The notes under the pieces were generated by a model, which saw only the letters and a list, made by a program, of their open reading frames with translations, did not search any database and was not told where the DNA came from. Below, in pieces: positions 1 to 64,000 of a stretch of DNA of 64,000 nucleotides. Position 1 is the stretch's first letter. Each line of letters opens with the position of its first letter. The translations under genes and the position numbers were made by a program. Location of the stretch: positions 1-64,000 of the forward strand of contig JAIQFS010000027.1 in assembly GCA_020073145.1 (NCBI GenBank). The letters are read 5' to 3'. Source of the stretch: Terriglobia bacterium (GTDB lineage: Bacteria > Acidobacteriota > Terriglobia > Bryobacterales > Bryobacteraceae).

Positions 1-72
1 ATCCTCCGGCACCCGCTCCTCCAGTGATCCGTAGCTGAACAGTTCGTCTTGTTGGATGTCTTCGCCGCGCAT
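1..72 (-). CDS. IS transposase, N-terminal 24 residues (partial)
   Basis: The ATG at 72 opens a minus-strand frame that continues off the window edge. The visible residues begin MRGEDIQQ, followed by LFSYGSLEERVPED. This matches the usual N-terminus of IS5/IS1182-like DDE transposases (a pattern MRGxDxQQ, LFSY, SLExRVPxDHPLR). Only 24 codons are present, so the catalytic DDE residues and the intactness of the gene cannot be judged. The family call rests on recognising this N-terminal signature. Confidence 0.6.
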   Translation of the reverse strand, partial: MRGEDIQQDELFSYGSLEERVPED

Positions 73-138
73 GCAGATAGGACGTCCGCAACATCCTTCA
101 GGTCACTTGTTTCGGAGAGAATTTCAGCAGCCTGCTAG
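1..138 (-). mobile_element. Terminal part of an insertion sequence cut by the window edge
   Basis: A transposase N-terminus reads leftwards off the window edge. About 60 bases outside its start, on the minus strand, is CAGGCTGCTGAAAT (ending near 134), which resembles the terminal inverted repeats of several DDE-transposase IS elements. It abuts CTAG (135-138), a possible target duplication. The element would end about 10 bases beyond the stop codon of the STAS gene. The other end lies outside the window, so the boundary and target duplication are inferred. Confidence 0.5.
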
Positions 139-147
139 GGGCCCGCG

Positions 148-513
148 TCAGGCGCTGGCGGCGTCCGCCGTCAGGTGGCGGGAGGACGATTCCACATCCG
201 CATCCACCGGCACGATGCGATCGATGTGGACCATGTTCAGTATCTTGCTGACCGCTTCCTGCACGCCGGCAATGCGCATCCGGCCGCCCTGCTGTTCCAT
301 GTGCCCAAAGCAACTGACCAGCATCCCGATCCCTGAGCTGTCGATGGAAATCAAGCCGGTCAAATCGACAATCACCTTGCGCGCGCCTTCTTGGACCAGG
401 CGCCGGAGGTCGTTTTCGGCGGTCATCAGGGCGTTGCCGAGGGTCAGCCGCCCGGAAATCGAAAAGATGGTAATACCGGGTTCGATCCGGCGTGTATTGG
501 TTTCGGTGATCAT
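148..513 (-). CDS. STAS-domain protein, anti-sigma factor antagonist type
   Basis: A 121-residue single STAS domain of the SpoIIAA/RsbV type. Such proteins bind an anti-sigma kinase when unphosphorylated and are switched off by phosphorylation of a conserved serine. The signature DLTGLISIDSSGIG (residues 50-63) supplies the candidate phosphoacceptor, Ser59 or Ser60. I chose the ATG at 513 because the domain begins about ten residues later; the frame is open for 18 more codons upstream. No anti-sigma kinase is adjacent, so its partner must be elsewhere. It is divergent from the nitric oxide reductase gene and an IS end lies just beyond its stop. Confidence 0.85.
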   Translation of the reverse strand: MITETNTRRIEPGITIFSISGRLTLGNALMTAENDLRRLVQEGARKVIVDLTGLISIDSSGIGMLVSCFGHMEQQGGRMRIAGVQEAVSKILNMVHIDRIVPVDADVESSSRHLTADAASA

Positions 514-599
514 GAGCGCATTACCGTTTTCGAATGCTACCACTATTTGGCCTCGCGCGGAGTCCAAGAGCCGTGCGGGGCGCCCCGCCGGACCGCGGC

Positions 600-641
600 G
601 TGACCAAAGTCACTGAATCGGATCGCGGCCTCCGATATTCT
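600..641 (+). promoter_or_regulatory. CRP/FNR-type operator and -10 box upstream of the nitric oxide reductase gene
   Basis: GTGACCAAAGTCAC (600-613) is a perfect dyad, GTGAC-N4-GTCAC. This has the form expected for regulators of the CRP/FNR superfamily, including the NNR/DNR nitric-oxide sensors. A -10-like TATTCT lies at 636-641. If transcription starts near 648 the dyad centre is at -41.5, the standard class II activator position. The dyad and spacing are directly visible; the regulator's identity is inferred. Confidence 0.6.
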
Positions 642-666
642 GTGACCAGCACGAAAGGGAAGGCTC

Positions 667-2919
667 ATGAAGCGACTGTGGATTGCCTTTGCCGTGGTGT
701 TTGTGGGCTCGTTTGCCGTTCTGGGATGGATCGGCACGCGGATTTACCAGGAGATGCCGCCGCTGCCCGCCGGGGTGGTGGACACAACCGGCGCCGTGGT
801 GGTGGCCGATGGCGCCATCGAGCGCGGCCAGAACGTGTGGCAGGCCCTGGGCGGCATGGAGGTCGGTTCGATCTGGGGCCATGGCAGCTACGTCGCGCCC
901 GACTGGACGGCCGACTGGCTGCACCGGGAAGCCACCTTCGTTCTCGAGGAATGGGCCCAGACGGACTACGGCAAGGGCTACGCGCAACTGGTCCCGGAAG
1001 ACCAGGCCCGCTTGCGCGGCCGTCTGGCAGTGATCTACCGGCATAACGGCTACGATGCCGCCAGCAACACCATTCGCATCGAGCCGGTGCGCGCGCGAGC
1101 CTTTGCGGAATGCCTGCGGCACTTCTCGGAGGTCTTTATCAACGGCAACAAGGCCTACGCCATTCCACCGGGCAGCGTGAGCAGCCCCGAGCGGATGCGG
1201 GACCTGGCCGGATTCATTTTCTGGACGGCGTGGGCGGCGGCCGCGGACCGGCCCGGGGACGAGGTGACCTATACCCACAACTGGCCGCACGAAGCGCTGA
1301 TCGGCAACCAGCCGACCGGGGAAACGGTGATCTGGACCGGCGTCAGCATTCTGATGCTGTTGGCCGGCATCTGCGCCATGGTCTGGTGGTACGCGGCGCA
1401 GGAGGCCGCGGAGCCGCAGGGGGCGGTTCCGGCGCAGGATCCGCTGGGACGCTGGGCTGCGACACCCTCGCAGCGCGCCACCTTGAAGTACTTCTGGGTG
1501 GTCTCAGCGCTCATCCTGGTCCAGATCCTGATGGGAATGGTGACGGCGCACTACGGGGTCGAGGGGGATGGTTTCTACGGCGTGAAAGTCTCGAGCTGGC
1601 TGCCGTACAGCGTCACGCGAACCTGGCATGTGCAATTGGGCATCTTCTGGATCGCCACGGCCTGGCTGGCGGCCGGGCTGTTCATCGGACCGCTGGTCAG
1701 CGGCCACGAGCCCAAGTTTCAGAGCCTGGGCGTGCATGCCCTGTTTGGCGCGCTGCTAGTGGTGGTGGCGGGGTCGCTGGCGGGCGAATGGATGAGCATT
1801 GAGAACAAACTGTCAGACGCGCAATCGTTCCTGTGGGGGCACCAGGGGTACGAGTATATCGACCTGGGCCGGGCCTGGCAGATCTTGCTGTTCGTGGGCC
1901 TGCTGATCTGGTTGTTTCTGGTGGTTCGCTCGATCCGCCCGGCGCTGAAGAACGCCGGCGAGCAGAAGCCTCTTCTCTGGCTCTTTCTGATGTCGGCGGC
2001 GGCGATCGGCCTATTCTACGGAGCGGGTCTGAACTGGGGGCAGCACACGCACTTGTCGATCGTCGAGTACTGGCGCTGGTGGGTGGTTCACCTTTGGGTG
2101 GAGGGCTTCTTCGAGGTGTTTGCCACCACGGTGATCGCGTTCTTCTTCACGCGCCTGGGGCTGATCCGGCCGGCGCTGGCGGCGAAGGCGGCGTTGCTTT
2201 CGGCCACGATCTACCTGGCAGGCGGCATCATCGGCACCTGCCACCACTTGTATTTCAGCGGAACCCCGACGGTGGCGCTGGCGTGGGGCTCCGTATTCAG
2301 CGCCCTGGAAGTGGTGCCGCTCATCATGGTGGCCCACACCGCGCTGGACGATTTGCGCCGCGGGCGTATGGCGTCCTGGGCGCAGCGCTACCGCTGGCCG
2401 GTCTACTTCTTCGTGGCCGTGGCCTTCTGGAACATGGTGGGCGCGGGGCTATTCGGCTTCATGATCAACCCGCCCATCGCGCTCTATTTCATGCAAGGCC
2501 TGAATACCACCCCGCTGCACGGGCACGCGGCGTTGTTCGGCGTGTACGGCATGCTGGGCATCGGCCTGATGCTGGTGTGCCTGCGCGCGCTGGGCCCGCT
2601 GGAGGACTGGCGCGAGAGCTGGCTGCGCTTCGCCTTCTGGGCGATGAATGCCGGTTTGTTCATGATGTGCGTCGGCAGTCTGCTGCCCGTAGGCCTGATG
2701 CAGACGTGGGCTTCGGTCAATGACGGCTACTGGTACGCGCGCAGTACCGAGTTTTTAGGGACGCCGCTGATGCAGACCCTGCGCTGGATGCGCGTGCCGG
2801 GCGACACGGTGTTCGCCCTGGGCGCACTGGCGTTGGTGGGGTTTGTGTTTCTAGGGCGCTCGCGCCAGAGCATGGCCTTGGCGGGTCCGGCGCCTGCGCC
2901 AGCGCCGGCGGGAGACTGA
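667..2919 (+). CDS. norB: Nitric oxide reductase, quinol-dependent single-subunit type (qNOR)
   Basis: Reduces two NO to N2O using quinol at the cytoplasmic membrane. The 750-residue length fits qNOR, which fuses a NorC-like N-terminal periplasmic domain to the NorB haem-copper-oxidase-like core. After one N-terminal membrane segment comes the periplasmic part with WGHGSYVAPDW, then about a dozen core helices. Candidate metal ligands are visible: His321 (RTWHVQLG), His475 and Glu479 (VVHLWVEGFFE), His526-His527 (TCHHLYF), and His618/His620 (LHGHAALFG). No other denitrification gene is adjacent, so NO detoxification or partial denitrification is plausible. A CRP/FNR-like dyad lies just upstream. 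Confidence 0.95.
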   Translation: MKRLWIAFAVVFVGSFAVLGWIGTRIYQEMPPLPAGVVDTTGAVVVADGAIERGQNVWQALGGMEVGSIWGHGSYVAPDWTADWLHREATFVLEEWAQTDYGKGYAQLVPEDQARLRGRLAVIYRHNGYDAASNTIRIEPVRARAFAECLRHFSEVFINGNKAYAIPPGSVSSPERMRDLAGFIFWTAWAAAADRPGDEVTYTHNWPHEALIGNQPTGETVIWTGVSILMLLAGICAMVWWYAAQEAAEPQGAVPAQDPLGRWAATPSQRATLKYFWVVSALILVQILMGMVTAHYGVEGDGFYGVKVSSWLPYSVTRTWHVQLGIFWIATAWLAAGLFIGPLVSGHEPKFQSLGVHALFGALLVVVAGSLAGEWMSIENKLSDAQSFLWGHQGYEYIDLGRAWQILLFVGLLIWLFLVVRSIRPALKNAGEQKPLLWLFLMSAAAIGLFYGAGLNWGQHTHLSIVEYWRWWVVHLWVEGFFEVFATTVIAFFFTRLGLIRPALAAKAALLSATIYLAGGIIGTCHHLYFSGTPTVALAWGSVFSALEVVPLIMVAHTALDDLRRGRMASWAQRYRWPVYFFVAVAFWNMVGAGLFGFMINPPIALYFMQGLNTTPLHGHAALFGVYGMLGIGLMLVCLRALGPLEDWRESWLRFAFWAMNAGLFMMCVGSLLPVGLMQTWASVNDGYWYARSTEFLGTPLMQTLRWMRVPGDTVFALGALALVGFVFLGRSRQSMALAGPAPAPAPAGD

Positions 2920-2957
2920 GCTAGAGGAGTGCGCCGGCAAGCCGGTTTCCGGGAGAT

Positions 2958-2979
2958 GGGGCGGGCACCAACCCGCCCC
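2958..2979. terminator. Hairpin between convergent genes
   Basis: GGGGCGGG and CCCGCCCC form a perfect 8-bp stem around a 6-base loop, between the stops of the convergent norB and TPR genes. There is no T-run on either strand, so it may be a weak or factor-assisted bidirectional terminator. Confidence 0.5.
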
Positions 2980-3003
2980 GGGTTCCCACCCTTCGCAGGA
3001 GCC

Positions 3004-3819
3004 TCATTTGCCGTGGCACATCACGCAATTGGCTCCCGCGGCGCTTCGCAGCTTCTTGATGTCTGAGGCGGAGACCCCGCCCTGGGTCAGCGCGGTCAAA
3101 CGCGCCTGAGCTTCGGCGGCGGCCGGCGATGCCGACTTGCCCGCTAGTTCATATTGGTTTCTGGCGAGATCGGGCTGGCCCTGTTCGAAGTATAGATCTC
3201 CGCGCATGATGCGCAGGTAGTCTCCCGGGCGGCTTGCTCCGGCGATCTTAATGAGGAAATCCAGGTCTTCGGCTTCGGCGGCGTGGTCGCGCAGCGCGTC
3301 CGGAAGACTGAGACCGTTGAACGCGCGCGCCAGCCGCACGTACGCCGATTTCGGCGCAAGCTCCACCGCGCGGTTCATGTCGGACACGCCCTTTGCCGCC
3401 AGTTGCGGCGCCTGCAGCAGCGACGCCATCATGGCTTGCATTCCGCCACGGACGGCGAGGGCCTCGGCGTGATCCGGATTGAGCGTAAGGGCGTGTTCGA
3501 GCGCCTGCGATCCTTTCTGGCCGGCGATCATGGCATCAGCGGGCTTTCCGCCCGTCAGCATAGTCCCGGCCGCCTGGGCCAGGTAGGCGACTCCCATGGC
3601 GTTCCAGAGATCGGCGTTCTCCGGATCGGCCTTCGTCGCTTCTTCCAGCATGGCGACATACTGGGGCACGACGTCGTATTGGCCGGTGCGGAATTGGAAC
3701 TGGTAGTTCCGCGCCCGCCGCAAAAGGTCGGCAGTTGTGGATGGAGTGGTGGTTTGGGCCCAAGCCACGGCGGTGACCGCCAATCCGGCTACTGCTGTCC
3801 ACGCGATGATCGATTTCAT
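3004..3819 (-). CDS. Exported TPR protein with a C-terminal CxxCH haem-c motif
   Basis: A 271-residue protein with a Sec signal peptide (about residues 1-21, ending AWAQ), followed by degenerate tetratricopeptide repeats over about residues 30-245. It ends NCVMCHGK, a CxxCH haem-c attachment motif at residues 265-269, only two residues from the C-terminus. TPRs usually mediate protein contacts. A terminal single haem would have to find its axial ligand elsewhere, or the motif may bind no haem. The gene is convergent with norB, so a redox partnership is possible but unproven. GGAGAA lies upstream of the ATG. Confidence 0.75.
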   Translation of the reverse strand: MKSIIAWTAVAGLAVTAVAWAQTTTPSTTADLLRRARNYQFQFRTGQYDVVPQYVAMLEEATKADPENADLWNAMGVAYLAQAAGTMLTGGKPADAMIAGQKGSQALEHALTLNPDHAEALAVRGGMQAMMASLLQAPQLAAKGVSDMNRAVELAPKSAYVRLARAFNGLSLPDALRDHAAEAEDLDFLIKIAGASRPGDYLRIMRGDLYFEQGQPDLARNQYELAGKSASPAAAEAQARLTALTQGGVSASDIKKLRSAAGANCVMCHGK

Positions 3820-3924
3820 TGCGATTCTCCGTTCTCCAGACTCTCATCAGCCTTCGATGATGAGTCGCCGCCGGCCGGGCCGGTGGATGCAGGTAGGGAA
3901 AAGACTCTGTGCGCCGGCTTGGCG

Positions 3925-4224
3925 CTACAGGCTAAAGCGGCCAAGAATCCGCCGTACCTGGCCCCGAAAGGCGAGATAGCCGCTGACCAGAGCGGCGCCC
4001 ACGATCAGCGCGCCCGTCGGCGCCAACGCCCCATTTCCGAGGCTGATGGCGAATCCCATGCCTACGAGGATCACGAGCATGCCCGCGAGCATCGTGAGCA
4101 ATCGCCGCTGAAACTGCCGCTGTTCGCGCCGTTCCAACACCTTCAGGCGAAACACCGGATCTCGCTCCGGCGGGGCGTCCGCGCGCAGAAGCTCCACGAG
4201 TCGATTGTCCCGATCTTCACTCAT
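3925..4224 (-). CDS. Small membrane protein, possible anti-sigma factor
   Basis: A 99-residue protein with a charged cytoplasmic-looking N-terminus (residues 1-40) and two hydrophobic segments (about 42-62 and 68-85). Its ATG overlaps the stop of the upstream ECF sigma gene in an ATGA arrangement, so the two are translationally coupled. Position and topology suggest a membrane regulator of that sigma factor. It lacks the HxxxCxxC zinc motif of classical anti-sigma factors, so the role is inferred only from gene order. Confidence 0.65.
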   Translation of the reverse strand: MSEDRDNRLVELLRADAPPERDPVFRLKVLERREQRQFQRRLLTMLAGMLVILVGMGFAISLGNGALAPTGALIVGAALVSGYLAFRGQVRRILGRFSL

Positions 4225-4751
4225 GACCTGTCTCCCAGAATGGGACGCAACTTCTCCCTACCGCGCAGCACATGTGACTTGATGGTGCCGAGCGGAATCG
4301 CCAGCATTTTCGCTGCTTCCTCGTGGGTGTATCCACTCCCCAGGACCAGGGTGACCGCCGCCCGCTGATCCAGCGGCAAGGACAGGAGCGCCTGGCGCAT
4401 CGCGATCCGGTCTTCGGCGGGGGCTTCCGGCGCTCCTTCTCCGGGCAGCGACTCATGATAGGCCGTGTCGCGCCGCGCTGCTCGAAACCATCGGCGCTGG
4501 CTGCCCTTCGCCTTGCGCCATGCGATGGAAAACAGCCAGGAACGCACGCTCCCCTGCCCCCGGAAAGACTTCGCCTGCGTCCACGCGGCGAGAAATGTCT
4601 CCTGCGCAAGGTCGTCTGCGTCCGAAGGGTTGGCCGTGAGACCGCGCAGGAACGTCCGCACCGCCTGCTGGTGGCGGTCGATGAGCGTATTGAACGCGCT
4701 ATCCGAACCGTCGCGGATGGCCGCAAGCAGGCTCTCGTCATCCCCCTCCAT
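4221..4751 (-). CDS. ECF-type RNA polymerase sigma factor
   Basis: A 176-residue sigma-70 family protein with the two ECF domains. Region 2 includes DADDLAQETFLAAW and a following promoter-melting segment (SVRSWLFSIAWRKAK). Region 4 carries the helix-turn-helix EEAAKMLAIPLGTIKSHVLRG near the C-terminus. It lies in a three-gene minus-strand operon. Its ATG directly follows the TAG of the upstream membrane protein gene, and its stop overlaps the start of the 99-residue membrane protein. That context suggests a membrane-signal-responsive sigma unit. Confidence 0.92.
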   Translation of the reverse strand: MEGDDESLLAAIRDGSDSAFNTLIDRHQQAVRTFLRGLTANPSDADDLAQETFLAAWTQAKSFRGQGSVRSWLFSIAWRKAKGSQRRWFRAARRDTAYHESLPGEGAPEAPAEDRIAMRQALLSLPLDQRAAVTLVLGSGYTHEEAAKMLAIPLGTIKSHVLRGREKLRPILGDRS

Positions 4752-5168
4752 CTATTTTTCCGAGGTGCTGAGCGCCGTCAGAAGAAACCGGATCGCGAGT
4801 GCCACCCAGAACGCCGCGGTGAGGGCGAACAGATAGACCACCCATTGCGGTCCTCCTTCGTTCATACGCCACCACGCGATGCCGCCGGCGATGCAGGCGG
4901 CGACCAGTAATCCGGTGAAGTTTCCCGCCTTCTGACCAATTTCTCGTCCGGCTCTCCCGGACTCGGTGTTCCCGGTCTGCCTAGTGAGCATCTCAACCAC
5001 GGCCGGAGGAGGCTCGATCCCCTTCTCGGCATAGAATCTCAGGATCTCCAGCACCTTCATATTGCCGCGATGGATGATGATGGCCATGAAGAAACCGAAG
5101 GAAAGAACCCCGACCGAAAGGCCGACCCAGAACAGAAACCAAAGCATCGGTGGAACTGCGCCGCTCAT
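4752..5168 (-). CDS. Membrane protein, DUF6249-like, first gene of the ECF operon
   Basis: A 138-residue protein with an N-terminal membrane segment (about residues 5-30), a soluble stretch containing HRGNMKVLEILRFYAEKGIEPPP, and two C-terminal membrane segments. The cytoplasmic pattern (basic helix, then EKGxxxPP) resembles DUF6249 proteins, which are often next to ECF sigma genes. I chose the ATG at 5168 over an upstream in-frame start because GAAGGGAG lies six bases before it. The stop codon abuts the sigma-factor start. Biochemical role unknown. Confidence 0.75.
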   Translation of the reverse strand: MSGAVPPMLWFLFWVGLSVGVLSFGFFMAIIIHRGNMKVLEILRFYAEKGIEPPPAVVEMLTRQTGNTESGRAGREIGQKAGNFTGLLVAACIAGGIAWWRMNEGGPQWVVYLFALTAAFWVALAIRFLLTALSTSEK

Positions 5169-5306
5169 CGCTGACTCCCTTCTTCCGCCCAAACGGGAAC
5201 GGATTGCTCTCACATTCTAAGTCGCCGCCGGGATGGCGGCCAGATGCAACGTCGCGACACTTTTTTGGCGTTGGTCCGGGCTCCGGAGTGGGACCCGGGA
5301 TATCGG

Positions 5307-5906
5307 CTAGTTGTCGAGGCTGAGCACTTCGAAATGAAAGCGTTCGGGCGGAAACAGCACCAGGGCGTCGGGCACCAGGTGCGACCAGGTCTGGTAAGCC
5401 GTGTCGGCCACCGGCGAGTTCAGGTAGAACAGGAACTGGCTGGAGAAGCAATCAATGGGCGGCGGCTGCCGGAACGTGAGGCGAAGACCCACCGCGCGTT
5501 CCAGGGTGACGCCTTGCGTGGGGACGTCCTTGTCGCGCAGCAGGCTCACAAAACTGGCGCGGCTGGCGTGCGGCCACACATCGGGATGCAGCAGATTCTT
5601 GAGCACCTCTTCGCATTCGAAGGTGATCTCGCACTGGCGGATCCATTCGAGCACCGAATCGCCCATCTGCCAGTGCGACCGCAAGGCCCGGTATTGGTTG
5701 GCCAACTGGACGGCCAGATCGAATTTGCGCTGTTCCACGACGGCGTTGTCGGCGTCGGTGGCGGCCAGCATTTCCTCGGCTTCCCCCATCACCGAGTCCA
5801 GGTCGGCCACGTCCTCGGGAGCCCCGTGCTCGATCGAGTGGACCAGCAGCGGGGGTAGCTCGTGGGTCTTGCTGCCCGGGATCCGGATGTAGCGATCGTC
5901 CCTCAT
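5307..5906 (-). CDS. Hypothetical cytoplasmic protein
   Basis: I do not recognise a family for this 199-residue protein. It lacks a signal peptide or membrane segment and is rich in acidic and aromatic residues, with a probably helical middle (EAEEMLAATDADNAV to about residue 90) and a more beta-like C-terminal part. I prefer the ATG at 5906, preceded by GGCAGGA, although the frame stays open to 6038. An AT-rich stretch at about 5945-6000 contains TTGAAA followed by TATG-like sequence and may hold its promoter. Confidence 0.65.
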   Translation of the reverse strand: MRDDRYIRIPGSKTHELPPLLVHSIEHGAPEDVADLDSVMGEAEEMLAATDADNAVVEQRKFDLAVQLANQYRALRSHWQMGDSVLEWIRQCEITFECEEVLKNLLHPDVWPHASRASFVSLLRDKDVPTQGVTLERAVGLRLTFRQPPPIDCFSSQFLFYLNSPVADTAYQTWSHLVPDALVLFPPERFHFEVLSLDN

Positions 5907-6084
5907 GAGATCGTCCTGCCCTACCTTATCGACGTATCGGGGGGCATATTTTGTTTCATAGTGGACCAAAGTGGGATCATTTTCAACCCAAAATGTTCTA
6001 ATGGTACCGATCGTAAGTGGTGATGAGGCTGTTAGCAATCGCCCTTTGCCGCTGCCAAAAGATGGCGCCGGCCTGTGCCCCGCG

Positions 6085-6126
6085 TGCTATGATGCCGCTC
6101 GATGGCTGAATACGATGGCTGAATAC
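6085..6126 (+). repeat. Extended -10 box followed by a 13-bp tandem duplication spanning the glucokinase start
   Basis: TGCTATGAT (6085-6093) is an extended -10 element. GATGGCTGAATAC occurs twice head to tail, at 6101-6113 and 6114-6126, so the start codon is duplicated. The first ATG (6102) is 8 bases beyond the -10 box, but runs only MAEYDG before a TGA at 6120-6122. The second ATG (6115) opens the kinase. The duplication is directly visible; its effect on initiation is inferred. Confidence 0.8.
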
Positions 6127-7059
6127 TCGATCGGACTGGACTTGGGCGGCACGAATCTGCGCGCGGCGGCGATTGACCGCTCTGGTACTATTCTGGACAA
6201 AGTCTCGGGCTCAACGAAGTTTTCCGCCGGGCGGGAGGCGGTGATCGCCGACATGGTGCAGGCGATTTCCCAGGTGCGCGACCAGCACGGCCCGAGCGGC
6301 CTGGCCGGCATCGGCATCGGAGTGCCCGGCTTCATTCAGCTCAAAGAGGGCATTGTCCTCAACAGCAACAACCTGCCATTTCTGGAGGACTATCCGATTC
6401 GTGATGAAATGCAGCGGCGTCTGGGGACCGTTGTCATTCTGGAAAACGACGCCAACGCCGCCGCGCTGGGAGAAAAATGGATGGGCGCTGGGCGTGAGGT
6501 GGACGATCTGGTGCTGCTCACTCTGGGCACGGGAATCGGCGGCGGCATCATCTCGGGAGGCCGGGTGCTGCGCGGCTTTGCGGGAATGGCGGGCGAACTC
6601 GGCCACATCACGGTGGCGCCCAACGGCAATCCCTGCGGCTGCGGCAACCAGGGGTGCGTCGAAAAACACGCCTCCGCCACCGCTGTGACGGCCATGGCCC
6701 GGATGCTGCATCTGGGCGACGAGGTGACCTCGAAGGACCTCGACCGTATGGCCCAGCGCGATGACGAAGCAGGCCACAAGGCGCGCGAGATCTGGCGTGT
6801 GATGGGCGAATCGCTAGGGATCACGCTGGCGATGCTCATCAACACGTTCAACTTCCCGCTGTATCTGTTGAGCGGCGGGATGCTGCCGGCGTGGGAGTTT
6901 TTTGCCCCGGCGATGCTGCGCACGGTGGAGCAGCGCTCCGCCACCTACCGGCTCACCCATGGCGCAACCCGCATTGAACAGGCCACTCTGGGCAACGAAG
7001 CCGGGCTGTACGGAGCGGCCTATTTGCCGTGGGTGGAGAAGGAGAAACAGGGCGGCTAG
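6115..7059 (+). CDS. ROK-family glucokinase or sugar kinase
   Basis: A 314-residue ROK protein that would phosphorylate glucose or a related hexose with ATP in the cytoplasm. The N-terminal phosphate loop is IGLDLGGTNLRAAAID. The ATP-site segment is LLTLGTGIGGGI. The ROK zinc motif CGCGNQGCVEK carries Cys174, Cys176 and Cys181. Substrate-contacting motifs include ENDANAAALGE and GELGH. A longer upstream frame exists (from 5971), but ROK homology begins at MAEYSIGLD, fixing the start at 6115. The gene converges on the permease gene at 7060 with no gap. Confidence 0.9.
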   Translation: MAEYSIGLDLGGTNLRAAAIDRSGTILDKVSGSTKFSAGREAVIADMVQAISQVRDQHGPSGLAGIGIGVPGFIQLKEGIVLNSNNLPFLEDYPIRDEMQRRLGTVVILENDANAAALGEKWMGAGREVDDLVLLTLGTGIGGGIISGGRVLRGFAGMAGELGHITVAPNGNPCGCGNQGCVEKHASATAVTAMARMLHLGDEVTSKDLDRMAQRDDEAGHKAREIWRVMGESLGITLAMLINTFNFPLYLLSGGMLPAWEFFAPAMLRTVEQRSATYRLTHGATRIEQATLGNEAGLYGAAYLPWVEKEKQGG

Positions 7060-9789
7060 TCAGTCCTCACGCAACATGGCCACCGGATCGACTCGCGAGG
7101 CGCGCCAGGCGGGAATTGCGGTTGCCGCCAGAGCCGCCGCCACCAGGGTCACCACCCCCACAGCCCAGATCCGCGGATCCGCCGCGGAAATGCCAAATAG
7201 GTACCCGTTCAGGGCGCGACGCAGCACATAGCTCAGCAGACCGCCGCAAACCAGGCCCACCGCGGTAAGCGCCAGCCCCTGGCCTTCAATCTGGCGGCGC
7301 AACCGCCCCGGCGTCGAGCCCAACGCCAAGCGAATGCCCAGCTCCTTACGCCGTTGCTCCACCAGATAGAAGAACAATCCGGCCAGCCCGGTCGCGGAGA
7401 TCAGCAAACCGAAGCCAGCGAAAGCGCCCAGCAGCCAGGCCAGCAGTCTTTCGGAGCCCAGCGAATCCGCGATATTGCCACGCAGGGTTCGAACCTGGGT
7501 GTAGGGAAGGCGGCCGGCTTCCTGCTGGAACAGCACTTCCACTTCGGGGACAACGGCTTCCATCGGGCCCTGGTAGCGGACCGCCAGGTTCATTCCCGGC
7601 GCGATCCGGTCGTGCCAATAGGGCAGGTACAGCGTCGCCGGAGCGGGCTCGCGGATATTCTCGTATTTGGCGTCCCCCACGACTCCGATAATCTCGACGA
7701 AATCGTTGCCGATGAGGCGCACTCTCTGCCCCAAGGCGCTTTGCGGCGAGCCGAAGAAGCGGCGCGCTGCCTGCTCGCTGAGTAAGCCGAGGTCGCGCCG
7801 GCCTGCCGCCGCGGGCGGCAGATCCGTGCCCGCCAGCAGCGGGATCCCCACGGTTGAAAAATAACCTTCGCTGACGCGATGCACGAACAGGTTGCGCTCG
7901 TCTCTGGTGAGATCTCCCCGCCCCGGAATCTGCACGGTCATGGTGTAGAAGCCCCCCGACAGCGGCGGATTCATGGTCCAAGCGGCGGATACAATGTTGG
8001 GCTGCTGGCGCACTCGCTCCAGCAAAGACTGGTAGGCCTGAGGGATGCGTTCCCGGCTGATTCCGGCGTTAAACAGGTCGGGGGCCAGGAATACGGAACT
8101 GGCGATGTGGAACCCGGTTGGTTCGCTGTCCAGCGCCCGCAGCGAGGTCAGCATCAGACCGGCGCCGCCCAACAGGGTCAGGGAAAGCGCCGTTTGCAGC
8201 ACGATCAGGCCGCGGCGCAACCCGAGCCCGCGGGAACCGCCGCGGAATCGCCGCATCACCAGGTGCGGAGCCGTACGGGCGGCCGAGAGTGCAGGAGCGA
8301 GGCCGGCGAGCACGACTACCGCCACCAGAATCAGCGCCAAGAACGCGAACAGGCGCAAATCCGGCGACGTGTCGATCCGGACCACCGATTCCCCGGACGA
8401 GACCGCGGCTTCCAGCGCGGCCGTCAGCCACTTCGCCCCGGCCAGTCCGGCGGCGGCGCCCGCGCCGGCCAGCAACAGGCTCTCCAACAGGAACTGGCGG
8501 CGAATCCGGGCCAGCGGCGCTCCCAGCGACAAACGCACGGCGATCTCGTAGCCGCGGGCCGTGGAACGCGCCAGAAACAAACTGGTCAGATTGGTGGCGG
8601 CGATCAGCAGTACCGCGGCCACCACCGCCAGCAGGATCCAGAGCGCCGGGGCAAAAGAAACAGCCAGCCCGGACGTTCCCGCCGCTGCCGGCCGGACTGC
8701 GAATTGCATCGCCTCGAAAAATTTCTTGTCCTGCGCGCGCTGGCTCGGTGCCTCCGATTCTTCCATCACTGCCGGAGCAAGCTGGGTCAGGCTCTGCCGG
8801 GCCTGCGCAATCGAAACACCCGGTTGCAGACGCGCGTAGGCTTCGGTCATATAGACTCCGCGGTCGGTGCGCCAGCGCAGATTCGGATAGATCGCCTCCA
8901 GCGACATCAGCGGAACCCAGGCCTCGGCGTCCACGCCAGGGTTTATTCCGTGGAACGAGGCGGGCGCAACTCCCACGACCGTGAACGGGACGCGCTCAAT
9001 GCTGATGCCGGCGCCGATCGCCCGCGGGCTGCGCTCGAACAGCTTCGTCCAAAGGTTGTCGCTGATCACCGCATTCCAGCCGCCTGGGGGGCCGCCCACC
9101 CGGTCGTCGTCCGGCGTCAGCAGCCGCCCGGCTTGCGCTCGCAGTTGCAGAACCGGGAAGAACGCGCCGGAGGCAATCGAAGTCTGAACCCGATAAGGCG
9201 TTCCTTTGCTATCCAGCTCCATCGAGCCGCCGCCGCCCATCGCGAACATGCCGGCGAATACCTGCTGGCGTTTGACCAAAGCGTTGTACATGAAGTAGGT
9301 CATTTGGCGCAACTCGGTGGGCGCCACGCTGCGGCCGTTGACCCATTGCCGTACGGTCGGGGGAAGGTGCGTCACGGTCAGATGAACCACCTGCTCCGGT
9401 TGCCCCACCGGCAACGGCCTCCACAACAGCCCGTTGAGCAGGCTGAAAACGGCGGTATTGGCGCCGATGCCGAGTGTCAGGGTGACCAGCGCCGCTAGCG
9501 TAAACAAGCGGTCCTTGCGCAGCATGCGGACCGCGTACGCCAAGTCGCTCCACAGCGACTCCAGGTACGCGAAACGCCACAACTCGCGCGTGTCCTCCTT
9601 CCAGAGAGTCGCGTTGCCCAGAGCGTGCCGCGATGCGAGGCGCGCTTGCCGCGGAGGGACGCCTTGCCGCTCCAGAGCGCGCTCTTTCATCTCGAGGTGA
9701 TACGCCAGCTCCGCATCGAGCTCCGCGTCGAGCCGCGGGCGGCGCCACAGGCCGCGCAGGCGGGCGAGCAGGCTCGCGATCCAGGTCAT
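7060..9789 (-). CDS. MacB-like ABC transporter permease, acidobacterial orphan-permease family
   Basis: A 909-residue permease containing two consecutive FtsX/MacB-type units. Each has a membrane anchor, a periplasmic MacB-PCD region and three C-terminal helices. The N-terminus has an extra cytoplasmic helical segment (LDAELAYHLEMKERALERQG), then the first membrane anchor (TLAALVTLTLGIGANTAVFSLL). The protein ends DPVAMLRED, typical of the family. It lies 10 bases downstream of a PadR regulator gene with a strong GGGAGGAAAGC site before the ATG. No ATPase gene is adjacent, as usual for this family; the substrate is unknown. Confidence 0.9.
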   Translation of the reverse strand: MTWIASLLARLRGLWRRPRLDAELDAELAYHLEMKERALERQGVPPRQARLASRHALGNATLWKEDTRELWRFAYLESLWSDLAYAVRMLRKDRLFTLAALVTLTLGIGANTAVFSLLNGLLWRPLPVGQPEQVVHLTVTHLPPTVRQWVNGRSVAPTELRQMTYFMYNALVKRQQVFAGMFAMGGGGSMELDSKGTPYRVQTSIASGAFFPVLQLRAQAGRLLTPDDDRVGGPPGGWNAVISDNLWTKLFERSPRAIGAGISIERVPFTVVGVAPASFHGINPGVDAEAWVPLMSLEAIYPNLRWRTDRGVYMTEAYARLQPGVSIAQARQSLTQLAPAVMEESEAPSQRAQDKKFFEAMQFAVRPAAAGTSGLAVSFAPALWILLAVVAAVLLIAATNLTSLFLARSTARGYEIAVRLSLGAPLARIRRQFLLESLLLAGAGAAAGLAGAKWLTAALEAAVSSGESVVRIDTSPDLRLFAFLALILVAVVVLAGLAPALSAARTAPHLVMRRFRGGSRGLGLRRGLIVLQTALSLTLLGGAGLMLTSLRALDSEPTGFHIASSVFLAPDLFNAGISRERIPQAYQSLLERVRQQPNIVSAAWTMNPPLSGGFYTMTVQIPGRGDLTRDERNLFVHRVSEGYFSTVGIPLLAGTDLPPAAAGRRDLGLLSEQAARRFFGSPQSALGQRVRLIGNDFVEIIGVVGDAKYENIREPAPATLYLPYWHDRIAPGMNLAVRYQGPMEAVVPEVEVLFQQEAGRLPYTQVRTLRGNIADSLGSERLLAWLLGAFAGFGLLISATGLAGLFFYLVEQRRKELGIRLALGSTPGRLRRQIEGQGLALTAVGLVCGGLLSYVLRRALNGYLFGISAADPRIWAVGVVTLVAAALAATAIPAWRASRVDPVAMLRED

Positions 9790-9799
9790 GCTTTCCTCC

Positions 9800-10132
9800 C
9801 TAGACCGGGCTGAGAACCCGGTCCATTCCCAATGCCAGCCGCCGCCAGCGAGTGCGCTCCCCGGCCAGTTGCTTCCTGCCGGGCGCCGTGATGCGGTAGA
9901 ACTTGGCCTTACGGTTCGCCTCGGAGGCGCCCCACTCGGCGGCCAGCCAGCCTTTCAGTTGCAGGCGATGGAGGGCGGGATAGAGCGCTCCTTCCTCGAC
10001 GCGGAACAACTCGCCGGATCGCGACCAGATCGCCTCCATGATGGCGTAGCCGTGCGCCGGGCCGGTTTCGACGGCGATCAGAATCAGAAGGTCGAGCGTG
10101 CCGGGAAGCAGTTCGTTCTCCTTGAGAGCCAT
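9800..10132 (-). CDS. PadR-family transcriptional regulator
   Basis: A 110-residue winged-helix repressor of the short PadR type. The wHTH covers about residues 8-80 (LLPGTLDLLILIAVETGPAHGYAI, then RVEEGALYPALHRLQLKGWL), followed by a short C-terminal helix. PadR proteins usually repress a neighbouring transporter gene and their own gene until a ligand binds. Here the permease gene begins 10 bases downstream, so the two are almost certainly co-transcribed. AAGGA precedes the ATG. A dyad overlapping the promoter and this ribosome site suggests autoregulation. Confidence 0.92.
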   Translation of the reverse strand: MALKENELLPGTLDLLILIAVETGPAHGYAIMEAIWSRSGELFRVEEGALYPALHRLQLKGWLAAEWGASEANRKAKFYRITAPGRKQLAGERTRWRRLALGMDRVLSPV

Positions 10133-10134
10133 AA

Positions 10135-10178
10135 GATCCTTATGGGAGGATCATAAACTCCCTTCCCTAAGGAGTCAA
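10135..10178 (-). promoter_or_regulatory. Promoter and operator of the PadR-permease operon
   Basis: On the minus strand TTGACT (10178-10173) and TATGAT (10155-10150) are separated by exactly 17 bases, a near-consensus sigma-70 promoter. The dyad GATCCT-N6-AGGATC (10135-10152) overlaps the end of the -10 box, the predicted start point and the Shine-Dalgarno sequence. It is well placed for PadR autorepression. The sequence elements are visible; binding is inferred. Confidence 0.7.
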
Positions 10179-10218
10179 GGGGAATCTCGCGAATCACCAT
10201 CGGCCTGGATGTCTTCCC

Positions 10219-10224
10219 TATACT
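10219..10224 (+). promoter_or_regulatory. -10 box of a possibly leaderless transcript
   Basis: TATACT ends 6 bases before the ATG of the DUF2905 gene at 10231, and no Shine-Dalgarno sequence is visible. Transcription would start at or beside the ATG. No good -35 hexamer is apparent. Confidence 0.5.
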
Positions 10225-10230
10225 CAAAGC

Positions 10231-10443
10231 ATGGGACTGGGCCGCGCCCTGATCGTCCTCGGGTTAGTCTTGGTGGCGATGGGGCTGCTGGTGACGTTCG
10301 CCGGGCGGCTGCCCTTCCGCATCGGACGGCTGCCGGGTGACATTGCCATCCACGGCAAGAATTCGAGCTTCTACTTTCCGCTGACTACCTGCATCCTGCT
10401 CAGTGTAGTCTTTTCTCTGGTGTTGTGGATTTTCCGGCGGTGA
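10231..10443 (+). CDS. DUF2905 family small membrane protein
   Basis: A 70-residue protein with two membrane segments (about residues 5-25 and 49-67) separated by GRLPGDIAIHGKNSSFYFPL. That loop, with GRLPGDI and FYFPL, is diagnostic for DUF2905, a widespread family of unknown function. Its stop is one base from the stop of the convergent signal peptidase gene. The start is set by family length and by the -10 box ending six bases upstream. Confidence 0.88.
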   Translation: MGLGRALIVLGLVLVAMGLLVTFAGRLPFRIGRLPGDIAIHGKNSSFYFPLTTCILLSVVFSLVLWIFRR

Positions 10444-10444
10444 G

Positions 10445-11041
10445 CTACTTCAGCACGCCCAACTTATCGGGCGGCCAATACACAAAAACGGCTTTGCCGT
10501 AAATGAATTTGCGCTCGACGAAGCCCCAGGTCCGGCTGTCGTTGGAGGAACTGCGATGGTCGCCCAGCACGAAATACTCGTCCGGGGGGACGTGATCGGG
10601 GCCCCAAGACACCCGATCGCGATAGATATCGGGAACGTAGTTTTCCTGAAGCAGCCTGCCGTTCAAGTACACTTCGCCTTCGTCGATGCGGATCTCGTCT
10701 CCGGGAACGCCGATGATCCGCTTGATGTACGACTTCGAGGTGTCGCGCGGATACCAGAACACCACCATATCGCCGCGCCGGATCTCGCCCAGCCCGTAGT
10801 GGTAGGTGAATTTGTTGATGAAGATCCGTTCCTGGTCGGTCAGGGTGGGCATCATACTGGTGCCTTCCACCTTCACCGGCTGGTAGATGAACACGATCAG
10901 GATGACAGCGATGAGGACGGAGAAGGCGAGGTCGCGCGCCCAGGAAATCGCGCTCCACATCGCCGCGCGCGGCCGTTCGGCAGTCGGAAGCGGTGGCGGC
11001 GGATCGGCGGGCCCGACGGGAGGGTTGTCGTTCTCCAGCAT
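10445..11041 (-). CDS. lepB: Signal peptidase I
   Basis: Cleaves signal peptides from exported proteins at the outer face of the inner membrane. The 198-residue protein has a proline-rich N-terminal tail, one membrane segment (about residues 35-53) and the serine-lysine catalytic dyad: Ser62 in EGTSMMPT and Lys107 in YIKRIIG. The conserved box E appears as GDHRSSSNDSR. A consensus TATAAT lies at 11058-11063 on the minus strand, giving a short leader of roughly 10 bases. The gene stands alone and would process the many Sec-exported proteins in this window. Confidence 0.95.
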   Translation of the reverse strand: MLENDNPPVGPADPPPPLPTAERPRAAMWSAISWARDLAFSVLIAVILIVFIYQPVKVEGTSMMPTLTDQERIFINKFTYHYGLGEIRRGDMVVFWYPRDTSKSYIKRIIGVPGDEIRIDEGEVYLNGRLLQENYVPDIYRDRVSWGPDHVPPDEYFVLGDHRSSSNDSRTWGFVERKFIYGKAVFVYWPPDKLGVLK

Positions 11042-11092
11042 CCCAGGTTCTTACGCCATTATAGACGGTCGCAGCACGCGCCGGTTTCGTTC

Positions 11093-12847
11093 TCAGCGCA
11101 GCAATTGTCCCAAGGCGGGCAGGGGCACGGCGCCTTGGGCCAGCGCGCGGTCGTGGAAATCGGAGAGACGACCCTCGCCCCGGGCCGTCCGGTACTCCTC
11201 CCAAACGCGCCGCCAGCCGCGCCAACCCAGAAAGTACATGGGAAGCTGGCAGGAAGAGAGCTTGGCCCGCTGGAGTTTGCCGGTGGCCTCTTCCTTTTCC
11301 TGGAAGGTCTGCTTCTCCATGAAGTCGAGCGCTTCCTGATCGGTCATATTCAGCATCTGGAGGCGGATATCGATGATGGCGTTGCCCAGCACCCGCAAAT
11401 CCTCTTTGGCAAACGTCAGGGCCATCTCCGGCGACTGGTTGAGGAATCCCTGGTTCAGCATCACCTGGGTGGCGTATTCGGCCCAGCCTTCCACGTAGGG
11501 CCCGTTGCCGTACACCGAGCGGAGCAGGCGGCGGCTTTTTGGCTGGACGTCGTTGGCGATCTCTCCCTGCACATAGTGGCCGGGGATGGCTTCATGGATG
11601 GTGAGCAGTTTCAGCTTATAAAAGTTATACTCACGGAGCTTCGATTCCACACGGGCCTTCGGCCAATCCGCGGGTAGGGGCGTGACCCAATAGAAAGCGC
11701 CTAGCTGGGGCTCAAGCGCCGGGGCCGGCGAGAATCCGCCCACCGAGTAGATGCCGCGCATGAACTCGGGAGTGGGAATCACTTGCAGGTTGGAACGCGT
11801 TGGCAGGGTCAGCAGGTGCTTCTCCTGGACAAAGGCGCGCGCTTCGTCCAGATCCCGGCGGGCGTCTTCCATATACGATTCGCGGGTGGAATGGCGCTCG
11901 GCGATCCGATCGAGCACCTCGCCGATGACCTTGTTTTCGCGTTCTGTTCCGGCAAGGTCGGCATGGTCTTTGTGCCCCGGATACATCGTACGATGCAGCG
12001 GAAGCGCCAGTTCGAGCATGCGCACCCGCACGCGCGCCATTTCCTGTTCGGCTTCCGCCAGCGTGGCATCGGGCTCGGTCCCGCTCTCCAACGAATACCG
12101 GAACTTCCGCGTGTACCGGTCGCGGCCCAGGCGCCAGTCGGCGTTGTTGCGGTGGGCCAGGTCGTTTTTGAGATAGTCCTGGAACTGACGCATGGCGTCG
12201 AGCGCGGGACCGGCTGCGGCGTCGAATTCCGGACGCAAATCCTGCGGAACTTCGGCGCGAATGGTCTGATCCACCAGCGCGAGGTTCCCCTCGTTTTCCT
12301 CAAGCGCCACGGTCGTCCAGATGTCCGGAGCCGACGCCAGGTTCTTGCGGGCCTGATCGAGGTATGCCGGCGCCTTCTGGAGCCGCGCAATGATATTTTT
12401 CATGCGCGAAGGCTTGGGCGCGTACTCCAGCACAGAGGGGTTGAATAATGCATTCCCCAATGCCTCCACATACAGAGTCGGATTGTGGAGATGGCTATGA
12501 ACTTCGTCGAGATCGAGCAGGGAAAGCGCAATCTGGTCCTGGATAATCGTCAGGTCGGCGCGGTCCTGGGCTGTTAGCGAGCCGGCCGGAAGCACAGCCA
12601 GCCGCTTCTGGAAACCCTGGTAAAACTGCCGCTGCCGGTCCAGGCCGGCGGGGCTGACGTCGTCCAGCAGGTCATCGAGGTTCTGGTTGTTGTACTGGTG
12701 GAGGCCAACGCCGGTGGCGGTGATGGGCGAGAAGGAAAGCGTGGTGTTGACGAACTCATCCGACAGCGCCTGGAACTGGACCGAGGGATCGCGGTTGCAG
12801 GCCGAGGTCATCAGCAGAACCGCCAGGATAACAGCAAATCGGGACAT
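11093..12847 (-). CDS. DUF885 protein, putative exported metallopeptidase-like
   Basis: A 584-residue member of DUF885, a family with an M32/M3-like zinc-peptidase signature, HEAIPGHY here. I chose the ATG at 12847 because the product then starts with a signal peptide, MSRFAVILAVLLMTSAC, whose cysteine may be lipidated (an imperfect lipobox); upstream in-frame codons look non-coding. TACAAT (12860-12855, minus strand) ends seven bases before the ATG with no Shine-Dalgarno sequence, suggesting a leaderless mRNA. A second DUF885 gene lies at 31389. Substrate unknown. Confidence 0.85.
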   Translation of the reverse strand: MSRFAVILAVLLMTSACNRDPSVQFQALSDEFVNTTLSFSPITATGVGLHQYNNQNLDDLLDDVSPAGLDRQRQFYQGFQKRLAVLPAGSLTAQDRADLTIIQDQIALSLLDLDEVHSHLHNPTLYVEALGNALFNPSVLEYAPKPSRMKNIIARLQKAPAYLDQARKNLASAPDIWTTVALEENEGNLALVDQTIRAEVPQDLRPEFDAAAGPALDAMRQFQDYLKNDLAHRNNADWRLGRDRYTRKFRYSLESGTEPDATLAEAEQEMARVRVRMLELALPLHRTMYPGHKDHADLAGTERENKVIGEVLDRIAERHSTRESYMEDARRDLDEARAFVQEKHLLTLPTRSNLQVIPTPEFMRGIYSVGGFSPAPALEPQLGAFYWVTPLPADWPKARVESKLREYNFYKLKLLTIHEAIPGHYVQGEIANDVQPKSRRLLRSVYGNGPYVEGWAEYATQVMLNQGFLNQSPEMALTFAKEDLRVLGNAIIDIRLQMLNMTDQEALDFMEKQTFQEKEEATGKLQRAKLSSCQLPMYFLGWRGWRRVWEEYRTARGEGRLSDFHDRALAQGAVPLPALGQLLR

Positions 12848-12854
12848 CGAAGCA

Positions 12855-12860
12855 ATTGTA
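12855..12860 (-). promoter_or_regulatory. -10 box of a possibly leaderless transcript
   Basis: TACAAT on the minus strand ends seven bases before the DUF885 ATG at 12847, with no Shine-Dalgarno sequence between them. Transcription would begin at or next to the start codon. Confidence 0.5.
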
Positions 12861-12903
12861 CAACCCGGCGCGCACCGCGATCGGATCGATCGGGTCCGAA
12901 GTT

Positions 12904-13128
12904 TCAACCCACGGTGCGGGGACGAGGGTTGGGGAATCGAGGAAGCGGGTCGGCCACGGGCTCGGCGGATCGTCTGTGCCGAAGCAACTCGATTTCATGA
13001 AGGGCACGCGCCTGCTCCCGCACGGCGCGCTGCTCCAGGATCCGCTCGGCGATCAGACAGCCCCACAGCAAGGTCACGGAGACCGCCAACGCGGCTAAAC
13101 CGGGCAGGGTGATTCCGGCAATCTTCAC
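12904..13128 (-). CDS. Small single-pass membrane protein
   Basis: A 74-residue frame starting with GTG at 13128 and preceded by GAGGGGG at about the right distance. The product has one N-terminal membrane segment (about residues 7-26), then a basic, glutamate-rich helix (RILEQRAVREQARALHEIELL) and a proline-rich tail. I do not recognise a family. It sits between the rpoD terminator and the DUF885 gene on the same strand. The plausible ribosome site and protein-like composition argue that it is real. Confidence 0.5.
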   Translation of the reverse strand: MKIAGITLPGLAALAVSVTLLWGCLIAERILEQRAVREQARALHEIELLRHRRSAEPVADPLPRFPNPRPRTVG

Positions 13129-13264
13129 TTGGCGTCCCCCCTCAGACCAACCCTTGCAATCCTGTAGCCAAGGCGACGACTCTTGTTTTCATGAAGATCT
13201 CTGGGCGCCAGGTGTCCCGTCGAGGCACAGAGTGCAGATTCTGAATCCTCCCCGCGGGCCCGAC

Positions 13265-13293
13265 AAAGAAAAGGCCGGGGGAGAGCCCCGGCC
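13265..13293 (-). terminator. Rho-independent terminator of the rpoD gene
   Basis: On the minus strand GGCCGGGG and CCCCGGCC form a perfect 8-bp stem with a 5-base loop (13293-13273), followed by TTTTCTTT (13272-13265). This is a textbook intrinsic terminator about 30 bases beyond the rpoD stop codon. Confidence 0.9.
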
Positions 13294-13322
13294 GGAACAG
13301 AAGTGGAAATGGCAGTTTCGGG

Positions 13323-14852
<1,530 letters not shown>

Positions 14853-14984
14853 TAAGGCTTACCTCCCCCCGACAAGGTCCACATCCTCGGAATGTCTGGG
14901 AACGGGGTCTACTTGAACGGAACACGACTTGCCGAACTGGCCCGTGCTGCTGGAAAGATCTCCATCCGGGGTTTGACTTTCGAC

Positions 14985-15016
14985 TGATGATATCATCATT
15001 CCTTAACAAAGTTAAG
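14985..15016 (-). promoter_or_regulatory. rpoD promoter embedded in two dyads
   Basis: On the minus strand TTAACT (15015-15010) and TATCAT (14992-14987) are spaced by 17 bases. The -35 region lies within CTTAAC-AAA-GTTAAG (15002-15016), and the -10 box lies within the perfect 14-bp palindrome TGATGATATCATCA (14985-14998). The leader to the rpoD ATG would be about 130 bases. Operator function is inferred. Confidence 0.55.
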
Positions 15017-15100
15017 TCCTATTTTAAGAGATGTCTGGAAGCCGAATAGGTTACAGGCATTCGCAGAATCGTTACCCATCGACAACGGGGGCCTGAGGGG

Positions 15101-15562
15101 TCAGGAACGTTTCTGGCGGATCAGGCTCTTGAGCTCATTGAAGAAGGCCTGCTCGTCCTGAAAGTCCCGGTACACTGACGCAAACCGCACATAAGCGATC
15201 TTGTCGAGCTCCCTAAGGTTGTCCATCAGGAATTCTCCTACTTCGGTAGTAGATATTTCGCGATCCGGGGAATCACTGACCTTGGATTCGACCTGGTTGA
15301 CCATCTCAGCGAGCTTCCCCACGCTCACTGGGCGCTTCTCACAGGCTTTGAGCAACCCGGCCAAGACCTTTTGCCGGTCGAACTTCTCGCGGCGGCCGTC
15401 CTTTTTGACCACCATATAGGGCACTTCGTCGATGCGCTCGTAAGTGGTATAGCGCCGCTCACAAGCGAGGCACTCGCGGCGGCGGCGAATGGCATCGCCT
15501 TCCTTGCTCTCCCGCGAGTCCACCACTTTGTCATGTAAGTGGTTGCAAAATGGACATTTCAC
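15101..15562 (-). CDS. nrdR: Transcriptional repressor NrdR
   Basis: Represses ribonucleotide reductase genes when dATP is plentiful. The 153-residue protein matches the family length. It has an N-terminal zinc ribbon (CPFC at residues 3-6 and CLAC about 30 residues later, followed by ERRYTTYE) and an ATP-cone domain with KKDGRREKFDRQKVLAGLLKA. Its ATG overlaps the stop of the upstream flippase-like gene by four bases, so it is translationally coupled. No ribonucleotide reductase gene is in the window. Confidence 0.95.
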   Translation of the reverse strand: MKCPFCNHLHDKVVDSRESKEGDAIRRRRECLACERRYTTYERIDEVPYMVVKKDGRREKFDRQKVLAGLLKACEKRPVSVGKLAEMVNQVESKVSDSPDREISTTEVGEFLMDNLRELDKIAYVRFASVYRDFQDEQAFFNELKSLIRQKRS

Positions 15563-16560
15563 ATCGAAACCTCACGCCCGATCTGTCGCAGGCTGTGCCA
15601 CTTCAGCCCATCCTTCAAGGCCAACAGGAGCCCGACCGGGACAACTGCTACAAATGTCATAATCCAGATGAAGAAGGAGAAGGTAGCCGCCAACTCCAGC
15701 CGTGTGCGGAACAACTCGGTCAACACCAGGACCGATGCCACTTGAATTCCGCCCCCGATTCCGGGCAGCTGGATCGCTGCCCCGAACGAGATAAACCCAA
15801 GAAAAATAATGACATCGAGCAATGTCAGATTAATTCCCTGAAACGCCTCCGCCAGACACCAGTAACAGGCAGTGATCAGGACCCACTCCAGCACCGAGTA
15901 CACGAAAACCAGCAGCAGGGCGGCATCACTTCGAGTAGATTCCACGCCCTGCACTAAAGCTGCAACCAGCGTTTCGGCTTTGCGGAATTGGGGTTCGGGC
16001 AGAAAGGTCAGGGCTTGGGTAATGCGCTTCCGTGCGGGCTCCGCGAAATGCCGGAGGGACAGCAAGACGATGAGCAGGACGACTCCGACCACTCCGATGA
16101 ACTTGCCGCCTACCGAGAGAATGAGGGTCAATTTGGGACCGACCGCCATGCCCGAGGCATTCACCCGAGCCAAAGCGAAGCTGAACAGCAAAACCGCCAT
16201 GAGCAGGTCGAACATTCGTTCCAGGAACAGAGTGGCGAGTTGCGACGACACGGAGACTTGTTCTTTTTTTGCAATCAGATACGGGCGAATCAGTTCTCCG
16301 GGCCGGCCAAACAGCGTGATTGCCGAAAAACCCACGAGGGTGGCCGAGAGTAGATTCTTGTAGGACGGTTTCGGCTTCAACGGCCGAAGCATGACGGCCC
16401 AGCGCAAGGCGCGCCCGTAATACGTGCCAAACAGGGGGACGAGGGACAGCAGGATCCAGGACCATCGCAGGCGGCCCAGACTGGCAGCCGCTAAGCCCCA
16501 GTCGAACCCTTGCGCCGCCAAGCGGTGCTGAAGCCACCAGATGCCGAGGGCAGCGACCAA
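15559..16560 (-). CDS. Flippase-like integral membrane protein (LPG synthase TM/UPF0104 family)
   Basis: A membrane protein of at least 333 residues with about eight hydrophobic segments and the family motifs RALRWAVMLRP, LFGRPGELIRPYLIAKKE and LPGIGGGIQ. Relatives are the membrane domain of lysylphosphatidylglycerol synthase and the AglD/UPF0104 proteins, thought to move lipids or lipid-linked sugars. The first standard start codon is TTG at 16560, but this falls inside the first membrane helix and has no ribosome site. GGAGGAGG lies about four bases before an in-frame ATT at 16596. The true start is therefore uncertain. Overlaps nrdR by four bases. Confidence 0.8.
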   Translation of the reverse strand: MVAALGIWWLQHRLAAQGFDWGLAAASLGRLRWSWILLSLVPLFGTYYGRALRWAVMLRPLKPKPSYKNLLSATLVGFSAITLFGRPGELIRPYLIAKKEQVSVSSQLATLFLERMFDLLMAVLLFSFALARVNASGMAVGPKLTLILSVGGKFIGVVGVVLLIVLLSLRHFAEPARKRITQALTFLPEPQFRKAETLVAALVQGVESTRSDAALLLVFVYSVLEWVLITACYWCLAEAFQGINLTLLDVIIFLGFISFGAAIQLPGIGGGIQVASVLVLTELFRTRLELAATFSFFIWIMTFVAVVPVGLLLALKDGLKWHSLRQIGREVSM

Positions 16561-16680
16561 AAGACAGCCGGCGACCCACTTCCAAGTATGACGAATTCGT
16601 CCTCCTCCGCCGGAAATGCTGGCGCAGCACTAGCATACCGGAAAGATTGAACCTATCATGATAAAGCCTCGTTTCTCAGG

Positions 16681-17379
16681 ATGAAAGAGCAAACGCCGAT
16701 GGCGACTGCGAGCTTAATCCTAGGACCAAACGGGGCCAACCGGCTGAATGGGGAGACCGCACGCCACATGTGGGGTGTTGGTGGGGGCCGAGCCCTGGTG
16801 GAACGAGCTTTGGATCCGGACTACAGCCTCGTATCGCGATGCCTGAGCGGCGACGAGACGGCGTGGGAGCAGCTGGTACGGCTGCACACCCGCCAGATCT
16901 ACGGGCTCTGCTACCGGTTCACGGGCAGCAGCGCCGAGTCGCAGGATCTGACGCAGGACGTGTTTCTGCGGGTCTACCGGACGCTGAAGAGCTTTCGTTC
17001 GACGGAAGGGTCATTTGGAACCTGGCTGGCGCGGGTGACGCGGAATCTGCTGATCGATCATTACCGCCGGACGCGTCAGGAGCGGGTGACGGATTCGATT
17101 GAGGAACAGCTGCCCACGATGGAACAGACCGGAGCCGGAGCTTCCATGCGGGCAGACCAGGCGCTGGCGGGGCGGGAAGCGAGCGAGATCCTACAGGCGG
17201 CGTTGCAAAAGATCTCTCCGGATTTACGGGAGGCCGTAATTCTGCGAGACCTGCAGGAAATGGAGTACCGCGAGATCGCGGAGGTGCTCAGCATTCCCGA
17301 GGGCACGGTAAAATCTCGAATCAACCGGGGCCGGGCCGAATTGGCGCGGCTGCTGCGGAAACAGAAGCTGGCGGTATGA
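16681..17379 (+). CDS. ECF-type sigma factor, RpoE-like
   Basis: A sigma-70 family protein of up to 232 residues. A roughly 45-residue N-terminal extension precedes region 2 (DETAWEQLVRLH, then SQDLTQDVFLRVYRTL and LARVTRNLLIDHYRR). Region 4 has the helix-turn-helix REIAEVLSIPEGTVKSRINRGRAEL. The start is uncertain, since ATG codons at 16681 and 16699 both lack a strong ribosome site; a -10-like TATCAT lies at 16654-16659. Its stop overlaps the start of a zinc-motif anti-sigma gene, which identifies its regulator. Confidence 0.92.
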   Translation: MKEQTPMATASLILGPNGANRLNGETARHMWGVGGGRALVERALDPDYSLVSRCLSGDETAWEQLVRLHTRQIYGLCYRFTGSSAESQDLTQDVFLRVYRTLKSFRSTEGSFGTWLARVTRNLLIDHYRRTRQERVTDSIEEQLPTMEQTGAGASMRADQALAGREASEILQAALQKISPDLREAVILRDLQEMEYREIAEVLSIPEGTVKSRINRGRAELARLLRKQKLAV

Positions 17380-17990
17380 ACTGCGCAGAGATCGAAATTC
17401 TGATCTGCGAATACGTGGACGGCACGCTGGCGCCGGCGCAGCGCGCGGAAGCCGAGCGCCACTTCGCCGAATGCCCGGACTGCGCGGCGTTGGCGCAAGA
17501 CGCGGCCGCGGCGGTGGCGTTCATGGAGCGCGCCGCCGCAGTCGAGCCGCCGCCCGAACTGGTGACCCGGATTCTGTTCAACGCGCCCTGGCAGAAGAGC
17601 AGGACCGGCTGGTTCTCCAAGGTTTTCAGTTTGGTGCTGGCGCCGAAGTTCGCCATGTCGATGGCGTTGACGGTCCTTTCGTTCGGCTTTCTCTGGAGGC
17701 CGGTCCGGCAGATGAATCCAAGCGATCTGCAACCGGCGAAGGTTTGGGCCGGGCTCGAGGATCGGGCATATCTGGTGTGGGCGCGCACCGTGAAGTTCTA
17801 CGACAATTTGAAGTTCGTGTATCAGATTCAGACCACCCTGCGGGAATGGCAGCAGGACCAGGAAGCGCAGCAACCGGCTTCCGATGCCGACGTTCCCAAG
17901 AGCAAGCCGGACGAGCACCGATTACCGGTCAAGAATGACGCCGGAACGGGCGCCGCTCCGGCTTCAAAGAACGCAGGGGGGCCACAATGA
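17376..17990 (+). CDS. Anti-sigma factor with N-terminal zinc-binding domain
   Basis: A 204-residue protein whose first 40 residues form a ZAS domain: a leading Cys3, then His29 with CPDC (about residues 33-36), giving the HxxxCxxC motif that binds ECF sigma factors. One probable membrane segment follows (about residues 88-108, AMSMALTVLSFGFLWRP), then an extracytoplasmic helical region and a disordered, Pro/Ala-rich tail. ATGA overlap with the sigma gene supports a cognate pair. The envelope-protein genes just downstream suggest the signal is envelope stress. Confidence 0.88.
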   Translation: MNCAEIEILICEYVDGTLAPAQRAEAERHFAECPDCAALAQDAAAAVAFMERAAAVEPPPELVTRILFNAPWQKSRTGWFSKVFSLVLAPKFAMSMALTVLSFGFLWRPVRQMNPSDLQPAKVWAGLEDRAYLVWARTVKFYDNLKFVYQIQTTLREWQQDQEAQQPASDADVPKSKPDEHRLPVKNDAGTGAAPASKNAGGPQ

Positions 17991-18000
17991 GGGACCCGTT

Positions 18001-18663
18001 ATGACTTGCCAAAACCATCCGGAACTTGCAGCCACGGCATTTTGCCGCTCCTGCGGCAAACCGCTCTGCGACCAGTGCCGCAGCGACGCGTATGGAACCG
18101 TATACTGCGTCGAGCACGCGCCTGTGCCAGCGGGCGCGCCGCCTCCGCCGCCGGCTCCGGGGCCGGTTCCGCCGCCCTATCCGCGAACGGACGTCAACCC
18201 GGGACTGGCTCTGTTCCTGGGATTCATTCCGGGAGTCGGCGCGATCTACAACGGGCAGTATGCCAAGGGCCTGGTGCATGCCGTCGTCTTCGGCGTGCTC
18301 ATCAGTATTCTCAACTCCAACCCCGCCGGATTGGAAGCCGTGTTCGGAATCCTCTTGCCGGTCTGGATCTTCTACATGGCCTTTGAGGCGTATCACACGG
18401 CCCGCAAACGGGCGATGGGGGAGGCGGTTGACGAGTATTCGAGCATTATCAACCTGGGAGGGCGTTCGGACAACGCCCCGGTGGCGGGGGTGGTCTTGGT
18501 GGTGCTGGGGGTTCTGCTCCTGCTGCACACGTTGAACCTGTTCGATTTCGAGTACCTGGCGCGCTACTGGCCGGTGCTGCTGATCGCAGCGGGAGCGTAT
18601 CTGCTGTACGGACGTTTTGCAGGGCATCATTCTTCCGAGAAGGAGATGAGCCATGAACGATAA
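18001..18663 (+). CDS. B-box zinc-finger membrane protein with LiaI/LiaF-like C-terminus
   Basis: A 220-residue protein. The N-terminus is a B-box-type zinc finger (CQNHPELAATAFCRSCGKPLCDQC, then a late C and H in YCVEH; about residues 3-40). A proline-rich linker follows, then four to five membrane segments including a TM2-like motif (FIPGVGAIYNGQYAKG) and a C-terminal DUF5668-like pair (VLLLLHTLNLF, YWPVLLIAAGAYLL). The ATG at 18001 is preceded by GAGGGA; the longer frame from 17884 overlaps the anti-sigma gene. Probably senses or scaffolds envelope components. Confidence 0.82.
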   Translation: MTCQNHPELAATAFCRSCGKPLCDQCRSDAYGTVYCVEHAPVPAGAPPPPPAPGPVPPPYPRTDVNPGLALFLGFIPGVGAIYNGQYAKGLVHAVVFGVLISILNSNPAGLEAVFGILLPVWIFYMAFEAYHTARKRAMGEAVDEYSSIINLGGRSDNAPVAGVVLVVLGVLLLLHTLNLFDFEYLARYWPVLLIAAGAYLLYGRFAGHHSSEKEMSHER

Positions 18664-18934
18664 CCTATCGATCCTGCGCGCCGCTCGCGGCCCCATCACC
18701 CTGATCACGCTGGGCGTCTTGTTCGCGCTGAACAACTTCACGCCGTACGGCTTCTCGGAGACGTGGCCGGTGCTGCTCATCGTGTTTGGCGTGTTGAGCC
18801 TGCTCTGCCGGGGCGGAGCGAACGCGCCGCAGCCTCCTTACGGATATCCGCAAGCAGGAGTGCCTCCTGCCGGATACCCGCCGCCGCCCCATCCGCAAGA
18901 TCCGTCGCAGCGACCCACGGGAGAACGAACATGA
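18653..18934 (+). CDS. LiaI/DUF5668-like small membrane protein
   Basis: A 93-residue protein with two membrane segments (about residues 14-30 and 35-52; GPITLITLGVLFALNNF, TWPVLLIVFGVLSLL). These carry the WPxLLIxxG pattern of LiaF/DUF5668 proteins. A Pro/Tyr/Gly-rich tail follows (PPYGYPQAGVPPAGYPPPP). It overlaps the genes on both sides, 11 bases upstream and 4 bases downstream, so all three form one translational unit. Probably a membrane component of an envelope-stress module. Confidence 0.78.
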   Translation: MNDNLSILRAARGPITLITLGVLFALNNFTPYGFSETWPVLLIVFGVLSLLCRGGANAPQPPYGYPQAGVPPAGYPPPPHPQDPSQRPTGERT

Positions 18935-20355
18935 GACGCCGATCGTTCGCTGGGCCGCTGCTGCTGGTCATCGTAGGCGGCCTGTTTTTGTGGCGCAATT
19001 TGCACCCGGAAACCGCGGTCTTCGATTTGTTGGCGCAATACTGGCCTTTTCTGCTGATCGGCTGGGGAGTGCTCCGTCTCATCGAAATCGCGCTCTCGCA
19101 CCAGCAGCGCTACTCCGGACTGACGGGAGGCGAGGTGGTGCTGGTGATCCTGATCTCGGTGGCCGGCCTGGGGATGTTCGAAGTGCACCAGCGCGGAATC
19201 CGCTTCTCTCCGGAGATCTTTGGAGAGCAGTACGACTACCCGGTGTCGGCGCACGCGGCGGCGGCCGGCATCAAGAGAGTGGTGTTCGAGAATCCGCGGG
19301 GGAATATCCGGGTGACTGGCGGCGACGGTATGGAGGTGACCGTGACCGGCCACAAACTGATCCGCGCTATTTCGCGGAACGACGCCGACGGCACGCACCG
19401 CGTCACTCCGCTGGAGATTGTGCCGCAGGGCGACCGGCTGCTGGTGCGCTCCAACCAGGACCGCGCGCCGAACAACCAGCGAATCGCGGACGATCTGGAG
19501 GTGATGGTGCCGCGGGGCGTGGTGATCGAGGCCCGCGGCCAGACCGGGGATTACGAAGTCTCCGACACCACCGGGGACATCGATCTTTCGAGCGGTCGCG
19601 CCGACGTCCGCCTCAACCGGGTCGGGGGCAACGTGCGGCTGGAGATCGGGCGCAGCGACGTGGTACACGCCGCGGACGTTCAGGGAAGCATTCAACTGGA
19701 CGGGCGCGGCTCGGACATCGAAATGCAAAACGTAGCCGGGCAGGTGACGATTCATGGGGGCTACGTGGGCACGCTGGATTTCAAAAACCTGGCCAAGCCG
19801 CTGCAATTCGAAGGGGCGCGCAACACCGAGTTGCGCGTGGAGGCCGTGCCGGGCAGCATCAACATGGATCTGGGAGAGTTCACGGCGCGGAACGTGGTGG
19901 GCCCGGTGCGGCTCACGACGCAGTCGCGCGATATCCGGCTGGAAGGCTTCACGCAGTCCCTGGAACTGGAAACGCAGCGCGGCGACATCGAATTGCAGCC
20001 GGGCCACGTGCCGCTACCGCGCATCGAGGTGCGCTCGGGCATCGGGCGGGTTGACCTGGTGCTTCCGGAAAAGGCCGCGTTCCAGTTGCAGGCCACCGCC
20101 GAGCGTGGCGAAGCCGTCAACGACTTTGGCCCGGGGATCCAGAAGGAAACGGAGGGCCGCAGCGTGACCCTCAAGGGCACGATCGGCATCGGACCGATGA
20201 TCCGGATCACGGCGAACCGCGGCTCGGTCTCGGTGCGGAAGGAAGGCGCGCCTCCCCGCGAGGACGCCAACGAAGCCGCTCCGGCGCCACCCAAGCCGCC
20301 GAAGGGGCCGAAGGATCCGGCCACGGCGCTGAAGGACAGCGAAGTCAAGCTGTAG
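18931..20355 (+). CDS. LiaF-like membrane protein with DUF4097 beta-helix domain
   Basis: A 474-residue protein. Residues 1-80 hold two or three membrane segments of the LiaF/DUF5668 type (PLLLVIVGGLFLW, YWPFLLIGWGVLRLI). About residues 115-430 form a DUF4097-type repetitive beta-strand domain, with recurring patterns such as GNVRLEIGRSDV and GDIELQPG. The C-terminus is a Pro/Lys-rich tail. ATGA overlap sets the start at 18931. LiaF/DUF4097 proteins act in cell-envelope stress signalling in other bacteria, which fits the sigma/anti-sigma pair at the head of this operon. Confidence 0.82.
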   Translation: MRRRSFAGPLLLVIVGGLFLWRNLHPETAVFDLLAQYWPFLLIGWGVLRLIEIALSHQQRYSGLTGGEVVLVILISVAGLGMFEVHQRGIRFSPEIFGEQYDYPVSAHAAAAGIKRVVFENPRGNIRVTGGDGMEVTVTGHKLIRAISRNDADGTHRVTPLEIVPQGDRLLVRSNQDRAPNNQRIADDLEVMVPRGVVIEARGQTGDYEVSDTTGDIDLSSGRADVRLNRVGGNVRLEIGRSDVVHAADVQGSIQLDGRGSDIEMQNVAGQVTIHGGYVGTLDFKNLAKPLQFEGARNTELRVEAVPGSINMDLGEFTARNVVGPVRLTTQSRDIRLEGFTQSLELETQRGDIELQPGHVPLPRIEVRSGIGRVDLVLPEKAAFQLQATAERGEAVNDFGPGIQKETEGRSVTLKGTIGIGPMIRITANRGSVSVRKEGAPPREDANEAAPAPPKPPKGPKDPATALKDSEVKL

Positions 20356-20374
20356 GGCGCAGGGGGCGGTCTCC

Positions 20375-20398
20375 GGGGCAGGCGAAATCGCCTTCCCC
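20375..20398. terminator. Bidirectional hairpin between convergent genes
   Basis: GGGG-C-AGGCGA, loop AA, TCGCCT-T-CCCC forms a 10-bp stem with one mismatch, located between the stops of the DUF4097 gene and the RND pump gene. There is no long T-run. Confidence 0.55.
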
Positions 20399-20407
20399 AC
20401 GTGCCCG

Positions 20408-23400
20408 CTAGTCGCCGTGCTTGAAGGCCACTTCGCGCTCGGGAACGGGCGAGAGTTTCTTTCGCAGGCGGAGCTTCACCGTCGCGCCCTGGAAGCGCTC
20501 CATGTAGGTGTAGAAGACCGGCGTGATGTAAAGGGTCAGCAGCTGCGAGACGACCAGACCACCCACCACCGCCAAACCAAGCGGCCGGCGGGCTTCGCCG
20601 CCCGCGCCCAGGCCCAGGGCGATGGGGAGCGTGCCCATGAGCGCCGCCATGGTGGTCATCATGATGGGGCGGAAGCGCACCAGGCAGGCTTCGTGAATCG
20701 CTTCAGCGGGGCTGATGCCGTGGTCGCGCTGGGCTTCGAGCGCGAAGTCGATCATCATGATGGCGTTCTTCTTGACGATGCCGATCAGCATGATGATGCC
20801 GACGAAGGAATAGAGGTTCAGCTCGTCGTGGAAAATCAGGAGGGTGGCCAGAGCGCCCAAGCCGGCCGAGGGGAGACCCGAGAGAATCGTAATCGGATGG
20901 ATAAAGCTTTCGTACAGGATGCCCAACACCAGGTAGATCACCAGAACCGCCATGAGCAGCAGCACACCCATACCCTTTAGCGATTCCTGGAAAGCGGCGG
21001 CGGTGCCCTGGAAACTGGTGGTGACGTTATCGGGCAGGGTCTCGCGCGCGACTTGCTCGATGTGATCGACCGCGTCCCCCAGGGCGACACCGGGCTTGGT
21101 ATTGAACGAGATGGTCACCGCCGGCGTCTGTCCGAGATGGGAGACCGACAGCGGGCCGACGCCCAGGCGCAGACTGGCGACGGCGTTCAGCGGCACCATC
21201 TTGCCGGTTGCGGAGCGCACATAGAGCAAGCCCAGGGCAGTGGGGTCCATCTGAAATTTCGGCTGGACCTCGAGAATGACCTGGAAATCGTCCAACGGCG
21301 TAAAGATGGTCGAGGCCTGCCGGGTGCCGTACGCGCTATACAACGCGCTTTCGACCTGATCGGCGGTGACCCCGAGCGCCGAAGCCTTATCGCGGTCGAT
21401 ATCCAGGGTGAGGGTGGGGTTATTGTTCTGCTGATCGCTGTTGACGTCGGTGAGCTCGGGCAGTGCGCGGATCTTTCGTTCGAATTCGGGCGACACGCGG
21501 TAGAGCTCGGCGATATCGGGCGCTTGCAAGGTGTATTGGTAATTGCTCCGGCTCTGGATACCGCCGATGGTGATCAAGGGACGGTTCGAGAGGTAGACCT
21601 TGACGCCCGGCACCTGATCCATCTTGGGGCGCAGCCGCGCAATGATGTCCTCCGGAGTCTCCTGTCGGCTGGAACGGGGCGTCAGGTGAAGGTTCAACTG
21701 GCCGTTATTGGCGGAGGGATTGTTGTTTCCGCCGGCCACCTGGCTGCGGACGCCGTCGACGGCCGGGTCGGCTTCGGCGATCTTGGTGACTTCCGCGGTG
21801 GCGCGAACCATGTCGCCATAGGAAATTCCCTGCCGGGCTTCCAAAGCGCCGTTAATCTGGCCTACATCCTGGGAAGGAATGAATCCTTTGGGCACCAGGC
21901 CGAACAGATAGACGCTGGCCACGAGCGTTCCCGCCGCGGTGAGGACGGTGAGAAACCGATGCTGGAGGACGCCGCGCAAAGTCCACGCATACACGGAGCG
22001 AATCGCTTCAAACACCTTCTCCGAGACCCTCTGAAAGGCGTTCAGATGCTCGGCGGGCGGCTTGAGAAAGCGGCTGCAGAGCATGGGGGTGAGGCTGAGC
22101 GAAACGAAGCCCGAGATGGCGATGGCCACCATGATGGTGACGGCAAACTCGTGGAACAGCCGGCCCATGATGCCGCTCATGAAGAGCACGGGGATGAAAA
22201 CGGCGGCCAGCGAGATGGTCATCGACAGAATGGTGAAGCCGATTTCCCGCGCCCCTTCAAGCGCGGCCACCAGCTTGGCCTTGCCCATCTCCATGTGCCG
22301 GACGATGTTCTCGAGCATGACGATGGCGTCATCCACCACGAATCCCACCGACAGGGTGAGCGCCATGAGCGAAAGGTTGTCCAGCGTATAGTTGAGCAGG
22401 TACATCGCGGCGAACGTGCCGATGATCGACATGGGCAGCGCCAGACTGGGAATGACCGTGGCCGATATGTTGCCCAGAAACAGGAAGATCACGCCCACGA
22501 CGAGGACGACCGTCAACAGCAGGGTCAGCTTGACGTCGTTCACCGACTCGCGAATCGACGTCGAGCGGTCATAGAAGATATCGAGCTTCATGGCCGGCGG
22601 CATCTGTTCGCGGAGAGCGGGAAGCGCTGCTTTGATGGTGTCGACCACCTCCACCGTATTCGCGCCAGGCTGACGCTGGATGGAGAACTGGATGGATGGA
22701 ATGGAACCGAACCAACTGCCGTTCTTGTCGTTCTGGATGCTGTCGATGACGCGGCCCAATTCTCCCAGGCGGACGGGCGAACCGTTGCGGTAGGCGACGA
22801 TGAGCGGCCGGTATTGATCGGCGGTGCTTAACTGCCCATTGGCCTCCACCGTATAGGCCCAGTGCTGCCCCCACAGAATGCCAGTCGGCAGGTTGACATT
22901 GTGTTTGTTCAGGGCCTCGTTGACTTCGTCGATGCTGATATTCCGGGACGCCAGCAGGTTGGGGTCGAGCTGCGCGCGAACGGCATATTTGGCCTGGCCA
23001 AACACGTTGACCTGGGCCACGCCGTCGATTTGCGAGATGCGCTGCGACAACACTTCTTCGCCGAAGGCATCCATGGTGGAAAGCGGAAGGGTTGGCGAAT
23101 AGATGGCCATCGCCAGGATGGGCTGGTCCGCCGGGTTCACCTTGCGGAGGGTGGGCGGGGCGGGCATGTTGGGAGGCAGCTTCCGGAGCACGGAGGCGAT
23201 GGCGGTCTGAACGTCCTGCGCCGCGCCGTCGAGCGACCGATCCAGGGTGAACTGGATGGTGATGTTGGTGCTCCCCAGATAACTGGTGGAGGACATGGAA
23301 TCGACGCCGGCGATGGTGGTGAATTGCCGTTCCAACGGCGCGGCCACCGACGAGGCCATGGTTTCCGGACTGGCACCGGGAAGCGCGGCCTGGACCTGAA

Positions 23401-23533
23401 TGGTAGGGAAATCGACGTTGGGCAGGTCGCTGACGGCGAGTCTGCGGTACCCCATCGCGCCGAAAAGCACGATCCCCAACATGACCAGGGTGGTCATCAC
23501 GGGCCGGCGGATGAAAATGTCGGTTAGGCTCAT
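20408..23533 (-). CDS. RND multidrug efflux transporter, HAE1/AcrB-MdtB type
   Basis: A proton-driven inner-membrane pump of 1041 residues, the usual family length. It starts MSLTDIFIRRPVMTTLVML, has twelve expected membrane helices and two large periplasmic loops, and carries the proton-relay motif FVVDDAIVMLENIVRH in helix 4. The terminal half has GLPSAGLGAL and the helix-11/12 pattern KKNAIMMIDFALEAQRD. No periplasmic adaptor (HlyD/AcrA type) or TolC-like gene lies next to it, which is unusual. It might work with distant partners. Confidence 0.93.
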   Translation of the reverse strand: MSLTDIFIRRPVMTTLVMLGIVLFGAMGYRRLAVSDLPNVDFPTIQVQAALPGASPETMASSVAAPLERQFTTIAGVDSMSSTSYLGSTNITIQFTLDRSLDGAAQDVQTAIASVLRKLPPNMPAPPTLRKVNPADQPILAMAIYSPTLPLSTMDAFGEEVLSQRISQIDGVAQVNVFGQAKYAVRAQLDPNLLASRNISIDEVNEALNKHNVNLPTGILWGQHWAYTVEANGQLSTADQYRPLIVAYRNGSPVRLGELGRVIDSIQNDKNGSWFGSIPSIQFSIQRQPGANTVEVVDTIKAALPALREQMPPAMKLDIFYDRSTSIRESVNDVKLTLLLTVVLVVGVIFLFLGNISATVIPSLALPMSIIGTFAAMYLLNYTLDNLSLMALTLSVGFVVDDAIVMLENIVRHMEMGKAKLVAALEGAREIGFTILSMTISLAAVFIPVLFMSGIMGRLFHEFAVTIMVAIAISGFVSLSLTPMLCSRFLKPPAEHLNAFQRVSEKVFEAIRSVYAWTLRGVLQHRFLTVLTAAGTLVASVYLFGLVPKGFIPSQDVGQINGALEARQGISYGDMVRATAEVTKIAEADPAVDGVRSQVAGGNNNPSANNGQLNLHLTPRSSRQETPEDIIARLRPKMDQVPGVKVYLSNRPLITIGGIQSRSNYQYTLQAPDIAELYRVSPEFERKIRALPELTDVNSDQQNNNPTLTLDIDRDKASALGVTADQVESALYSAYGTRQASTIFTPLDDFQVILEVQPKFQMDPTALGLLYVRSATGKMVPLNAVASLRLGVGPLSVSHLGQTPAVTISFNTKPGVALGDAVDHIEQVARETLPDNVTTSFQGTAAAFQESLKGMGVLLLMAVLVIYLVLGILYESFIHPITILSGLPSAGLGALATLLIFHDELNLYSFVGIIMLIGIVKKNAIMMIDFALEAQRDHGISPAEAIHEACLVRFRPIMMTTMAALMGTLPIALGLGAGGEARRPLGLAVVGGLVVSQLLTLYITPVFYTYMERFQGATVKLRLRKKLSPVPEREVAFKHGD

Positions 23534-23749
23534 TCCCGGAGGCCTTTGTCTCCCTGATCGTCGAGGATATCTCTATGATATACCGCGGCATTGGAAGGCA
23601 GCCTGACTCTTCCGGGCTAGTGGGTATAGCCGGGTTCCCGGTACGAGGCGACGAGTTTGGTTTCCATTGGATGTCGAGGACCGTCCAGGGTTCGAAACCG
23701 GGGATGAGGCGTCCGGTACACCCCTGAGGGAGGCCTCTGGAGGCCCGGT

Positions 23750-24433
23750 TCAGGCAGGAGTCGCCGCGTGTTTGCGCCGGGCGGCACCGAGGCGCCAGCC
23801 TGCAACCAGCAGGGCGACCACGAGGGCGCCATCCACCAGGTATCGTGCGGTCTCGGTGGGGTGCGCCGTCCGGACCAGGAAGGGGTCTTCCAGGACCATA
23901 TCGCCACCGACCTTGCCGAGGATAGCCACGCCGAGATAGATGGTGGCCGGAAACCGCTCCATCAGATCGGCCAGCAGGTTACTGGAGAAGACCACGAGCG
24001 GGATGCTGAGGCCCAGGCCAAACACGATCAGGCCGAGGTGGCCGTGGGCGGCCCCGGCGATGGCCAGAATGTTGTCCACCGACATGGTGAGATCGGCGAC
24101 TACGATAAACCAGACGGCCTGCCAGAGCCGGTGCGGGGCGGGAGCCGCGTCGGGGGATTCGCTGACATCCACCAGTACTTTGAACGCAATCCATACCACG
24201 AAGAGCCCCCCGGCCAGTTGCACGTACTGGAAGGCGAGCAGGGTGGCGGCGATAGCGGTCAACACGACTCGCAAGGCCACTGCCAAGGCCGCGCCGCAGG
24301 CGCTCGCGATGCGGCGCTGGCGGCGGGGCAGAGAGCGCACGGCCATGGCGATGACCAGCGCGTTGTCGCTGGCCAGCAATAGATCGATCAGGACGATCGA
24401 CAAGCCCCCGATCAGGAAATGGCCGATGGGCAT
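23750..24433 (-). CDS. TerC/YjbE-family integral membrane protein
   Basis: A 227-residue protein with seven predicted membrane helices. The two conserved acidic motifs are LLASDNALVIAMA (helix 1) and DLTMSVDNILAIAGAAHG (helix 4), characteristic of the TerC superfamily, YjbE branch. Members are implicated in metal-ion (often manganese) export or metalation of exported proteins. It is the last gene of a four-gene minus-strand operon, eight bases after ribF. I saw no yybP-ykoY-like manganese riboswitch upstream, consistent with an internal operon position. Confidence 0.88.
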   Translation of the reverse strand: MPIGHFLIGGLSIVLIDLLLASDNALVIAMAVRSLPRRQRRIASACGAALAVALRVVLTAIAATLLAFQYVQLAGGLFVVWIAFKVLVDVSESPDAAPAPHRLWQAVWFIVVADLTMSVDNILAIAGAAHGHLGLIVFGLGLSIPLVVFSSNLLADLMERFPATIYLGVAILGKVGGDMVLEDPFLVRTAHPTETARYLVDGALVVALLVAGWRLGAARRKHAATPA

Positions 24434-24440
24434 CGAGGTC

Positions 24441-25409
24441 CTAAACCGGCGTCAAGGGATGGCGCAGCCACGCCTTGACGCGCCGGAAATAACGGCCCGC
24501 AACGCGGACGTCCCTGAGGATCTGGGCTTTTAACGCTTCGGGGTTCTCGAAACGGCGCTCGTCGCGCACGCGGCACAGAAACTCGACGCGGATGCGGTGC
24601 GGCGGCAGATCTTCGAGGGGATCGAGCAGAAACGTCTCGATGGAAAGTGCGTCGCTCGCGCCGAAGGTCGGCCTGTAGCCGACATTGGAAATGGAGTTCC
24701 ATTCGCGGGCCTGGTCCAGATCGGCGGTCCGGGTCAGATAGACGCCGCGCTCTGGGATCACCTCAGCCGGAGTCGCCAGGTTCAAGGTGGGGACGGTCTG
24801 CTGGGCGCCCACCCCGTGGCCTTTGACGACCTCGCCTTCCAACCCATAGGGGTGCTGCAAAAGGCGGGCGGCCAGCGCCACGCGCCCCGCCAGAATGGCC
24901 TGGCGGATCTCGCTGCTGCTGACCAGGCGGCCGCGCCAGAAGACCGAAGGAATGGTCTCCGTCTCGAAACCCAGCTTCCGGCCCAGGTCGGCCAGCACTT
25001 TCACATTGCCGGCCTGCCGGTGTCCGAAGTGGAAATTGTCACCCACCAACACGGCGCGAGCGCGCAGCCGTTCGACCAGAAGCTGGCGGACGAACTCTTC
25101 GGGCGACAACTGGGCCAGTTCGCGGGTGAACGGAAGAATCAGCACCTGCTCGACCCCCAGTCCGCACATCAGTTCGGACCGGCGCTCCGGGGTGGTGAGC
25201 AGCTTGGGCGCGCGTTCCGGTGCGACCACGCGCGTGGGATGGGGATCGAAGGTCAGGACCGACGCCTTCCAGCCGCGCTCCCGGGCCAGGGCGACCAGGC
25301 GTTTCAGAATGCGGCGGTGGCCGCAATGCACGCCGTCGAAGTTGCCGATGGTGAGGGCGCTGGGACCGAAATCGGCCGGCACTTCGTCCAGACTGCGGTA
25401 AATCTTCAT
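24441..25409 (-). CDS. ribF: Bifunctional riboflavin kinase/FAD synthetase
   Basis: Converts riboflavin to FMN and then FAD in the cytoplasm. The 322-residue protein has an N-terminal nucleotidyltransferase domain (TIGNFDGVHCGHR with the GxHxGH-like signature, LTFDPHP, VGDNFHFG, VSSSEIR). The C-terminal flavokinase domain has VVKGHGVGAQQTVPTLNLA and ISNVGYRPTFG. Its ATG overlaps the stop of the upstream metallo-hydrolase gene by four bases. No FMN riboswitch could be placed because the gene is internal to an operon. Confidence 0.95.
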   Translation of the reverse strand: MKIYRSLDEVPADFGPSALTIGNFDGVHCGHRRILKRLVALARERGWKASVLTFDPHPTRVVAPERAPKLLTTPERRSELMCGLGVEQVLILPFTRELAQLSPEEFVRQLLVERLRARAVLVGDNFHFGHRQAGNVKVLADLGRKLGFETETIPSVFWRGRLVSSSEIRQAILAGRVALAARLLQHPYGLEGEVVKGHGVGAQQTVPTLNLATPAEVIPERGVYLTRTADLDQAREWNSISNVGYRPTFGASDALSIETFLLDPLEDLPPHRIRVEFLCRVRDERRFENPEALKAQILRDVRVAGRYFRRVKAWLRHPLTPV

Positions 25410-26191
25410 GCCGCTCCCACCAGGATTTCCAGGCCATCGTAAGCCAGCCGCACATTGGGCGGCAGCAGGCTTTCGGCGCGCGCGTGCGCCAGGTCGTGGC
25501 TGATGTGGGTGAAGAAGGCGCGGCGCGGCGCCAGCTTCTCCACGGTCTGAATGGAACGGTCCACGGTGGAATGGGTGGGATGCGGCTTGTACCGCAAGGC
25601 GTCCAAGAACAGGACATCGAGTCCGCTCAACTGGGCCATGGAGGATTCCGGAATGTCGCTATGGTCGGTCAGATAAGCTGCTGCGCCGAACCGGAAGCCG
25701 TAGATCGTGGCGCTTCCGTGCATCACTGGAACGGGCAGGAACTCGAGGCCGAACAGGTCGATCGCGGCGCCGTCGATCAAGTGAGTGGCCAGCTTGGGGA
25801 CATTGGACTCCCGCTTCACGCCATCGAAGATGTACTGATAGACGCGCTGGATGACTTCCATGGTGTCGGGCGCGGCATAGATCGGGATTTCTCCCTTTTG
25901 CCGGAAGTTGAAGGGCCTCACGTCGTCCAAGCCCAGGATGTGATCGGCGTGGGAGTGTGTGAACAGGACGGCATCGAGATGATCGATCTTGGCGCGCAAC
26001 GCCTGGAAGCGAAAATCGGGCGTGGTGTCGACCAGCACGTTGTGGCCGTCGTAGCTGATGAGGATGGACGGCCGCAGGCGGTTGTCGTGCGGGTCCTGGG
26101 ACTCGCAGACCGCGCAGTGGCAGCCAACGGTGGGCACGCCGACGCTGGTGCCCGAACCCAGCACCGTGATCTTCAGAGTATCGACCGCCAT
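25406..26191 (-). CDS. Metallo-beta-lactamase-fold hydrolase (PhnP/RNase Z-like)
   Basis: A 261-residue protein of the metallo-beta-lactamase superfamily. It begins KITVLGSGTSVGVPTVGCHC, typical of the PhnP-like branch. The metal motif THSHADHILGLDD supplies HxHxDH, and further ligands are expected in PVMHGSATIYG and AFFTHISHDLAH. The early cysteines (CHCAVCESQDPHDNRLR) match the structural zinc region of PhnP cyclic phosphodiesterases. A cyclic-phosphodiester substrate is likely but not proved. It abuts the DUF1844 gene and overlaps ribF. Confidence 0.88.
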   Translation of the reverse strand: MAVDTLKITVLGSGTSVGVPTVGCHCAVCESQDPHDNRLRPSILISYDGHNVLVDTTPDFRFQALRAKIDHLDAVLFTHSHADHILGLDDVRPFNFRQKGEIPIYAAPDTMEVIQRVYQYIFDGVKRESNVPKLATHLIDGAAIDLFGLEFLPVPVMHGSATIYGFRFGAAAYLTDHSDIPESSMAQLSGLDVLFLDALRYKPHPTHSTVDRSIQTVEKLAPRRAFFTHISHDLAHARAESLLPPNVRLAYDGLEILVGAA

Positions 26192-26527
26192 CTAGGGGTT
26201 CTGAGCCGCCGCCTTGCCAGCTCCTTCGGAAACCTGGACGAAGCGGAAGCGCAGCTCGGTGAGCGAGTTTTCGAGCAGCCGGTGTTCTTCGAGAGAGAGA
26301 TTCCCTTTGGTCTTCTCGAGCAGCACGCCCATGAGGTCGATGGTGTGGCGCGCGAGTGGAAGATCGGGTTCGGCTTTCTCCTCTTCCCCGAATTGCATCA
26401 ACCCGAGTTGCATCTCCGCCTGCGCGCGCAACGAGACCACCAGAAAACTGAAAGATGCCGGCGGCAGAGGAATGTGAAATTCTTCCGGATTCTCGCCTGG
26501 GAGTTCGACGTCGCTCATTACGGACAT
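26192..26527 (-). CDS. DUF1844 family protein
   Basis: A protein of 111 residues (108 if the second ATG at 26518 is used). The conserved core PPASFSFLVVSLRAQAEMQLGLM is followed by LARHTIDLMGVLLEKTKGNLSLEEHRLLENSLTELRFRF, the hallmark of DUF1844. The family is of unknown function and widespread in Acidobacteria and Deltaproteobacteria. It is the first gene of a minus-strand operon with the metallo-hydrolase, ribF and the TerC-like gene; its stop codon is adjacent to the next ATG. Confidence 0.88.
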   Translation of the reverse strand: MSVMSDVELPGENPEEFHIPLPPASFSFLVVSLRAQAEMQLGLMQFGEEEKAEPDLPLARHTIDLMGVLLEKTKGNLSLEEHRLLENSLTELRFRFVQVSEGAGKAAAQNP

Positions 26528-26761
26528 TTTACATCGTGGTGACGTCCAAACCGGGGACCGGCGGGTCCAGGCAGAGACCAGGCGTGGCGGGCGCCGCGCT
26601 GGCGCTCGACCGCGGCCCCACTCTTAGCTGGGCGGGGACCCGCACCTTCTTTCTTTGCGCATCGCGGCTTCCACGACCGCTGGGCCCACGTCGCGGGCGA
26701 ATTCAGTTTCCGGTTCTGATACAGTGGGGGAATCACCGGCAATTCTTTTCGCGCCCTCACT

Positions 26762-27547
26762 ATGTCTGCTGCTGGCGAGAAGTTTCAACAACTGGTCGAC
26801 GTCATGGCCCGGCTCCGCGGCCCCGGCGGCTGCCCGTGGGACCGCGAGCAGACCTTCGACAGCATCAAACCCTATGCGCTCGAGGAAACCTACGAGGTTC
26901 TCGACGCCATCGACCGGCGCGATTGGGGCGAGCTTTCCGAAGAACTGGGCGATTTCCTGCTGCAGGCCGTCTTTTTCGCGCAGATGGCCGAGGAACAGAA
27001 GCTGTTTTCGATTGGCGACGCGCTCGATGCCATCAATCAGAAGCTGATCCGCCGGCATCCGCACGTGTTCGGCGCGGAATCGGCGGAAACCGCAGGCGAT
27101 GTGAAGCGGATCTGGGGCGAGGTGAAGGCCGCCGAGCAGAAGGACAAGGGCAAAGAAGACCACAGCCTTCTGGCGTCGGTGCCGCGGGCCCTGCCGGCGC
27201 TGGTGGAGGCGCAGCAGATCGCTTCGCGCGCCGCGCACGTGGGTTTCGACTGGGAAAAGCCCGAGCAGGTGATCGAAAAACTGCACGAGGAACTGGGCGA
27301 GCTCGACCAAGCGCGGCGCGGAGACTCACCGAGCGAGTTGGAGAACGAGATCGGCGACCTGCTGTTCGTGCTGGTAAACCTGGCGCGCTTCGTCAAAGTA
27401 GATCCGGAACAGGCGCTGCGGCGGACCAACGCCAAGTTTCGCGAGCGCTTCGGGTACATCGAGCGCAAGCTGGCCGAGCGCGGCAAGAAGCTGCAGGATT
27501 CGAATATCGAGGAGATGGAGGAATTGTGGCAGGAAGCCAAACGGTGA
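26762..27547 (+). CDS. mazG: Nucleoside triphosphate pyrophosphohydrolase MazG
   Basis: Hydrolyses NTPs or dNTPs to monophosphates and pyrophosphate, cleaning nucleotide pools. The 261-residue length is that of full two-domain MazG. The first domain has the family start LRGPGGCPWDREQTFDSIKPYALEE and the metal motif EELGDFLLQ. The second repeats it as EELGELDQA and ENEIGDLLFVLVNLAR. It heads a long plus-strand run. The 234 bases before it contain no gene I can support. Confidence 0.95.
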   Translation: MSAAGEKFQQLVDVMARLRGPGGCPWDREQTFDSIKPYALEETYEVLDAIDRRDWGELSEELGDFLLQAVFFAQMAEEQKLFSIGDALDAINQKLIRRHPHVFGAESAETAGDVKRIWGEVKAAEQKDKGKEDHSLLASVPRALPALVEAQQIASRAAHVGFDWEKPEQVIEKLHEELGELDQARRGDSPSELENEIGDLLFVLVNLARFVKVDPEQALRRTNAKFRERFGYIERKLAERGKKLQDSNIEEMEELWQEAKR

Positions 27548-28269
27548 TCGAGATCCGCCCGCTTTCTGCCCTTGCCGAATTCTCCGAAGCCGTGACGCTC
27601 GAGCAGGGCATCTGGGGGTTCGCCGATTTCGACGTGGTGCCGCTGCCGTTGTTCGTGGTGGCGCGCGAGACGGGCGGGCAGACTTTCGGCGCGTACGAGG
27701 CCAACCGGATGATTGGCTTTTGCCTGGCGCTGGCGGGCCTCAAGCCGGACGGCCGGCCCTTTCTCCATAGCCACATGCTGGCAGTGCTGCCTTCGCATCG
27801 CGACGCGGGCGTCGGCCGGAGCCTCAAGCTCCAGCAACGGGCCGATGCGCTGGCGCGCGGCATCGAGCTGATCGAGTGGACCTTCGATCCGCTGGAACTC
27901 AAGAACGCCTTCTTCAACATCGAGCGGCTGGGAGCCATCGTCCGGCGTTATCACGAGAACGAATATGGGGCCACGTCCAGCCCGCTGCACAGCGCCTTGC
28001 CGACCGATCGCTGCGTGGCCGAGTGGTGGATCGGGAGCCCGAGGGTGCAGTCCGTTCTCGCGGGAGAGTCGATCGAGCGGCAAGTGGACGAGCGGATTGC
28101 GGTGCCGGTGGAGATCGAGCGGCTGCGGCGAGAAGATCCGGGGCGGGCGCGCGCGATTCAGAGCGCGAACGCCGAGCGCTTCCAGCGCTCCTTCTCTCGC
28201 GGCCTGGCGGTCATCGGCTTCGAGCGGGCCGAATCGGAGGGCGTCTATCTGCTGGGGCGTCCGGTATGA
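27544..28269 (+). CDS. GNAT-superfamily acyltransferase-like protein (COG3375)
   Basis: A 241-residue predicted acyltransferase. The GTG at 27544 overlaps the mazG stop in a GTGA arrangement, with AGGAAG seven bases upstream. The longer frame from 26455 is antisense or other-frame sequence. The N-terminal half has GNAT features, including LHSHMLAVLPSHRDAGVGRSLKLQQR, a fit to the acyl-CoA pyrophosphate loop. WTFDPLELKNAFFNIERLGA is diagnostic for COG3375. Its overlap with an enolase-superfamily gene suggests N-acylation (for example succinylation) of an amino acid. Confidence 0.82.
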   Translation: MIEIRPLSALAEFSEAVTLEQGIWGFADFDVVPLPLFVVARETGGQTFGAYEANRMIGFCLALAGLKPDGRPFLHSHMLAVLPSHRDAGVGRSLKLQQRADALARGIELIEWTFDPLELKNAFFNIERLGAIVRRYHENEYGATSSPLHSALPTDRCVAEWWIGSPRVQSVLAGESIERQVDERIAVPVEIERLRREDPGRARAIQSANAERFQRSFSRGLAVIGFERAESEGVYLLGRPV

Positions 28270-29375
28270 GACTCGATCGCATCACACTGCGGCAGATCCG
28301 CATGCCGCTGGTGCATTTCTTCGAGACCAGCTTCGGGCGCACCACCGAGCGCGACATCATCCTGGTGGAGGTGGAATCGGGCGGCGTCTCGGGTTGGGGC
28401 GAAGTCACGGCGGGCGAGCACCCGTTCTACAACGAAGAGTGGACCGCGTCGGCCTGGCTGATCCTGCGCGACTACGTGGCTCCGGACGTGCTCGGCCGCG
28501 AACTGGCCGGCCCGGAGGAAGTAGCGCCGCTGAGCGGGCACATTCGCGAACACCGCATGGCGCGCGGCGGTCTGGAAGCGGCGGTCTGGGATCTGGCGGC
28601 GCGGCTGGAAGGCGTGCCGCTGTGGAAGAAGATCGGGGGCGGCGCGCGCCGGGAGATCCCCTGCGGCGTTTCGATCGGCATCCAGAATTCCGTGGAGGAG
28701 TTGCTGGACACGATTGCGCGCGAGCTCGCCACCGGGTACCAGCGCATCAAGATCAAGATCAAACCGGGCTGGGACGTGGACGTGGTGCGGCAGGTACGCG
28801 AGCGATTCCCGTCGATCAAGCTGATGGCCGACGCCAACTCCGCCTATACCCTGGCCGATGCGGAGCACCTGCGGCGCTTGGACGATTTCTACCTGATGAT
28901 GATCGAGCAGCCGCTCAGCCACGACGACATCATCGATCACGCCGTGCTGCAAGCTCAGCTCGCCACGCCGCTGTGTCTGGATGAGTGCATCCGCACGGCC
29001 AACCACGTGGCGCAAGCGGCACGCCTGCGCGCCTGCGGCATCATCAACCTCAAGCTCGGCCGGGTGGGCGGCTTCCGCGAAGCCCGCCGCGTGCACGACG
29101 CCGCGCAGGCCGCCCAGATCCCGGTCTGGTGCGGCGGCATGCTCGAATCGGGCATCGGACGGGCCCACAACATCGCACTGTCCACGCTTCCGAACTTCGT
29201 GCTACCGGGCGATGTCTCGGCCAGCAGCCGCTACTGGCAGCGCGACCTCATCCATCCGGCCGTGGAGGTGACGCCGCAGGGCACCATCGCCATCCGCGAC
29301 CAGCCGGGATTCGGGTACGAACTGGATCTGGAATACATCCGCCACCTTACGGTGCGCGAAGAGTCGCTGTCATGA
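28266..29375 (+). CDS. Enolase-superfamily o-succinylbenzoate synthase / N-succinylamino acid racemase
   Basis: A 369-residue protein with the N-terminal capping domain and a TIM barrel. Catalytic residues of the muconate-lactonising subgroup are visible: the KxK motif near Lys164/Lys166, metal ligands Asp189 (ADAN), Glu214 (MIEQPL) and Asp239 (LDEC), and Lys263 (NLKLGRVGG). These do not separate MenC (menaquinone synthesis) from the racemase. The partner GNAT gene and absence of other men genes favour the N-succinylamino acid racemase activity. ATGA overlaps link it to both neighbours. Confidence 0.85.
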   Translation: MRLDRITLRQIRMPLVHFFETSFGRTTERDIILVEVESGGVSGWGEVTAGEHPFYNEEWTASAWLILRDYVAPDVLGRELAGPEEVAPLSGHIREHRMARGGLEAAVWDLAARLEGVPLWKKIGGGARREIPCGVSIGIQNSVEELLDTIARELATGYQRIKIKIKPGWDVDVVRQVRERFPSIKLMADANSAYTLADAEHLRRLDDFYLMMIEQPLSHDDIIDHAVLQAQLATPLCLDECIRTANHVAQAARLRACGIINLKLGRVGGFREARRVHDAAQAAQIPVWCGGMLESGIGRAHNIALSTLPNFVLPGDVSASSRYWQRDLIHPAVEVTPQGTIAIRDQPGFGYELDLEYIRHLTVREESLS

Positions 29376-30667
29376 GCGGCTTCTCCACCCTGCTGCGCCA
29401 GAACCGCAACTACCGCTACACCTGGATCGGTCAGGTGGTGAGCGAGATCGGCGACCACTTCAACAACGTCGCGGTGTTCAGCCTGGTGCTCGGCACCACC
29501 AAATCCGGTCTGGTGGTGAGCGGCGTCATGCTGTCGCGCGCCATTCCGGCCATGCTGGCGGGACCGCTGGCGGGCGTGGCGCTCGACCGGATGGACCGCA
29601 AGCGCATCATGATCTCGAGCGACCTGATCCGCGCGGTGGTGGCCGCCTGCTTCATCTTCACCGTCGGCCGCAGCGACACCTGGCTGCTGTATGTCCTCAG
29701 CGGGCTGCTGATGGTAGCCTCCCCGTTCTTCACCGCCGGGCGCTCGGCGATTTTGCCGGTCATCACCACCGAAGAGGAACTGCACACCGCCAACTCGCTC
29801 ACCCAAACCACCCAGTGGATCAACCTCACCATCGGCACGCTGCTGGGCGGGGTGAGCGTGGCGCAGTTTGGATACAAGTGGGCGTTCGTGGGGAACGCGC
29901 TCTCGTTTGTGGTTTCGGCGCTCTGCATCTCGCGGCTTTTCCTCACCGGCCGCAGCTTTCGCGCGCCGCGCCGCGCGCTGACCGAGACCGAGGTGGTGCG
30001 CCCGTGGCGCGATTACGTCGAGGGCCTGCGCTACATGCGCGCGCACCCGATGATTCTGGGAATTTCCCTGCTCGGCGTGGGCTGGGCCACGGGCGGCGGT
30101 GCGGCCCAGATTCTGTTCAGCGTCTTCGGCGAACTCGTGTTCAACCGGGGGCCGGAGGGCATCGGGTTCATCTGGGCGGCCGCGGGGATCGGCCTGCTAT
30201 GCGGCGCCATGGTGGCGTACCAGTTGGGGCGCCGCCTGGGATTTCAGGCGTATAAGCGAACGGTGGTGGTCTGCTATGTGATCCACGGCGGCGCGTATAT
30301 CCTATTCAGCCAGGCGAAGAGCTTCGGCTGGGCGCTGGTGTTTATCGCGCTGTCGCGAGCGGCGATCGGAATCAGCGCCATCCTGAACACTTCCTATCTG
30401 CTGCGGCACGTGCCGAACTCCTTCCGCGGGCGCGTGTTTGCCACCAACGAATCGATGCAGTGGTCCGTTATGATGATTTCGATGAGCCTGGCCGGAATCG
30501 CGTCGCAAACCTGGGATCCGCGCACGATCGGCGCCATCGCCGGCGCGCTCAGCGCCAGCACCGCCATTTTTTGGGCTTGGGCGCACGTGACCGGCCGGCT
30601 TCCCGAGCCCGAGCGCGAGGGTGTGGAACCGGAGGCAGTGGAGGTTCATGGCGAGCCCACAATCTAG
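29372..30667 (+). CDS. Major facilitator superfamily exporter, EntS-like (MFS_3)
   Basis: A 431-residue protein with about twelve membrane helices. It opens LLRQNRNYRYTWIGQVVSEIGDHFNNVAVF, characteristic of MFS_3 efflux proteins, and contains the MFS loop motif GVALDRMDRKRIMISSDLIRA. Members export siderophores, macrolides or metabolites; no substrate can be assigned here. The start overlaps the racemase stop by four bases. The terminal 20 bases overlap the SDR gene, whose ribosome site lies inside this coding region. Confidence 0.88.
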   Translation: MSGFSTLLRQNRNYRYTWIGQVVSEIGDHFNNVAVFSLVLGTTKSGLVVSGVMLSRAIPAMLAGPLAGVALDRMDRKRIMISSDLIRAVVAACFIFTVGRSDTWLLYVLSGLLMVASPFFTAGRSAILPVITTEEELHTANSLTQTTQWINLTIGTLLGGVSVAQFGYKWAFVGNALSFVVSALCISRLFLTGRSFRAPRRALTETEVVRPWRDYVEGLRYMRAHPMILGISLLGVGWATGGGAAQILFSVFGELVFNRGPEGIGFIWAAAGIGLLCGAMVAYQLGRRLGFQAYKRTVVVCYVIHGGAYILFSQAKSFGWALVFIALSRAAIGISAILNTSYLLRHVPNSFRGRVFATNESMQWSVMMISMSLAGIASQTWDPRTIGAIAGALSASTAIFWAWAHVTGRLPEPEREGVEPEAVEVHGEPTI

Positions 30668-31379
30668 CCTCTCCGGCAAAGTCGTCCTGGTAACGGGCGC
30701 CGCCAAGCGCGTGGGCCGCGGCATCGCGCTCCGACTAGCAGAGGAAGGCGCGCGCGTCGCCATCCATTACCAGCGCTCGGAAACCGAAGCACGGCGCACC
30801 GCGGAGGAGTGCGGCGGCGCGGAATTGTTCCGCGCCAATCTGGAAAGCGTCGCCGAGATCGGCCGCATGTTCGCCGAACTCGAGCAGCGGATGGGCCGGC
30901 TCGACGGCCTGGTGAACAACGCCGCGCGCTTCACCCGCTTCGATCCGCTGGACATCACCGAAAAAGACTGGGATTTCATCCACTCGGTCAACTTGAAGGC
31001 AGTTTTCTTCTGCTGCCAGAATGCGACCCGGCTGATGCGCAAGTCGGGAGGCGGCCGCATTGTGAATCTCAGTTCCCTGGGCGGTATCCGGCCGTGGGCC
31101 GAACACGCGCACTATTGTTCCTCCAAGGCCGGGGTGATCATGCTGACGCGAGCGCTGGCCAAGGCCTTTGCGCCGCACATCACGGTGAATTCGGTGGCCC
31201 CGGGCGTGATCCCGTTCGAGGACATCGACGAGCGGGGCAAGCAGTTGATCGCGGTCACGCCCGCCGGCCGCGGCGGCACTCCGGCCGAGATCGCCGATGC
31301 GGTTGTTTATTTCCTGAAGGCTTCGGAATTTGTGACCGGGCAGATCCTGGCGGTGGATGGCGGCCTCAGTCAGCGGTAG
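30648..31379 (+). CDS. Short-chain dehydrogenase/reductase
   Basis: A 243-residue classical SDR that would oxidise or reduce a small substrate with NAD(P)H. The nucleotide motif is TGAAKRVGRG (about residues 16-25). VNNAA, the catalytic serine region (VNLSSLGG) and Tyr156/Lys160 (HYCSSKAG) are all present. The arginine in the glycine loop and the overall pattern resemble pteridine reductase/FabG-like enzymes, which use NADPH. The ATG at 30648 has GGAGG five bases upstream; the ATG at 30621 in the same frame lacks one. Confidence 0.9.
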   Translation: MASPQSSLSGKVVLVTGAAKRVGRGIALRLAEEGARVAIHYQRSETEARRTAEECGGAELFRANLESVAEIGRMFAELEQRMGRLDGLVNNAARFTRFDPLDITEKDWDFIHSVNLKAVFFCCQNATRLMRKSGGGRIVNLSSLGGIRPWAEHAHYCSSKAGVIMLTRALAKAFAPHITVNSVAPGVIPFEDIDERGKQLIAVTPAGRGGTPAEIADAVVYFLKASEFVTGQILAVDGGLSQR

Positions 31380-31388
31380 ATTGAAAGA

Positions 31389-33107
31389 ATGCGGCGTTAT
31401 CTCATCGTCCTGCTGCTGTGCGCTCCCATGCTCGCGCCGGCGCAGAGCATCCAGGATTTCTTTAAGCAGTCCTTTGAAGAGCGGCTGCGCGACAATCCGG
31501 AGTTCGCGACGGGCGTGGGCCGTCATGAGTACGACGATCGCTGGACCGACTGGTCCAAGGCCGGGCGGGAGCAGCGCCGCGCCCATCTGCAAGAGGATCT
31601 GCGGAAGCTCGGCACGTTTCCGCCGGCGAGCCTCTCTCCACAGGACCGTCTCAGCGCCCGCCTGATGCAGTACAACCTGCAGCTTCAGTTGGACGCCTTC
31701 GATTTGGAAAACGAGCTCTTTGCGGTGATGCAGCAGAACGGGCTGCACAACGCAATCTACTCGACCATCGACCGCATGCCGGCCCGCACGGTTCGCGACT
31801 ACGAGAACCTGCTGGCCCGTCTGAAGGCCGTGCCCGCATATATTGACCAGAACCTTGCGATGCTCGACGATGGGGTCGGTCGCGGCATGGTGCAGCCCAA
31901 GATCGTGGTCGACCTGGTCAGCCAGCAGCTGGCCGGCCAGATCGCCCAGGACCGCAACAACACGCGGCTGCTGGCGGCGTTCCGCGCCTTTCCCTCGAAC
32001 ATTCCACAAGCGGAGCAGACGCGGCTGCGCAGCGAGGCCGGGGCAGTCTACGATCAGCAGTTTCTCCCCGCCTGGCGGAAGTACCGCGACTATCTGACCG
32101 GCAAGTACGCGCGCAGCGTCCGCGCCACCGCGGGCGTGAGCAGCATTCCCAACGGGCGCAACGCCTACGCCATTTTGGCTCGCTTCTACACCACCACCAG
32201 CATGTCGCCCGAGGAAATCCACAAGCTCGGCCTGGCGGAAGTGGCGCGCATTGAAGGCGAAATGCAGACGCTGATCCGCCAGACTGGTTTTTCCGGCAGC
32301 ATCGCCGACTACGAACGCAAGCTGGAGGCCTCGCCCGACCAGCATTTCCACAGTAAAGACGAAATGCTGGAGTTCGCCCGCAACGCGGCCAAGATCATCG
32401 AGCCGGAGCTGCCCAATCAGTTCCGCCACATTCCGCCCCTGCTTTACGGAATTCGGATCATCCCGGTGGAACGGGAAGCAGCCACCGCCACCAACGCGCA
32501 GGCGCCGGCTCCCGACTTCAGCGCGCCCGGTTGGATGAACCTCAATACCTATCAGCCGGAGAAGCAGGTGAAGTACGACAAGCAGTCCCTGGTGCTGCAT
32601 GAGGCGGTGCCCGGCCACATTTTTCAGCTGACGCTGGCGCGGGCGCTGACAGGCATCCCCGATTTTCGCCGGTTCTATTCCAATAGCGCGTACGTGGAAG
32701 GCTGGGCGCTCTATGCCGAGTCGCTGGGCTCGCAGCTCGGCCTGTATCGCGACCCCGCCAGCCACTTCGGACAGTTGGCCAGCGAGCGCTTCCGCGCCGT
32801 GCGGCTGGTGGTGGACACCGGCCTGCACTCCATGGGCTGGACGCGCGAGCAGGCCATCGACTACTTCAAGGCGCATGCGCCGAGCGAATCGCTGGCGGAA
32901 GTGGATCGCTACATCGCCTGGCCGGGGCAGGCGTTGTCCTATAAAATGGGCCAGCTCAAGATCCGGCAGCTGCGCACGGAGGCCGAGCAGAAGCTGGGCG
33001 CGCGCTTCGACATCCGCGAGTTTCACGACGTGGTCCTGCGCGACGGCGTCCTGCCGCTCGATCTGCTCCAACAGCAGGTGGAGGACTGGCTGCGCGCGGC
33101 GCGCTGA
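31389..33107 (+). CDS. DUF885 protein, exported, metallopeptidase-like
   Basis: A 572-residue DUF885 member. It has a Sec signal peptide (about residues 1-19, ending APAQS) and the zinc-peptidase motif HEAVPGHIF near residue 405, with GWALYAESLG and FRAVRLVVDTGLHSMGW further on, as in other members. It is a paralogue of the gene at 11093 but is not an obvious lipoprotein. It lies between the SDR and an exported Xaa-Pro aminopeptidase, so the two may act together on peptides outside the cytoplasm. Confidence 0.87.
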   Translation: MRRYLIVLLLCAPMLAPAQSIQDFFKQSFEERLRDNPEFATGVGRHEYDDRWTDWSKAGREQRRAHLQEDLRKLGTFPPASLSPQDRLSARLMQYNLQLQLDAFDLENELFAVMQQNGLHNAIYSTIDRMPARTVRDYENLLARLKAVPAYIDQNLAMLDDGVGRGMVQPKIVVDLVSQQLAGQIAQDRNNTRLLAAFRAFPSNIPQAEQTRLRSEAGAVYDQQFLPAWRKYRDYLTGKYARSVRATAGVSSIPNGRNAYAILARFYTTTSMSPEEIHKLGLAEVARIEGEMQTLIRQTGFSGSIADYERKLEASPDQHFHSKDEMLEFARNAAKIIEPELPNQFRHIPPLLYGIRIIPVEREAATATNAQAPAPDFSAPGWMNLNTYQPEKQVKYDKQSLVLHEAVPGHIFQLTLARALTGIPDFRRFYSNSAYVEGWALYAESLGSQLGLYRDPASHFGQLASERFRAVRLVVDTGLHSMGWTREQAIDYFKAHAPSESLAEVDRYIAWPGQALSYKMGQLKIRQLRTEAEQKLGARFDIREFHDVVLRDGVLPLDLLQQQVEDWLRAAR

Positions 33108-33117
33108 GGCCCCTCGC

Positions 33118-33123
33118 TATACT
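33118..33123 (+). promoter_or_regulatory. -10 box of a possibly leaderless transcript
   Basis: TATACT ends seven bases before the Xaa-Pro aminopeptidase ATG at 33131, with no Shine-Dalgarno sequence between. This suggests a separate leaderless start inside the long gene run. Confidence 0.45.
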
Positions 33124-33130
33124 ACGGATC

Positions 33131-34366
33131 ATGCGGTTGATTTCGCTAGGCTTGGCGTTGTGCGCGGCCGCGGCCGCCGCCAGCCCCGAATATCACGCCC
33201 GCCGCGAAGCGCTGGCCAAGGCGGAACCGAATGGAATCATCGTCCTTTTCGGCGCCGGCGAAGCCGAGGGCGACGAACTGCGCTCCCGCTTCTACCAGGA
33301 ACCGAATTTCTACTACCTGACGGGCTGGAAGCAGCCCGGCGCCATCCTGCTGATCGATCCGAAACGCGAAGTTCTGTTCCTGCCCACTCACAACCTGGAC
33401 CGCGAAAAATGGACCGGCCCCGAGGCCGGCCCGGACGATCCCAAGGTCCGCGACCTGACCGGCTGCGACACCGTTCTTCCGGCGGCGCGCTTCGAATCGG
33501 AGCTGCGCGTTTCTCTCGAACAACGCCAGAAGATCTACACCGTCGGCGACGAGGCCAAGGCCCGGCTGCGGGCCCTCGCTCCCCTGCGCCCGCTGGGCGA
33601 CGCGGAGGCGACCCTGGCGCGGATGCGCATGCGGAAATCGCCCCGCGAGATCGACCTGCTGCAGCGGGCCGCCGATGCCACCGTCGCGGCGCACCTGGCG
33701 GCCTGGAAGAAGGCGGCCCCGGGGATGTTCGAGTACCAGGTGGCCGCGACGCTGGTCTCGGTTTACATGGACCTGGGCTGTGAGCGCAGCGCCTATCCGC
33801 CGATCGTCGGTTCCGGTCCTGACTCCGTCTATCTGCACTACCAGCGCAATGAACGCCGCATGGACCGCGGCGACCTCCTCCTGATGGACGCCGGCGGGGA
33901 GTGCGCCGGCTACACCGCCGACGTGACCCGCACCATCCCCGTCGGCGGCAAATTCACCAAACGCCAGCGGGAGATCTACGAGATCGTCCTGGGCGCCCAA
34001 AAGGCCGCTATCAACGCCGTCAAGCCGGGTGTCGCCATCGGCACGCGCGCCGCCGGCAGCCTCTACCAGATCGCCTACGACTACATCGACTCCCACGGCA
34101 AGGACGTGCACGGCGATTCGCTGGGCAAGTATTTCACGCACGGCATCAGCCACCAGATCGGCCTGGAGGTCCACGACGCCGCCGAACCCGGCGCGGCGCT
34201 GGCGGAAGGCATGGTGATCAGCGTCGAGCCGGGCATCTACATTCCCGAAGAGAACATCGGGATTCGCATTGAAGACATGGTGTTGGTAACGCAAGACGGC
34301 GCGCGCGTGCTGACCGCCGCGCTGCCACGCGAAGCCGCCGACATCGAGAAGGCCCTGCTGCGATGA
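33131..34366 (+). CDS. Exported Xaa-Pro aminopeptidase (M24B)
   Basis: Removes N-terminal residues preceding proline. The 411-residue protein has a cleavable-looking signal peptide (residues 1-18, ending AAAAAS), an AMP_N domain (YHARREALAKAEPNGIIVLFG, FYYLTGWKQPGA) and an M24 catalytic domain. The dinuclear metal ligands are expected in LLMDAGGECAGYTADVTRT, HGISHQIGLEVHD, ISVEPGIYIP and IRIEDMV. A periplasmic location is unusual for PepP-like enzymes but occurs in Acidobacteria. It overlaps the histidine kinase start by four bases. Confidence 0.9.
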   Translation: MRLISLGLALCAAAAAASPEYHARREALAKAEPNGIIVLFGAGEAEGDELRSRFYQEPNFYYLTGWKQPGAILLIDPKREVLFLPTHNLDREKWTGPEAGPDDPKVRDLTGCDTVLPAARFESELRVSLEQRQKIYTVGDEAKARLRALAPLRPLGDAEATLARMRMRKSPREIDLLQRAADATVAAHLAAWKKAAPGMFEYQVAATLVSVYMDLGCERSAYPPIVGSGPDSVYLHYQRNERRMDRGDLLLMDAGGECAGYTADVTRTIPVGGKFTKRQREIYEIVLGAQKAAINAVKPGVAIGTRAAGSLYQIAYDYIDSHGKDVHGDSLGKYFTHGISHQIGLEVHDAAEPGAALAEGMVISVEPGIYIPEENIGIRIEDMVLVTQDGARVLTAALPREAADIEKALLR

Positions 34367-36210
34367 GGACGCGCTATATCGCGCTGCTGGCTGGGGTATT
34401 CGTGCTGGCCTGGTGGGCCAGCGTCGAATTCGGCGCGCCGGTCGACAACGCCTCCTACGACGAGATGTTTCGCCGCTATCAGCCGGCGCCGTGGACGCCG
34501 CAATCGGCGATCCTCGCCATCGACGAGGAAACGCTCGAGGCCACTCCGGGCGGCATGACGCACATCCGCGGCAAGCTGGCACAAGCCTTGCAGCTGGTGG
34601 ATCGGGCGTCGCCCAAGGCCGTAGTGGTGGATTTGATCCTGACCGACCAACGCGAGCCCGCCGAAGACCAGCAACTCGCCGACGCGTTTCGCGTCACTCC
34701 GAATCTGGTGCTCTCGACCATGCTGCTTCCGGACCGCTTCGAGCGGGTCAGCCCCGCGTTCGCCCGATGGGCCGCCGCCATCGGCCACGTCTCCGCGCAG
34801 CCCGACGAGAAGGACTCCGTGACGCGCGTGATCCCGCTCGACAAACACATCGGCCGCGAGCAGCGCTGGGCGATCGCGCTCGAGGCCTTCCGCCTGAGCC
34901 GGAACGCATCCATCATCGAGTCGCCCACGGATTTGCAGGTCGGCTCGACCACCATCCCGTTCCGGCGCACCGAAGACAACGGACGCCTGATGCGCATCCG
35001 CTACGTTCCCGGCGGCATCCCCACGGTTTCCATGAAGAAACTCCTGTCGGCGCCCGGCGAAGCCGGCAAGTTCGAGGGCAAGGTGGTCTTTGTGGGGGTG
35101 ACGGCCCCCAGCGAAGTCCGGGACCGCCTGTTTACGCCCTACTCCAGCGGCTACACCACCACGGGAATCGAAATCCACGCCAATGCGTTTGAGACCATGG
35201 CCCAGGGATTGTTCCTCACCGACGCCCCGGAGAGCTGGGTCTTCCTGTTCAGCCTGGTACTGGCCGCGGCTGCCGGTGTGGCCTTCCCCTGGCTGCCCGG
35301 CTGGAAGGCGTACGCGGCCGGAGGGGTCATCCTGCTGGCCTCCTGGTTCACGCCCTACCTGTTTTTCACCCACCGCATCGTCTTTTCCTGGGCCACCAGC
35401 GCAGGCCCGGTGACGGCCTGCGTGGTCGCCGCGGCGTCCTGGGAAACCCTGGTGGTGCGGCGCAACCTGGTCCGGGCCGAAACCGACCGCACCCGGTATC
35501 AGCAAGCCATGCACTTCGTCACCCATGAGATGCGCACGCCGCTCTCGGCCATCCAGGGCTCGAGCGAGCTGATCTCGCGCTACGCGCTCACCGATGAGAA
35601 GCGCAGACAGATCGCCGACCTCATCAACTCGGAATCGAAACGCCTGGCCCGCATGATTGAAGTCTTCCTCAACGTGGAGCGGCTCTCGGCCGGGGAAATG
35701 GAGCTGAAACGCGAAGAGATTTCCATCGCTCAAATGGTGGAAGTCTGTCTGGAGCGCGCCCGGCCGCTGGCCGACCGCAAGCACATCAGCCTCTCCGTCA
35801 CTCCCGTTGCCGCCGATCTGTGCGTCACCGGCGACCGCGAATTGATGGAATATGCCTGCTACAATCTTCTTACGAATGCGGTGAAATACTCCCCGCAGCG
35901 CACCGAGGTACGGATTTCCGCCTGCAAAGACGATAGCCGCATCCGCATCGCCGTTCAAGATCAAGGCATTGGCATGGAACAGAAGGAAGTGAAGAAGATC
36001 TTCCAGAAGTTTTATCGCACCAGGCGCGCGGAGGAATCCGGAGAAGCCGGCACCGGGATCGGCCTTTCCATCGTGCAGCAGATCGTGGAACAGCATGGCG
36101 GCCAGATCGAGGTGGTCAGCCAGCCCGGCAAGGGCTCCTGCTTCACCCTGGTGCTTCCGGCGGCCGCGCCGCGCCCCTGCTCGTGGAAGACGACCCGGCT
36201 TTACAGTTGA
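34363..36210 (+). CDS. CHASE2-domain sensor histidine kinase
   Basis: A 615-residue membrane sensor. An N-terminal membrane segment (residues 5-20) leads into an extracytoplasmic CHASE2 domain (about 25-285, with ILAIDEETLEATPGGM and VVVDLILTDQ). Three membrane helices follow (about 290-355), then the HisKA region with His388 in FVTHEMRTPLSAIQGSSE, and a HATPase_c domain (N box NLLTNAVKYSP, G1 DQGIGM, G2 GTGIGLSIVQQI). The frame ends 28 bases inside the response-regulator gene and its last dozen residues look non-homologous. CHASE2 ligands are unknown. Confidence 0.92.
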   Translation: MRTRYIALLAGVFVLAWWASVEFGAPVDNASYDEMFRRYQPAPWTPQSAILAIDEETLEATPGGMTHIRGKLAQALQLVDRASPKAVVVDLILTDQREPAEDQQLADAFRVTPNLVLSTMLLPDRFERVSPAFARWAAAIGHVSAQPDEKDSVTRVIPLDKHIGREQRWAIALEAFRLSRNASIIESPTDLQVGSTTIPFRRTEDNGRLMRIRYVPGGIPTVSMKKLLSAPGEAGKFEGKVVFVGVTAPSEVRDRLFTPYSSGYTTTGIEIHANAFETMAQGLFLTDAPESWVFLFSLVLAAAAGVAFPWLPGWKAYAAGGVILLASWFTPYLFFTHRIVFSWATSAGPVTACVVAAASWETLVVRRNLVRAETDRTRYQQAMHFVTHEMRTPLSAIQGSSELISRYALTDEKRRQIADLINSESKRLARMIEVFLNVERLSAGEMELKREEISIAQMVEVCLERARPLADRKHISLSVTPVAADLCVTGDRELMEYACYNLLTNAVKYSPQRTEVRISACKDDSRIRIAVQDQGIGMEQKEVKKIFQKFYRTRRAEESGEAGTGIGLSIVQQIVEQHGGQIEVVSQPGKGSCFTLVLPAAAPRPCSWKTTRLYS

Positions 36211-37469
36211 CCATCCAGACCGCCCTGGAACAGAAGGGCTACACGGTGGCCGCCGTGTTCACCACCGGCGAAGCCATCGAGCGTCTCGCCAATGAGGCCT
36301 TCCCCGTCGTCATCTCCGACATTTACATCGACGAGCGCACCGGCCTCGACGTCCTGGACGCCGCCAAACGCAAAGACCCGCACTGCGCCGTCATCCTGAT
36401 GACCGGGCGCGGCACGGTCGAGACCGTGATGGCCGCCACGCGCGGCGGCGCGTTCGATTACATTGCCAAGCCGTTCGAGTTGGATGTCATGCTTCACGCA
36501 GTGGCGCGCGCCGAGGCCGTCCGCGGCGAAGACGGCCCCGAAGCCGAAGATGAGGAGTTGCCGGAAACCGAAATGATCGGCAGCGTGCCCGGCATGGTCG
36601 AGATCTACAAAACCGTATCGCGCGTCGCCCCCACCGACGCCACCGTCGTCATCGAGGGAGAAACCGGCACCGGTAAAGAACTGGTGGCCCGCATGATTCA
36701 CCGCTTCAGCGGCCGCGGCAACCAACCCTTCGTGCCGGTAGATTGCGCCTCCATCGCGCCCTCCCTGCTGGAAAGCGAGCTGTTCGGCGCCATGCGCGGT
36801 GCGTTCACCGGAGCCGACCGCGATCGCGCCGGTGTCTTCGAGGCCGCCAATCGCGGCACGGTTTTCCTCGATGAGATCGGGGACATCGAATTCAACTTCC
36901 AGCTGAAGCTGCTGCGGTTCTTGCAGGAACGCGAAATCCGGCCGGTGGGCTCCGCCAAATCCAAAGAAGTCGACGTGCGCGTGCTCGCCGCCACCAACCG
37001 CGACCTGCAGCGCCTGGTGGACGATGGCAAATTCCGTGAGGACCTCTGGTTCCGCCTCAACGTCGTGCGCATCGTGATCCCTCCGCTGCGCGAGCGCCGC
37101 GCCGATATCCCGCTGCTCGCCCGCTTCTTCGTCAACAAGTACAACAGCCGCTACAACCGCGACGTGAAACTCATGGACTCCGGCGTGCGGTCCCTCCAGG
37201 ACAACACTTGGCCGGGCAATGTCCGCCAGTTGCAGCATGTGATCGAGCGGCTTGTGATTCTGGCCAATCGCGTGGATGCCTCCACCGTGCAGGAAGCGCT
37301 CGCCGCCATGGAATCGCGCGAAAAACCGGTGGATACCTTGGCCGAAGCCGAAGAGGACCAGATCCGCCGCGTGCTGGCCGCCACCGGCGGCAACAAAAGC
37401 AAGGCCGCTCAGATCCTAGGTATCGAACGCAAGACGCTCTATCGCAAGCTCGAGCGCATGAAGCTGTAA
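36183..37469 (+). CDS. NtrC-family sigma-54-dependent response regulator
   Basis: A 428-residue regulator with an N-terminal receiver domain (phosphoacceptor Asp46 in VISDIYID, then LMTGRG and IAKPFE), an AAA+ domain (GETGTGKELVARMIH, GAFTGADRDR, LDEIGDIEFNFQLKLLRFLQE) and a Fis-type helix-turn-helix (NKSKAAQILGIERKTLYRKL). The intact GAFTGA loop indicates sigma-54 contact. Translation from the only standard start, GTG at 36183, removes most of the first receiver strand: the codons just before it read LL, giving LLVEDDP. It overlaps the kinase gene, its evident partner. Confidence 0.9.
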   Translation: MEDDPALQLTIQTALEQKGYTVAAVFTTGEAIERLANEAFPVVISDIYIDERTGLDVLDAAKRKDPHCAVILMTGRGTVETVMAATRGGAFDYIAKPFELDVMLHAVARAEAVRGEDGPEAEDEELPETEMIGSVPGMVEIYKTVSRVAPTDATVVIEGETGTGKELVARMIHRFSGRGNQPFVPVDCASIAPSLLESELFGAMRGAFTGADRDRAGVFEAANRGTVFLDEIGDIEFNFQLKLLRFLQEREIRPVGSAKSKEVDVRVLAATNRDLQRLVDDGKFREDLWFRLNVVRIVIPPLRERRADIPLLARFFVNKYNSRYNRDVKLMDSGVRSLQDNTWPGNVRQLQHVIERLVILANRVDASTVQEALAAMESREKPVDTLAEAEEDQIRRVLAATGGNKSKAAQILGIERKTLYRKLERMKL

Positions 37470-37556
37470 GCGCTATCCGCCGCCAGATTCAGTACCTCTA
37501 CGAACGCGAGCTCGGTTTCTCCAGGACGCTCACCGCGGAATCTACCTTCGGCCGAT

Positions 37557-37791
37557 CAGTGTTTCGATCGCATCCGCGAATGGCTCGCCCAGCCCGGCGT
37601 CGTTGTCGTCAATCCCGGGCCCCGTCACGCGGAGCTCTTGGAAAGGCTGGTCCGCGAGCATCGGGCGGCCGGCTCTGGTGAGCGATGCGGTCCTGGCTGC
37701 CCTCGCCCTGGAGAATGGCGCCACGCTGGCGTCCACCGATCGGGATTTCAGCCGGTTTACAAACCTCCGCTGGATCAATCCCCTGCCGTAA
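37557..37791 (+). pseudogene. Decayed VapC-type PIN-domain toxin
   Basis: Two frames together give a recognisable VapC C-terminal half. Frame one (from about 37560) reads CFDRIREWLAQPGVVVVNPG and then PRHAELLERLVREH. The second (from about 37670) reads LVSDAVLAALALENGATLAS followed by TDRDFSRFTNLRWINPLP and a stop at 37789-37791. The join requires a +1 frame change near 37668-37675. The N-terminal part with the first PIN aspartate, and any antitoxin gene, were not recognisable in 37470-37556. A sequencing error could explain the frameshift but not the missing N-terminus. Confidence 0.75.
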
Positions 37792-37795
37792 GGCC

Positions 37796-39478
37796 TTACG
37801 CCCGGTATTCCAGCACCAGCACCGTGATGTCGTCGGATTGCGGCGCGCCTTCGGTGAAGGCGGCGACCGCCGCCTGGATGGCGTCATGGATGGCGGTGCA
37901 GGAATCGGCCGCGTGCACGGCAACCACGGCATGCAGCCGCTCTTTGCCGAAGAATTCCCCGCGCACGTTCTCCGATTCCGTCACCCCGTCGGAGTAAATC
38001 ACCAGCTTGTCGCCCGGCTCGAGCTTCTGCTGGGCCAGCGGGAACTTGGTCCCGTCCATCAGCCCCACCGGCATCGCCGTGGCGTCCAGCCGCAGCAGAT
38101 CCCCTCCCGGGCGAACCACCAACGGCGGGCACTGCGCCGCATTCACGTAATCGAGCGTGCCGTCGCGATGCAGCAGGCAGTGAAAGACCGTGGCGTACTT
38201 TTCGCCCCCCGTGCGTTCGTTCACAAAGCGGTTCAGGCGTTCCATGCGCCGCGCCAGGCCCTCGGGGTGATCGGTAGAGGTGAGCAGCGCGCCCTGCAGC
38301 AGTGACGCCAGCAGCGCCGAACTGACGCCCTTGCCCGAAACGTCGGCCACCACCGCCGACCAGCAATGGTGCGTGACCTCGGTGACGTCGAAATAGTCTC
38401 CTCCCACCTGGTGCGACGCCACGCTGCTCCCACAGGCCCGCAGCCACCCGTCCAGCGGCAGCGTCTTCGGCAGCAGGCTCTGCTGAATCGTGCGCGCCAG
38501 GTGTAGCTCTTCCTCCATCTGTTGTTTGGCGCGCTCCTCCTCTAACAGGCGCGCGTTCTCCAGCACGGTCGAAGCCTCGATGGCCAGGGTCTGGAGCAGT
38601 TCGCGGTTGCCGCCCGCCAGGTCGGCCGCGGTCATCCGCGAATCCATGTACAGCACGCCGACGGTTTCCCGCGCGGTGGAGACCATGCTGGTGGTTTCGC
38701 TTTGGCCCGTGCGGATCCGTACCAGGGGCACGCAGATGACGCTGCGCAGCTCGAGATCGGCGATGGTGTTCCGCGGCCGCGTCTCATCGTTGCCGATGGG
38801 ATCGAAGTTCATCGACAGCAGGTCGCGGCGGTGTTCCAGCGCGCGCCGGATCACATCGCGCGGCACCCGCAAATCGCTCTCATGGAGATGATGCCCGCGT
38901 TTGTGGCGGGCCACGCGGGTCTCGAGGCCATGACCGGTCCGCAGCATGAGAAAACCCCGCTCCGCGCCCGTGATGATCAGAGCGGTATCCACGACCGACG
39001 CCAGCACGTCGTCAATGGAAAACGAGTTCTGCAGGGTGCGGGCCAAGTCCAAAATGGCGCGCAGCTTCGCCAGATTGCCGCCCAACCCGTGCGCGGGAGC
39101 TTCTTTGTCCGGCGCGGCCACCTGCTCCATAAGGCGCTTGATCTCCGCGCCATCGATCGCGAAGACGAGTTGGTAGGAGTCCTCCACCCCCAATTCGATT
39201 TTGTCGGAGTTGGCCAGCGCCTGCTTCTGGATCCGCTTGCCGTTGACGAAGGTGCCGTGCCGGCTGCCGGCGTCTTCCACCGTATACTTTCCGTTTTCGG
39301 CTACGATGCGCGCGTGGAGGCGCGAGGCGCGGCTGTCGCGCACCACGAAGTCATTGTCCGCCTGGCGTCCGATGCGGAAGGGGAGCGGCGCCAGGGGCAC
39401 CCGCGTGCGGTGGCCGTTAGGGTCGATGACAATGAGCGAGGCCGGCTCCAGTCCGGCCAAGGCAGGCGCCGGTTCCAT
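37796..39478 (-). CDS. FHA-GAF-SpoIIE/PP2C serine phosphatase
   Basis: A 560-residue regulatory phosphatase. Residues about 30-100 form an FHA phosphothreonine-binding domain (FRIGRQADNDFVV, SRLHARI, DAGSRHGTFVNG). A GAF domain follows (about 130-310). The C-terminal SpoIIE-type PP2C domain (about 330-555) carries VGGDYFDV, VADVSGKGVSSAL and DGVTESEN. Such enzymes often dephosphorylate STAS anti-sigma antagonists, so the STAS protein at 148 is a conceivable but distant target. The gene follows the Fur-family gene by four bases, so they share an operon. Confidence 0.92.
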   Translation of the reverse strand: MEPAPALAGLEPASLIVIDPNGHRTRVPLAPLPFRIGRQADNDFVVRDSRASRLHARIVAENGKYTVEDAGSRHGTFVNGKRIQKQALANSDKIELGVEDSYQLVFAIDGAEIKRLMEQVAAPDKEAPAHGLGGNLAKLRAILDLARTLQNSFSIDDVLASVVDTALIITGAERGFLMLRTGHGLETRVARHKRGHHLHESDLRVPRDVIRRALEHRRDLLSMNFDPIGNDETRPRNTIADLELRSVICVPLVRIRTGQSETTSMVSTARETVGVLYMDSRMTAADLAGGNRELLQTLAIEASTVLENARLLEEERAKQQMEEELHLARTIQQSLLPKTLPLDGWLRACGSSVASHQVGGDYFDVTEVTHHCWSAVVADVSGKGVSSALLASLLQGALLTSTDHPEGLARRMERLNRFVNERTGGEKYATVFHCLLHRDGTLDYVNAAQCPPLVVRPGGDLLRLDATAMPVGLMDGTKFPLAQQKLEPGDKLVIYSDGVTESENVRGEFFGKERLHAVVAVHAADSCTAIHDAIQAAVAAFTEGAPQSDDITVLVLEYRA

Positions 39479-39482
39479 TCCG

Positions 39483-39995
39483 TTAGGGGCGCCGGGCCGC
39501 CGCGCGCCGCGCGCGCTTGGGCGGCGTCACGGGCGCCACCCGCGCGACTTCCACCTCGCGCGCCCGCAGCGTCTGGCAGTGTGCGCAGTATCCGCCCACC
39601 TCCGTGCGCGCCAGCAAGACCTGAAATCCAAAGTGGCTTTCAATCTGCTTGCGCAGCTTCTGCAGCGGGTCGCCGAAGAATTCCTCCACTTTGCCGCAGC
39701 GCAGGCAGATCACGTGCGCGTGCTCCTGTTTCAGGCGGGTTTCGTAGTAGTGCTGGTCGCCGCCATAATGCATGAGATCCAGCTCATCCACCAGCCCGCC
39801 GAGTTTCAGCATCTTGAGCGTGCGGTAGACCGTGACCCGGTTGAGTTTGGGGTCCTTCTCCTTAGCCATCTGATACAGGCGCTCGGCGTCCAGATGCTCG
39901 CCGGTCTTATCGATCAGCTCGAGCAGAATCTGGCGCTGCCGGGTGAGGCGGACGCCCCGCTCCTTCAACGATCCCTGCATCGAGTCTTGGGCCAT
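39483..39995 (-). CDS. Fur-family metal-responsive regulator
   Basis: A 170-residue Fur/PerR/Zur-type repressor. The winged helix spans about residues 10-85 (RLTRQRQILLELIDKTGEHLDAERLY, VTVYRTLKMLKLGGLV). The metal-binding dimerisation domain has HYYETRLKQEHAHVICLRCGK and a second pair in CAHC, together a CxxC...CxxC structural zinc site. The C-terminal tail is basic (PPKRARRAAARRP), longer than usual. Which metal or peroxide it senses cannot be told. An extended -10 (TGCTAGAAT) lies upstream. Confidence 0.92.
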   Translation of the reverse strand: MAQDSMQGSLKERGVRLTRQRQILLELIDKTGEHLDAERLYQMAKEKDPKLNRVTVYRTLKMLKLGGLVDELDLMHYGGDQHYYETRLKQEHAHVICLRCGKVEEFFGDPLQKLRKQIESHFGFQVLLARTEVGGYCAHCQTLRAREVEVARVAPVTPPKRARRAAARRP

Positions 39996-40011
39996 GGGAA
40001 TAAGTACTCCA

Positions 40012-40020
40012 ATTCTAGCA
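40012..40020 (-). promoter_or_regulatory. Extended -10 box of the fur-type/phosphatase operon
   Basis: TGCTAGAAT on the minus strand matches the extended -10 pattern TGnTAnAAT. It ends 16 bases before the ATG at 39995, implying a leader of about ten bases. Confidence 0.5.
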
Positions 40021-40136
40021 AGGGGCCCTCGGAGGCGGGCCCCCCTGCCCTGGAGACGGCCTTTCAGCCCCGGGGCGGCGGGCGAGAACGCCGGTCCTCA
40101 GGCTGAAGCCGGCCCCGCAGAGCCCCGTCTGGCAAC

Positions 40137-40145
40137 TGTTACAAT
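40137..40145 (+). promoter_or_regulatory. Extended -10 box of the biotin carboxylase gene
   Basis: TGTTACAAT matches the extended -10 pattern and ends ten bases before the ATG at 40156. The predicted leader is only about four bases, with AGGA immediately before the ATG. Confidence 0.5.
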
Positions 40146-40155
40146 TCCCCCAGGA

Positions 40156-41646
40156 ATGTTCCGGAAGATTCTGATCGCCAACCGCGGGGAAATCGCCGTC
40201 CGCGTGACCCGCACCCTGCACGAAATGGGCATTGGGGTGGTGGCCGTGTACTCGGACGCCGACCGCACCTCCCTCCACGTTCGCATGGCCGATGAGGCGG
40301 AGCGGCTGGGCCCCGCGCCATCCGCCGAAAGCTATCTCCGCATCGACCGCATTCTCGAAGCTGCGAAAAGGCACGGCGCGGAGGCCATTCACCCGGGCTA
40401 CGGTTTTCTGAGCGAGAACGCCGATTTCGCGGCGGCCTGCGCCGACGCGGGCCTGGTGTTCATCGGGCCCTCGGCGGAATCCATCCGCGCGCTGGGATCG
40501 AAGACCGCCGCCCGCGCCAGCGCTCTACGCGCCGGAGCCCCGGTGGTTCCCGGCACCGAAGGCGCCGTCACAGGAGAAGCAGCGCGCGCCTTTGGCCGCG
40601 CGCACGGCTACCCGGTCTTGTTGAAAGCCGTGGCCGGCGGCGGCGGCAAAGGGATGCGCCGCGTCGATCGTGAAGCCGACCTCGAATCCGCGCTGCGCGA
40701 TGCTTCGAGCGAAGCCCAGCGCGCTTTCCGCAGCGCCGAAATCTACATCGAGAAATTCCTCGAGCGCCCCCGCCACATCGAAATTCAGATTCTGGGCGAC
40801 CATCACGGCCATATGGTGCACCTGGGCGAGCGCGAATGCTCCATCCAGAGGCGGCATCAGAAGGTGATCGAAGAGTCGCCGTCGCCTCTGGTGGCGCTCC
40901 ATCCCGAGATGCGCCACGCCATGGGCGACGCCGCCATCCGCGCCGCCCGCGCGGCGGGCTACTACAACGCGGGCACGGTGGAGTTTCTGGTGGACGCCGA
41001 CCGGCGCTTCTACTTCCTCGAAGTCAATACGCGGCTGCAAGTGGAGCACCCGATTACCGAACTGGTGACCGGCCTGGATCTGGTGAAGCTGCAAGTCGAG
41101 ATTGCCGCCGGCGCGCCGCTCCCGTTCCAGCAGGAAGACGTTGCCTGGCGCGGCTCCGCCATCGAATGCCGCATCTACGCCGAAGATCCGTACAACCAGT
41201 TCCTGCCGTATCCCGGGACCATCACGCGCCTGGTGCGTCCGCTCGGCCCCGGGGTCCGTCTGGATGGCTGCGTCTACGAAGGCTGGACCGTCCCCATGGA
41301 ATACGACCCGCTGCTGGCCAAGCTGGTGGTGTGGGCCGGCACGCGGGACGATGCCGTCGCCCGCATGGTCCGAGCGCTCAGCGAGTACGAAGTGGGCGGG
41401 ATCCGCACCAACGTCGGTTTCTTCCGGCAGATTCTCGAAGACGAAGGGTTCCGCGCCGGCCGCCTGCACACCGGCTTCATCGACGAATTCTTCGCGCGCA
41501 ACCATCGGCCGCAGCCGCCGCCCGACCTGGCCGCCGTGGCCGCCCTGGCGGCCGCCCTGCACCATGCCGCTCCGGAGGCGCAGCCGCCTTCATCCAACGG
41601 CAATAGCCCCTGGGCCGCCGCCGGACGCCAGGAGCTTCTCCGGTGA
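40156..41646 (+). CDS. Biotin carboxylase subunit of an acyl-CoA carboxylase
   Basis: Carboxylates biotin on a carrier protein using ATP and bicarbonate. The 496-residue protein starts MFRKILIANRGEIAVRV, has the ATP-grasp glycine loop KAVAGGGGKGMRR, and EVNTRLQVEHPITE and ECRIYAEDP of the catalytic core. It is longer than a typical AccC because it keeps part of the linker found in fused alpha subunits of propionyl- or methylcrotonyl-CoA carboxylases. The biotin carrier is the next gene, overlapping by four bases. No carboxyltransferase gene lies nearby, so the acyl substrate is unresolved. Confidence 0.92.
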   Translation: MFRKILIANRGEIAVRVTRTLHEMGIGVVAVYSDADRTSLHVRMADEAERLGPAPSAESYLRIDRILEAAKRHGAEAIHPGYGFLSENADFAAACADAGLVFIGPSAESIRALGSKTAARASALRAGAPVVPGTEGAVTGEAARAFGRAHGYPVLLKAVAGGGGKGMRRVDREADLESALRDASSEAQRAFRSAEIYIEKFLERPRHIEIQILGDHHGHMVHLGERECSIQRRHQKVIEESPSPLVALHPEMRHAMGDAAIRAARAAGYYNAGTVEFLVDADRRFYFLEVNTRLQVEHPITELVTGLDLVKLQVEIAAGAPLPFQQEDVAWRGSAIECRIYAEDPYNQFLPYPGTITRLVRPLGPGVRLDGCVYEGWTVPMEYDPLLAKLVVWAGTRDDAVARMVRALSEYEVGGIRTNVGFFRQILEDEGFRAGRLHTGFIDEFFARNHRPQPPPDLAAVAALAAALHHAAPEAQPPSSNGNSPWAAAGRQELLR

Positions 41647-42158
41647 AGCTCAACCTGACGGTCAACGGCGTCGACCAGCAGATCGAGATTCTCTCCCCCG
41701 CCCCCGCCTGCCGGTTTCGTTTGGGCGAAGGCGCGGAGCGCACGGCCGACGTGGCCCTCCCCGCGCCGGGTGTCTATTCCATCCTGCTCGACGGCCGCAG
41801 CTACGATGCCCAGGTGGAGCGCACCGCGCGCCATCTCATCGTGACCCTCGAAGGGCACCATTTCGAAATCGAAGTCCGCGACCCGCGCCGCTGGTCCCGC
41901 CAGGCGGCGGGCCGCGCCGGGAGCGATATCGAAACCATCGCCGCCCCCATGCCCGGAAAGGTGGTGCGCGTCCTGGTCGTCCCGGGGGATGCGGTAGAAG
42001 CAGGGCAGGGGCTGATGGTGGTCGAGGCCATGAAGATGCAAAACGAAATGAAAGCGTCGCGCGCCGGCCGCGTGCTCACCGTAAGCGCCAAGGAAGGCGC
42101 CACCGTCACTGCCGGCGAAGTGCTGGCCACGATCGGGGCGGCAGTTTCCGGAACCTGA
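41643..42158 (+). CDS. Biotin carboxyl carrier protein (biotinyl domain)
   Basis: A 171-residue carrier. The C-terminal biotinyl domain (about residues 98-168) has the biotinylation motif EAMKMQNE with Lys131 as the modified lysine and APMPGKVVRVLV as the first strand. The N-terminal 95 residues form a beta-rich linker like the BT domain that joins carboxylase and carrier in fused alpha subunits, so the pair looks like a split alpha subunit. Its ATG overlaps the carboxylase stop. Confidence 0.92.
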   Translation: MKLNLTVNGVDQQIEILSPAPACRFRLGEGAERTADVALPAPGVYSILLDGRSYDAQVERTARHLIVTLEGHHFEIEVRDPRRWSRQAAGRAGSDIETIAAPMPGKVVRVLVVPGDAVEAGQGLMVVEAMKMQNEMKASRAGRVLTVSAKEGATVTAGEVLATIGAAVSGT

Positions 42159-42233
42159 TTCCTCCCAGGTATCGAGACTCAGAAACCTCTCGTTCGGATT
42201 CCAGAATAGAATTCATCTCGGCCCCGCCTGACC

Positions 42234-42239
42234 GATAAT
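42234..42239 (+). promoter_or_regulatory. -10 box of a possibly leaderless transcript
   Basis: GATAAT ends seven bases before the ATG of the DnaC-like gene at 42247. No Shine-Dalgarno sequence is visible between them. Confidence 0.45.
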
Positions 42240-42246
42240 AGAGTGA

Positions 42247-43011
42247 ATGGCTAGTGAACCGGTTTGCCCCAAGTGCAGCGGCAGCGGATGGATCATCGTC
42301 GAGCGCGCCAGCGTCTCGGGGGCCGAGCCCTGCGATTGCCGCGCCGTGGGGCGCGCCGGGCGCATGGAAGAGCGCGCGCAGATTCCACCGCTCTACCGCA
42401 ATCGCTCCTTCGAAAACTTCAACGTGGCGGGCGACAGCCCCATGGCATTGCGGGACCTGAAAACCGCCCTGATGGCCGTCAAGAAGTTCGCTGACGATTT
42501 CCCCAATGATGGACGCCCCGGCCTGCTGCTGGTCGGCGAGCCCGGAACCGGAAAGACCCATCTGGCGGTGGCCGCTCTGCGCCGCATCATCGAGAAAGGC
42601 TTCGAGGGCCTCTTCTGCGACTACCAGAACCTGCTCGACCGCATCCGCTCCGGCTATGACGCCGCGTCGAATTCCTCCGATAAGGAGGCTTACCGGGTAG
42701 CCCTCGACGCCGAAGTGCTGCTGCTCGACGATCTCGGCGCGCACCGCGTCACCGACTGGGTGGAAGACACCGTCACCGCCATCGTCACCTACCGGTGCAA
42801 CAACCGCAAACCCCTGATCGCCACCACCAATCTTCCCGATCCGGACGCCGGCAGCGCGGTGATGCAAAAGACCGCTGTAGGAACTGACTATCGCCGCACC
42901 CTGGCCGATCACATCGGAGAGCGGGCGCGCTCGCGCCTGTTCGAAATGTGCACGGTGATTCGGATCCACCACACCGAGGATTACCGCGTCCGAAAGGCGC
43001 GCGCCTTCTAA
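42247..43011 (+). CDS. DnaC/IstB-like AAA+ ATPase with N-terminal zinc-ribbon motif
   Basis: A 254-residue ATPase resembling DnaC/DnaI helicase loaders. The N-terminus has CPKCSGSGW then CDC, a putative zinc site. The AAA+ core has Walker A GEPGTGKTH, Walker B EVLLLDDLGAHR, sensor 1 IATTNLP and the terminal arginine region GERARSRLFEMC. Helicase loading in replication is the usual role, but IstB-type proteins are close relatives. No transposase (IstA) lies beside it, which favours the loader. The stop overlaps the next start codon (TAATG). Confidence 0.85.
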   Translation: MASEPVCPKCSGSGWIIVERASVSGAEPCDCRAVGRAGRMEERAQIPPLYRNRSFENFNVAGDSPMALRDLKTALMAVKKFADDFPNDGRPGLLLVGEPGTGKTHLAVAALRRIIEKGFEGLFCDYQNLLDRIRSGYDAASNSSDKEAYRVALDAEVLLLDDLGAHRVTDWVEDTVTAIVTYRCNNRKPLIATTNLPDPDAGSAVMQKTAVGTDYRRTLADHIGERARSRLFEMCTVIRIHHTEDYRVRKARAF

Positions 43012-45296
43012 TGCGGGTCGCCGCGCTGCTTCTGCTGCTGTCCGCAGCCGTGGCCTCGGCCCCGCCCGCGGCCGCTCCAGCGCCCGAATACGTGCTGGCG
43101 GTCGAGTTCCCGTACTATCTCTATCCGCGCGCCCAGTGGGAGCGCGAACTGGTTTGGTTGAAAACCATCGGGGTTCCCACGGTGGAGTTTTCCATTCCGT
43201 GGAACTGGCACCAGCTCCAGCCGGGCAATTTCGATTTCACCGGCCGCACCAGCCCGCGCCGCGACCTGGCGGGCTTCATCCGGATTCTGCGCAGGCTGGG
43301 GTTGCGCGGCTGGGTACGCCCGTTACCGCCGGTTCCGGGTTGGGACAACGCCGCCTGGCCGGCCATCACACCGGATGCCGCGGCCGAACGTGCCTGGCTG
43401 AAAGAACTGGGCGACCTGCTCGCCACTCAGACCGAAGCGCACGGCGGACCCATCGCGTTCGTAGAGGGCGCCACGCTGGCCATCGATGCCGGCCCGCCGC
43501 CAACGCCGGTGACCGTGGTCTCGGCCAACGATCCTGTCGCGCTCCCGCGCAGCCGTGCGGCCGTTGCTTCGGCACGCGGCGCGCTGCTGTGGACCGACGT
43601 TGAAGACCAGATCTACCCGGCCGGTTGGGAAGCGGGTTCCACGGCTCTGCTGCACAAGGGCGCCGTCGGTCTGACGGGCGATGAACGGCCGTCTACCGCG
43701 CCGCTCCGCCGCCAGGCCGCGCTGCTGCGCAACTGGGCGGCTCTGCTGCCGCAACTGCGGCCGGGGAAGATGCCGGCGGTGGCAAGCGGCAAGCTGCCGC
43801 CGGGAGTCACTGCCGCCGAATTGGTATCGAAGGCGGCATCGGCGATCAGCCTGATCAATCGCGGCACCGGCGCCTTTCATGACGATTTGCGCGTCTTCGA
43901 TCCCCTTTCCCGCCACACGATGATCGTTCCTGCGGTCACCGTGCCCGCCGGCCAATCGCTCTGGCTTCCGCTCGATGTGTCCTTGGGGCCGGGCGGGTTG
44001 TGCCGCGAATGCACCAATTTCTCAGCCGTCGAGCACATTGTCTATGCCACCGCCGAACTGCAGACGGTGGAATTTGAAAACGGCATCCTGGCCCTGGAAT
44101 TTGCCGCCCCCACGCCCGCCGAAGTGATTCTGCAGCTGGCGCGGGAGCCGGAAGGCCCGTACCTCGCGGCCGGCAAGCCGACCAAGTTCGATTGGGACGA
44201 AAAGACCCTGCGCGCACGCCTGCCCATTCCCGCCGGCAAGGCTGCCGGCAACCGCGTGCGCGTCGGATTGGCGATTGAAGCGCCCGACACATCGGCCTTT
44301 TTCAGTGAAGCGCGCCGCCTCATGATCGGCCAGAAGAACGTGCTCTCCACCGTGTATTCGTCGCCCCAAGTGGCTTCGCGCTCCCGCTTGCGGGCTCCGG
44401 AGGGCTTCGCAGCCACGTCTTCGGAGAAATCGCCCAACGAAATCGAGTACTCCCTCAGCGTGCCGGCCGACGCCCTGCACGGAGACTTTGCTCCTCTCGC
44501 CCTGGAAGCCGACGGGGTGCCGCTTGGCCGGGCGCGGCTCCAACTGTTCCGCCCGCTGTCTGTCCGGATGACCGAAGCGCTGACTCTGCACTTTGGGGCG
44601 CAAACCCACCTGCCGGTGGAGCCGCCCACCGCGCCCGCCGAAACCCGGGCCGGCAGCAACCTCGAAATCATCCTCCGCAACAACTCGACGCAGATTCAGA
44701 ACTACCGCCTGGAGGCCTCAGGCGAAGGCCTGGAGTTCTTGCCTGCCCGCACCGAAATCGCCGTGGGGGCCGTGGCCGAACGTCCCGTTTCCTTTCGCGT
44801 CTTCGGGCAGGACGGGGCCACCGGACTCCGCGACTGGCAGTTGCATGTGACCGGAGGCGCCGAGGTGGATCTTCCGATGCGCACACTCCTGCTGCCCCGC
44901 GCCGGCACGGTGGCGTGGACGGCTGATCTGGATGGCGACGGCCTTCCTGAATGGGTGCTCGAGTCCCCGCAAGTCCGCGCCGTCTTCTCCACCCGCGACG
45001 GCGGCCGCTGGATGGAGCTGACCTGGAAAGATACCGATACTAATTTTCTGCCCGAGGATGGCGCTTTGGCACAACCCGGCACCGCTCACATCCACGCCGC
45101 CGGCGATGCTCTGATCCTCGAAGGTAACGGATGGGTGCGCACGGTCCGGCTGTCGGGCGCCACCCTGACTCTGGAACGGACATCCGAGCTTCCCCGAGAT
45201 GCGCTTGCCCCGCAAACCATCGGCAACGTGAGCCTCGCCATTGAGCGTCCGTCTCCCACCCGCACGGTGTATACGTTGCAGCAAGCCGCGCGCTGA
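43011..45296 (+). CDS. Secreted glycoside-hydrolase-like protein, GH35/GH42-like N-terminus
   Basis: A 761-residue exported protein. The ATG at 43011 gives a signal peptide (residues 1-22, ending ASAPP). The frame from 42948 overlaps the DnaC-like gene. The N-terminal region (about residues 25-200) follows the beta-galactosidase TIM-barrel opening: VEFSIPWNWHQLQPGNFDFTG, RRDLAGFIRILRRLGLRGWVRP. I could not locate the paired catalytic glutamates (only AFVEG is a candidate), so it may be inactive or divergent. The remaining residues look like beta-sandwich modules, with DLDGDGLPEW near residue 640. Confidence 0.7.
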   Translation: MRVAALLLLLSAAVASAPPAAAPAPEYVLAVEFPYYLYPRAQWERELVWLKTIGVPTVEFSIPWNWHQLQPGNFDFTGRTSPRRDLAGFIRILRRLGLRGWVRPLPPVPGWDNAAWPAITPDAAAERAWLKELGDLLATQTEAHGGPIAFVEGATLAIDAGPPPTPVTVVSANDPVALPRSRAAVASARGALLWTDVEDQIYPAGWEAGSTALLHKGAVGLTGDERPSTAPLRRQAALLRNWAALLPQLRPGKMPAVASGKLPPGVTAAELVSKAASAISLINRGTGAFHDDLRVFDPLSRHTMIVPAVTVPAGQSLWLPLDVSLGPGGLCRECTNFSAVEHIVYATAELQTVEFENGILALEFAAPTPAEVILQLAREPEGPYLAAGKPTKFDWDEKTLRARLPIPAGKAAGNRVRVGLAIEAPDTSAFFSEARRLMIGQKNVLSTVYSSPQVASRSRLRAPEGFAATSSEKSPNEIEYSLSVPADALHGDFAPLALEADGVPLGRARLQLFRPLSVRMTEALTLHFGAQTHLPVEPPTAPAETRAGSNLEIILRNNSTQIQNYRLEASGEGLEFLPARTEIAVGAVAERPVSFRVFGQDGATGLRDWQLHVTGGAEVDLPMRTLLLPRAGTVAWTADLDGDGLPEWVLESPQVRAVFSTRDGGRWMELTWKDTDTNFLPEDGALAQPGTAHIHAAGDALILEGNGWVRTVRLSGATLTLERTSELPRDALAPQTIGNVSLAIERPSPTRTVYTLQQAAR

Positions 45297-45436
45297 GCTC
45301 CTCCTTCGAAATCCCGCGTCCTAAGCTCTCGCCCTAACTTCAACTCCGTGAGCCCTCCGTCGGGCTTAAGGCTTCCGCACCAAATCGGGGAAGCGGCAAT
45401 TCCGGTTTCTCCAGTGACTGCCGATAGGGAGCAGCA

Positions 45437-46476
45437 ATGAAAACAGATCTAAGGGTCACCAATGTATCGCCGGCGCCCCCGTCGCAACGAAACCCGGCCG
45501 ACTTGCGGTTGGGCTGGGTCCAGATCGGGAATTCCGAAACCAGCCCGGTGACCGTACGGGTGGGGCGGCAGCCACTCTCGTTTGGCGAAGGCCGGCTGGT
45601 CTCCGACCCCAATTGGTCGAACGTGGGCCGGTCTTTCGACGCGGTGCGCATGACCGTGCACTACGGCCCCGTCCGGCTCGACGCCTTCACGGGAGCTTCC
45701 GATAAGATCGCCGGGGCCGGCCTTGCATTGCCGACGCCGGGGAGCACTTTCACGGTCTGTATGGCTCGATCGCCAACCTGGTTCCGAATTCCACAATCGA
45801 ACCCTACTTGCTCTGGAGACTCGAGCACAAACTGAAGGGGGAACTCGGTGGTCTGGGAAACCTCGATCGAAAGACGGCCGGCCTCCGCTGGGTCGGTAAA
45901 CTGCCCTTGCGCTTCGATTACGGTCTGGAGACTGCGCTGCCGTGGGGCACCCAGGTCAACGAACCCTTGAGCGCCTGGGCAGGCCATGCCGTCCTCGGCC
46001 ACACTGGCCGACAAGAAGCATGTGCCCCGGTTTTTCGCCGAATTCAACCGCGCCTCCGGCGACCAGAATCCGAAAGACGGGACACGGGGCGGTTTCGATC
46101 CGCTCTTCCCCAGCGGCCACGATAAGTTCGGCCTGGCCGATCAGTTCACCTGGTCCAACATCGTCCACGCGCGTTCCGGCCTTCAGTACAAAATGGCGGT
46201 GGCGCTGACGATTTCCGTGGCCGCCAATTCCTTCTGGCTCGCGAACCAGGGCGATGGACTGTACAACAGCAGCTGCAAACTGCTGATCGCGTCCACCGGA
46301 ACCCAGGGCAACCACATCGGGTGGGAGCCGGACCTACAGGCGAAAGTGGATGATCGTGAAGGGGACCGTGGCCGATCTGGCCTACGGACACATTTTCCCG
46401 GGGGGATTTTCTGAAGAACACCCCGCACAATTCCTCCTACAACTCGGTCTATCTCGCAGTCACCCACAGCTTCTAG
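45437..46476 (+). pseudogene. Frameshifted alginate-export-type outer-membrane porin
   Basis: Five frame segments, read in order 2-1-2-0-1 (position modulo 3), together give a continuous porin C-terminal domain. The first has VRVGRQPLSFGEGRLVSD then NWSNVGRSFDAVR. The next (from about 45735) has HFHGLYGSIANLVPNSTIEP. The third (from about 46000) has LADKKHVPRFFAEFNRASGD. The fourth (from about 46345) has KWMIVKGTVADLAYGHIFPG. The last ends LAVTHSF with TAG at 46474-46476. The N-terminal barrel part is missing and four frame changes are needed, so it is inactive unless the assembly is wrong. Confidence 0.8.
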
Positions 46477-46575
46477 GAGCAACATTTGCTTCGGCCTGGG
46501 GTAGGGGTTTCCCTGCCCCATCCCTAACTCCTTCAGAACGGCCATAGTACTTGCGCCAAGATAGAACCGATGGCT

Positions 46576-46592
46576 GTACTAGTACGTATAAA
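46576..46592 (+). promoter_or_regulatory. -10 box with adjacent dyad before the protease gene
   Basis: GTACTAGTAC (46576-46585) is a perfect 10-bp palindrome, immediately followed by TATAAA (46587-46592). The leader to the ATG at 46637 would be about 38 bases. A -35 box is not evident. Confidence 0.4.
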
Positions 46593-46636
46593 ACAAAGAC
46601 TTCAAAGGACTTAGTCAATGCTAACCTCAGGGTGCG

Positions 46637-48982
46637 ATGGGCTCTTGGCAACGTTTCCTGATCGGCGGTTTGCTGGCCTGCTCGGTTTATGGGCAAGAGG
46701 CCCCCAGGTCGGTCTCGCCCCTGCGGGCATCCGATCCGACCCTGCCCCGCCCTATCCCCGACAGCATTCGCCAGGCCCCGGTACCCCCGGCGTTCTCGGT
46801 CGGTCCGCTGTCGGCGGCCGAGCGGCGGGTCCACATCCGCGGGTCCCTGGTTCAGGCGGGAGTCCGCCGCATGCTGCCGCGAGCCGCCGGGGATGGCGCC
46901 GTCGTCTCGGTCTCCCCCGAGGGTCAGGCGATCCTGACGGCGTCGTTGCGTTCGCCCGGCGCGCGCAGCATTCGATTGCACTTCCGCAACTTCCACGCGG
47001 GATCGGGACAAGTTTGGGTTTTCGCGCCTGGCGATCAGACGGCCATCGGACCGTACACCGGTGATGGCGTTTTCGGCACCGGCGAGTTCTGGGCGGGCGG
47101 CGTGGACGCCGATACCGTTACGGTGGCGTACCTGGCGCCTCCCGGCATCTCGCCCGCGCGCTTCCCGTTTACCATCGATTCCATCTCGCATGTCTGGCCG
47201 GAGTCGAACCCGCTGGCCGATGGCGCGGCCTCCTGCAATCTCGACGTCGCCTGCTACCCAGCCTACCAGTCCGCCGCTTCAGCCTCGGTCAAATATGAAT
47301 TCATCTCCGATGACGGCACGGGCGCGTACACGTGCAGCGGCGCCATGATCAACACGCGCGCCAGCAGCGGGATGCCGTACCTGCTGACCGCGCACCATTG
47401 CATCTCGAGCGACACCGAGGCCAAAACCATTCAGGCCCACTTTCTCTACCAGACCTCCACCTGCAACGGGCCGGCGCCGAATCCCCTGGCTGCGCCCACC
47501 GTTCTGGGCGGAACGTATCTGGCCGGAGCCGATATCTCCGGCGGTGATTTTTCGCTGGTTGCCTTGACCGGCGTTCCCGGCGGCGTCACCTTCCTGGGCT
47601 GGAACAACTCGCTCGACGCTGCGGCCTCGGTGGCCGGAGTCCATCACCCGCGCGGCAGTTACGCGCGCATCGCTCTCGGCACTCGCGGAGCCGATATCGC
47701 GACTGCGATCGGGACCGAGATCGCGCCCTCAAACCGATATTACGAAGTGAACTGGACCATGGGGATCACCGAGCCCGGCTCCTCCGGCTCGCCGCTGCTG
47801 AACGACCAGGGACAGATTGTGGGCACCCTCACCGGCGCCGCCGCGCCGCCCTTCGGCGAGACCGCCTGCCAGGCCCGCCCCTTCAGCCTCTATGGCCGCT
47901 TTTCCAACGCCTATGCCGCCATCGCTTCGTACCTGGAAGATGGTTCCACGGCTACTCCCAAGCAGTCTCAGGTTTCGGCGGCGGTGAATCCGGACCCGAT
48001 CTACCAGCAGTCTCCCGATTCCGATGGGTTCCAGTGGGCATACGCGGTGCGCATCACGGAATCGGCCGGGGTGAAGGCGACGATCACCGGCCTCAAGATC
48101 GGCCCCACGGATTACAGTTCGCAACTGGCGGGCCTCTTCGGAACCACTACGCTGCCGGCCTTCGGCACGCTGGCTTCGGGAATGCTACGGGCCAAGAATC
48201 TTTCCGCACCCGTCACTCTGACCGTGGAAGTCGATGGCGTGGACGCGGCAACCGGCCACGCCTGGCAGTCTTTCACGCAGGCCCCGTTTCTTGGGCCGAA
48301 AGTGGTGACGCCGGCTCCCTCCATCATGCTCGGAGGCCTGGGCAACGGGGCCTCGTTTCTGCCCGCCGTGGCGCCAGGCTCTCTGCTCTCCATCTTCGGC
48401 AGTCACCTGGCATTCAGCAATGCGGTGGCGCCGTCGGTTCCCCTTCCGCTGCAACTGGCGGGAGTGACCGTGGCCATCAACGGAGTGCCCGCGCCCCTGT
48501 TCGCGGTGACTCCGAGCCAGTTGAACGTCCAGGTGCCGTACGAAGTGCAGCCGGGAACCGCCCAGGTCACGGTTACGGTGGGCGGACAGTCCGACACCAA
48601 GGCTGTGGAAGTGGTGCCGGTCGCTCCCGGGGTGTTTAGCACGCGCGAAGTGCGGCTGCTCCCCGCCTCCGGAGGCCGCGTGGGCGACTATTTAACCCTC
48701 TACTTGACCGGCCAGGGCCCGGTGACGCCCGCCATTGCCACCGGCGCGGCCCCGGCGGCATCCGCTCCGCTGGAGCAACTGCCGCGACTGGTCGAACCGG
48801 TGCAGATCACGATTGGCGGAGTGCCTGCTCCGGTCATATTCGCGGGAATTCCCAACGGGCTGGTCGGCATCGCCCAGATGAACTTCCAGATCCCAGCCGG
48901 CGCGCCCCTGGGAGACCAGCCCCTGATCGTCCTGGTGGGCCATCAGCCGGCCAAGACGGTGACCGTGACTGTCAATCCATAG
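46637..48982 (+). CDS. Secreted trypsin-like serine protease with C-terminal Solibacter-type repeat domain
   Basis: A 781-residue exported protease. The signal peptide is residues 1-19 (ending SVYGQ). A propeptide-like region precedes the chymotrypsin-fold domain (about 200-435) with the triad His254 (TAHHC), Asp304 (GGDFSLVAL) and Ser383 (PGSSGSP). TCSGAMINTRASSGMPYLLTA resembles lysyl endopeptidases. The C-terminal part (about 560-781) is the TIGR03437-type domain: NGASFLPAVAPGSLLSIFG, VTPSQLNVQVPYEV and IAQMNFQIP. This domain is abundant in Solibacter secreted proteins and its role is unknown. Confidence 0.9.
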   Translation: MGSWQRFLIGGLLACSVYGQEAPRSVSPLRASDPTLPRPIPDSIRQAPVPPAFSVGPLSAAERRVHIRGSLVQAGVRRMLPRAAGDGAVVSVSPEGQAILTASLRSPGARSIRLHFRNFHAGSGQVWVFAPGDQTAIGPYTGDGVFGTGEFWAGGVDADTVTVAYLAPPGISPARFPFTIDSISHVWPESNPLADGAASCNLDVACYPAYQSAASASVKYEFISDDGTGAYTCSGAMINTRASSGMPYLLTAHHCISSDTEAKTIQAHFLYQTSTCNGPAPNPLAAPTVLGGTYLAGADISGGDFSLVALTGVPGGVTFLGWNNSLDAAASVAGVHHPRGSYARIALGTRGADIATAIGTEIAPSNRYYEVNWTMGITEPGSSGSPLLNDQGQIVGTLTGAAAPPFGETACQARPFSLYGRFSNAYAAIASYLEDGSTATPKQSQVSAAVNPDPIYQQSPDSDGFQWAYAVRITESAGVKATITGLKIGPTDYSSQLAGLFGTTTLPAFGTLASGMLRAKNLSAPVTLTVEVDGVDAATGHAWQSFTQAPFLGPKVVTPAPSIMLGGLGNGASFLPAVAPGSLLSIFGSHLAFSNAVAPSVPLPLQLAGVTVAINGVPAPLFAVTPSQLNVQVPYEVQPGTAQVTVTVGGQSDTKAVEVVPVAPGVFSTREVRLLPASGGRVGDYLTLYLTGQGPVTPAIATGAAPAASAPLEQLPRLVEPVQITIGGVPAPVIFAGIPNGLVGIAQMNFQIPAGAPLGDQPLIVLVGHQPAKTVTVTVNP

Positions 48983-48995
48983 GCCGTCAATCTGA

Positions 48996-49352
48996 TCATT
49001 TGGATGTGGCCTGTAAGCGGGCCAGCCTCCGGAACAGCCAATCCATCACAAACAGGATGCCGGGCGCTGCCGCCACGGCAATCGGGCCATAGTTGTGCAT
49101 ATGCACCATGCCGACAAAAGCGGCAAGGCAGGCGAGCGAAACCGATGCTCCCGGCAGTTCCCAGAACCACGCCAGCACCATCCCGACCACGGCTACCGCC
49201 ACCAAGCTGACCCCCAGCGACGGGAATCCGGCCGGCGGCCAGGCGTGCGGATGGTACGTCTCGCCGGCAATCAGCAGCAGAAAAGCCCAAGCAACCAGTA
49301 AGGCGCTCAACCGCGCCAGCCACCGCAGGACGAAGGCCAGAATTTCAGACAT
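48996..49352 (-). CDS. Hypothetical four-helix membrane protein
   Basis: A 118-residue protein with four hydrophobic segments, at about residues 8-28, 47-66, 70-87 and 90-108. No family is recognised with confidence. GGETYHPHAWPP-like loop residues (ETYHPHAWPPAGFP) lie between helices 1 and 2. AGAGGAG four bases before the ATG supports the start, and TAGAAT upstream could serve as a -10 box. It is convergent with the protease gene, whose stop is 13 bases away. Confidence 0.7.
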   Translation of the reverse strand: MSEILAFVLRWLARLSALLVAWAFLLLIAGETYHPHAWPPAGFPSLGVSLVAVAVVGMVLAWFWELPGASVSLACLAAFVGMVHMHNYGPIAVAAAPGILFVMDWLFRRLARLQATSK

Positions 49353-49488
49353 TCTGCTCCTCTTTGCTTCATTCTAGAACGATTCGCGGTTCTCGCAAAC
49401 ATCCTGGCTCCATTACGTTCTAGCTCAAGGAGGCGGAGGGACACACCGCAGGCCCGCGGCCCTAAATGTCTATCTGTCGGGAGGCGCG

Positions 49489-51411
49489 TCACCGCGCCTT
49501 GGCTTCTTCCCCCCAGACCAGCGGGGTGTCCCCGGAAAGCTGGAGAAAGAGGCGGAACTGTGCGCGGGCCTGGTCCGCGCTGCCTGCAAGCGCGGCGATT
49601 TGGCCTCGCAGGTAGAACAGTCGCGGCAAATAGAAGACGCGGAACGGGCGCACCGCGGAGCTGGGCGGAATGGGATTGAACCGCAGCAGTCCCGCCGCTT
49701 CCTGAGGCTTGCCGGTTTCAAGATCGCTCCAGGCCAGCAGCAGCGGGAGTCCTTCGTCGGGGGCCGGCGCGCCGCTCTCGTAGAGGGCGCGCAGAATCGG
49801 GGAGGCTTCCGAGAAATGCCGATCCGCGAGCAGCGCGTACGCCAGCGCGAGATCTTTGACTGGTTTCTGCTCGGGATTGGGGAAGGCACGCTCCGCGCGG
49901 GCCGTCCACTCTTCGGCAGCGGCGGCAGGCTGCGCGAGGAATCGCGCCAGGGCCACGGTGCGCGCGGATGCCGATCCCGCCAGCCGGGCGGCCTGATCCG
50001 CCGAGCGCCCGGCGGCGGCGCGATCGCCCAACGCGACGCTCCACACCGCCAGTTCGCCGTAGGCCTCCGACGCAGCTTGCCGAATGGGCCCGGTCTCGGC
50101 ACCGTGAGCGAATGACGACAGGATCTCGTAGGCCTCCTTGCGGCGGCCGCTGATCCAGGACCACTCCGCCCGATAGTAGTCCACCAACGGATCATGGGCC
50201 TGGGCGCGCAAGGCGACGAATTGTTGGTTCAGTGCGGAGGCGGCGCTGACATCGCCGCTCATCAGCCGGGCCATGGCCGCTTTCAGCAAATCGCCTCCGC
50301 CCTCGAAGGCCGGGTCCTTCTTCGCCGCCTGTAAGTAGAAAGATTCCGCCTCGCGCAGGCGCCCGAGCAGCAGGTGGACATCACCCAGGGAGTCCAGCGG
50401 ATTGGCATCGCCGGGACGCAGGCCGGCATACTGCTCCAAGGCGCGCGTGGCCGCGTTCAGGTCGCCCGCATACGCGGCCGCGTATCCCAGTTCGTTGAGG
50501 AGGGCCGCATCGCCGGGTTGCGTCGCCAGCGCTTTCTGATAGGCTTCGACAGCCTGCGGATATTGATGACGAAGCATCGCCAGTTGTGCCAGAGCGCGCC
50601 AGACGCCGGGGTCATTGGGTGTCAAACGGGACCAGGCGGTCAGCGCCTGCTGGCGCGCGGCGGCGTCGCCGCGCAGAGTGGCGGCGTTGAGGGCGAGCTG
50701 GGTGCGATCGAGCTCGGGCATGCGACCGGCGCGGGCGAGCGCCTGGGCGAAGAGCGTGCCCGCGCCGGCGCGGTCGAGCTGCTGCACCTTCCCTTGGGCG
50801 AGCAGGCTGTAGGGCGGCCCGAAATCGGGATCCAGGGCAAGCGCCTCCTCGAACCGCGGCGCGGCGCTGATGGAATTGGCGGACTCCAGCCCCGAGACAT
50901 AGGCTTTCAGGGCCGCCGCATTTTGCGTCCCGTAGGGCGCTGCGCCGGAGTCGATCCGGCGGGCGAGCGCGCCAGCCACCGCAATCACATCGCCAGCCGG
51001 GGCAGAGGCCGCGACTACCGTGGTCTTTCCCGACGGCAGATCTTCCAGCGTCACCCGCGCTTCCAGCCGGCCATTCCCGAGCCAGTATTCTCCATAGCCC
51101 AGCCGGTTCGCGCCCGCGGCCAATGCCAGGGTACGCTCCGCGGAAACGCCGGGCGCGGCTTCCGGCCTCCTCCCGAACGCCTGATCACCGCCATGCAGCC
51201 GTTCGGGCGAGATGGAGTCGAGATTCCGGTCGCCGGCCAGCTCGCGTGAGATCACCTCGGGAAACGCCCGGCCCATCCAATCCAGCGACGGGTCCGCGCT
51301 GAGGTTCTCAAACCGTAGCAGCGCGATCCGTTCGGGCGAGGCGTTCGAGGTCTGTCGGGAACAGGAAACTGCGGCCAGGCAAGCCGCCACCAGAGCCACC
51401 CTAGAGAACAC
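49489..51411 (-). CDS. TPR-repeat lipoprotein-like protein with TolB-N-like domain
   Basis: A 640-residue exported protein. It starts with a probable lipoprotein signal, MFSRVALVAACLAAVSC. Residues 25-145 resemble the TolB-N-like region found in TPR adenylate-cyclase relatives (IALLRFENLSADPSLDWMGR). The remainder (about 150-620) is mainly tetratricopeptide repeats, for example YPQAVEAYQKALATQPGDAALLNELGYA. The start overlaps the stop of the upstream TPR gene by 11 bases. It probably acts as a periplasmic scaffold; the partner is unknown. Confidence 0.8.
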   Translation of the reverse strand: MFSRVALVAACLAAVSCSRQTSNASPERIALLRFENLSADPSLDWMGRAFPEVISRELAGDRNLDSISPERLHGGDQAFGRRPEAAPGVSAERTLALAAGANRLGYGEYWLGNGRLEARVTLEDLPSGKTTVVAASAPAGDVIAVAGALARRIDSGAAPYGTQNAAALKAYVSGLESANSISAAPRFEEALALDPDFGPPYSLLAQGKVQQLDRAGAGTLFAQALARAGRMPELDRTQLALNAATLRGDAAARQQALTAWSRLTPNDPGVWRALAQLAMLRHQYPQAVEAYQKALATQPGDAALLNELGYAAAYAGDLNAATRALEQYAGLRPGDANPLDSLGDVHLLLGRLREAESFYLQAAKKDPAFEGGGDLLKAAMARLMSGDVSAASALNQQFVALRAQAHDPLVDYYRAEWSWISGRRKEAYEILSSFAHGAETGPIRQAASEAYGELAVWSVALGDRAAAGRSADQAARLAGSASARTVALARFLAQPAAAAEEWTARAERAFPNPEQKPVKDLALAYALLADRHFSEASPILRALYESGAPAPDEGLPLLLAWSDLETGKPQEAAGLLRFNPIPPSSAVRPFRVFYLPRLFYLRGQIAALAGSADQARAQFRLFLQLSGDTPLVWGEEAKAR

Positions 51412-52177
51412 GCGGCTCCACGGTCAGCAGCGTTTGGAACTCAGGCAGTTCACGGAGCGCTTCGAACTCGGGATCCTGGTTCAGCTTGTTCTTATCCTTG
51501 AAGCCTTCTTCCAGTGCCTTGCGGACATATTGCAGCGCCAGTTCGTCCCGGCCGGCCTTGGCGTACATTTTGGCCAGGTAATAGTGAAACTTGGCGCGTT
51601 CCTCGATGTTGCGGTCCTCCAGCAGCGTTCCGTAGTTGCTGCGATGCTCGAAAACGTCCGGGTCGAGAGCCATCGCTTGCTGGTACGCGCCGGTCGCCTC
51701 CTGGTATTTCTTGCGGGCGAACAGCGCCGTGCCCAGATTGCTGTAAATGGACGCCGAATTCGGCGAAAGCCGAAGCGCTTTGTGGTAGTAGCTGATGGCC
51801 CGGCGATAGCTCTTACCGGCGTAATACACGGTCCCCAGATTGTTCAACGCCTCGGCATAATCGGGCTTCTGTTTGACCGCGCGCTCATAATACTTTTTCG
51901 CGTTGTTGAGCTGTTGGAGTTGATGGTACGCGATGCCGATTTTGTTATACAAAACAGCGGTCTTCTGTGGATCCGACTGGAAGGCCTCAATGGCTTCGCG
52001 GTACATCTTGCGCGCCATCATAATGTCGCCGCGATCCTCGGCCGTGAGGGTTCGGGCCGGCGCCGGAACTGCCGGAACCTGTCTGGTTTTGTCCACTAAT
52101 GCGTTGTCGGATTGTGCCACGCCGAGCGAGCAGCCGAGAAGCGACGCGAACGCAATCGCCAAGGGTTTGGAAACCAT
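51401..52177 (-). CDS. Exported TPR-repeat protein
   Basis: A 258-residue protein with a signal sequence (residues 1-22; the cysteine in SLLGC may be lipidated, or AQS cleaved by signal peptidase I). About four tetratricopeptide repeats cover residues 50-220: AVLYNKIGIAYHQLQQLNNAKKYYE, YAEALNNLGTVYYAGKSYRRAISYYHKAL and two more. AAGGGGG precedes the ATG, and TAATAAT just upstream may be its -10 box. The downstream 640-residue TPR gene overlaps it, so the pair forms an operon. Confidence 0.82.
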   Translation of the reverse strand: MVSKPLAIAFASLLGCSLGVAQSDNALVDKTRQVPAVPAPARTLTAEDRGDIMMARKMYREAIEAFQSDPQKTAVLYNKIGIAYHQLQQLNNAKKYYERAVKQKPDYAEALNNLGTVYYAGKSYRRAISYYHKALRLSPNSASIYSNLGTALFARKKYQEATGAYQQAMALDPDVFEHRSNYGTLLEDRNIEERAKFHYYLAKMYAKAGRDELALQYVRKALEEGFKDKNKLNQDPEFEALRELPEFQTLLTVEPRVL

Positions 52178-52220
52178 CGCGGGCCCCCTTACTTCTTATT
52201 ATTACAACACACCGGGCCAA

Positions 52221-54779
52221 TCATTTGAAGATGCCGAGCAAGCGGTGAAAGAACCCCGGTTTCTCTTCTTTGGGAGGTTGCGGCGGCGGGGTTTGGGATG
52301 GCGCTGGTTTGGCCGCGTGGACCGGAGCGCGCGGTCCCGCCGGCGAGACGACGCCATCGCCGGCAGTCCCGGTGACGTGCAGTCCGTCATCGGACGGAAG
52401 CGGCTGGGCAGCGGGCGGCGCGACTTGCCAACCCGAAACCGTGGTTACGTTCTGCCGGCCGCCGCCGTGCAACGGGCAGGAAACCACCGGCTGCGTCCCA
52501 GCGATATAGACTTCCTGGCGCGCCGTGGGACAGGATGGGGTGGCCAGCATTCCCGACTGCGGGTCGATGGTCACCGAAATAATCCCATCGGGCGCTTCGA
52601 AGGGCTGCGCGTTGCGATACTCGCGGAATTGCAGGGCGCGCTTCATGAACTCGGTCCAGATGGGCGCGGCGGAGTCCGCGCCTTGGATGTCCAGATCGCG
52701 GTTGTCGTCGAACCCCACCCAGACGATGCCCAACAGCTCGGTGGTATAGCCGGCGAACCAACCATCGTGGTCCGAAGTCCCGGTTTTGCCGGCCGCGGGG
52801 ACCACAAAACCCAGAGCGCGCACTTTCACGGCCGTGCCGCTGCGCAGCACTTCTTCCATCAGATTGGTCATGAGGTAGGCCACGCGCGGATCCAGCACCT
52901 GTTTTTGTTCGATCTTACTCTTGTAGATGACCTGGCCGTCCTGCGTCCGGACCAGCTTCAGGAAATCCGGTTTCACATAGTCGCCGTGGTTGGCGAAGAC
53001 CGTGTAAGCGCCGGCGGCTTCCAGCGGCGTGATGTCGTAGGAGCCCAGGGCCACGGCCGGGGTGGGCTGGATCCTGTCATTCAGACCCGCCCGCTTGGCC
53101 ATCTGGACCACCGCGTCATAACCGACCATCTCGGCGACCTTCACGGTCGCCACGTTCATGGAGTGGGCCAGCGCCTCGCGCAGGGTCACGGTGCCGTGGA
53201 ATTCGTGGTGGAAGTTACTCGGCTCGTACGGCTTGCCATCGAAAAAGAAGGTGGTGGGTTCGTCCACCACGGTGGTGCTGGCGGTGAGGACTTGGGGCTT
53301 GCCCTCGATGGCCGTGTTCAGCGCCGTCGCGTACACAAAAGGCTTGAAGATCGAGCCCGGCTGCCGGTTCGACAGCACATGATTGAGCTGGCTGACCCCG
53401 TAGTTGCGCCCGCCCACTGCGGCTTTGATCTCGCCGGTATGCGGGTCGAGCGCAATCAAGGCCACCTGGGCTTCGGGCGGCGTCTGGCCGCGGAAACGCC
53501 GCTGTTTGCGGATCTGCTCGTCCACGCCCTGCATGCCAATCCGCACCGCCTCGGCGGCGGCGCGCTGCAGGTTCATGTCCAGCGTGGTGTAGATGTGATA
53601 GGCGCTCGACCGGAAGTTGGCGTCTTGAAACTTGTTCTGCAGTTCGTCTTCCACCAGATCGACGAAATACGGGGCATCCACGAACTGCGCCGCGCCCTTG
53701 GCGAGGCTGAGCGGCGAATCCACCGCCAGCTGGTAGTCGCGATCGCAAATCTGGCCGTTCTGGTGCATCAGCATCAGCACGATGTTGCGCCGGTCGCGGA
53801 CGCGCTCCGGATACTTGTAGGGATTGAAATAGGACGGCCGCTGAATCATGCCTGCCAGCGTGGCCGCCTCCGGGAGTTTGAGCTGGCTCAAGTCCTTCCC
53901 AAAGTACGTCTCCGAGGCCTCTCCAAAACCCCGGATATCGAAGGACCCGCGCCGGCCCAGGGAGATGAGGTTGATGTAATCCTCGAAAATCTCTTCCTTG
54001 GAAAGCTTCTGCTCCAGCTGCAGGGTGATGATGACTTCGGCCAGTTTGCGGGTCCAGCGCTTATCCTGATCGAGCCAGAACCCGCGCGCCAGCTGCATGC
54101 TCAGGGTGGACGCACCCTGCTCCTTGCGGCCTTCCTTGACGTCGACATAAACGGCCTTGATCACGCGGAAGGGATCGAAGCCGGAGTGCTGGAAGAAGCG
54201 CTTATCTTCGGCAGAGGTGACGGCGTCCACGACCACCCTCGGTATATCCGCGAACTTCACCATGCGGCGTTTCTCGCGGTTCGGCCCCGACAGATTGGTG
54301 ATGAGCTCGGGCTCCAACTGGTATTCGCTGCGCGACGTGTTGTCCTGCAGTGAGACAATCCGCGAAATCCGTCCGCCGGCGAATTTGACCACCGCCGCTT
54401 CCTGGTCGAAATAGGAATCGGGTCCAGGAAAAACTTCGATCGAGCCCGGCTGCAGTTGAAAATAACCGGTCGGGTTGCCGCGCGATTCGTTGTACCCGCT
54501 GCGCCTCAATTCAGAGGCGATCTGAGCGGGGCTCATGAGGTCGCCCACCGCGACCGATTGCGAAGCGCCGTAGAGCTTGGCGGTCTGGGCGAAGGGGCCG
54601 GCGCGCAGCTTTTGGTCGATCAGCCGGGAATACCGGGAGTAGAAGTAGGTGAAGGTGCCCAGGCCGACAACGATGCAGAGGGCGAAACCAACGATCAAAA
54701 CGCCCCCTACCGGCCGCAGAAAAAAACGGGCCAGCCCGGCGCTCCTCGGGACCCGGACTTTCATTTTCTTCTTCGCCAC
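52221..54779 (-). CDS. Class A penicillin-binding protein (PBP1-type)
   Basis: A bifunctional peptidoglycan synthase at the inner membrane, 852 residues. One N-terminal membrane anchor (about 22-45) precedes a UB2H-like region, then the GT51 glycosyltransferase with Glu191 (SAEDKRFF) and EGRKEQGASTLSMQLAR. The transpeptidase has Ser476-Lys479 (PGSIFKPF), SMN (HSMNVATVK) and KTGTSDHDGWFAGYT. The C-terminus is proline-rich. The first start is GTG at 54779 with AAGAGG directly upstream; an ATG five codons later is an alternative. Confidence 0.94.
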   Translation of the reverse strand: MAKKKMKVRVPRSAGLARFFLRPVGGVLIVGFALCIVVGLGTFTYFYSRYSRLIDQKLRAGPFAQTAKLYGASQSVAVGDLMSPAQIASELRRSGYNESRGNPTGYFQLQPGSIEVFPGPDSYFDQEAAVVKFAGGRISRIVSLQDNTSRSEYQLEPELITNLSGPNREKRRMVKFADIPRVVVDAVTSAEDKRFFQHSGFDPFRVIKAVYVDVKEGRKEQGASTLSMQLARGFWLDQDKRWTRKLAEVIITLQLEQKLSKEEIFEDYINLISLGRRGSFDIRGFGEASETYFGKDLSQLKLPEAATLAGMIQRPSYFNPYKYPERVRDRRNIVLMLMHQNGQICDRDYQLAVDSPLSLAKGAAQFVDAPYFVDLVEDELQNKFQDANFRSSAYHIYTTLDMNLQRAAAEAVRIGMQGVDEQIRKQRRFRGQTPPEAQVALIALDPHTGEIKAAVGGRNYGVSQLNHVLSNRQPGSIFKPFVYATALNTAIEGKPQVLTASTTVVDEPTTFFFDGKPYEPSNFHHEFHGTVTLREALAHSMNVATVKVAEMVGYDAVVQMAKRAGLNDRIQPTPAVALGSYDITPLEAAGAYTVFANHGDYVKPDFLKLVRTQDGQVIYKSKIEQKQVLDPRVAYLMTNLMEEVLRSGTAVKVRALGFVVPAAGKTGTSDHDGWFAGYTTELLGIVWVGFDDNRDLDIQGADSAAPIWTEFMKRALQFREYRNAQPFEAPDGIISVTIDPQSGMLATPSCPTARQEVYIAGTQPVVSCPLHGGGRQNVTTVSGWQVAPPAAQPLPSDDGLHVTGTAGDGVVSPAGPRAPVHAAKPAPSQTPPPQPPKEEKPGFFHRLLGIFK

Positions 54780-55082
54780 CCTCTTGATTTTCGCACGGGC
54801 AGCCCGCGACTCGGGTAATGCAGGCGCTGGCCTATCGAATCCGGGTCTGGATGGTTACGCTTGGTTATCAGAGCCCGTACCACCAGATCAACGGCCAAGC
54901 GTGAAGCGCCTCGCGGACCCGAGCGGCCGCGTCTTCGCCATCGCAATGACTCGGCTGGTCCCGCTCCCGGGGCGGCCCGTCCCAGAAGCGGACAGTGACG
55001 CCGACCCGCAGCCGGGATTTGGGGCCTTTTTTCAAAGAGATGCGTGATGTGACGGTGGCCCCCGGAGTGCACTTCTCCCCGT
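54780..55082. other. Divergent intergenic region without a recognisable gene
   Basis: This stretch separates the divergent penicillin-binding protein and permease genes. I see no convincing ORF, tRNA, repeat or operator in it. The short frames present overlap each other and have no family resemblance. It presumably carries promoters for both genes, but no clear -10 box adjacent to either start was found. Confidence 0.6.
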
Positions 55083-57542
55083 ATGCTCCAAGATCTGCGG
55101 TACGCCTTGCGCACGTTGCGGCAGAACCCCGGGTTCGCGTTGGTGGCGATTGTTTCGCTGGCGCTCGGCATTGGCGCCAACGCGGCCATCTTCAGCTTGG
55201 CGGATGGCTTGCTGCTCCGGCCCATGGCGGTGCCGAATCCATCCGAGGTCATGGCAGTGCTCTCGCCGCTGCGCGGCGAAAACAACGGGCTGGGCCAATC
55301 GCTGGTTTCGTACCCGGATTATCAAGACCTCCGCGACCGCAGCCGATCCTTTGCCGGCCTGGCCGCCGCGGAAGCCTCCGCGTTTGGATTCGCAACCGAA
55401 AAAGGGGCGCTGCCGCAAATGAAGTTCGGGGCCTTCGTGAGCGGAAGCTTCTTTGACGTGATGGAAGTCAAGCCGCCGATGGGCCGCGGCTTCCGGCCCG
55501 ACGAGGACCGGGTGGCGGGACGCGACGCCGTGGTCGTGCTGGGTCATGAGGTCTGGAAGAATGAATTTGCAGGAAGCCCCGAGGTCATCGGAAAGACTCT
55601 CTTTCTGAACGGCATCGCGTTTACGGTGATCGGCGTGACGCCGGAAGGTTTTGGCGGACCGGACCCGCTGGTCCGCCTGGCGCTCTACGTTCCTCTGGCG
55701 ATGGAGCCGCGCCTGACCGGCGAGCCGGCGCCGACGGCGTTAGAGAACCGGGGCGCCCGCGGGATGTCCGTATTCGGGCGGCTGAAGCCGGGCGTGAGCC
55801 TGTCCGAAGCCGCGGCCGAAGCGCAGGTCATCAGCCGGCAACTGGCGCAAGCGCATCCGGAAACCAACAAGGCCAGCTCGCTGGAGGTGACCACCGAGAC
55901 CCGAGCCCGGCTTCGGCAAGGCGTGGGCAACGCCCTGATCGTGGGTTTCCTGCTGGCTCTGGCCGCCGTGGTGTTGCTGATCGCGTGCGCCAACGTGATG
56001 AACCTCCTGCTAAGCCGTGCCTCGGCGCGTTCGCGGGAGATTGCGGTGCGGGTGGCGATCGGCGCCGGCAGAGGCCGCCTGGTCCGCCAGTTGTTCACGG
56101 AAAGCCTGGTCATCGCCGTGCTCGGCGGGACGTTGGGACTGCTCGTGGCGCAAGCCGGCGTGGACCTCTTTTCGCGCATCCCCATCCCCAGCGACATTCC
56201 GGTGACCCTCGACCTCCGCTTGGATTCCCGTGTGCTGTGGTTCGCGTTGGCGGTTTCGGTAGCGAGCGCGTTCTTGTTCGGAATGGCTCCGGCTCTGCAG
56301 AGCACCCGGCCGGACCTGGTGCCGGCGCTGAAGTCGGGACCGGCCGGCGGGGGGAAACGCCGCCGCTTCCTGGGAAGGAACTTGTTGGTGATGGGGCAAG
56401 TCGCCGGATCGGTGGTCCTCCTGGTGTTCGCGACGCAGGCGTATCGCGGGGCCTCCGTTCTCCTCTCGTCGCCAACGGGATTCCGCACGGACCATCTCCT
56501 CATGGCCAGCTTCGATCCGTCACTGGCGCGGTCCACGGCGCCGCAGGCCCAGGCGTTCTACCGGCAGCTCCTCGAGGGGGTGCGCACGCTGACCGGCGTC
56601 AGGAGCGCGGCCCTCTCTCAAGCCGCGCCCATTGCCCCCGCCGGCGTCAATACCATCCGGGTTGTCCCAGAGGGGATCCCCTTGCCGCCGGGAGCCGAAG
56701 CCGCCACCATTCTGTCCACCATAGTGAGCGACGGCTATTTCACGGCCACGGGTATCCCGCTGGAGCGAGGCCGCGAATTTCAGCCGACGGACCGGGCCGA
56801 TTCCCCGCGAGTGGCCGTCGTTAATGAGGCCTTCGCACGCCAGTACTATCCGAACCGCAGCGCCATTGGAAAGCGCTTCCGGTTAGGCGGACCGGCCGGC
56901 ACAATGACGGAGATTGTAGGGGTAGCCAAGCAGAGCCAGTATGTGTTCGCGGTGGAGCCTCCGTTTCGGTATGTGTATCTGCCGCTTTCTCAAAACCCGC
57001 AGTCCGCGATGACACTGTTGCTCCAGACGGCCGGGCCCTCGGCCACCCTCGCCGGTCCTCTACGCGATCTGGTCCGATCTCTGGACCCTGGGCAGCCGGT
57101 CATCGGGCTGCGCACGATGGAGGATTATTTCGACCAGCGGGCCCGGCAGACTCTAAATGTCCTGCTCAAAGCCATCGCCGGCATGGGGCTGCTCGGGCTC
57201 GTCATTGCGCTGGTGGGGCTCTACGGGCTGATGACCTATTCGGTGGGCCTGCGGCAGCGCGAAATCGGCATCCGGATGGCGGTCGGCGCCGATGCGCGGG
57301 GCGTCCTGACCATGGTGTTGAAACACGGGATGGTGCTGGCAGGCAGCGGAGTGGCGGCCGGTCTGGTGTTCAGCCTGCTGGCGGGAAAACCGGCCACCAC
57401 GGCCATCGGCACCTCGTATTTCGATCTGCCGTTGCTGGCGCTGGTGGCGGTGCTGCTGCTGGGAGCGGCCGCCGCGGGCGCGTACGTGCCGGCGCGGCGG
57501 GCCTCGCTGCTCGATCCCAACATCGTTCTGCGACAGGAGTAG
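55083..57542 (+). CDS. MacB-like ABC transporter permease, acidobacterial orphan-permease family
   Basis: An 819-residue permease with two MacB/FtsX units. It begins MLQDLRYALRTLRQNPGFALV with the first membrane anchor ALVAIVSLALGIGANAAIFSL. The first helical bundle contains IACANVMNLLLSRASARSREIAVR and the last contains LRQREIGIRMAVGADARGVL. It ends LDPNIVLRQE. Unlike the paralogue at 7060 it lacks the N-terminal cytoplasmic extension and has no PadR gene beside it. No ATPase gene is adjacent. Substrate unknown. Confidence 0.9.
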   Translation: MLQDLRYALRTLRQNPGFALVAIVSLALGIGANAAIFSLADGLLLRPMAVPNPSEVMAVLSPLRGENNGLGQSLVSYPDYQDLRDRSRSFAGLAAAEASAFGFATEKGALPQMKFGAFVSGSFFDVMEVKPPMGRGFRPDEDRVAGRDAVVVLGHEVWKNEFAGSPEVIGKTLFLNGIAFTVIGVTPEGFGGPDPLVRLALYVPLAMEPRLTGEPAPTALENRGARGMSVFGRLKPGVSLSEAAAEAQVISRQLAQAHPETNKASSLEVTTETRARLRQGVGNALIVGFLLALAAVVLLIACANVMNLLLSRASARSREIAVRVAIGAGRGRLVRQLFTESLVIAVLGGTLGLLVAQAGVDLFSRIPIPSDIPVTLDLRLDSRVLWFALAVSVASAFLFGMAPALQSTRPDLVPALKSGPAGGGKRRRFLGRNLLVMGQVAGSVVLLVFATQAYRGASVLLSSPTGFRTDHLLMASFDPSLARSTAPQAQAFYRQLLEGVRTLTGVRSAALSQAAPIAPAGVNTIRVVPEGIPLPPGAEAATILSTIVSDGYFTATGIPLERGREFQPTDRADSPRVAVVNEAFARQYYPNRSAIGKRFRLGGPAGTMTEIVGVAKQSQYVFAVEPPFRYVYLPLSQNPQSAMTLLLQTAGPSATLAGPLRDLVRSLDPGQPVIGLRTMEDYFDQRARQTLNVLLKAIAGMGLLGLVIALVGLYGLMTYSVGLRQREIGIRMAVGADARGVLTMVLKHGMVLAGSGVAAGLVFSLLAGKPATTAIGTSYFDLPLLALVAVLLLGAAAAGAYVPARRASLLDPNIVLRQE

Positions 57543-57603
57543 GGGGGCCGCAGCCTCACTGCGCCCTCCACTACGCCCAGCCGGACCCGCGCGGCGGATG
57601 GGG

Positions 57604-57609
57604 TATGAT
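57604..57609 (+). promoter_or_regulatory. -10 box of a possibly leaderless transcript
   Basis: TATGAT ends eight bases before the ATG at 57618. No Shine-Dalgarno sequence lies between them. Confidence 0.45.
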
Positions 57610-57617
57610 GCGAGACA

Positions 57618-59957
57618 ATGCTCTCGCTGCTCGTGGGGTTGTTTGCAGTCAGCGGCTGCGCGGCCCTGATCTACGAAATCGTCTGGTTCCAACTGCTCGA
57701 ATTCGTCATTGGCTCCTCGGGAATTTCTCTCGGTATTCTGCTGGCCACCTACATGGGAGGAATGTGCCTGGGCAGCCTGCTCTATGCGCGGGTGGTGGAT
57801 GCACGGCATCGCCCTCTACGCATGTACGCGCTGCTGGAGACCGGCATCGGGATTTGCGGGATCGCAGTCTTGTTCGGAATTCCCATCCTGGATGATTTGT
57901 ACGCCGCCCACGCCGGACACGGGTTGGCAGGACTATTGCTGCGCGGGTTGGTGTGCGCGCTGTGTCTGCTGGCGCCCACGGTGCTGATGGGCGCGTCGCT
58001 ACCGGCACTGGCCCGGCAGTGGGAGGCCACGCCCAGCGGAGTCTCCCGGCTGGGGCTGCTCTACGGCGCCAATACGGTGGGCGCGGTGGGCGGGTGCGCG
58101 CTGGCTGGTTTCTACCTGCTGCGCGTCCACGACATGTATGTCGCCAGCTATGTCGCAGCGGCACTCAACGCAGCGGTGGCGTTGGTGGCCTGGACCACGT
58201 CGGGCCGCTCTTCGGCGCCCGCAGCCGCCGCGCCAACGCCGGCGTCCGCCCCGGGAAATCGAGCGGTTTACGCGGTGATCGCGCTCTCCGGTTTGTGTGC
58301 ACTGGGCGCGGAAGTGGTGTGGACGCGCCTGCTGTCCCTGATGTTGGGCGCGACGGTCTACGCATTCTCCATCATCCTGGCGGTCTTTCTGGCGGGCCTG
58401 GGCATTGGCAGTGGAGCCGGCTCCTACCTGGCGCGGACGCGCATTCCGGCGCGAATCGCGTTGGGCGTCTGCCAGGTTCTGTTGGCGGTGGCGGTGGCCG
58501 GCACGGGGATCCTGCTGGCCCAATCGCTGCCCTACTGGCCCATGCAGACGTCGCTCAACCCGTGGCTGACGTTCCGCGACGATTTCCTTCGCTCGCTGTG
58601 CGCAGTGCTGCCGGCCGCACTGCTGTGGGGCGCCAGTTTTCCCTTGGCCCTGGCGGCGGCCGCGCGGCCCGACGAAGATCCGGGAAAGCTGGCGGGCTCC
58701 ATCTACGCCGCCAACACGGCGGGGGCGATCCTCGGGTCCCTGGGCTTCAGCCTGGTGCTGATTCCCTGGATTGGCACGCAGAACGCCGAGCGGGTGCTGG
58801 TGGCGCTCAGCGTCCTGGCCGGCACGCTCGCGCTTTCGCGCCGCTGGAGGCCCGTTCCGGTGGTGGCGCTGGCCACGGTGGCGGTGCTGCTGGCCTGGCG
58901 AGTGCCCGGCATTCCGTGGCAGGTGTACGCCTACGGCCGCGAGCTGACCATCAGCACCTACGACCGAAAGGCCACCTACGTGGGCGAGGGCATGAACGCC
59001 ACCGTGGCGGTTACGCAAGACGCCGAAGCGCAATACTTTCACATCAGCGGGAAGACCGAAGCCTCCAGCCTGCCCCAGGACATGCGCCTGCAGCGGATGC
59101 TCGGCCACCTGCCGGCTCTGTTCCACCCCCATCCCCGCTCGGTGCTGGTGGTGGGCTGCGGCGCGGGCGTGACGGCCGGCACTTTTGTGGTGCACCCGGA
59201 GATCGAGCGAATCCAGATTGTCGAATTGGAGCCCCTGGTGCCCAAAGTCGTGGCACGCCATTTCGCCCGGGAGAACCATAGCGTGGTCACCGACCGGCGC
59301 ACGCAAATTGCGTTCGACGACGCGCGGCACTACGTGCTGACTACCCCGGAGCGCTTCGACATCATCACCTCCGACCCGATTCACCCCTGGGTGAAAGGCG
59401 CGGCCACTTTGTATTCCAAGGAATACTTCGAGATGGTGAAGCGCCACCTGAATCCCGGCGGCATCGTGACTCAGTGGGTGCCGCTCTACCAGAGCGATGT
59501 GGACACGGTGAAAAGCGAAGTGGCCACGTTTTCGGCGGTCTTCCCCAACACCACCATCTGGTCCAACGACATTGCCGGAGAAGGCTATGACGTGGTTCTG
59601 GTGGGTTGGAACGGGCCGGCGCGGATTGACCTGGATGCCCTGGAGCAAAAACTGGCGCGGCCGGATTACGCCGAAGTCCGGCAGTCCATGAGTGAAGTGG
59701 GCTTCCGGTCCGCGATCGATCTACTGGCCACCTACGCCGGACAAAAGCCGGATCTGAATATCTGGCTGCGGCGCGCGCAGATCAACCGCGACCGCGACCT
59801 GCGCCTGCAGTATCTGGCGGGCGCGAGCCTGGTGAATAACGCCGCTTCGTACATCCTGGACGATCTGCTGCGCTACCGCCGCTTTCCGCCGGACCTATTC
59901 ACCGGTTCGGCGGAGCGGATGGTGCGCTTGCGGGCGCTGCTGCCCATGTCCCGTTGA
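57618..59957 (+). CDS. Membrane-embedded spermidine-synthase-like protein
   Basis: A 779-residue fusion. The N-terminal part (about residues 1-440) has some twelve to fourteen membrane helices in two similar halves: FAVSGCAALIYEIVWFQLLEFVIG and then SGLCALGAEVVWTRLLSLMLG, a recognisable internal repeat. The C-terminal part (about 445-720) is a spermidine-synthase-type Rossmann domain with VLVVGCGAGVTAGTF, IVELEPLV and the DDARHYV motif. Such fusions are common in Acidobacteria; whether they make polyamines or methylate another substrate is unknown. The last 50 residues are an extra helical tail. Confidence 0.85.
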   Translation: MLSLLVGLFAVSGCAALIYEIVWFQLLEFVIGSSGISLGILLATYMGGMCLGSLLYARVVDARHRPLRMYALLETGIGICGIAVLFGIPILDDLYAAHAGHGLAGLLLRGLVCALCLLAPTVLMGASLPALARQWEATPSGVSRLGLLYGANTVGAVGGCALAGFYLLRVHDMYVASYVAAALNAAVALVAWTTSGRSSAPAAAAPTPASAPGNRAVYAVIALSGLCALGAEVVWTRLLSLMLGATVYAFSIILAVFLAGLGIGSGAGSYLARTRIPARIALGVCQVLLAVAVAGTGILLAQSLPYWPMQTSLNPWLTFRDDFLRSLCAVLPAALLWGASFPLALAAAARPDEDPGKLAGSIYAANTAGAILGSLGFSLVLIPWIGTQNAERVLVALSVLAGTLALSRRWRPVPVVALATVAVLLAWRVPGIPWQVYAYGRELTISTYDRKATYVGEGMNATVAVTQDAEAQYFHISGKTEASSLPQDMRLQRMLGHLPALFHPHPRSVLVVGCGAGVTAGTFVVHPEIERIQIVELEPLVPKVVARHFARENHSVVTDRRTQIAFDDARHYVLTTPERFDIITSDPIHPWVKGAATLYSKEYFEMVKRHLNPGGIVTQWVPLYQSDVDTVKSEVATFSAVFPNTTIWSNDIAGEGYDVVLVGWNGPARIDLDALEQKLARPDYAEVRQSMSEVGFRSAIDLLATYAGQKPDLNIWLRRAQINRDRDLRLQYLAGASLVNNAASYILDDLLRYRRFPPDLFTGSAERMVRLRALLPMSR

Positions 59958-60030
59958 GACAGCGCCTCTTTGGCTGTCCCGCGCTTCGTACGCTTGTCTT
60001 TCGGTGTTTCAGATCCTATAGTAATTGATA

Positions 60031-60056
60031 GAGCCGCTGGGATGATGTGGCGGCTC
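60031..60056 (+). promoter_or_regulatory. Inverted repeat in the leader of the TIM-barrel gene
   Basis: GAGCCGC and GCGGCTC are separated by 12 bases, 30 bases before the ATG at 60086. This could be an operator or a leader hairpin. No T-run follows. Confidence 0.35.
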
Positions 60057-60085
60057 GCAAAACGGAGCCAGGGCAAGGAGGTCGC

Positions 60086-61051
60086 ATGAACCACGCATCG
60101 ATTTCGCACACCCGCCGCGAGTTGTTGTTCGGCATGGCTGGGGCCGCGCTGGCGGTTTCGCAAACACGCAACCAAATCTACAACCCGCGACTACTGGGGC
60201 ACACCTCCATCTGGCTGCGGGAAGCCGTCTTCCGGAACAGGCGCCTGGATGAGATGGCCGAAGAGGCCTTCGACAGCATGCAACGCGCGGGCTACCGGCG
60301 CGTGGAATTGGCTTCGGAGTTTCTGGCGCCCGGCCTGCGAAACCGCACCCTCGTCCTGCTCCGGAAGCAGAAGCTCCAGGCGGCGATTGTCGATGCCAGC
60401 GGGCCGCTCTACGAGCGCCGGGAGGCCGAGGCAACGCGCGCCCAGGTTCTGGAAATGGCCGGGCTGATGGAAGGATGGGACACCGGCTTCCTCAATTTCA
60501 GCCCCGCCGGCAGGCCCGACCGCCGGCCCAAGACGGCCAGCGAACTGGAAACTCAGGCCTACCAGCTAAATCGGATGGGACAGGACCTGCGGCAAACCGG
60601 GATGGGCTTGATGGTGCATCATGATCTGGCCGAGATGCAGGACAACGCCCGCGAGTGGCGGTATACGCGGGCGAATACGGAGACCGGCCTGGTTTCCTTC
60701 TGCCTGGATGTCGATTCAGTCACTCGCGCCGGCCTGCGCCCCGTGCCCTTGATGGACGAAGCGGGCGCGCGGCTCCGCAACCTGCACCTGCGCAATCCGC
60801 GCGGCGGCGTCGACCAGGAGTTCCTGCGCGAGGGCGACATCAACATGGTGGAGATTGCCAGATTCCTGCGCCGGATGTCTTACGATGGCTTCCTGACGGT
60901 GGAGCTGTCGTATGACCGAGACACCCAGCGCCAGCACTCGCTCACAGAGGACTTGAGCCGTAGCCGTTGGTATATGCAAGACATTTTCGGAAGCCGGCCT
61001 GGCAGCGCGCCGGTGGATATGGGCCCGCATGTCCGAGAGAGAAAGGGTTAA
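60086..61051 (+). CDS. Tat-exported sugar phosphate isomerase/epimerase-like TIM-barrel protein
   Basis: A 321-residue protein. The N-terminus (HTRRELLFGMAGAALAVSQT) carries a twin-arginine motif, so it is probably exported folded. The rest follows the xylose-isomerase-like TIM barrel (AP_endonuc_2 clan): GYRRVELASEF, FLNFSPAGRP, SFCLDVDSV, GARLRNLHLRNP and GFLTVELSYDRD. Candidate metal ligands are Glu and His residues in VELAS, VHHDLAEM, LDVDS and VELS. AAGGAGGT four bases before the ATG at 60086 fixes the start. Probably acts on sugars or polyols; the substrate is unknown. Confidence 0.8.
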   Translation: MNHASISHTRRELLFGMAGAALAVSQTRNQIYNPRLLGHTSIWLREAVFRNRRLDEMAEEAFDSMQRAGYRRVELASEFLAPGLRNRTLVLLRKQKLQAAIVDASGPLYERREAEATRAQVLEMAGLMEGWDTGFLNFSPAGRPDRRPKTASELETQAYQLNRMGQDLRQTGMGLMVHHDLAEMQDNAREWRYTRANTETGLVSFCLDVDSVTRAGLRPVPLMDEAGARLRNLHLRNPRGGVDQEFLREGDINMVEIARFLRRMSYDGFLTVELSYDRDTQRQHSLTEDLSRSRWYMQDIFGSRPGSAPVDMGPHVRERKG

Positions 61052-61071
61052 ATCGTACACAGGTCTGGATC

Positions 61072-61112
61072 TTGCGTAGCCGGCACGGGCTTCCCCGGGG
61101 CCGGCTACGCGA
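61072..61112. terminator. Long hairpin between convergent genes
   Basis: GCGTAGCCGGC (61074-61084) and GCCGGCTACGC (61100-61110) form a perfect 11-bp stem around a 15-base loop, extended by two further pairs, one of them a wobble. It sits between the convergent TIM-barrel and small-protein genes and probably ends both transcripts. There is no T-run, so it could alternatively be a dispersed repeat. Confidence 0.6.
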
Positions 61113-61127
61113 ACCACGCCCGTCTGC

Positions 61128-61319
61128 TTACCCGGCTCGGCAGGAATCGATCAAACGCTCCACAACCGCCAGACGGTGGCGTAACTCCTCGCGGTAACTG
61201 CGGTGGTCGGTGTGCCGGATCTCGACCAGCAGGCGAGCTTGCTCGGCTTCCAGCAATTCGCCCAATGTGGTGAGTTCCTCGCCGGCCAAGTTGAAAGAGG
61301 CAACGGGCATTGTCTCCAT
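61128..61319 (-). CDS. Small conserved-looking helical protein
   Basis: A 63-residue protein of unknown family. Most of it is one or two charged helices (EELTTLGELLEAEQARLLVEIRH, then REELRHRLAVVERLIDSC), probably a helical hairpin or coiled coil. I chose the ATG at 61319 because GGGAGGG lies eight bases before it; a longer frame extends to 61379 without a ribosome site. Its size and helical character resemble small regulators or adaptors, but no function can be assigned. Confidence 0.6.
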   Translation of the reverse strand: METMPVASFNLAGEELTTLGELLEAEQARLLVEIRHTDHRSYREELRHRLAVVERLIDSCRAG

Positions 61320-61394
61320 ACGAATACCCTCCCTTCCATGGCCCGACTTCAATATAGGCCGAGTGAGTCTGGATTTCAAGTAGAGGCCGGTGAC

Positions 61395-61940
61395 CTACTT
61401 CGCTTCGAGGCTGACGCTTCCCACCACGATTCCGAGTTGGCGGATATCCTGGCCCGTCGGCGGGATGGACTTGTCCAACTGGAAGTCGACCTGCACCCGC
61501 TGATTGGCCAGCAGGCTGGCCGGGACATCCGTCTTGTAGACGTACGGACCGGGACGCGAATACGTCTCGGCAGGGAACGTGGTGCCGTTGATGGCGGCGG
61601 ACAGCGAAACCGTCTTCAGACTACCGATCACGCCGTCCGGCACCGTGAGCATGACCACTAGGACGGCGCCGGCCTGGGCCGAGCCCGCGGGCGGATGCAA
61701 GGCCACGGAGAACTGCTGCGCGGTCCACCGCCAGGCATTCTGCTCGATTCCGTAGAAGCCCCGGACGAGTTGCGGGGCAGAGCCAGGATCGCCCGTATGC
61801 ACGGCGGACGCGAGCGCGGACGCCCCCGCGGCAGGCCCGTCGGCCTTCTGTTGGCAGCCCGACGCCGCCAGCATCACCAACAGCACGGGACCGCCCCACT
61901 GCCGGGCTCTCCGCCCCGGCTGAATGAAACCACCGATCAT
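61395..61940 (-). CDS. Lipoprotein of unknown function
   Basis: A 181-residue protein with a basic N-terminus, a hydrophobic segment and a lipobox (LAASGC, lipidation expected on Cys29). The mature part is Ala/Gly-rich at first, then beta-rich with alternating hydrophobic residues (GAVLVVMLTVPDGVIGSLKTVSL, VYKTDVPASLL). The ATG directly follows the stop of the molybdopterin oxidoreductase gene, so the two are co-transcribed. No homology recognised. Confidence 0.75.
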   Translation of the reverse strand: MIGGFIQPGRRARQWGGPVLLVMLAASGCQQKADGPAAGASALASAVHTGDPGSAPQLVRGFYGIEQNAWRWTAQQFSVALHPPAGSAQAGAVLVVMLTVPDGVIGSLKTVSLSAAINGTTFPAETYSRPGPYVYKTDVPASLLANQRVQVDFQLDKSIPPTGQDIRQLGIVVGSVSLEAK

Positions 61941-63977
61941 TTAATCTCCAATCCGTTCCACTTGAACCAGGCAGCTATAAAAAGTAGGTCCGCCGCCGGC
62001 ATCCGTCAGGCGGTCGGAGGTGAGCGCATTGATGTTTCGATTTCCGGCGGATCGCTTGGCCCATCGAACCGACGGTGCGGACACGACTCCCGGGCGGACA
62101 CTCCCGTTGACGCGCGCCTCCAGAACGCACGAACCGCGATCATTGAAGGCGCGCACGGTATCCGAATCCTGAATCGCCCGGGCGGCGGCGTCGTCCGGGT
62201 GCATCTCGAGCGTGGCCGTCTGCCGGTCCACGGCATCGCGATGGCCGAAGGTGGAGTTCATGCTGTCGTCATTCTTTGGCGAAATCAGCTCCAGCGGATA
62301 TTGGCGGCGGAGAGCGGCATCCCCGCCTCGCGATTCGACTGGTGGCTCGAAATGCAGCGCCTCGGGGCGAAAATGGCATTTCCCGCCGTCGGTCCCAAAG
62401 CCTTCGGCAAACGGCAAAAACGGATCGGGAAGGTTCAGGCGGACGAAATGGTCGCGCTCGAGCTGTTCGAGCGTAATCCCGCGAACGAACGGATGCGGCG
62501 TGTCCAGCAGCGTGCGGATCATGTCGTCTTCCGAATCCCCGAAGCAGGCGTCATCGAAACTCATGCGGGCGGCGAGCAGGCGGAAGATCTCCACGTTCGA
62601 CTTGGTTTCGCCGGGCGCGGGTAGCGCCGGGCGCGCGAGCTGCAGGTAGAAGTGGCCGTACGCGAAATAGAGGTCGGTGTGTTCCAGGAAGGTGGTCACC
62701 GGCAACACGATGTCGGCGTAGTCCGCCGAATCGGTCTGGAATTGCTCGAGGACGACCGTGAACAGATCGCCGCGCCGCAACCCGGCCAGGACGGTATTCT
62801 GGTCGGGCGCGATCGCCGCCGGGTTGGAGTTGTACACCACCAGCGCCTTCACCGGAGGATCGTCGAGTGCCGTCAGGGCACGGCCGAGCTGGGTCATGTT
62901 GACCAGACGCGCCTGGCGGCCGAGAGACTTTCCTTGCAGGTCGTGGCGCTCCAGACCCGCGCGATTCACGTGGAAGGCGCCGGAGGTGGAGAGCTGCAGC
63001 CCGCCGCCGACTTCTTTCCAGGAACCGACGAGGGTGGGCAGATGAGCGATGGCGCGCACCGACAGAGCACCGCGCTCGCTGCGCTGGGTGCCGAGGTTCA
63101 GCCGGATGACCGCCGGCCGCGTGCCGGCATACTCGCGGGCCAGTTGGACGATTTCTTCCGCCGCAATCCCGGTCAGCTCCGCGGCGCGCTGCGGCGTCCA
63201 CGCGCGGACGTGGTCGCGGAGAGCATCGAACCCCTCGGTATGGCGGGAGAGGTACTCGGCGTCGTGCAGGCCTTCGCCGATAATGACATGCATCATGGCC
63301 AGCGCCAGCGCGGCATCGGTTCCCGGATTGATGAAGAATTGCTTGTCCGAGAGAGCGCCGGTGCGGTTGCGGTGCGGGTCGATGGTGTAGAGCTTGGCGC
63401 CATTGCGCCGCGCCTCCACGATGAACGGCCACAGGTGCACGTTGGTGCCGAGAACATTCGCGCCCCACGCCAGAATCAGCCGCGCGTGCTTGAACTGCTC
63501 GGGCTCCGTGCCGTAGCGGGCGCCCAACGCGTCCTGCAGGCCAATGGTTCCCGCCGCCGAACAAATCGTGCGATCCAGGCGCGACGCTCCGAGGCGGTGA
63601 AAGAAACGGCGATCCATGCCGGCGCCGTTGAGATAGCCCATGGTGCCGGCATAGCTGTAGGGCAAAACCGACTCCGGCCCGAAATGGTCCGCGATGGACC
63701 GAAGGCGGGCGGCGATTTCGTCCAGTGCCGCGTCCCAGGAAATCCGTTCGAAACGGCCTTCTCCCTTGGCGCCCACGCGGCGCTGCGGATAGAGCAACCG
63801 GGCGGGCGAGTATTCGCGTTCCAGGTACTGCGCCACTTTGCCGCACAGAAACCCGCGTGTGACCGGGTGCGCCGGGTCGCCGCGCAGGCGCGTGCCGCGG
63901 CCGTTGTCGACGGTCACCAGGACCGAGCAGCAGTCCGGACAATCGAGGGCGCACACGGAGTGCCGGATCTCACGCAT
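61941..63977 (-). CDS. Molybdopterin-dependent oxidoreductase with N-terminal [4Fe-4S] site
   Basis: A 678-residue protein of the DMSO-reductase superfamily. The N-terminal cluster ligands are Cys9, Cys13, Cys16 or Cys17, and Cys45 (CALDCPDCC, FLCGK). The bis-MGD-binding core shows YSYAGTMGYLNG, RTICSAAGTIG (Cys here is a candidate molybdenum-site residue), WGANVLGTNVH and IDPHRN. The C-terminal molydop_binding domain has ISPKNDDSMNSTFGHRD and WAKRSAGNRNINALTSD. There is no Tat signal, so it is cytoplasmic. No iron-sulfur or membrane subunit gene is next to it; the physiological substrate is unknown. Confidence 0.9.
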   Translation of the reverse strand: MREIRHSVCALDCPDCCSVLVTVDNGRGTRLRGDPAHPVTRGFLCGKVAQYLEREYSPARLLYPQRRVGAKGEGRFERISWDAALDEIAARLRSIADHFGPESVLPYSYAGTMGYLNGAGMDRRFFHRLGASRLDRTICSAAGTIGLQDALGARYGTEPEQFKHARLILAWGANVLGTNVHLWPFIVEARRNGAKLYTIDPHRNRTGALSDKQFFINPGTDAALALAMMHVIIGEGLHDAEYLSRHTEGFDALRDHVRAWTPQRAAELTGIAAEEIVQLAREYAGTRPAVIRLNLGTQRSERGALSVRAIAHLPTLVGSWKEVGGGLQLSTSGAFHVNRAGLERHDLQGKSLGRQARLVNMTQLGRALTALDDPPVKALVVYNSNPAAIAPDQNTVLAGLRRGDLFTVVLEQFQTDSADYADIVLPVTTFLEHTDLYFAYGHFYLQLARPALPAPGETKSNVEIFRLLAARMSFDDACFGDSEDDMIRTLLDTPHPFVRGITLEQLERDHFVRLNLPDPFLPFAEGFGTDGGKCHFRPEALHFEPPVESRGGDAALRRQYPLELISPKNDDSMNSTFGHRDAVDRQTATLEMHPDDAAARAIQDSDTVRAFNDRGSCVLEARVNGSVRPGVVSAPSVRWAKRSAGNRNINALTSDRLTDAGGGPTFYSCLVQVERIGD

Positions 63978-64000
63978 TTGAGGACGATTATAGCGTGAGG

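Follow-up and report, generated by a model that had tools for sequence, protein, structure and literature searches.

A 13-bp tandem duplication at the leaderless-type start of a probable glucokinase gene

How can a gene be translated once its start region has been copied in tandem and the first ATG no longer opens its reading frame? This question is raised by a locus in the window, the whole stretch of 64,000 nucleotides analysed here, in which an intact gene for a ROK-family sugar kinase, probably a glucokinase (314 aa, 6115..7059, plus strand), begins within a perfect 13-bp repeat. Pfam PF00480 places the protein in the ROK family (E 6.3e-65; 220 bits against a cut-off of 22.9). The best NCBIfam model is TIGR00744, the ROK glucokinase, and its 206.8 bits lie under the curated cut-off of 260.35, so that the name given by the first-pass annotation is probable, not proven, while the family assignment stands.

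The duplicated kinase start

Read from 5' to 3' on the plus strand, the locus consists of an extended -10 promoter element, TGCTATGAT (6085..6093), GCCGCTCG, ATGGCTGAATAC (6102-6113), a single G, ATGGCTGAATAC again (6115-6126) and TCGATC, with eight bases between the element and the ATGGCTGAATAC G ATGGCTGAATAC block (6102-6126). The 13-mer GATGGCTGAATAC is present in two abutting head-to-tail copies, 6101-6126: copy 1 (6101..6113, plus strand) carries ATG 6102 at what would be the ancestral leaderless position, and copy 2 (6114..6126, plus strand) carries ATG 6115, the kinase start. Period-13 identity spans 27 bp (6100-6126). No third site occurs in the window at up to one mismatch, two matches were obtained in 0 of 100 shuffles, and across the genome (6.32 Mb) the exact 13-mer is confined to these two sites, with 3 further sites at one mismatch. 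The tandem copy is perfect, as had been claimed, and is not due to chance. In a genome sample made of the window and 40 other stretches (845,128 of 6,321,548 bases), no perfect tandem duplication with a period of 13 occurs other than that at the kinase start, where chance predicts 0.02; for periods of 10-60, five were observed against 1.6 expected. One stretch of the same genome (L154; G000:C5, stretch from 20001) holds, at 835-875, a perfect tandem repeat of the 15-bp unit GGGGGAGGCGGATAT in about 2.7 copies. Slippage on a longer repeat was considered as the cause of the duplication and rejected: by eye, CTCGAT appears twice in the sequence as reconstructed with one copy, at a distance of 15 nt, which would yield a 15-bp in-frame copy, not one of 13, and the actual duplication junction shares 1 bp.

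The copy changes what the first ATG encodes. ATG 6102 lies 8 nt past the extended -10 and opens a putatively translated six-codon ORF made by the duplication (6102..6122, plus strand), which reads MAEYDG and ends at TGA 6120-6122, in agreement with the first-pass annotation on both spacing and reading. Where the annotation had the stop overlap the kinase ATG, our reading differs: the TGA begins 2 nt after ATG 6115-6117, and it is the two reading frames that overlap, by 8 nt (ATGGCTGA, 6115..6122, plus strand), an overlap of the ATGNNTGA type in the classification of PMC10666635. This stop-to-start distance falls within the range of about -8 to +6 nt (PMC10666635) taken to indicate termination-reinitiation (PMC10666635, PMC12548453). 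The kinase ATG lies 21 nt from the -10, outside the leaderless spacing of 7-11 nt that copy 1 displays. With the mRNA 5' end predicted from the -10 alone, the first ATG stands at that end, out of frame with the kinase and with a nearby stop, which is the geometry of a 5'-terminal AUG uORF. By eye, no Shine-Dalgarno-like sequence was seen before either ATG of the window.

A single step would suffice to create this uORF, because the first codons of the kinase, ATG GCT GAA, hide an out-of-frame TGA in codons 2-3; the same hidden TGA occurs in a relative of the genus, G003 (ATGCCTGAATAC). Two other routes into the kinase frame were examined and set aside: a programmed +1 frameshift at the TGA is unlikely by inspection, GGC-UGA not being known as a slippery context, and initiation at CTG 6106, which is in frame with the kinase, is possible, if unlikely beside a 5'-terminal AUG. 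RNA folding over 75 nt gave an MFE of -16.6 kcal/mol for the two-copy 5' end and -21.7 for an in-silico one-copy version, with unpaired probabilities for the AUG bases of 0.97/0.84/0.44 (first AUG), 0.63/0.43/0.41 (second AUG) and 1.0/0.87/0.25 (one copy); the second AUG is somewhat more paired in these folds, to which we give no weight.

A conserved start architecture and its exception

Which of the two ATGs occupies the position at which this kinase starts in its relatives? We collected the starts of 29 relatives' loci (from the best 30 loci, a count that includes the window's) and of the best 80 of 102 homologues. From these 110 rows, 13 with a start region identical to one kept, or with fewer than 60 nt upstream, were removed, leaving 97 starts including that of the window. 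The genus was represented by the window's genome and four others, and the homologues named among the best 80 of 102 are mostly MAGs of Bryobacterales or other Acidobacteriota, together with the nearly complete genome of strain F-183. A site counted as a match to the 9-mer TGNTATNAT when at least 6 of the 7 scored bases agreed, an A and a T being obligatory at two of these.

Among the 94 non-window homologues for which 210 nt or more of upstream DNA were available (from the best 30 loci and the best 80 of 102), which are not all independent because some are close relatives of one another, 62 carry a TGNTATNAT-like element 7-11 nt before the aligned start. Gaps of 7, 8, 9, 10 and 11 nt account for 6, 26, 20, 9 and 1 homologues, against a background at gaps 46-199 with a mean of 0.04 per position and a maximum of 3. 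Grouped by protein identity to the window's kinase, 9/9 homologues carry the element at 70% or above, 25/32 at 65-70%, 25/43 at 60-65% and 3/10 below 60%. Of the 62 homologues with the element, 1 has a Shine-Dalgarno-like core between -15 and -4, and in an alignment of seven sequences the -10 is near-invariant and the DNA further upstream poorly conserved. A -10 directly before the start codon has been described as a signature of leaderless genes in bacteria, Acidobacteria included (PMC3160421). The excess at 7-11 nt over background points to a kinase that was ancestrally leaderless, and the leaderless position that had been proposed for the window's first ATG coincides with the conserved one. 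As a by-product, these comparisons reveal a leaderless-type architecture of this kinase widely shared among Bryobacterales relatives.

The element is present in 73 non-window homologues (from the best 30 loci and the best 80 of 102). The aligned ATG lies 7-11 nt from it in 62 of them, and seven more (L010, L017, L021, L025, L052, L054, L061) have an in-frame upstream ATG at 8-9 nt, giving a slightly longer N-terminus. In three (L043, L049, L055) the element is kept and the leaderless position lacks an ATG, and hence the leaderless geometry is not obligatory. L049 and L055 keep TGCTATGAT, with the aligned start (1501) 42 and 38 nt downstream, possibly a natural change from leaderless to leadered initiation. 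The remaining homologue, L058, has an out-of-frame ATG at 8 nt by way of an apparent 1-nt frameshift inside the kinase gene; this frameshift (around 1470-1530) falls among consecutive Gs in the first dozen codons, and may be a sequence error or the mark of a pseudogene. These patterns suggest a distance from -10 to ATG that is largely conserved and an N-terminus that can differ.

Is the duplication of the window found elsewhere in this set? No perfect tandem duplication of period 8-40 occurs within 60 nt of the start in any of the 96 other starts (97 distinct starts, from the best 30 loci and the best 80 of 102), and the four other genomes of the genus (starts L002, L003, L005, L007) have one copy each. 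Compared with four relatives in the seven-sequence alignment, the window has an insertion of 13 nt; compared with the other two, which have spacers 1 and 2 nt longer, the insertion is of 12 and 11 nt. Judged from the aligned sequences, the window alone among the starts compared breaks its frame by copying its start. Because the extra upstream ATGs of relatives are in frame (seven cases; L058 departs by frameshift) and the duplication is single, parsimony makes a strong case that the 13-bp event is derived on the window's branch, where it moved the real start 13 nt inside the predicted mRNA.

The kinase coding sequence is intact, with a protein branch of 0.166 against 0.171 for its tree neighbour L002, and pairwise dN and dS of 0.141 and 0.919. 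A recent event, its age being judged from these sequences, would be consistent with the identical copies and with the lack of protein-level decay; the same data fit either recency or a duplication that did not cost the kinase its function. As the nearest relative among the matches listed has about 79% protein identity, the event could sit anywhere on a long branch.

Translation of the displaced kinase gene

The neighbourhood suggests that the kinase is probably transcribed alone, since the upstream ORF is divergent and the downstream gene convergent. The former has no Pfam match and likely starts at ATG 5906, by inspection, leaving about 195 bp between the divergent genes; a sigma-70-like factor lies further along (4221-4751, minus strand). 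The latter, a MacB/FtsX-type permease gene, has a stop that abuts the kinase stop (7059/7060). The two genes end on adjacent bases, with no intergenic room for a terminator.

We favour a reading, given about an even chance as a whole, in which an ancestral leaderless kinase, with an extended -10 and an ATG 8 nt on, would have had its start region copied in tandem in the window lineage. An exact copy leaves the promoter and the predicted transcription start as they were, along with the first 12 bases transcribed. The ribosome would still be captured by the 5'-terminal AUG, read MAEYDG and stop, and the kinase AUG, now internal by 13 nt and lacking a Shine-Dalgarno sequence, would be reached mainly by termination-reinitiation over the 8-nt ATGGCTGA, leaving the kinase reduced, not absent. 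We infer the transcription start, the translation of the six codons, the re-initiation and the reduced expression from the arrangement of these elements. Capture at the 5' end has precedents: in mycobacteria a 5'-terminal ATG or GTG was reported to be necessary and sufficient for leaderless initiation (PMC4633059), and in E. coli 70S ribosomes were reported to bind the 5'-terminal AUGs of mRNAs with a further, internal start (PMC4965119). Coupled re-initiation at a lowered output appears the best reading because the ATGNNTGA overlap, which ranks third in frequency among short gene overlaps across 1,695 surveyed prokaryote species (PMC10666635), is common yet said to re-initiate less efficiently, as a -8 overlap, than shorter ones (PMC10666635). 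This lower efficiency also counts against the mechanism. So do a report that re-initiation in E. coli is weak without a Shine-Dalgarno sequence (PMC2268962), the dominance of Shine-Dalgarno-type starts and rarity of extended -10 starts in the genome sample (1/1265), and the three relatives, L043, L049 and L055, without an ATG at the leaderless position. One study cited in a review found that coupling falls as the overlap exceeds 4 nt (PMC12548453). The E. coli case nearest in geometry, rhaB, with an 8-aa uORF, an ATGA overlap and an SD-led gene, also speaks against the mechanism: mutation of its 5'-terminal AUG was reported to leave the downstream gene unchanged (PMC4965119). We regard re-initiation at a ATGNNTGA overlap lacking a Shine-Dalgarno-like sequence as plausible, as far as the sequence can tell.

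Could the ribosome instead start directly at the second AUG, from a leader of 13-14 nt without a Shine-Dalgarno sequence, with the first AUG ignored, used as a standby site or acting as a competitor? We consider this rather unlikely, while acknowledging a precedent in E. coli ptrB, whose 5'-terminal AUG is reported to recruit ribosomes for a nearby internal start without any need to translate the uORF (PMC4965119). Longer leaders also seem tolerated in the kinase family, because in L049 and L055 the aligned start follows the element by 38-42 nt and no ATG stands where a leaderless start would be. Yet leadered initiation in mycobacteria was reported to need a Shine-Dalgarno site (PMC4633059), of which none was seen before the second AUG, and since the two AUGs do not differ in their 12 nt of context, a place at the 5' end should favour the first. 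A harsher outcome, in which the duplication nearly silences the kinase and is tolerated thanks to other ROK kinases or as a short-lived variant, strikes us as improbable. The frame is broken at an otherwise conserved start, and the genome encodes four ROK proteins in all, three besides the window's kinase. The other ROK proteins among the matches listed are, however, about 32% identical to it and may therefore have other sugars; no match to the Glk family (PF02685) was found in this genome by a search positive in 4 of 14 control genomes, and the kinase coding sequence is intact and not accelerated.

We see it as very unlikely that the second copy arose in assembly or belongs to a minority of the population. 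The genome is a draft of 88 contigs, and the likely sequence error near the kinase start of L058 indicates that such errors occur in data of this kind; against this, the locus lies about 6 kb inside a contig of 106,766 bases, and the repeat, at 26 bases, is short relative to ordinary reads. Less credible still is an upstream promoter with an ordinary leader, leaving the first copy untranslated, or a longer protein begun further upstream. No stop interrupts the kinase frame as far back as a GTG at 5971, and the roughly 195 bp between the divergent genes would offer room, but no sigma-70 -35/-10 promoter was found in 5700-6400 by a scan that is blind to promoters without a -35, the extended -10 itself included. 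The near-invariance of the -10, with poorly conserved DNA upstream of it, and the lack of a visible Shine-Dalgarno-like sequence before either ATG also argue against this view. Finally, we mention as a speculation of scant probability that slippage between one copy (efficient leaderless initiation) and two copies (uORF-limited) might form a reversible switch that varies the kinase level through frame and leader length, not promoter strength, and might also offer leaderless genes a one-step route to uORF control.

Known systems and other leaderless starts

Re-initiation behind a captured 5'-terminal AUG, the reading that we favour, would place the locus among known architectures. Several E. coli genes (ptrB, rhaB, rcnR and others; PMC4965119) likewise have an AUG at the mRNA 5' end and a short ORF in another frame that stops at or within the start of the next gene. 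In those reported cases 70S ribosomes bind the first AUG and the downstream genes are SD-led, not formerly leaderless, whereas the window's putative uORF is a copy of the gene's own start. Mycobacterial leaderless short ORFs also overlap the next start, some in the ATGA manner (PMC4633059); here the overlap is of 8 nt, ATGNNTGA, and the ORF stems from a tandem duplication in one genome. The -8 nt class of termination-reinitiation (PMC10666635, PMC12548453) shares this overlap, but the cases known from those sources join two genes, while the window's upstream ORF has six codons and its coupling is only putative. Leaderless genes (PMC3160421), described also in Deinococcus-Thermus (PMC12340547), share the -10 directly before the start codon, a position from which the window's real start is displaced by 13 nt.

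No described case of a duplicated leaderless start was found in the literature searched, as judged from titles and the opening of abstracts. The comparison with relatives makes a strong case that, in a soil-type bacterium, a derived 13-bp duplication displaced a widely conserved leaderless-type start, and a regulatory consequence is plausible. The locus is not a new system: it is an instructive natural experiment, in one genome, within a known kind of architecture. The event alters little else than turning a leaderless start into an internal one behind a six-codon ORF, and it illustrates the birth of a uORF in one step. If expressed, the gene would provide a direct test of how a leaderless gene survives the loss of its 5'-terminal position, and of re-initiation over an 8-nt overlap lacking a Shine-Dalgarno sequence.

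How common are leaderless starts in this genome? Such genes were predicted in all three Acidobacteria genomes examined in one study, at 9.7-19.4% (PMC3160421). Our 845-kb sample gave 430 candidate ATGs from 399 screened ORFs; the ORFs were picked by a simple greedy procedure, which makes the counts rough. The peak of SD-like tetramers lies about 4-12 nt ahead of the start. Hexamers that resemble a -10 in 5 or more of 6 bases number 18 at gaps 6-12, where about 6 are predicted from the 25 over gaps 13-40. A generally leaderless genome is not supported, given the dominance of SD-type starts and the modest enrichment of -10-like hexamers; leaderless starts probably exist here as a minority. A perfect extended -10 at gaps 7-11 precedes 1 of the 1265 in-frame ATGs of the sample. 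This sole 7/7 case, TGATATCAT, lies 9 nt before the ATG of a minus-strand ORF in L154 (15342-16940), whose protein start presumably resembles that of a sigma-54 factor.
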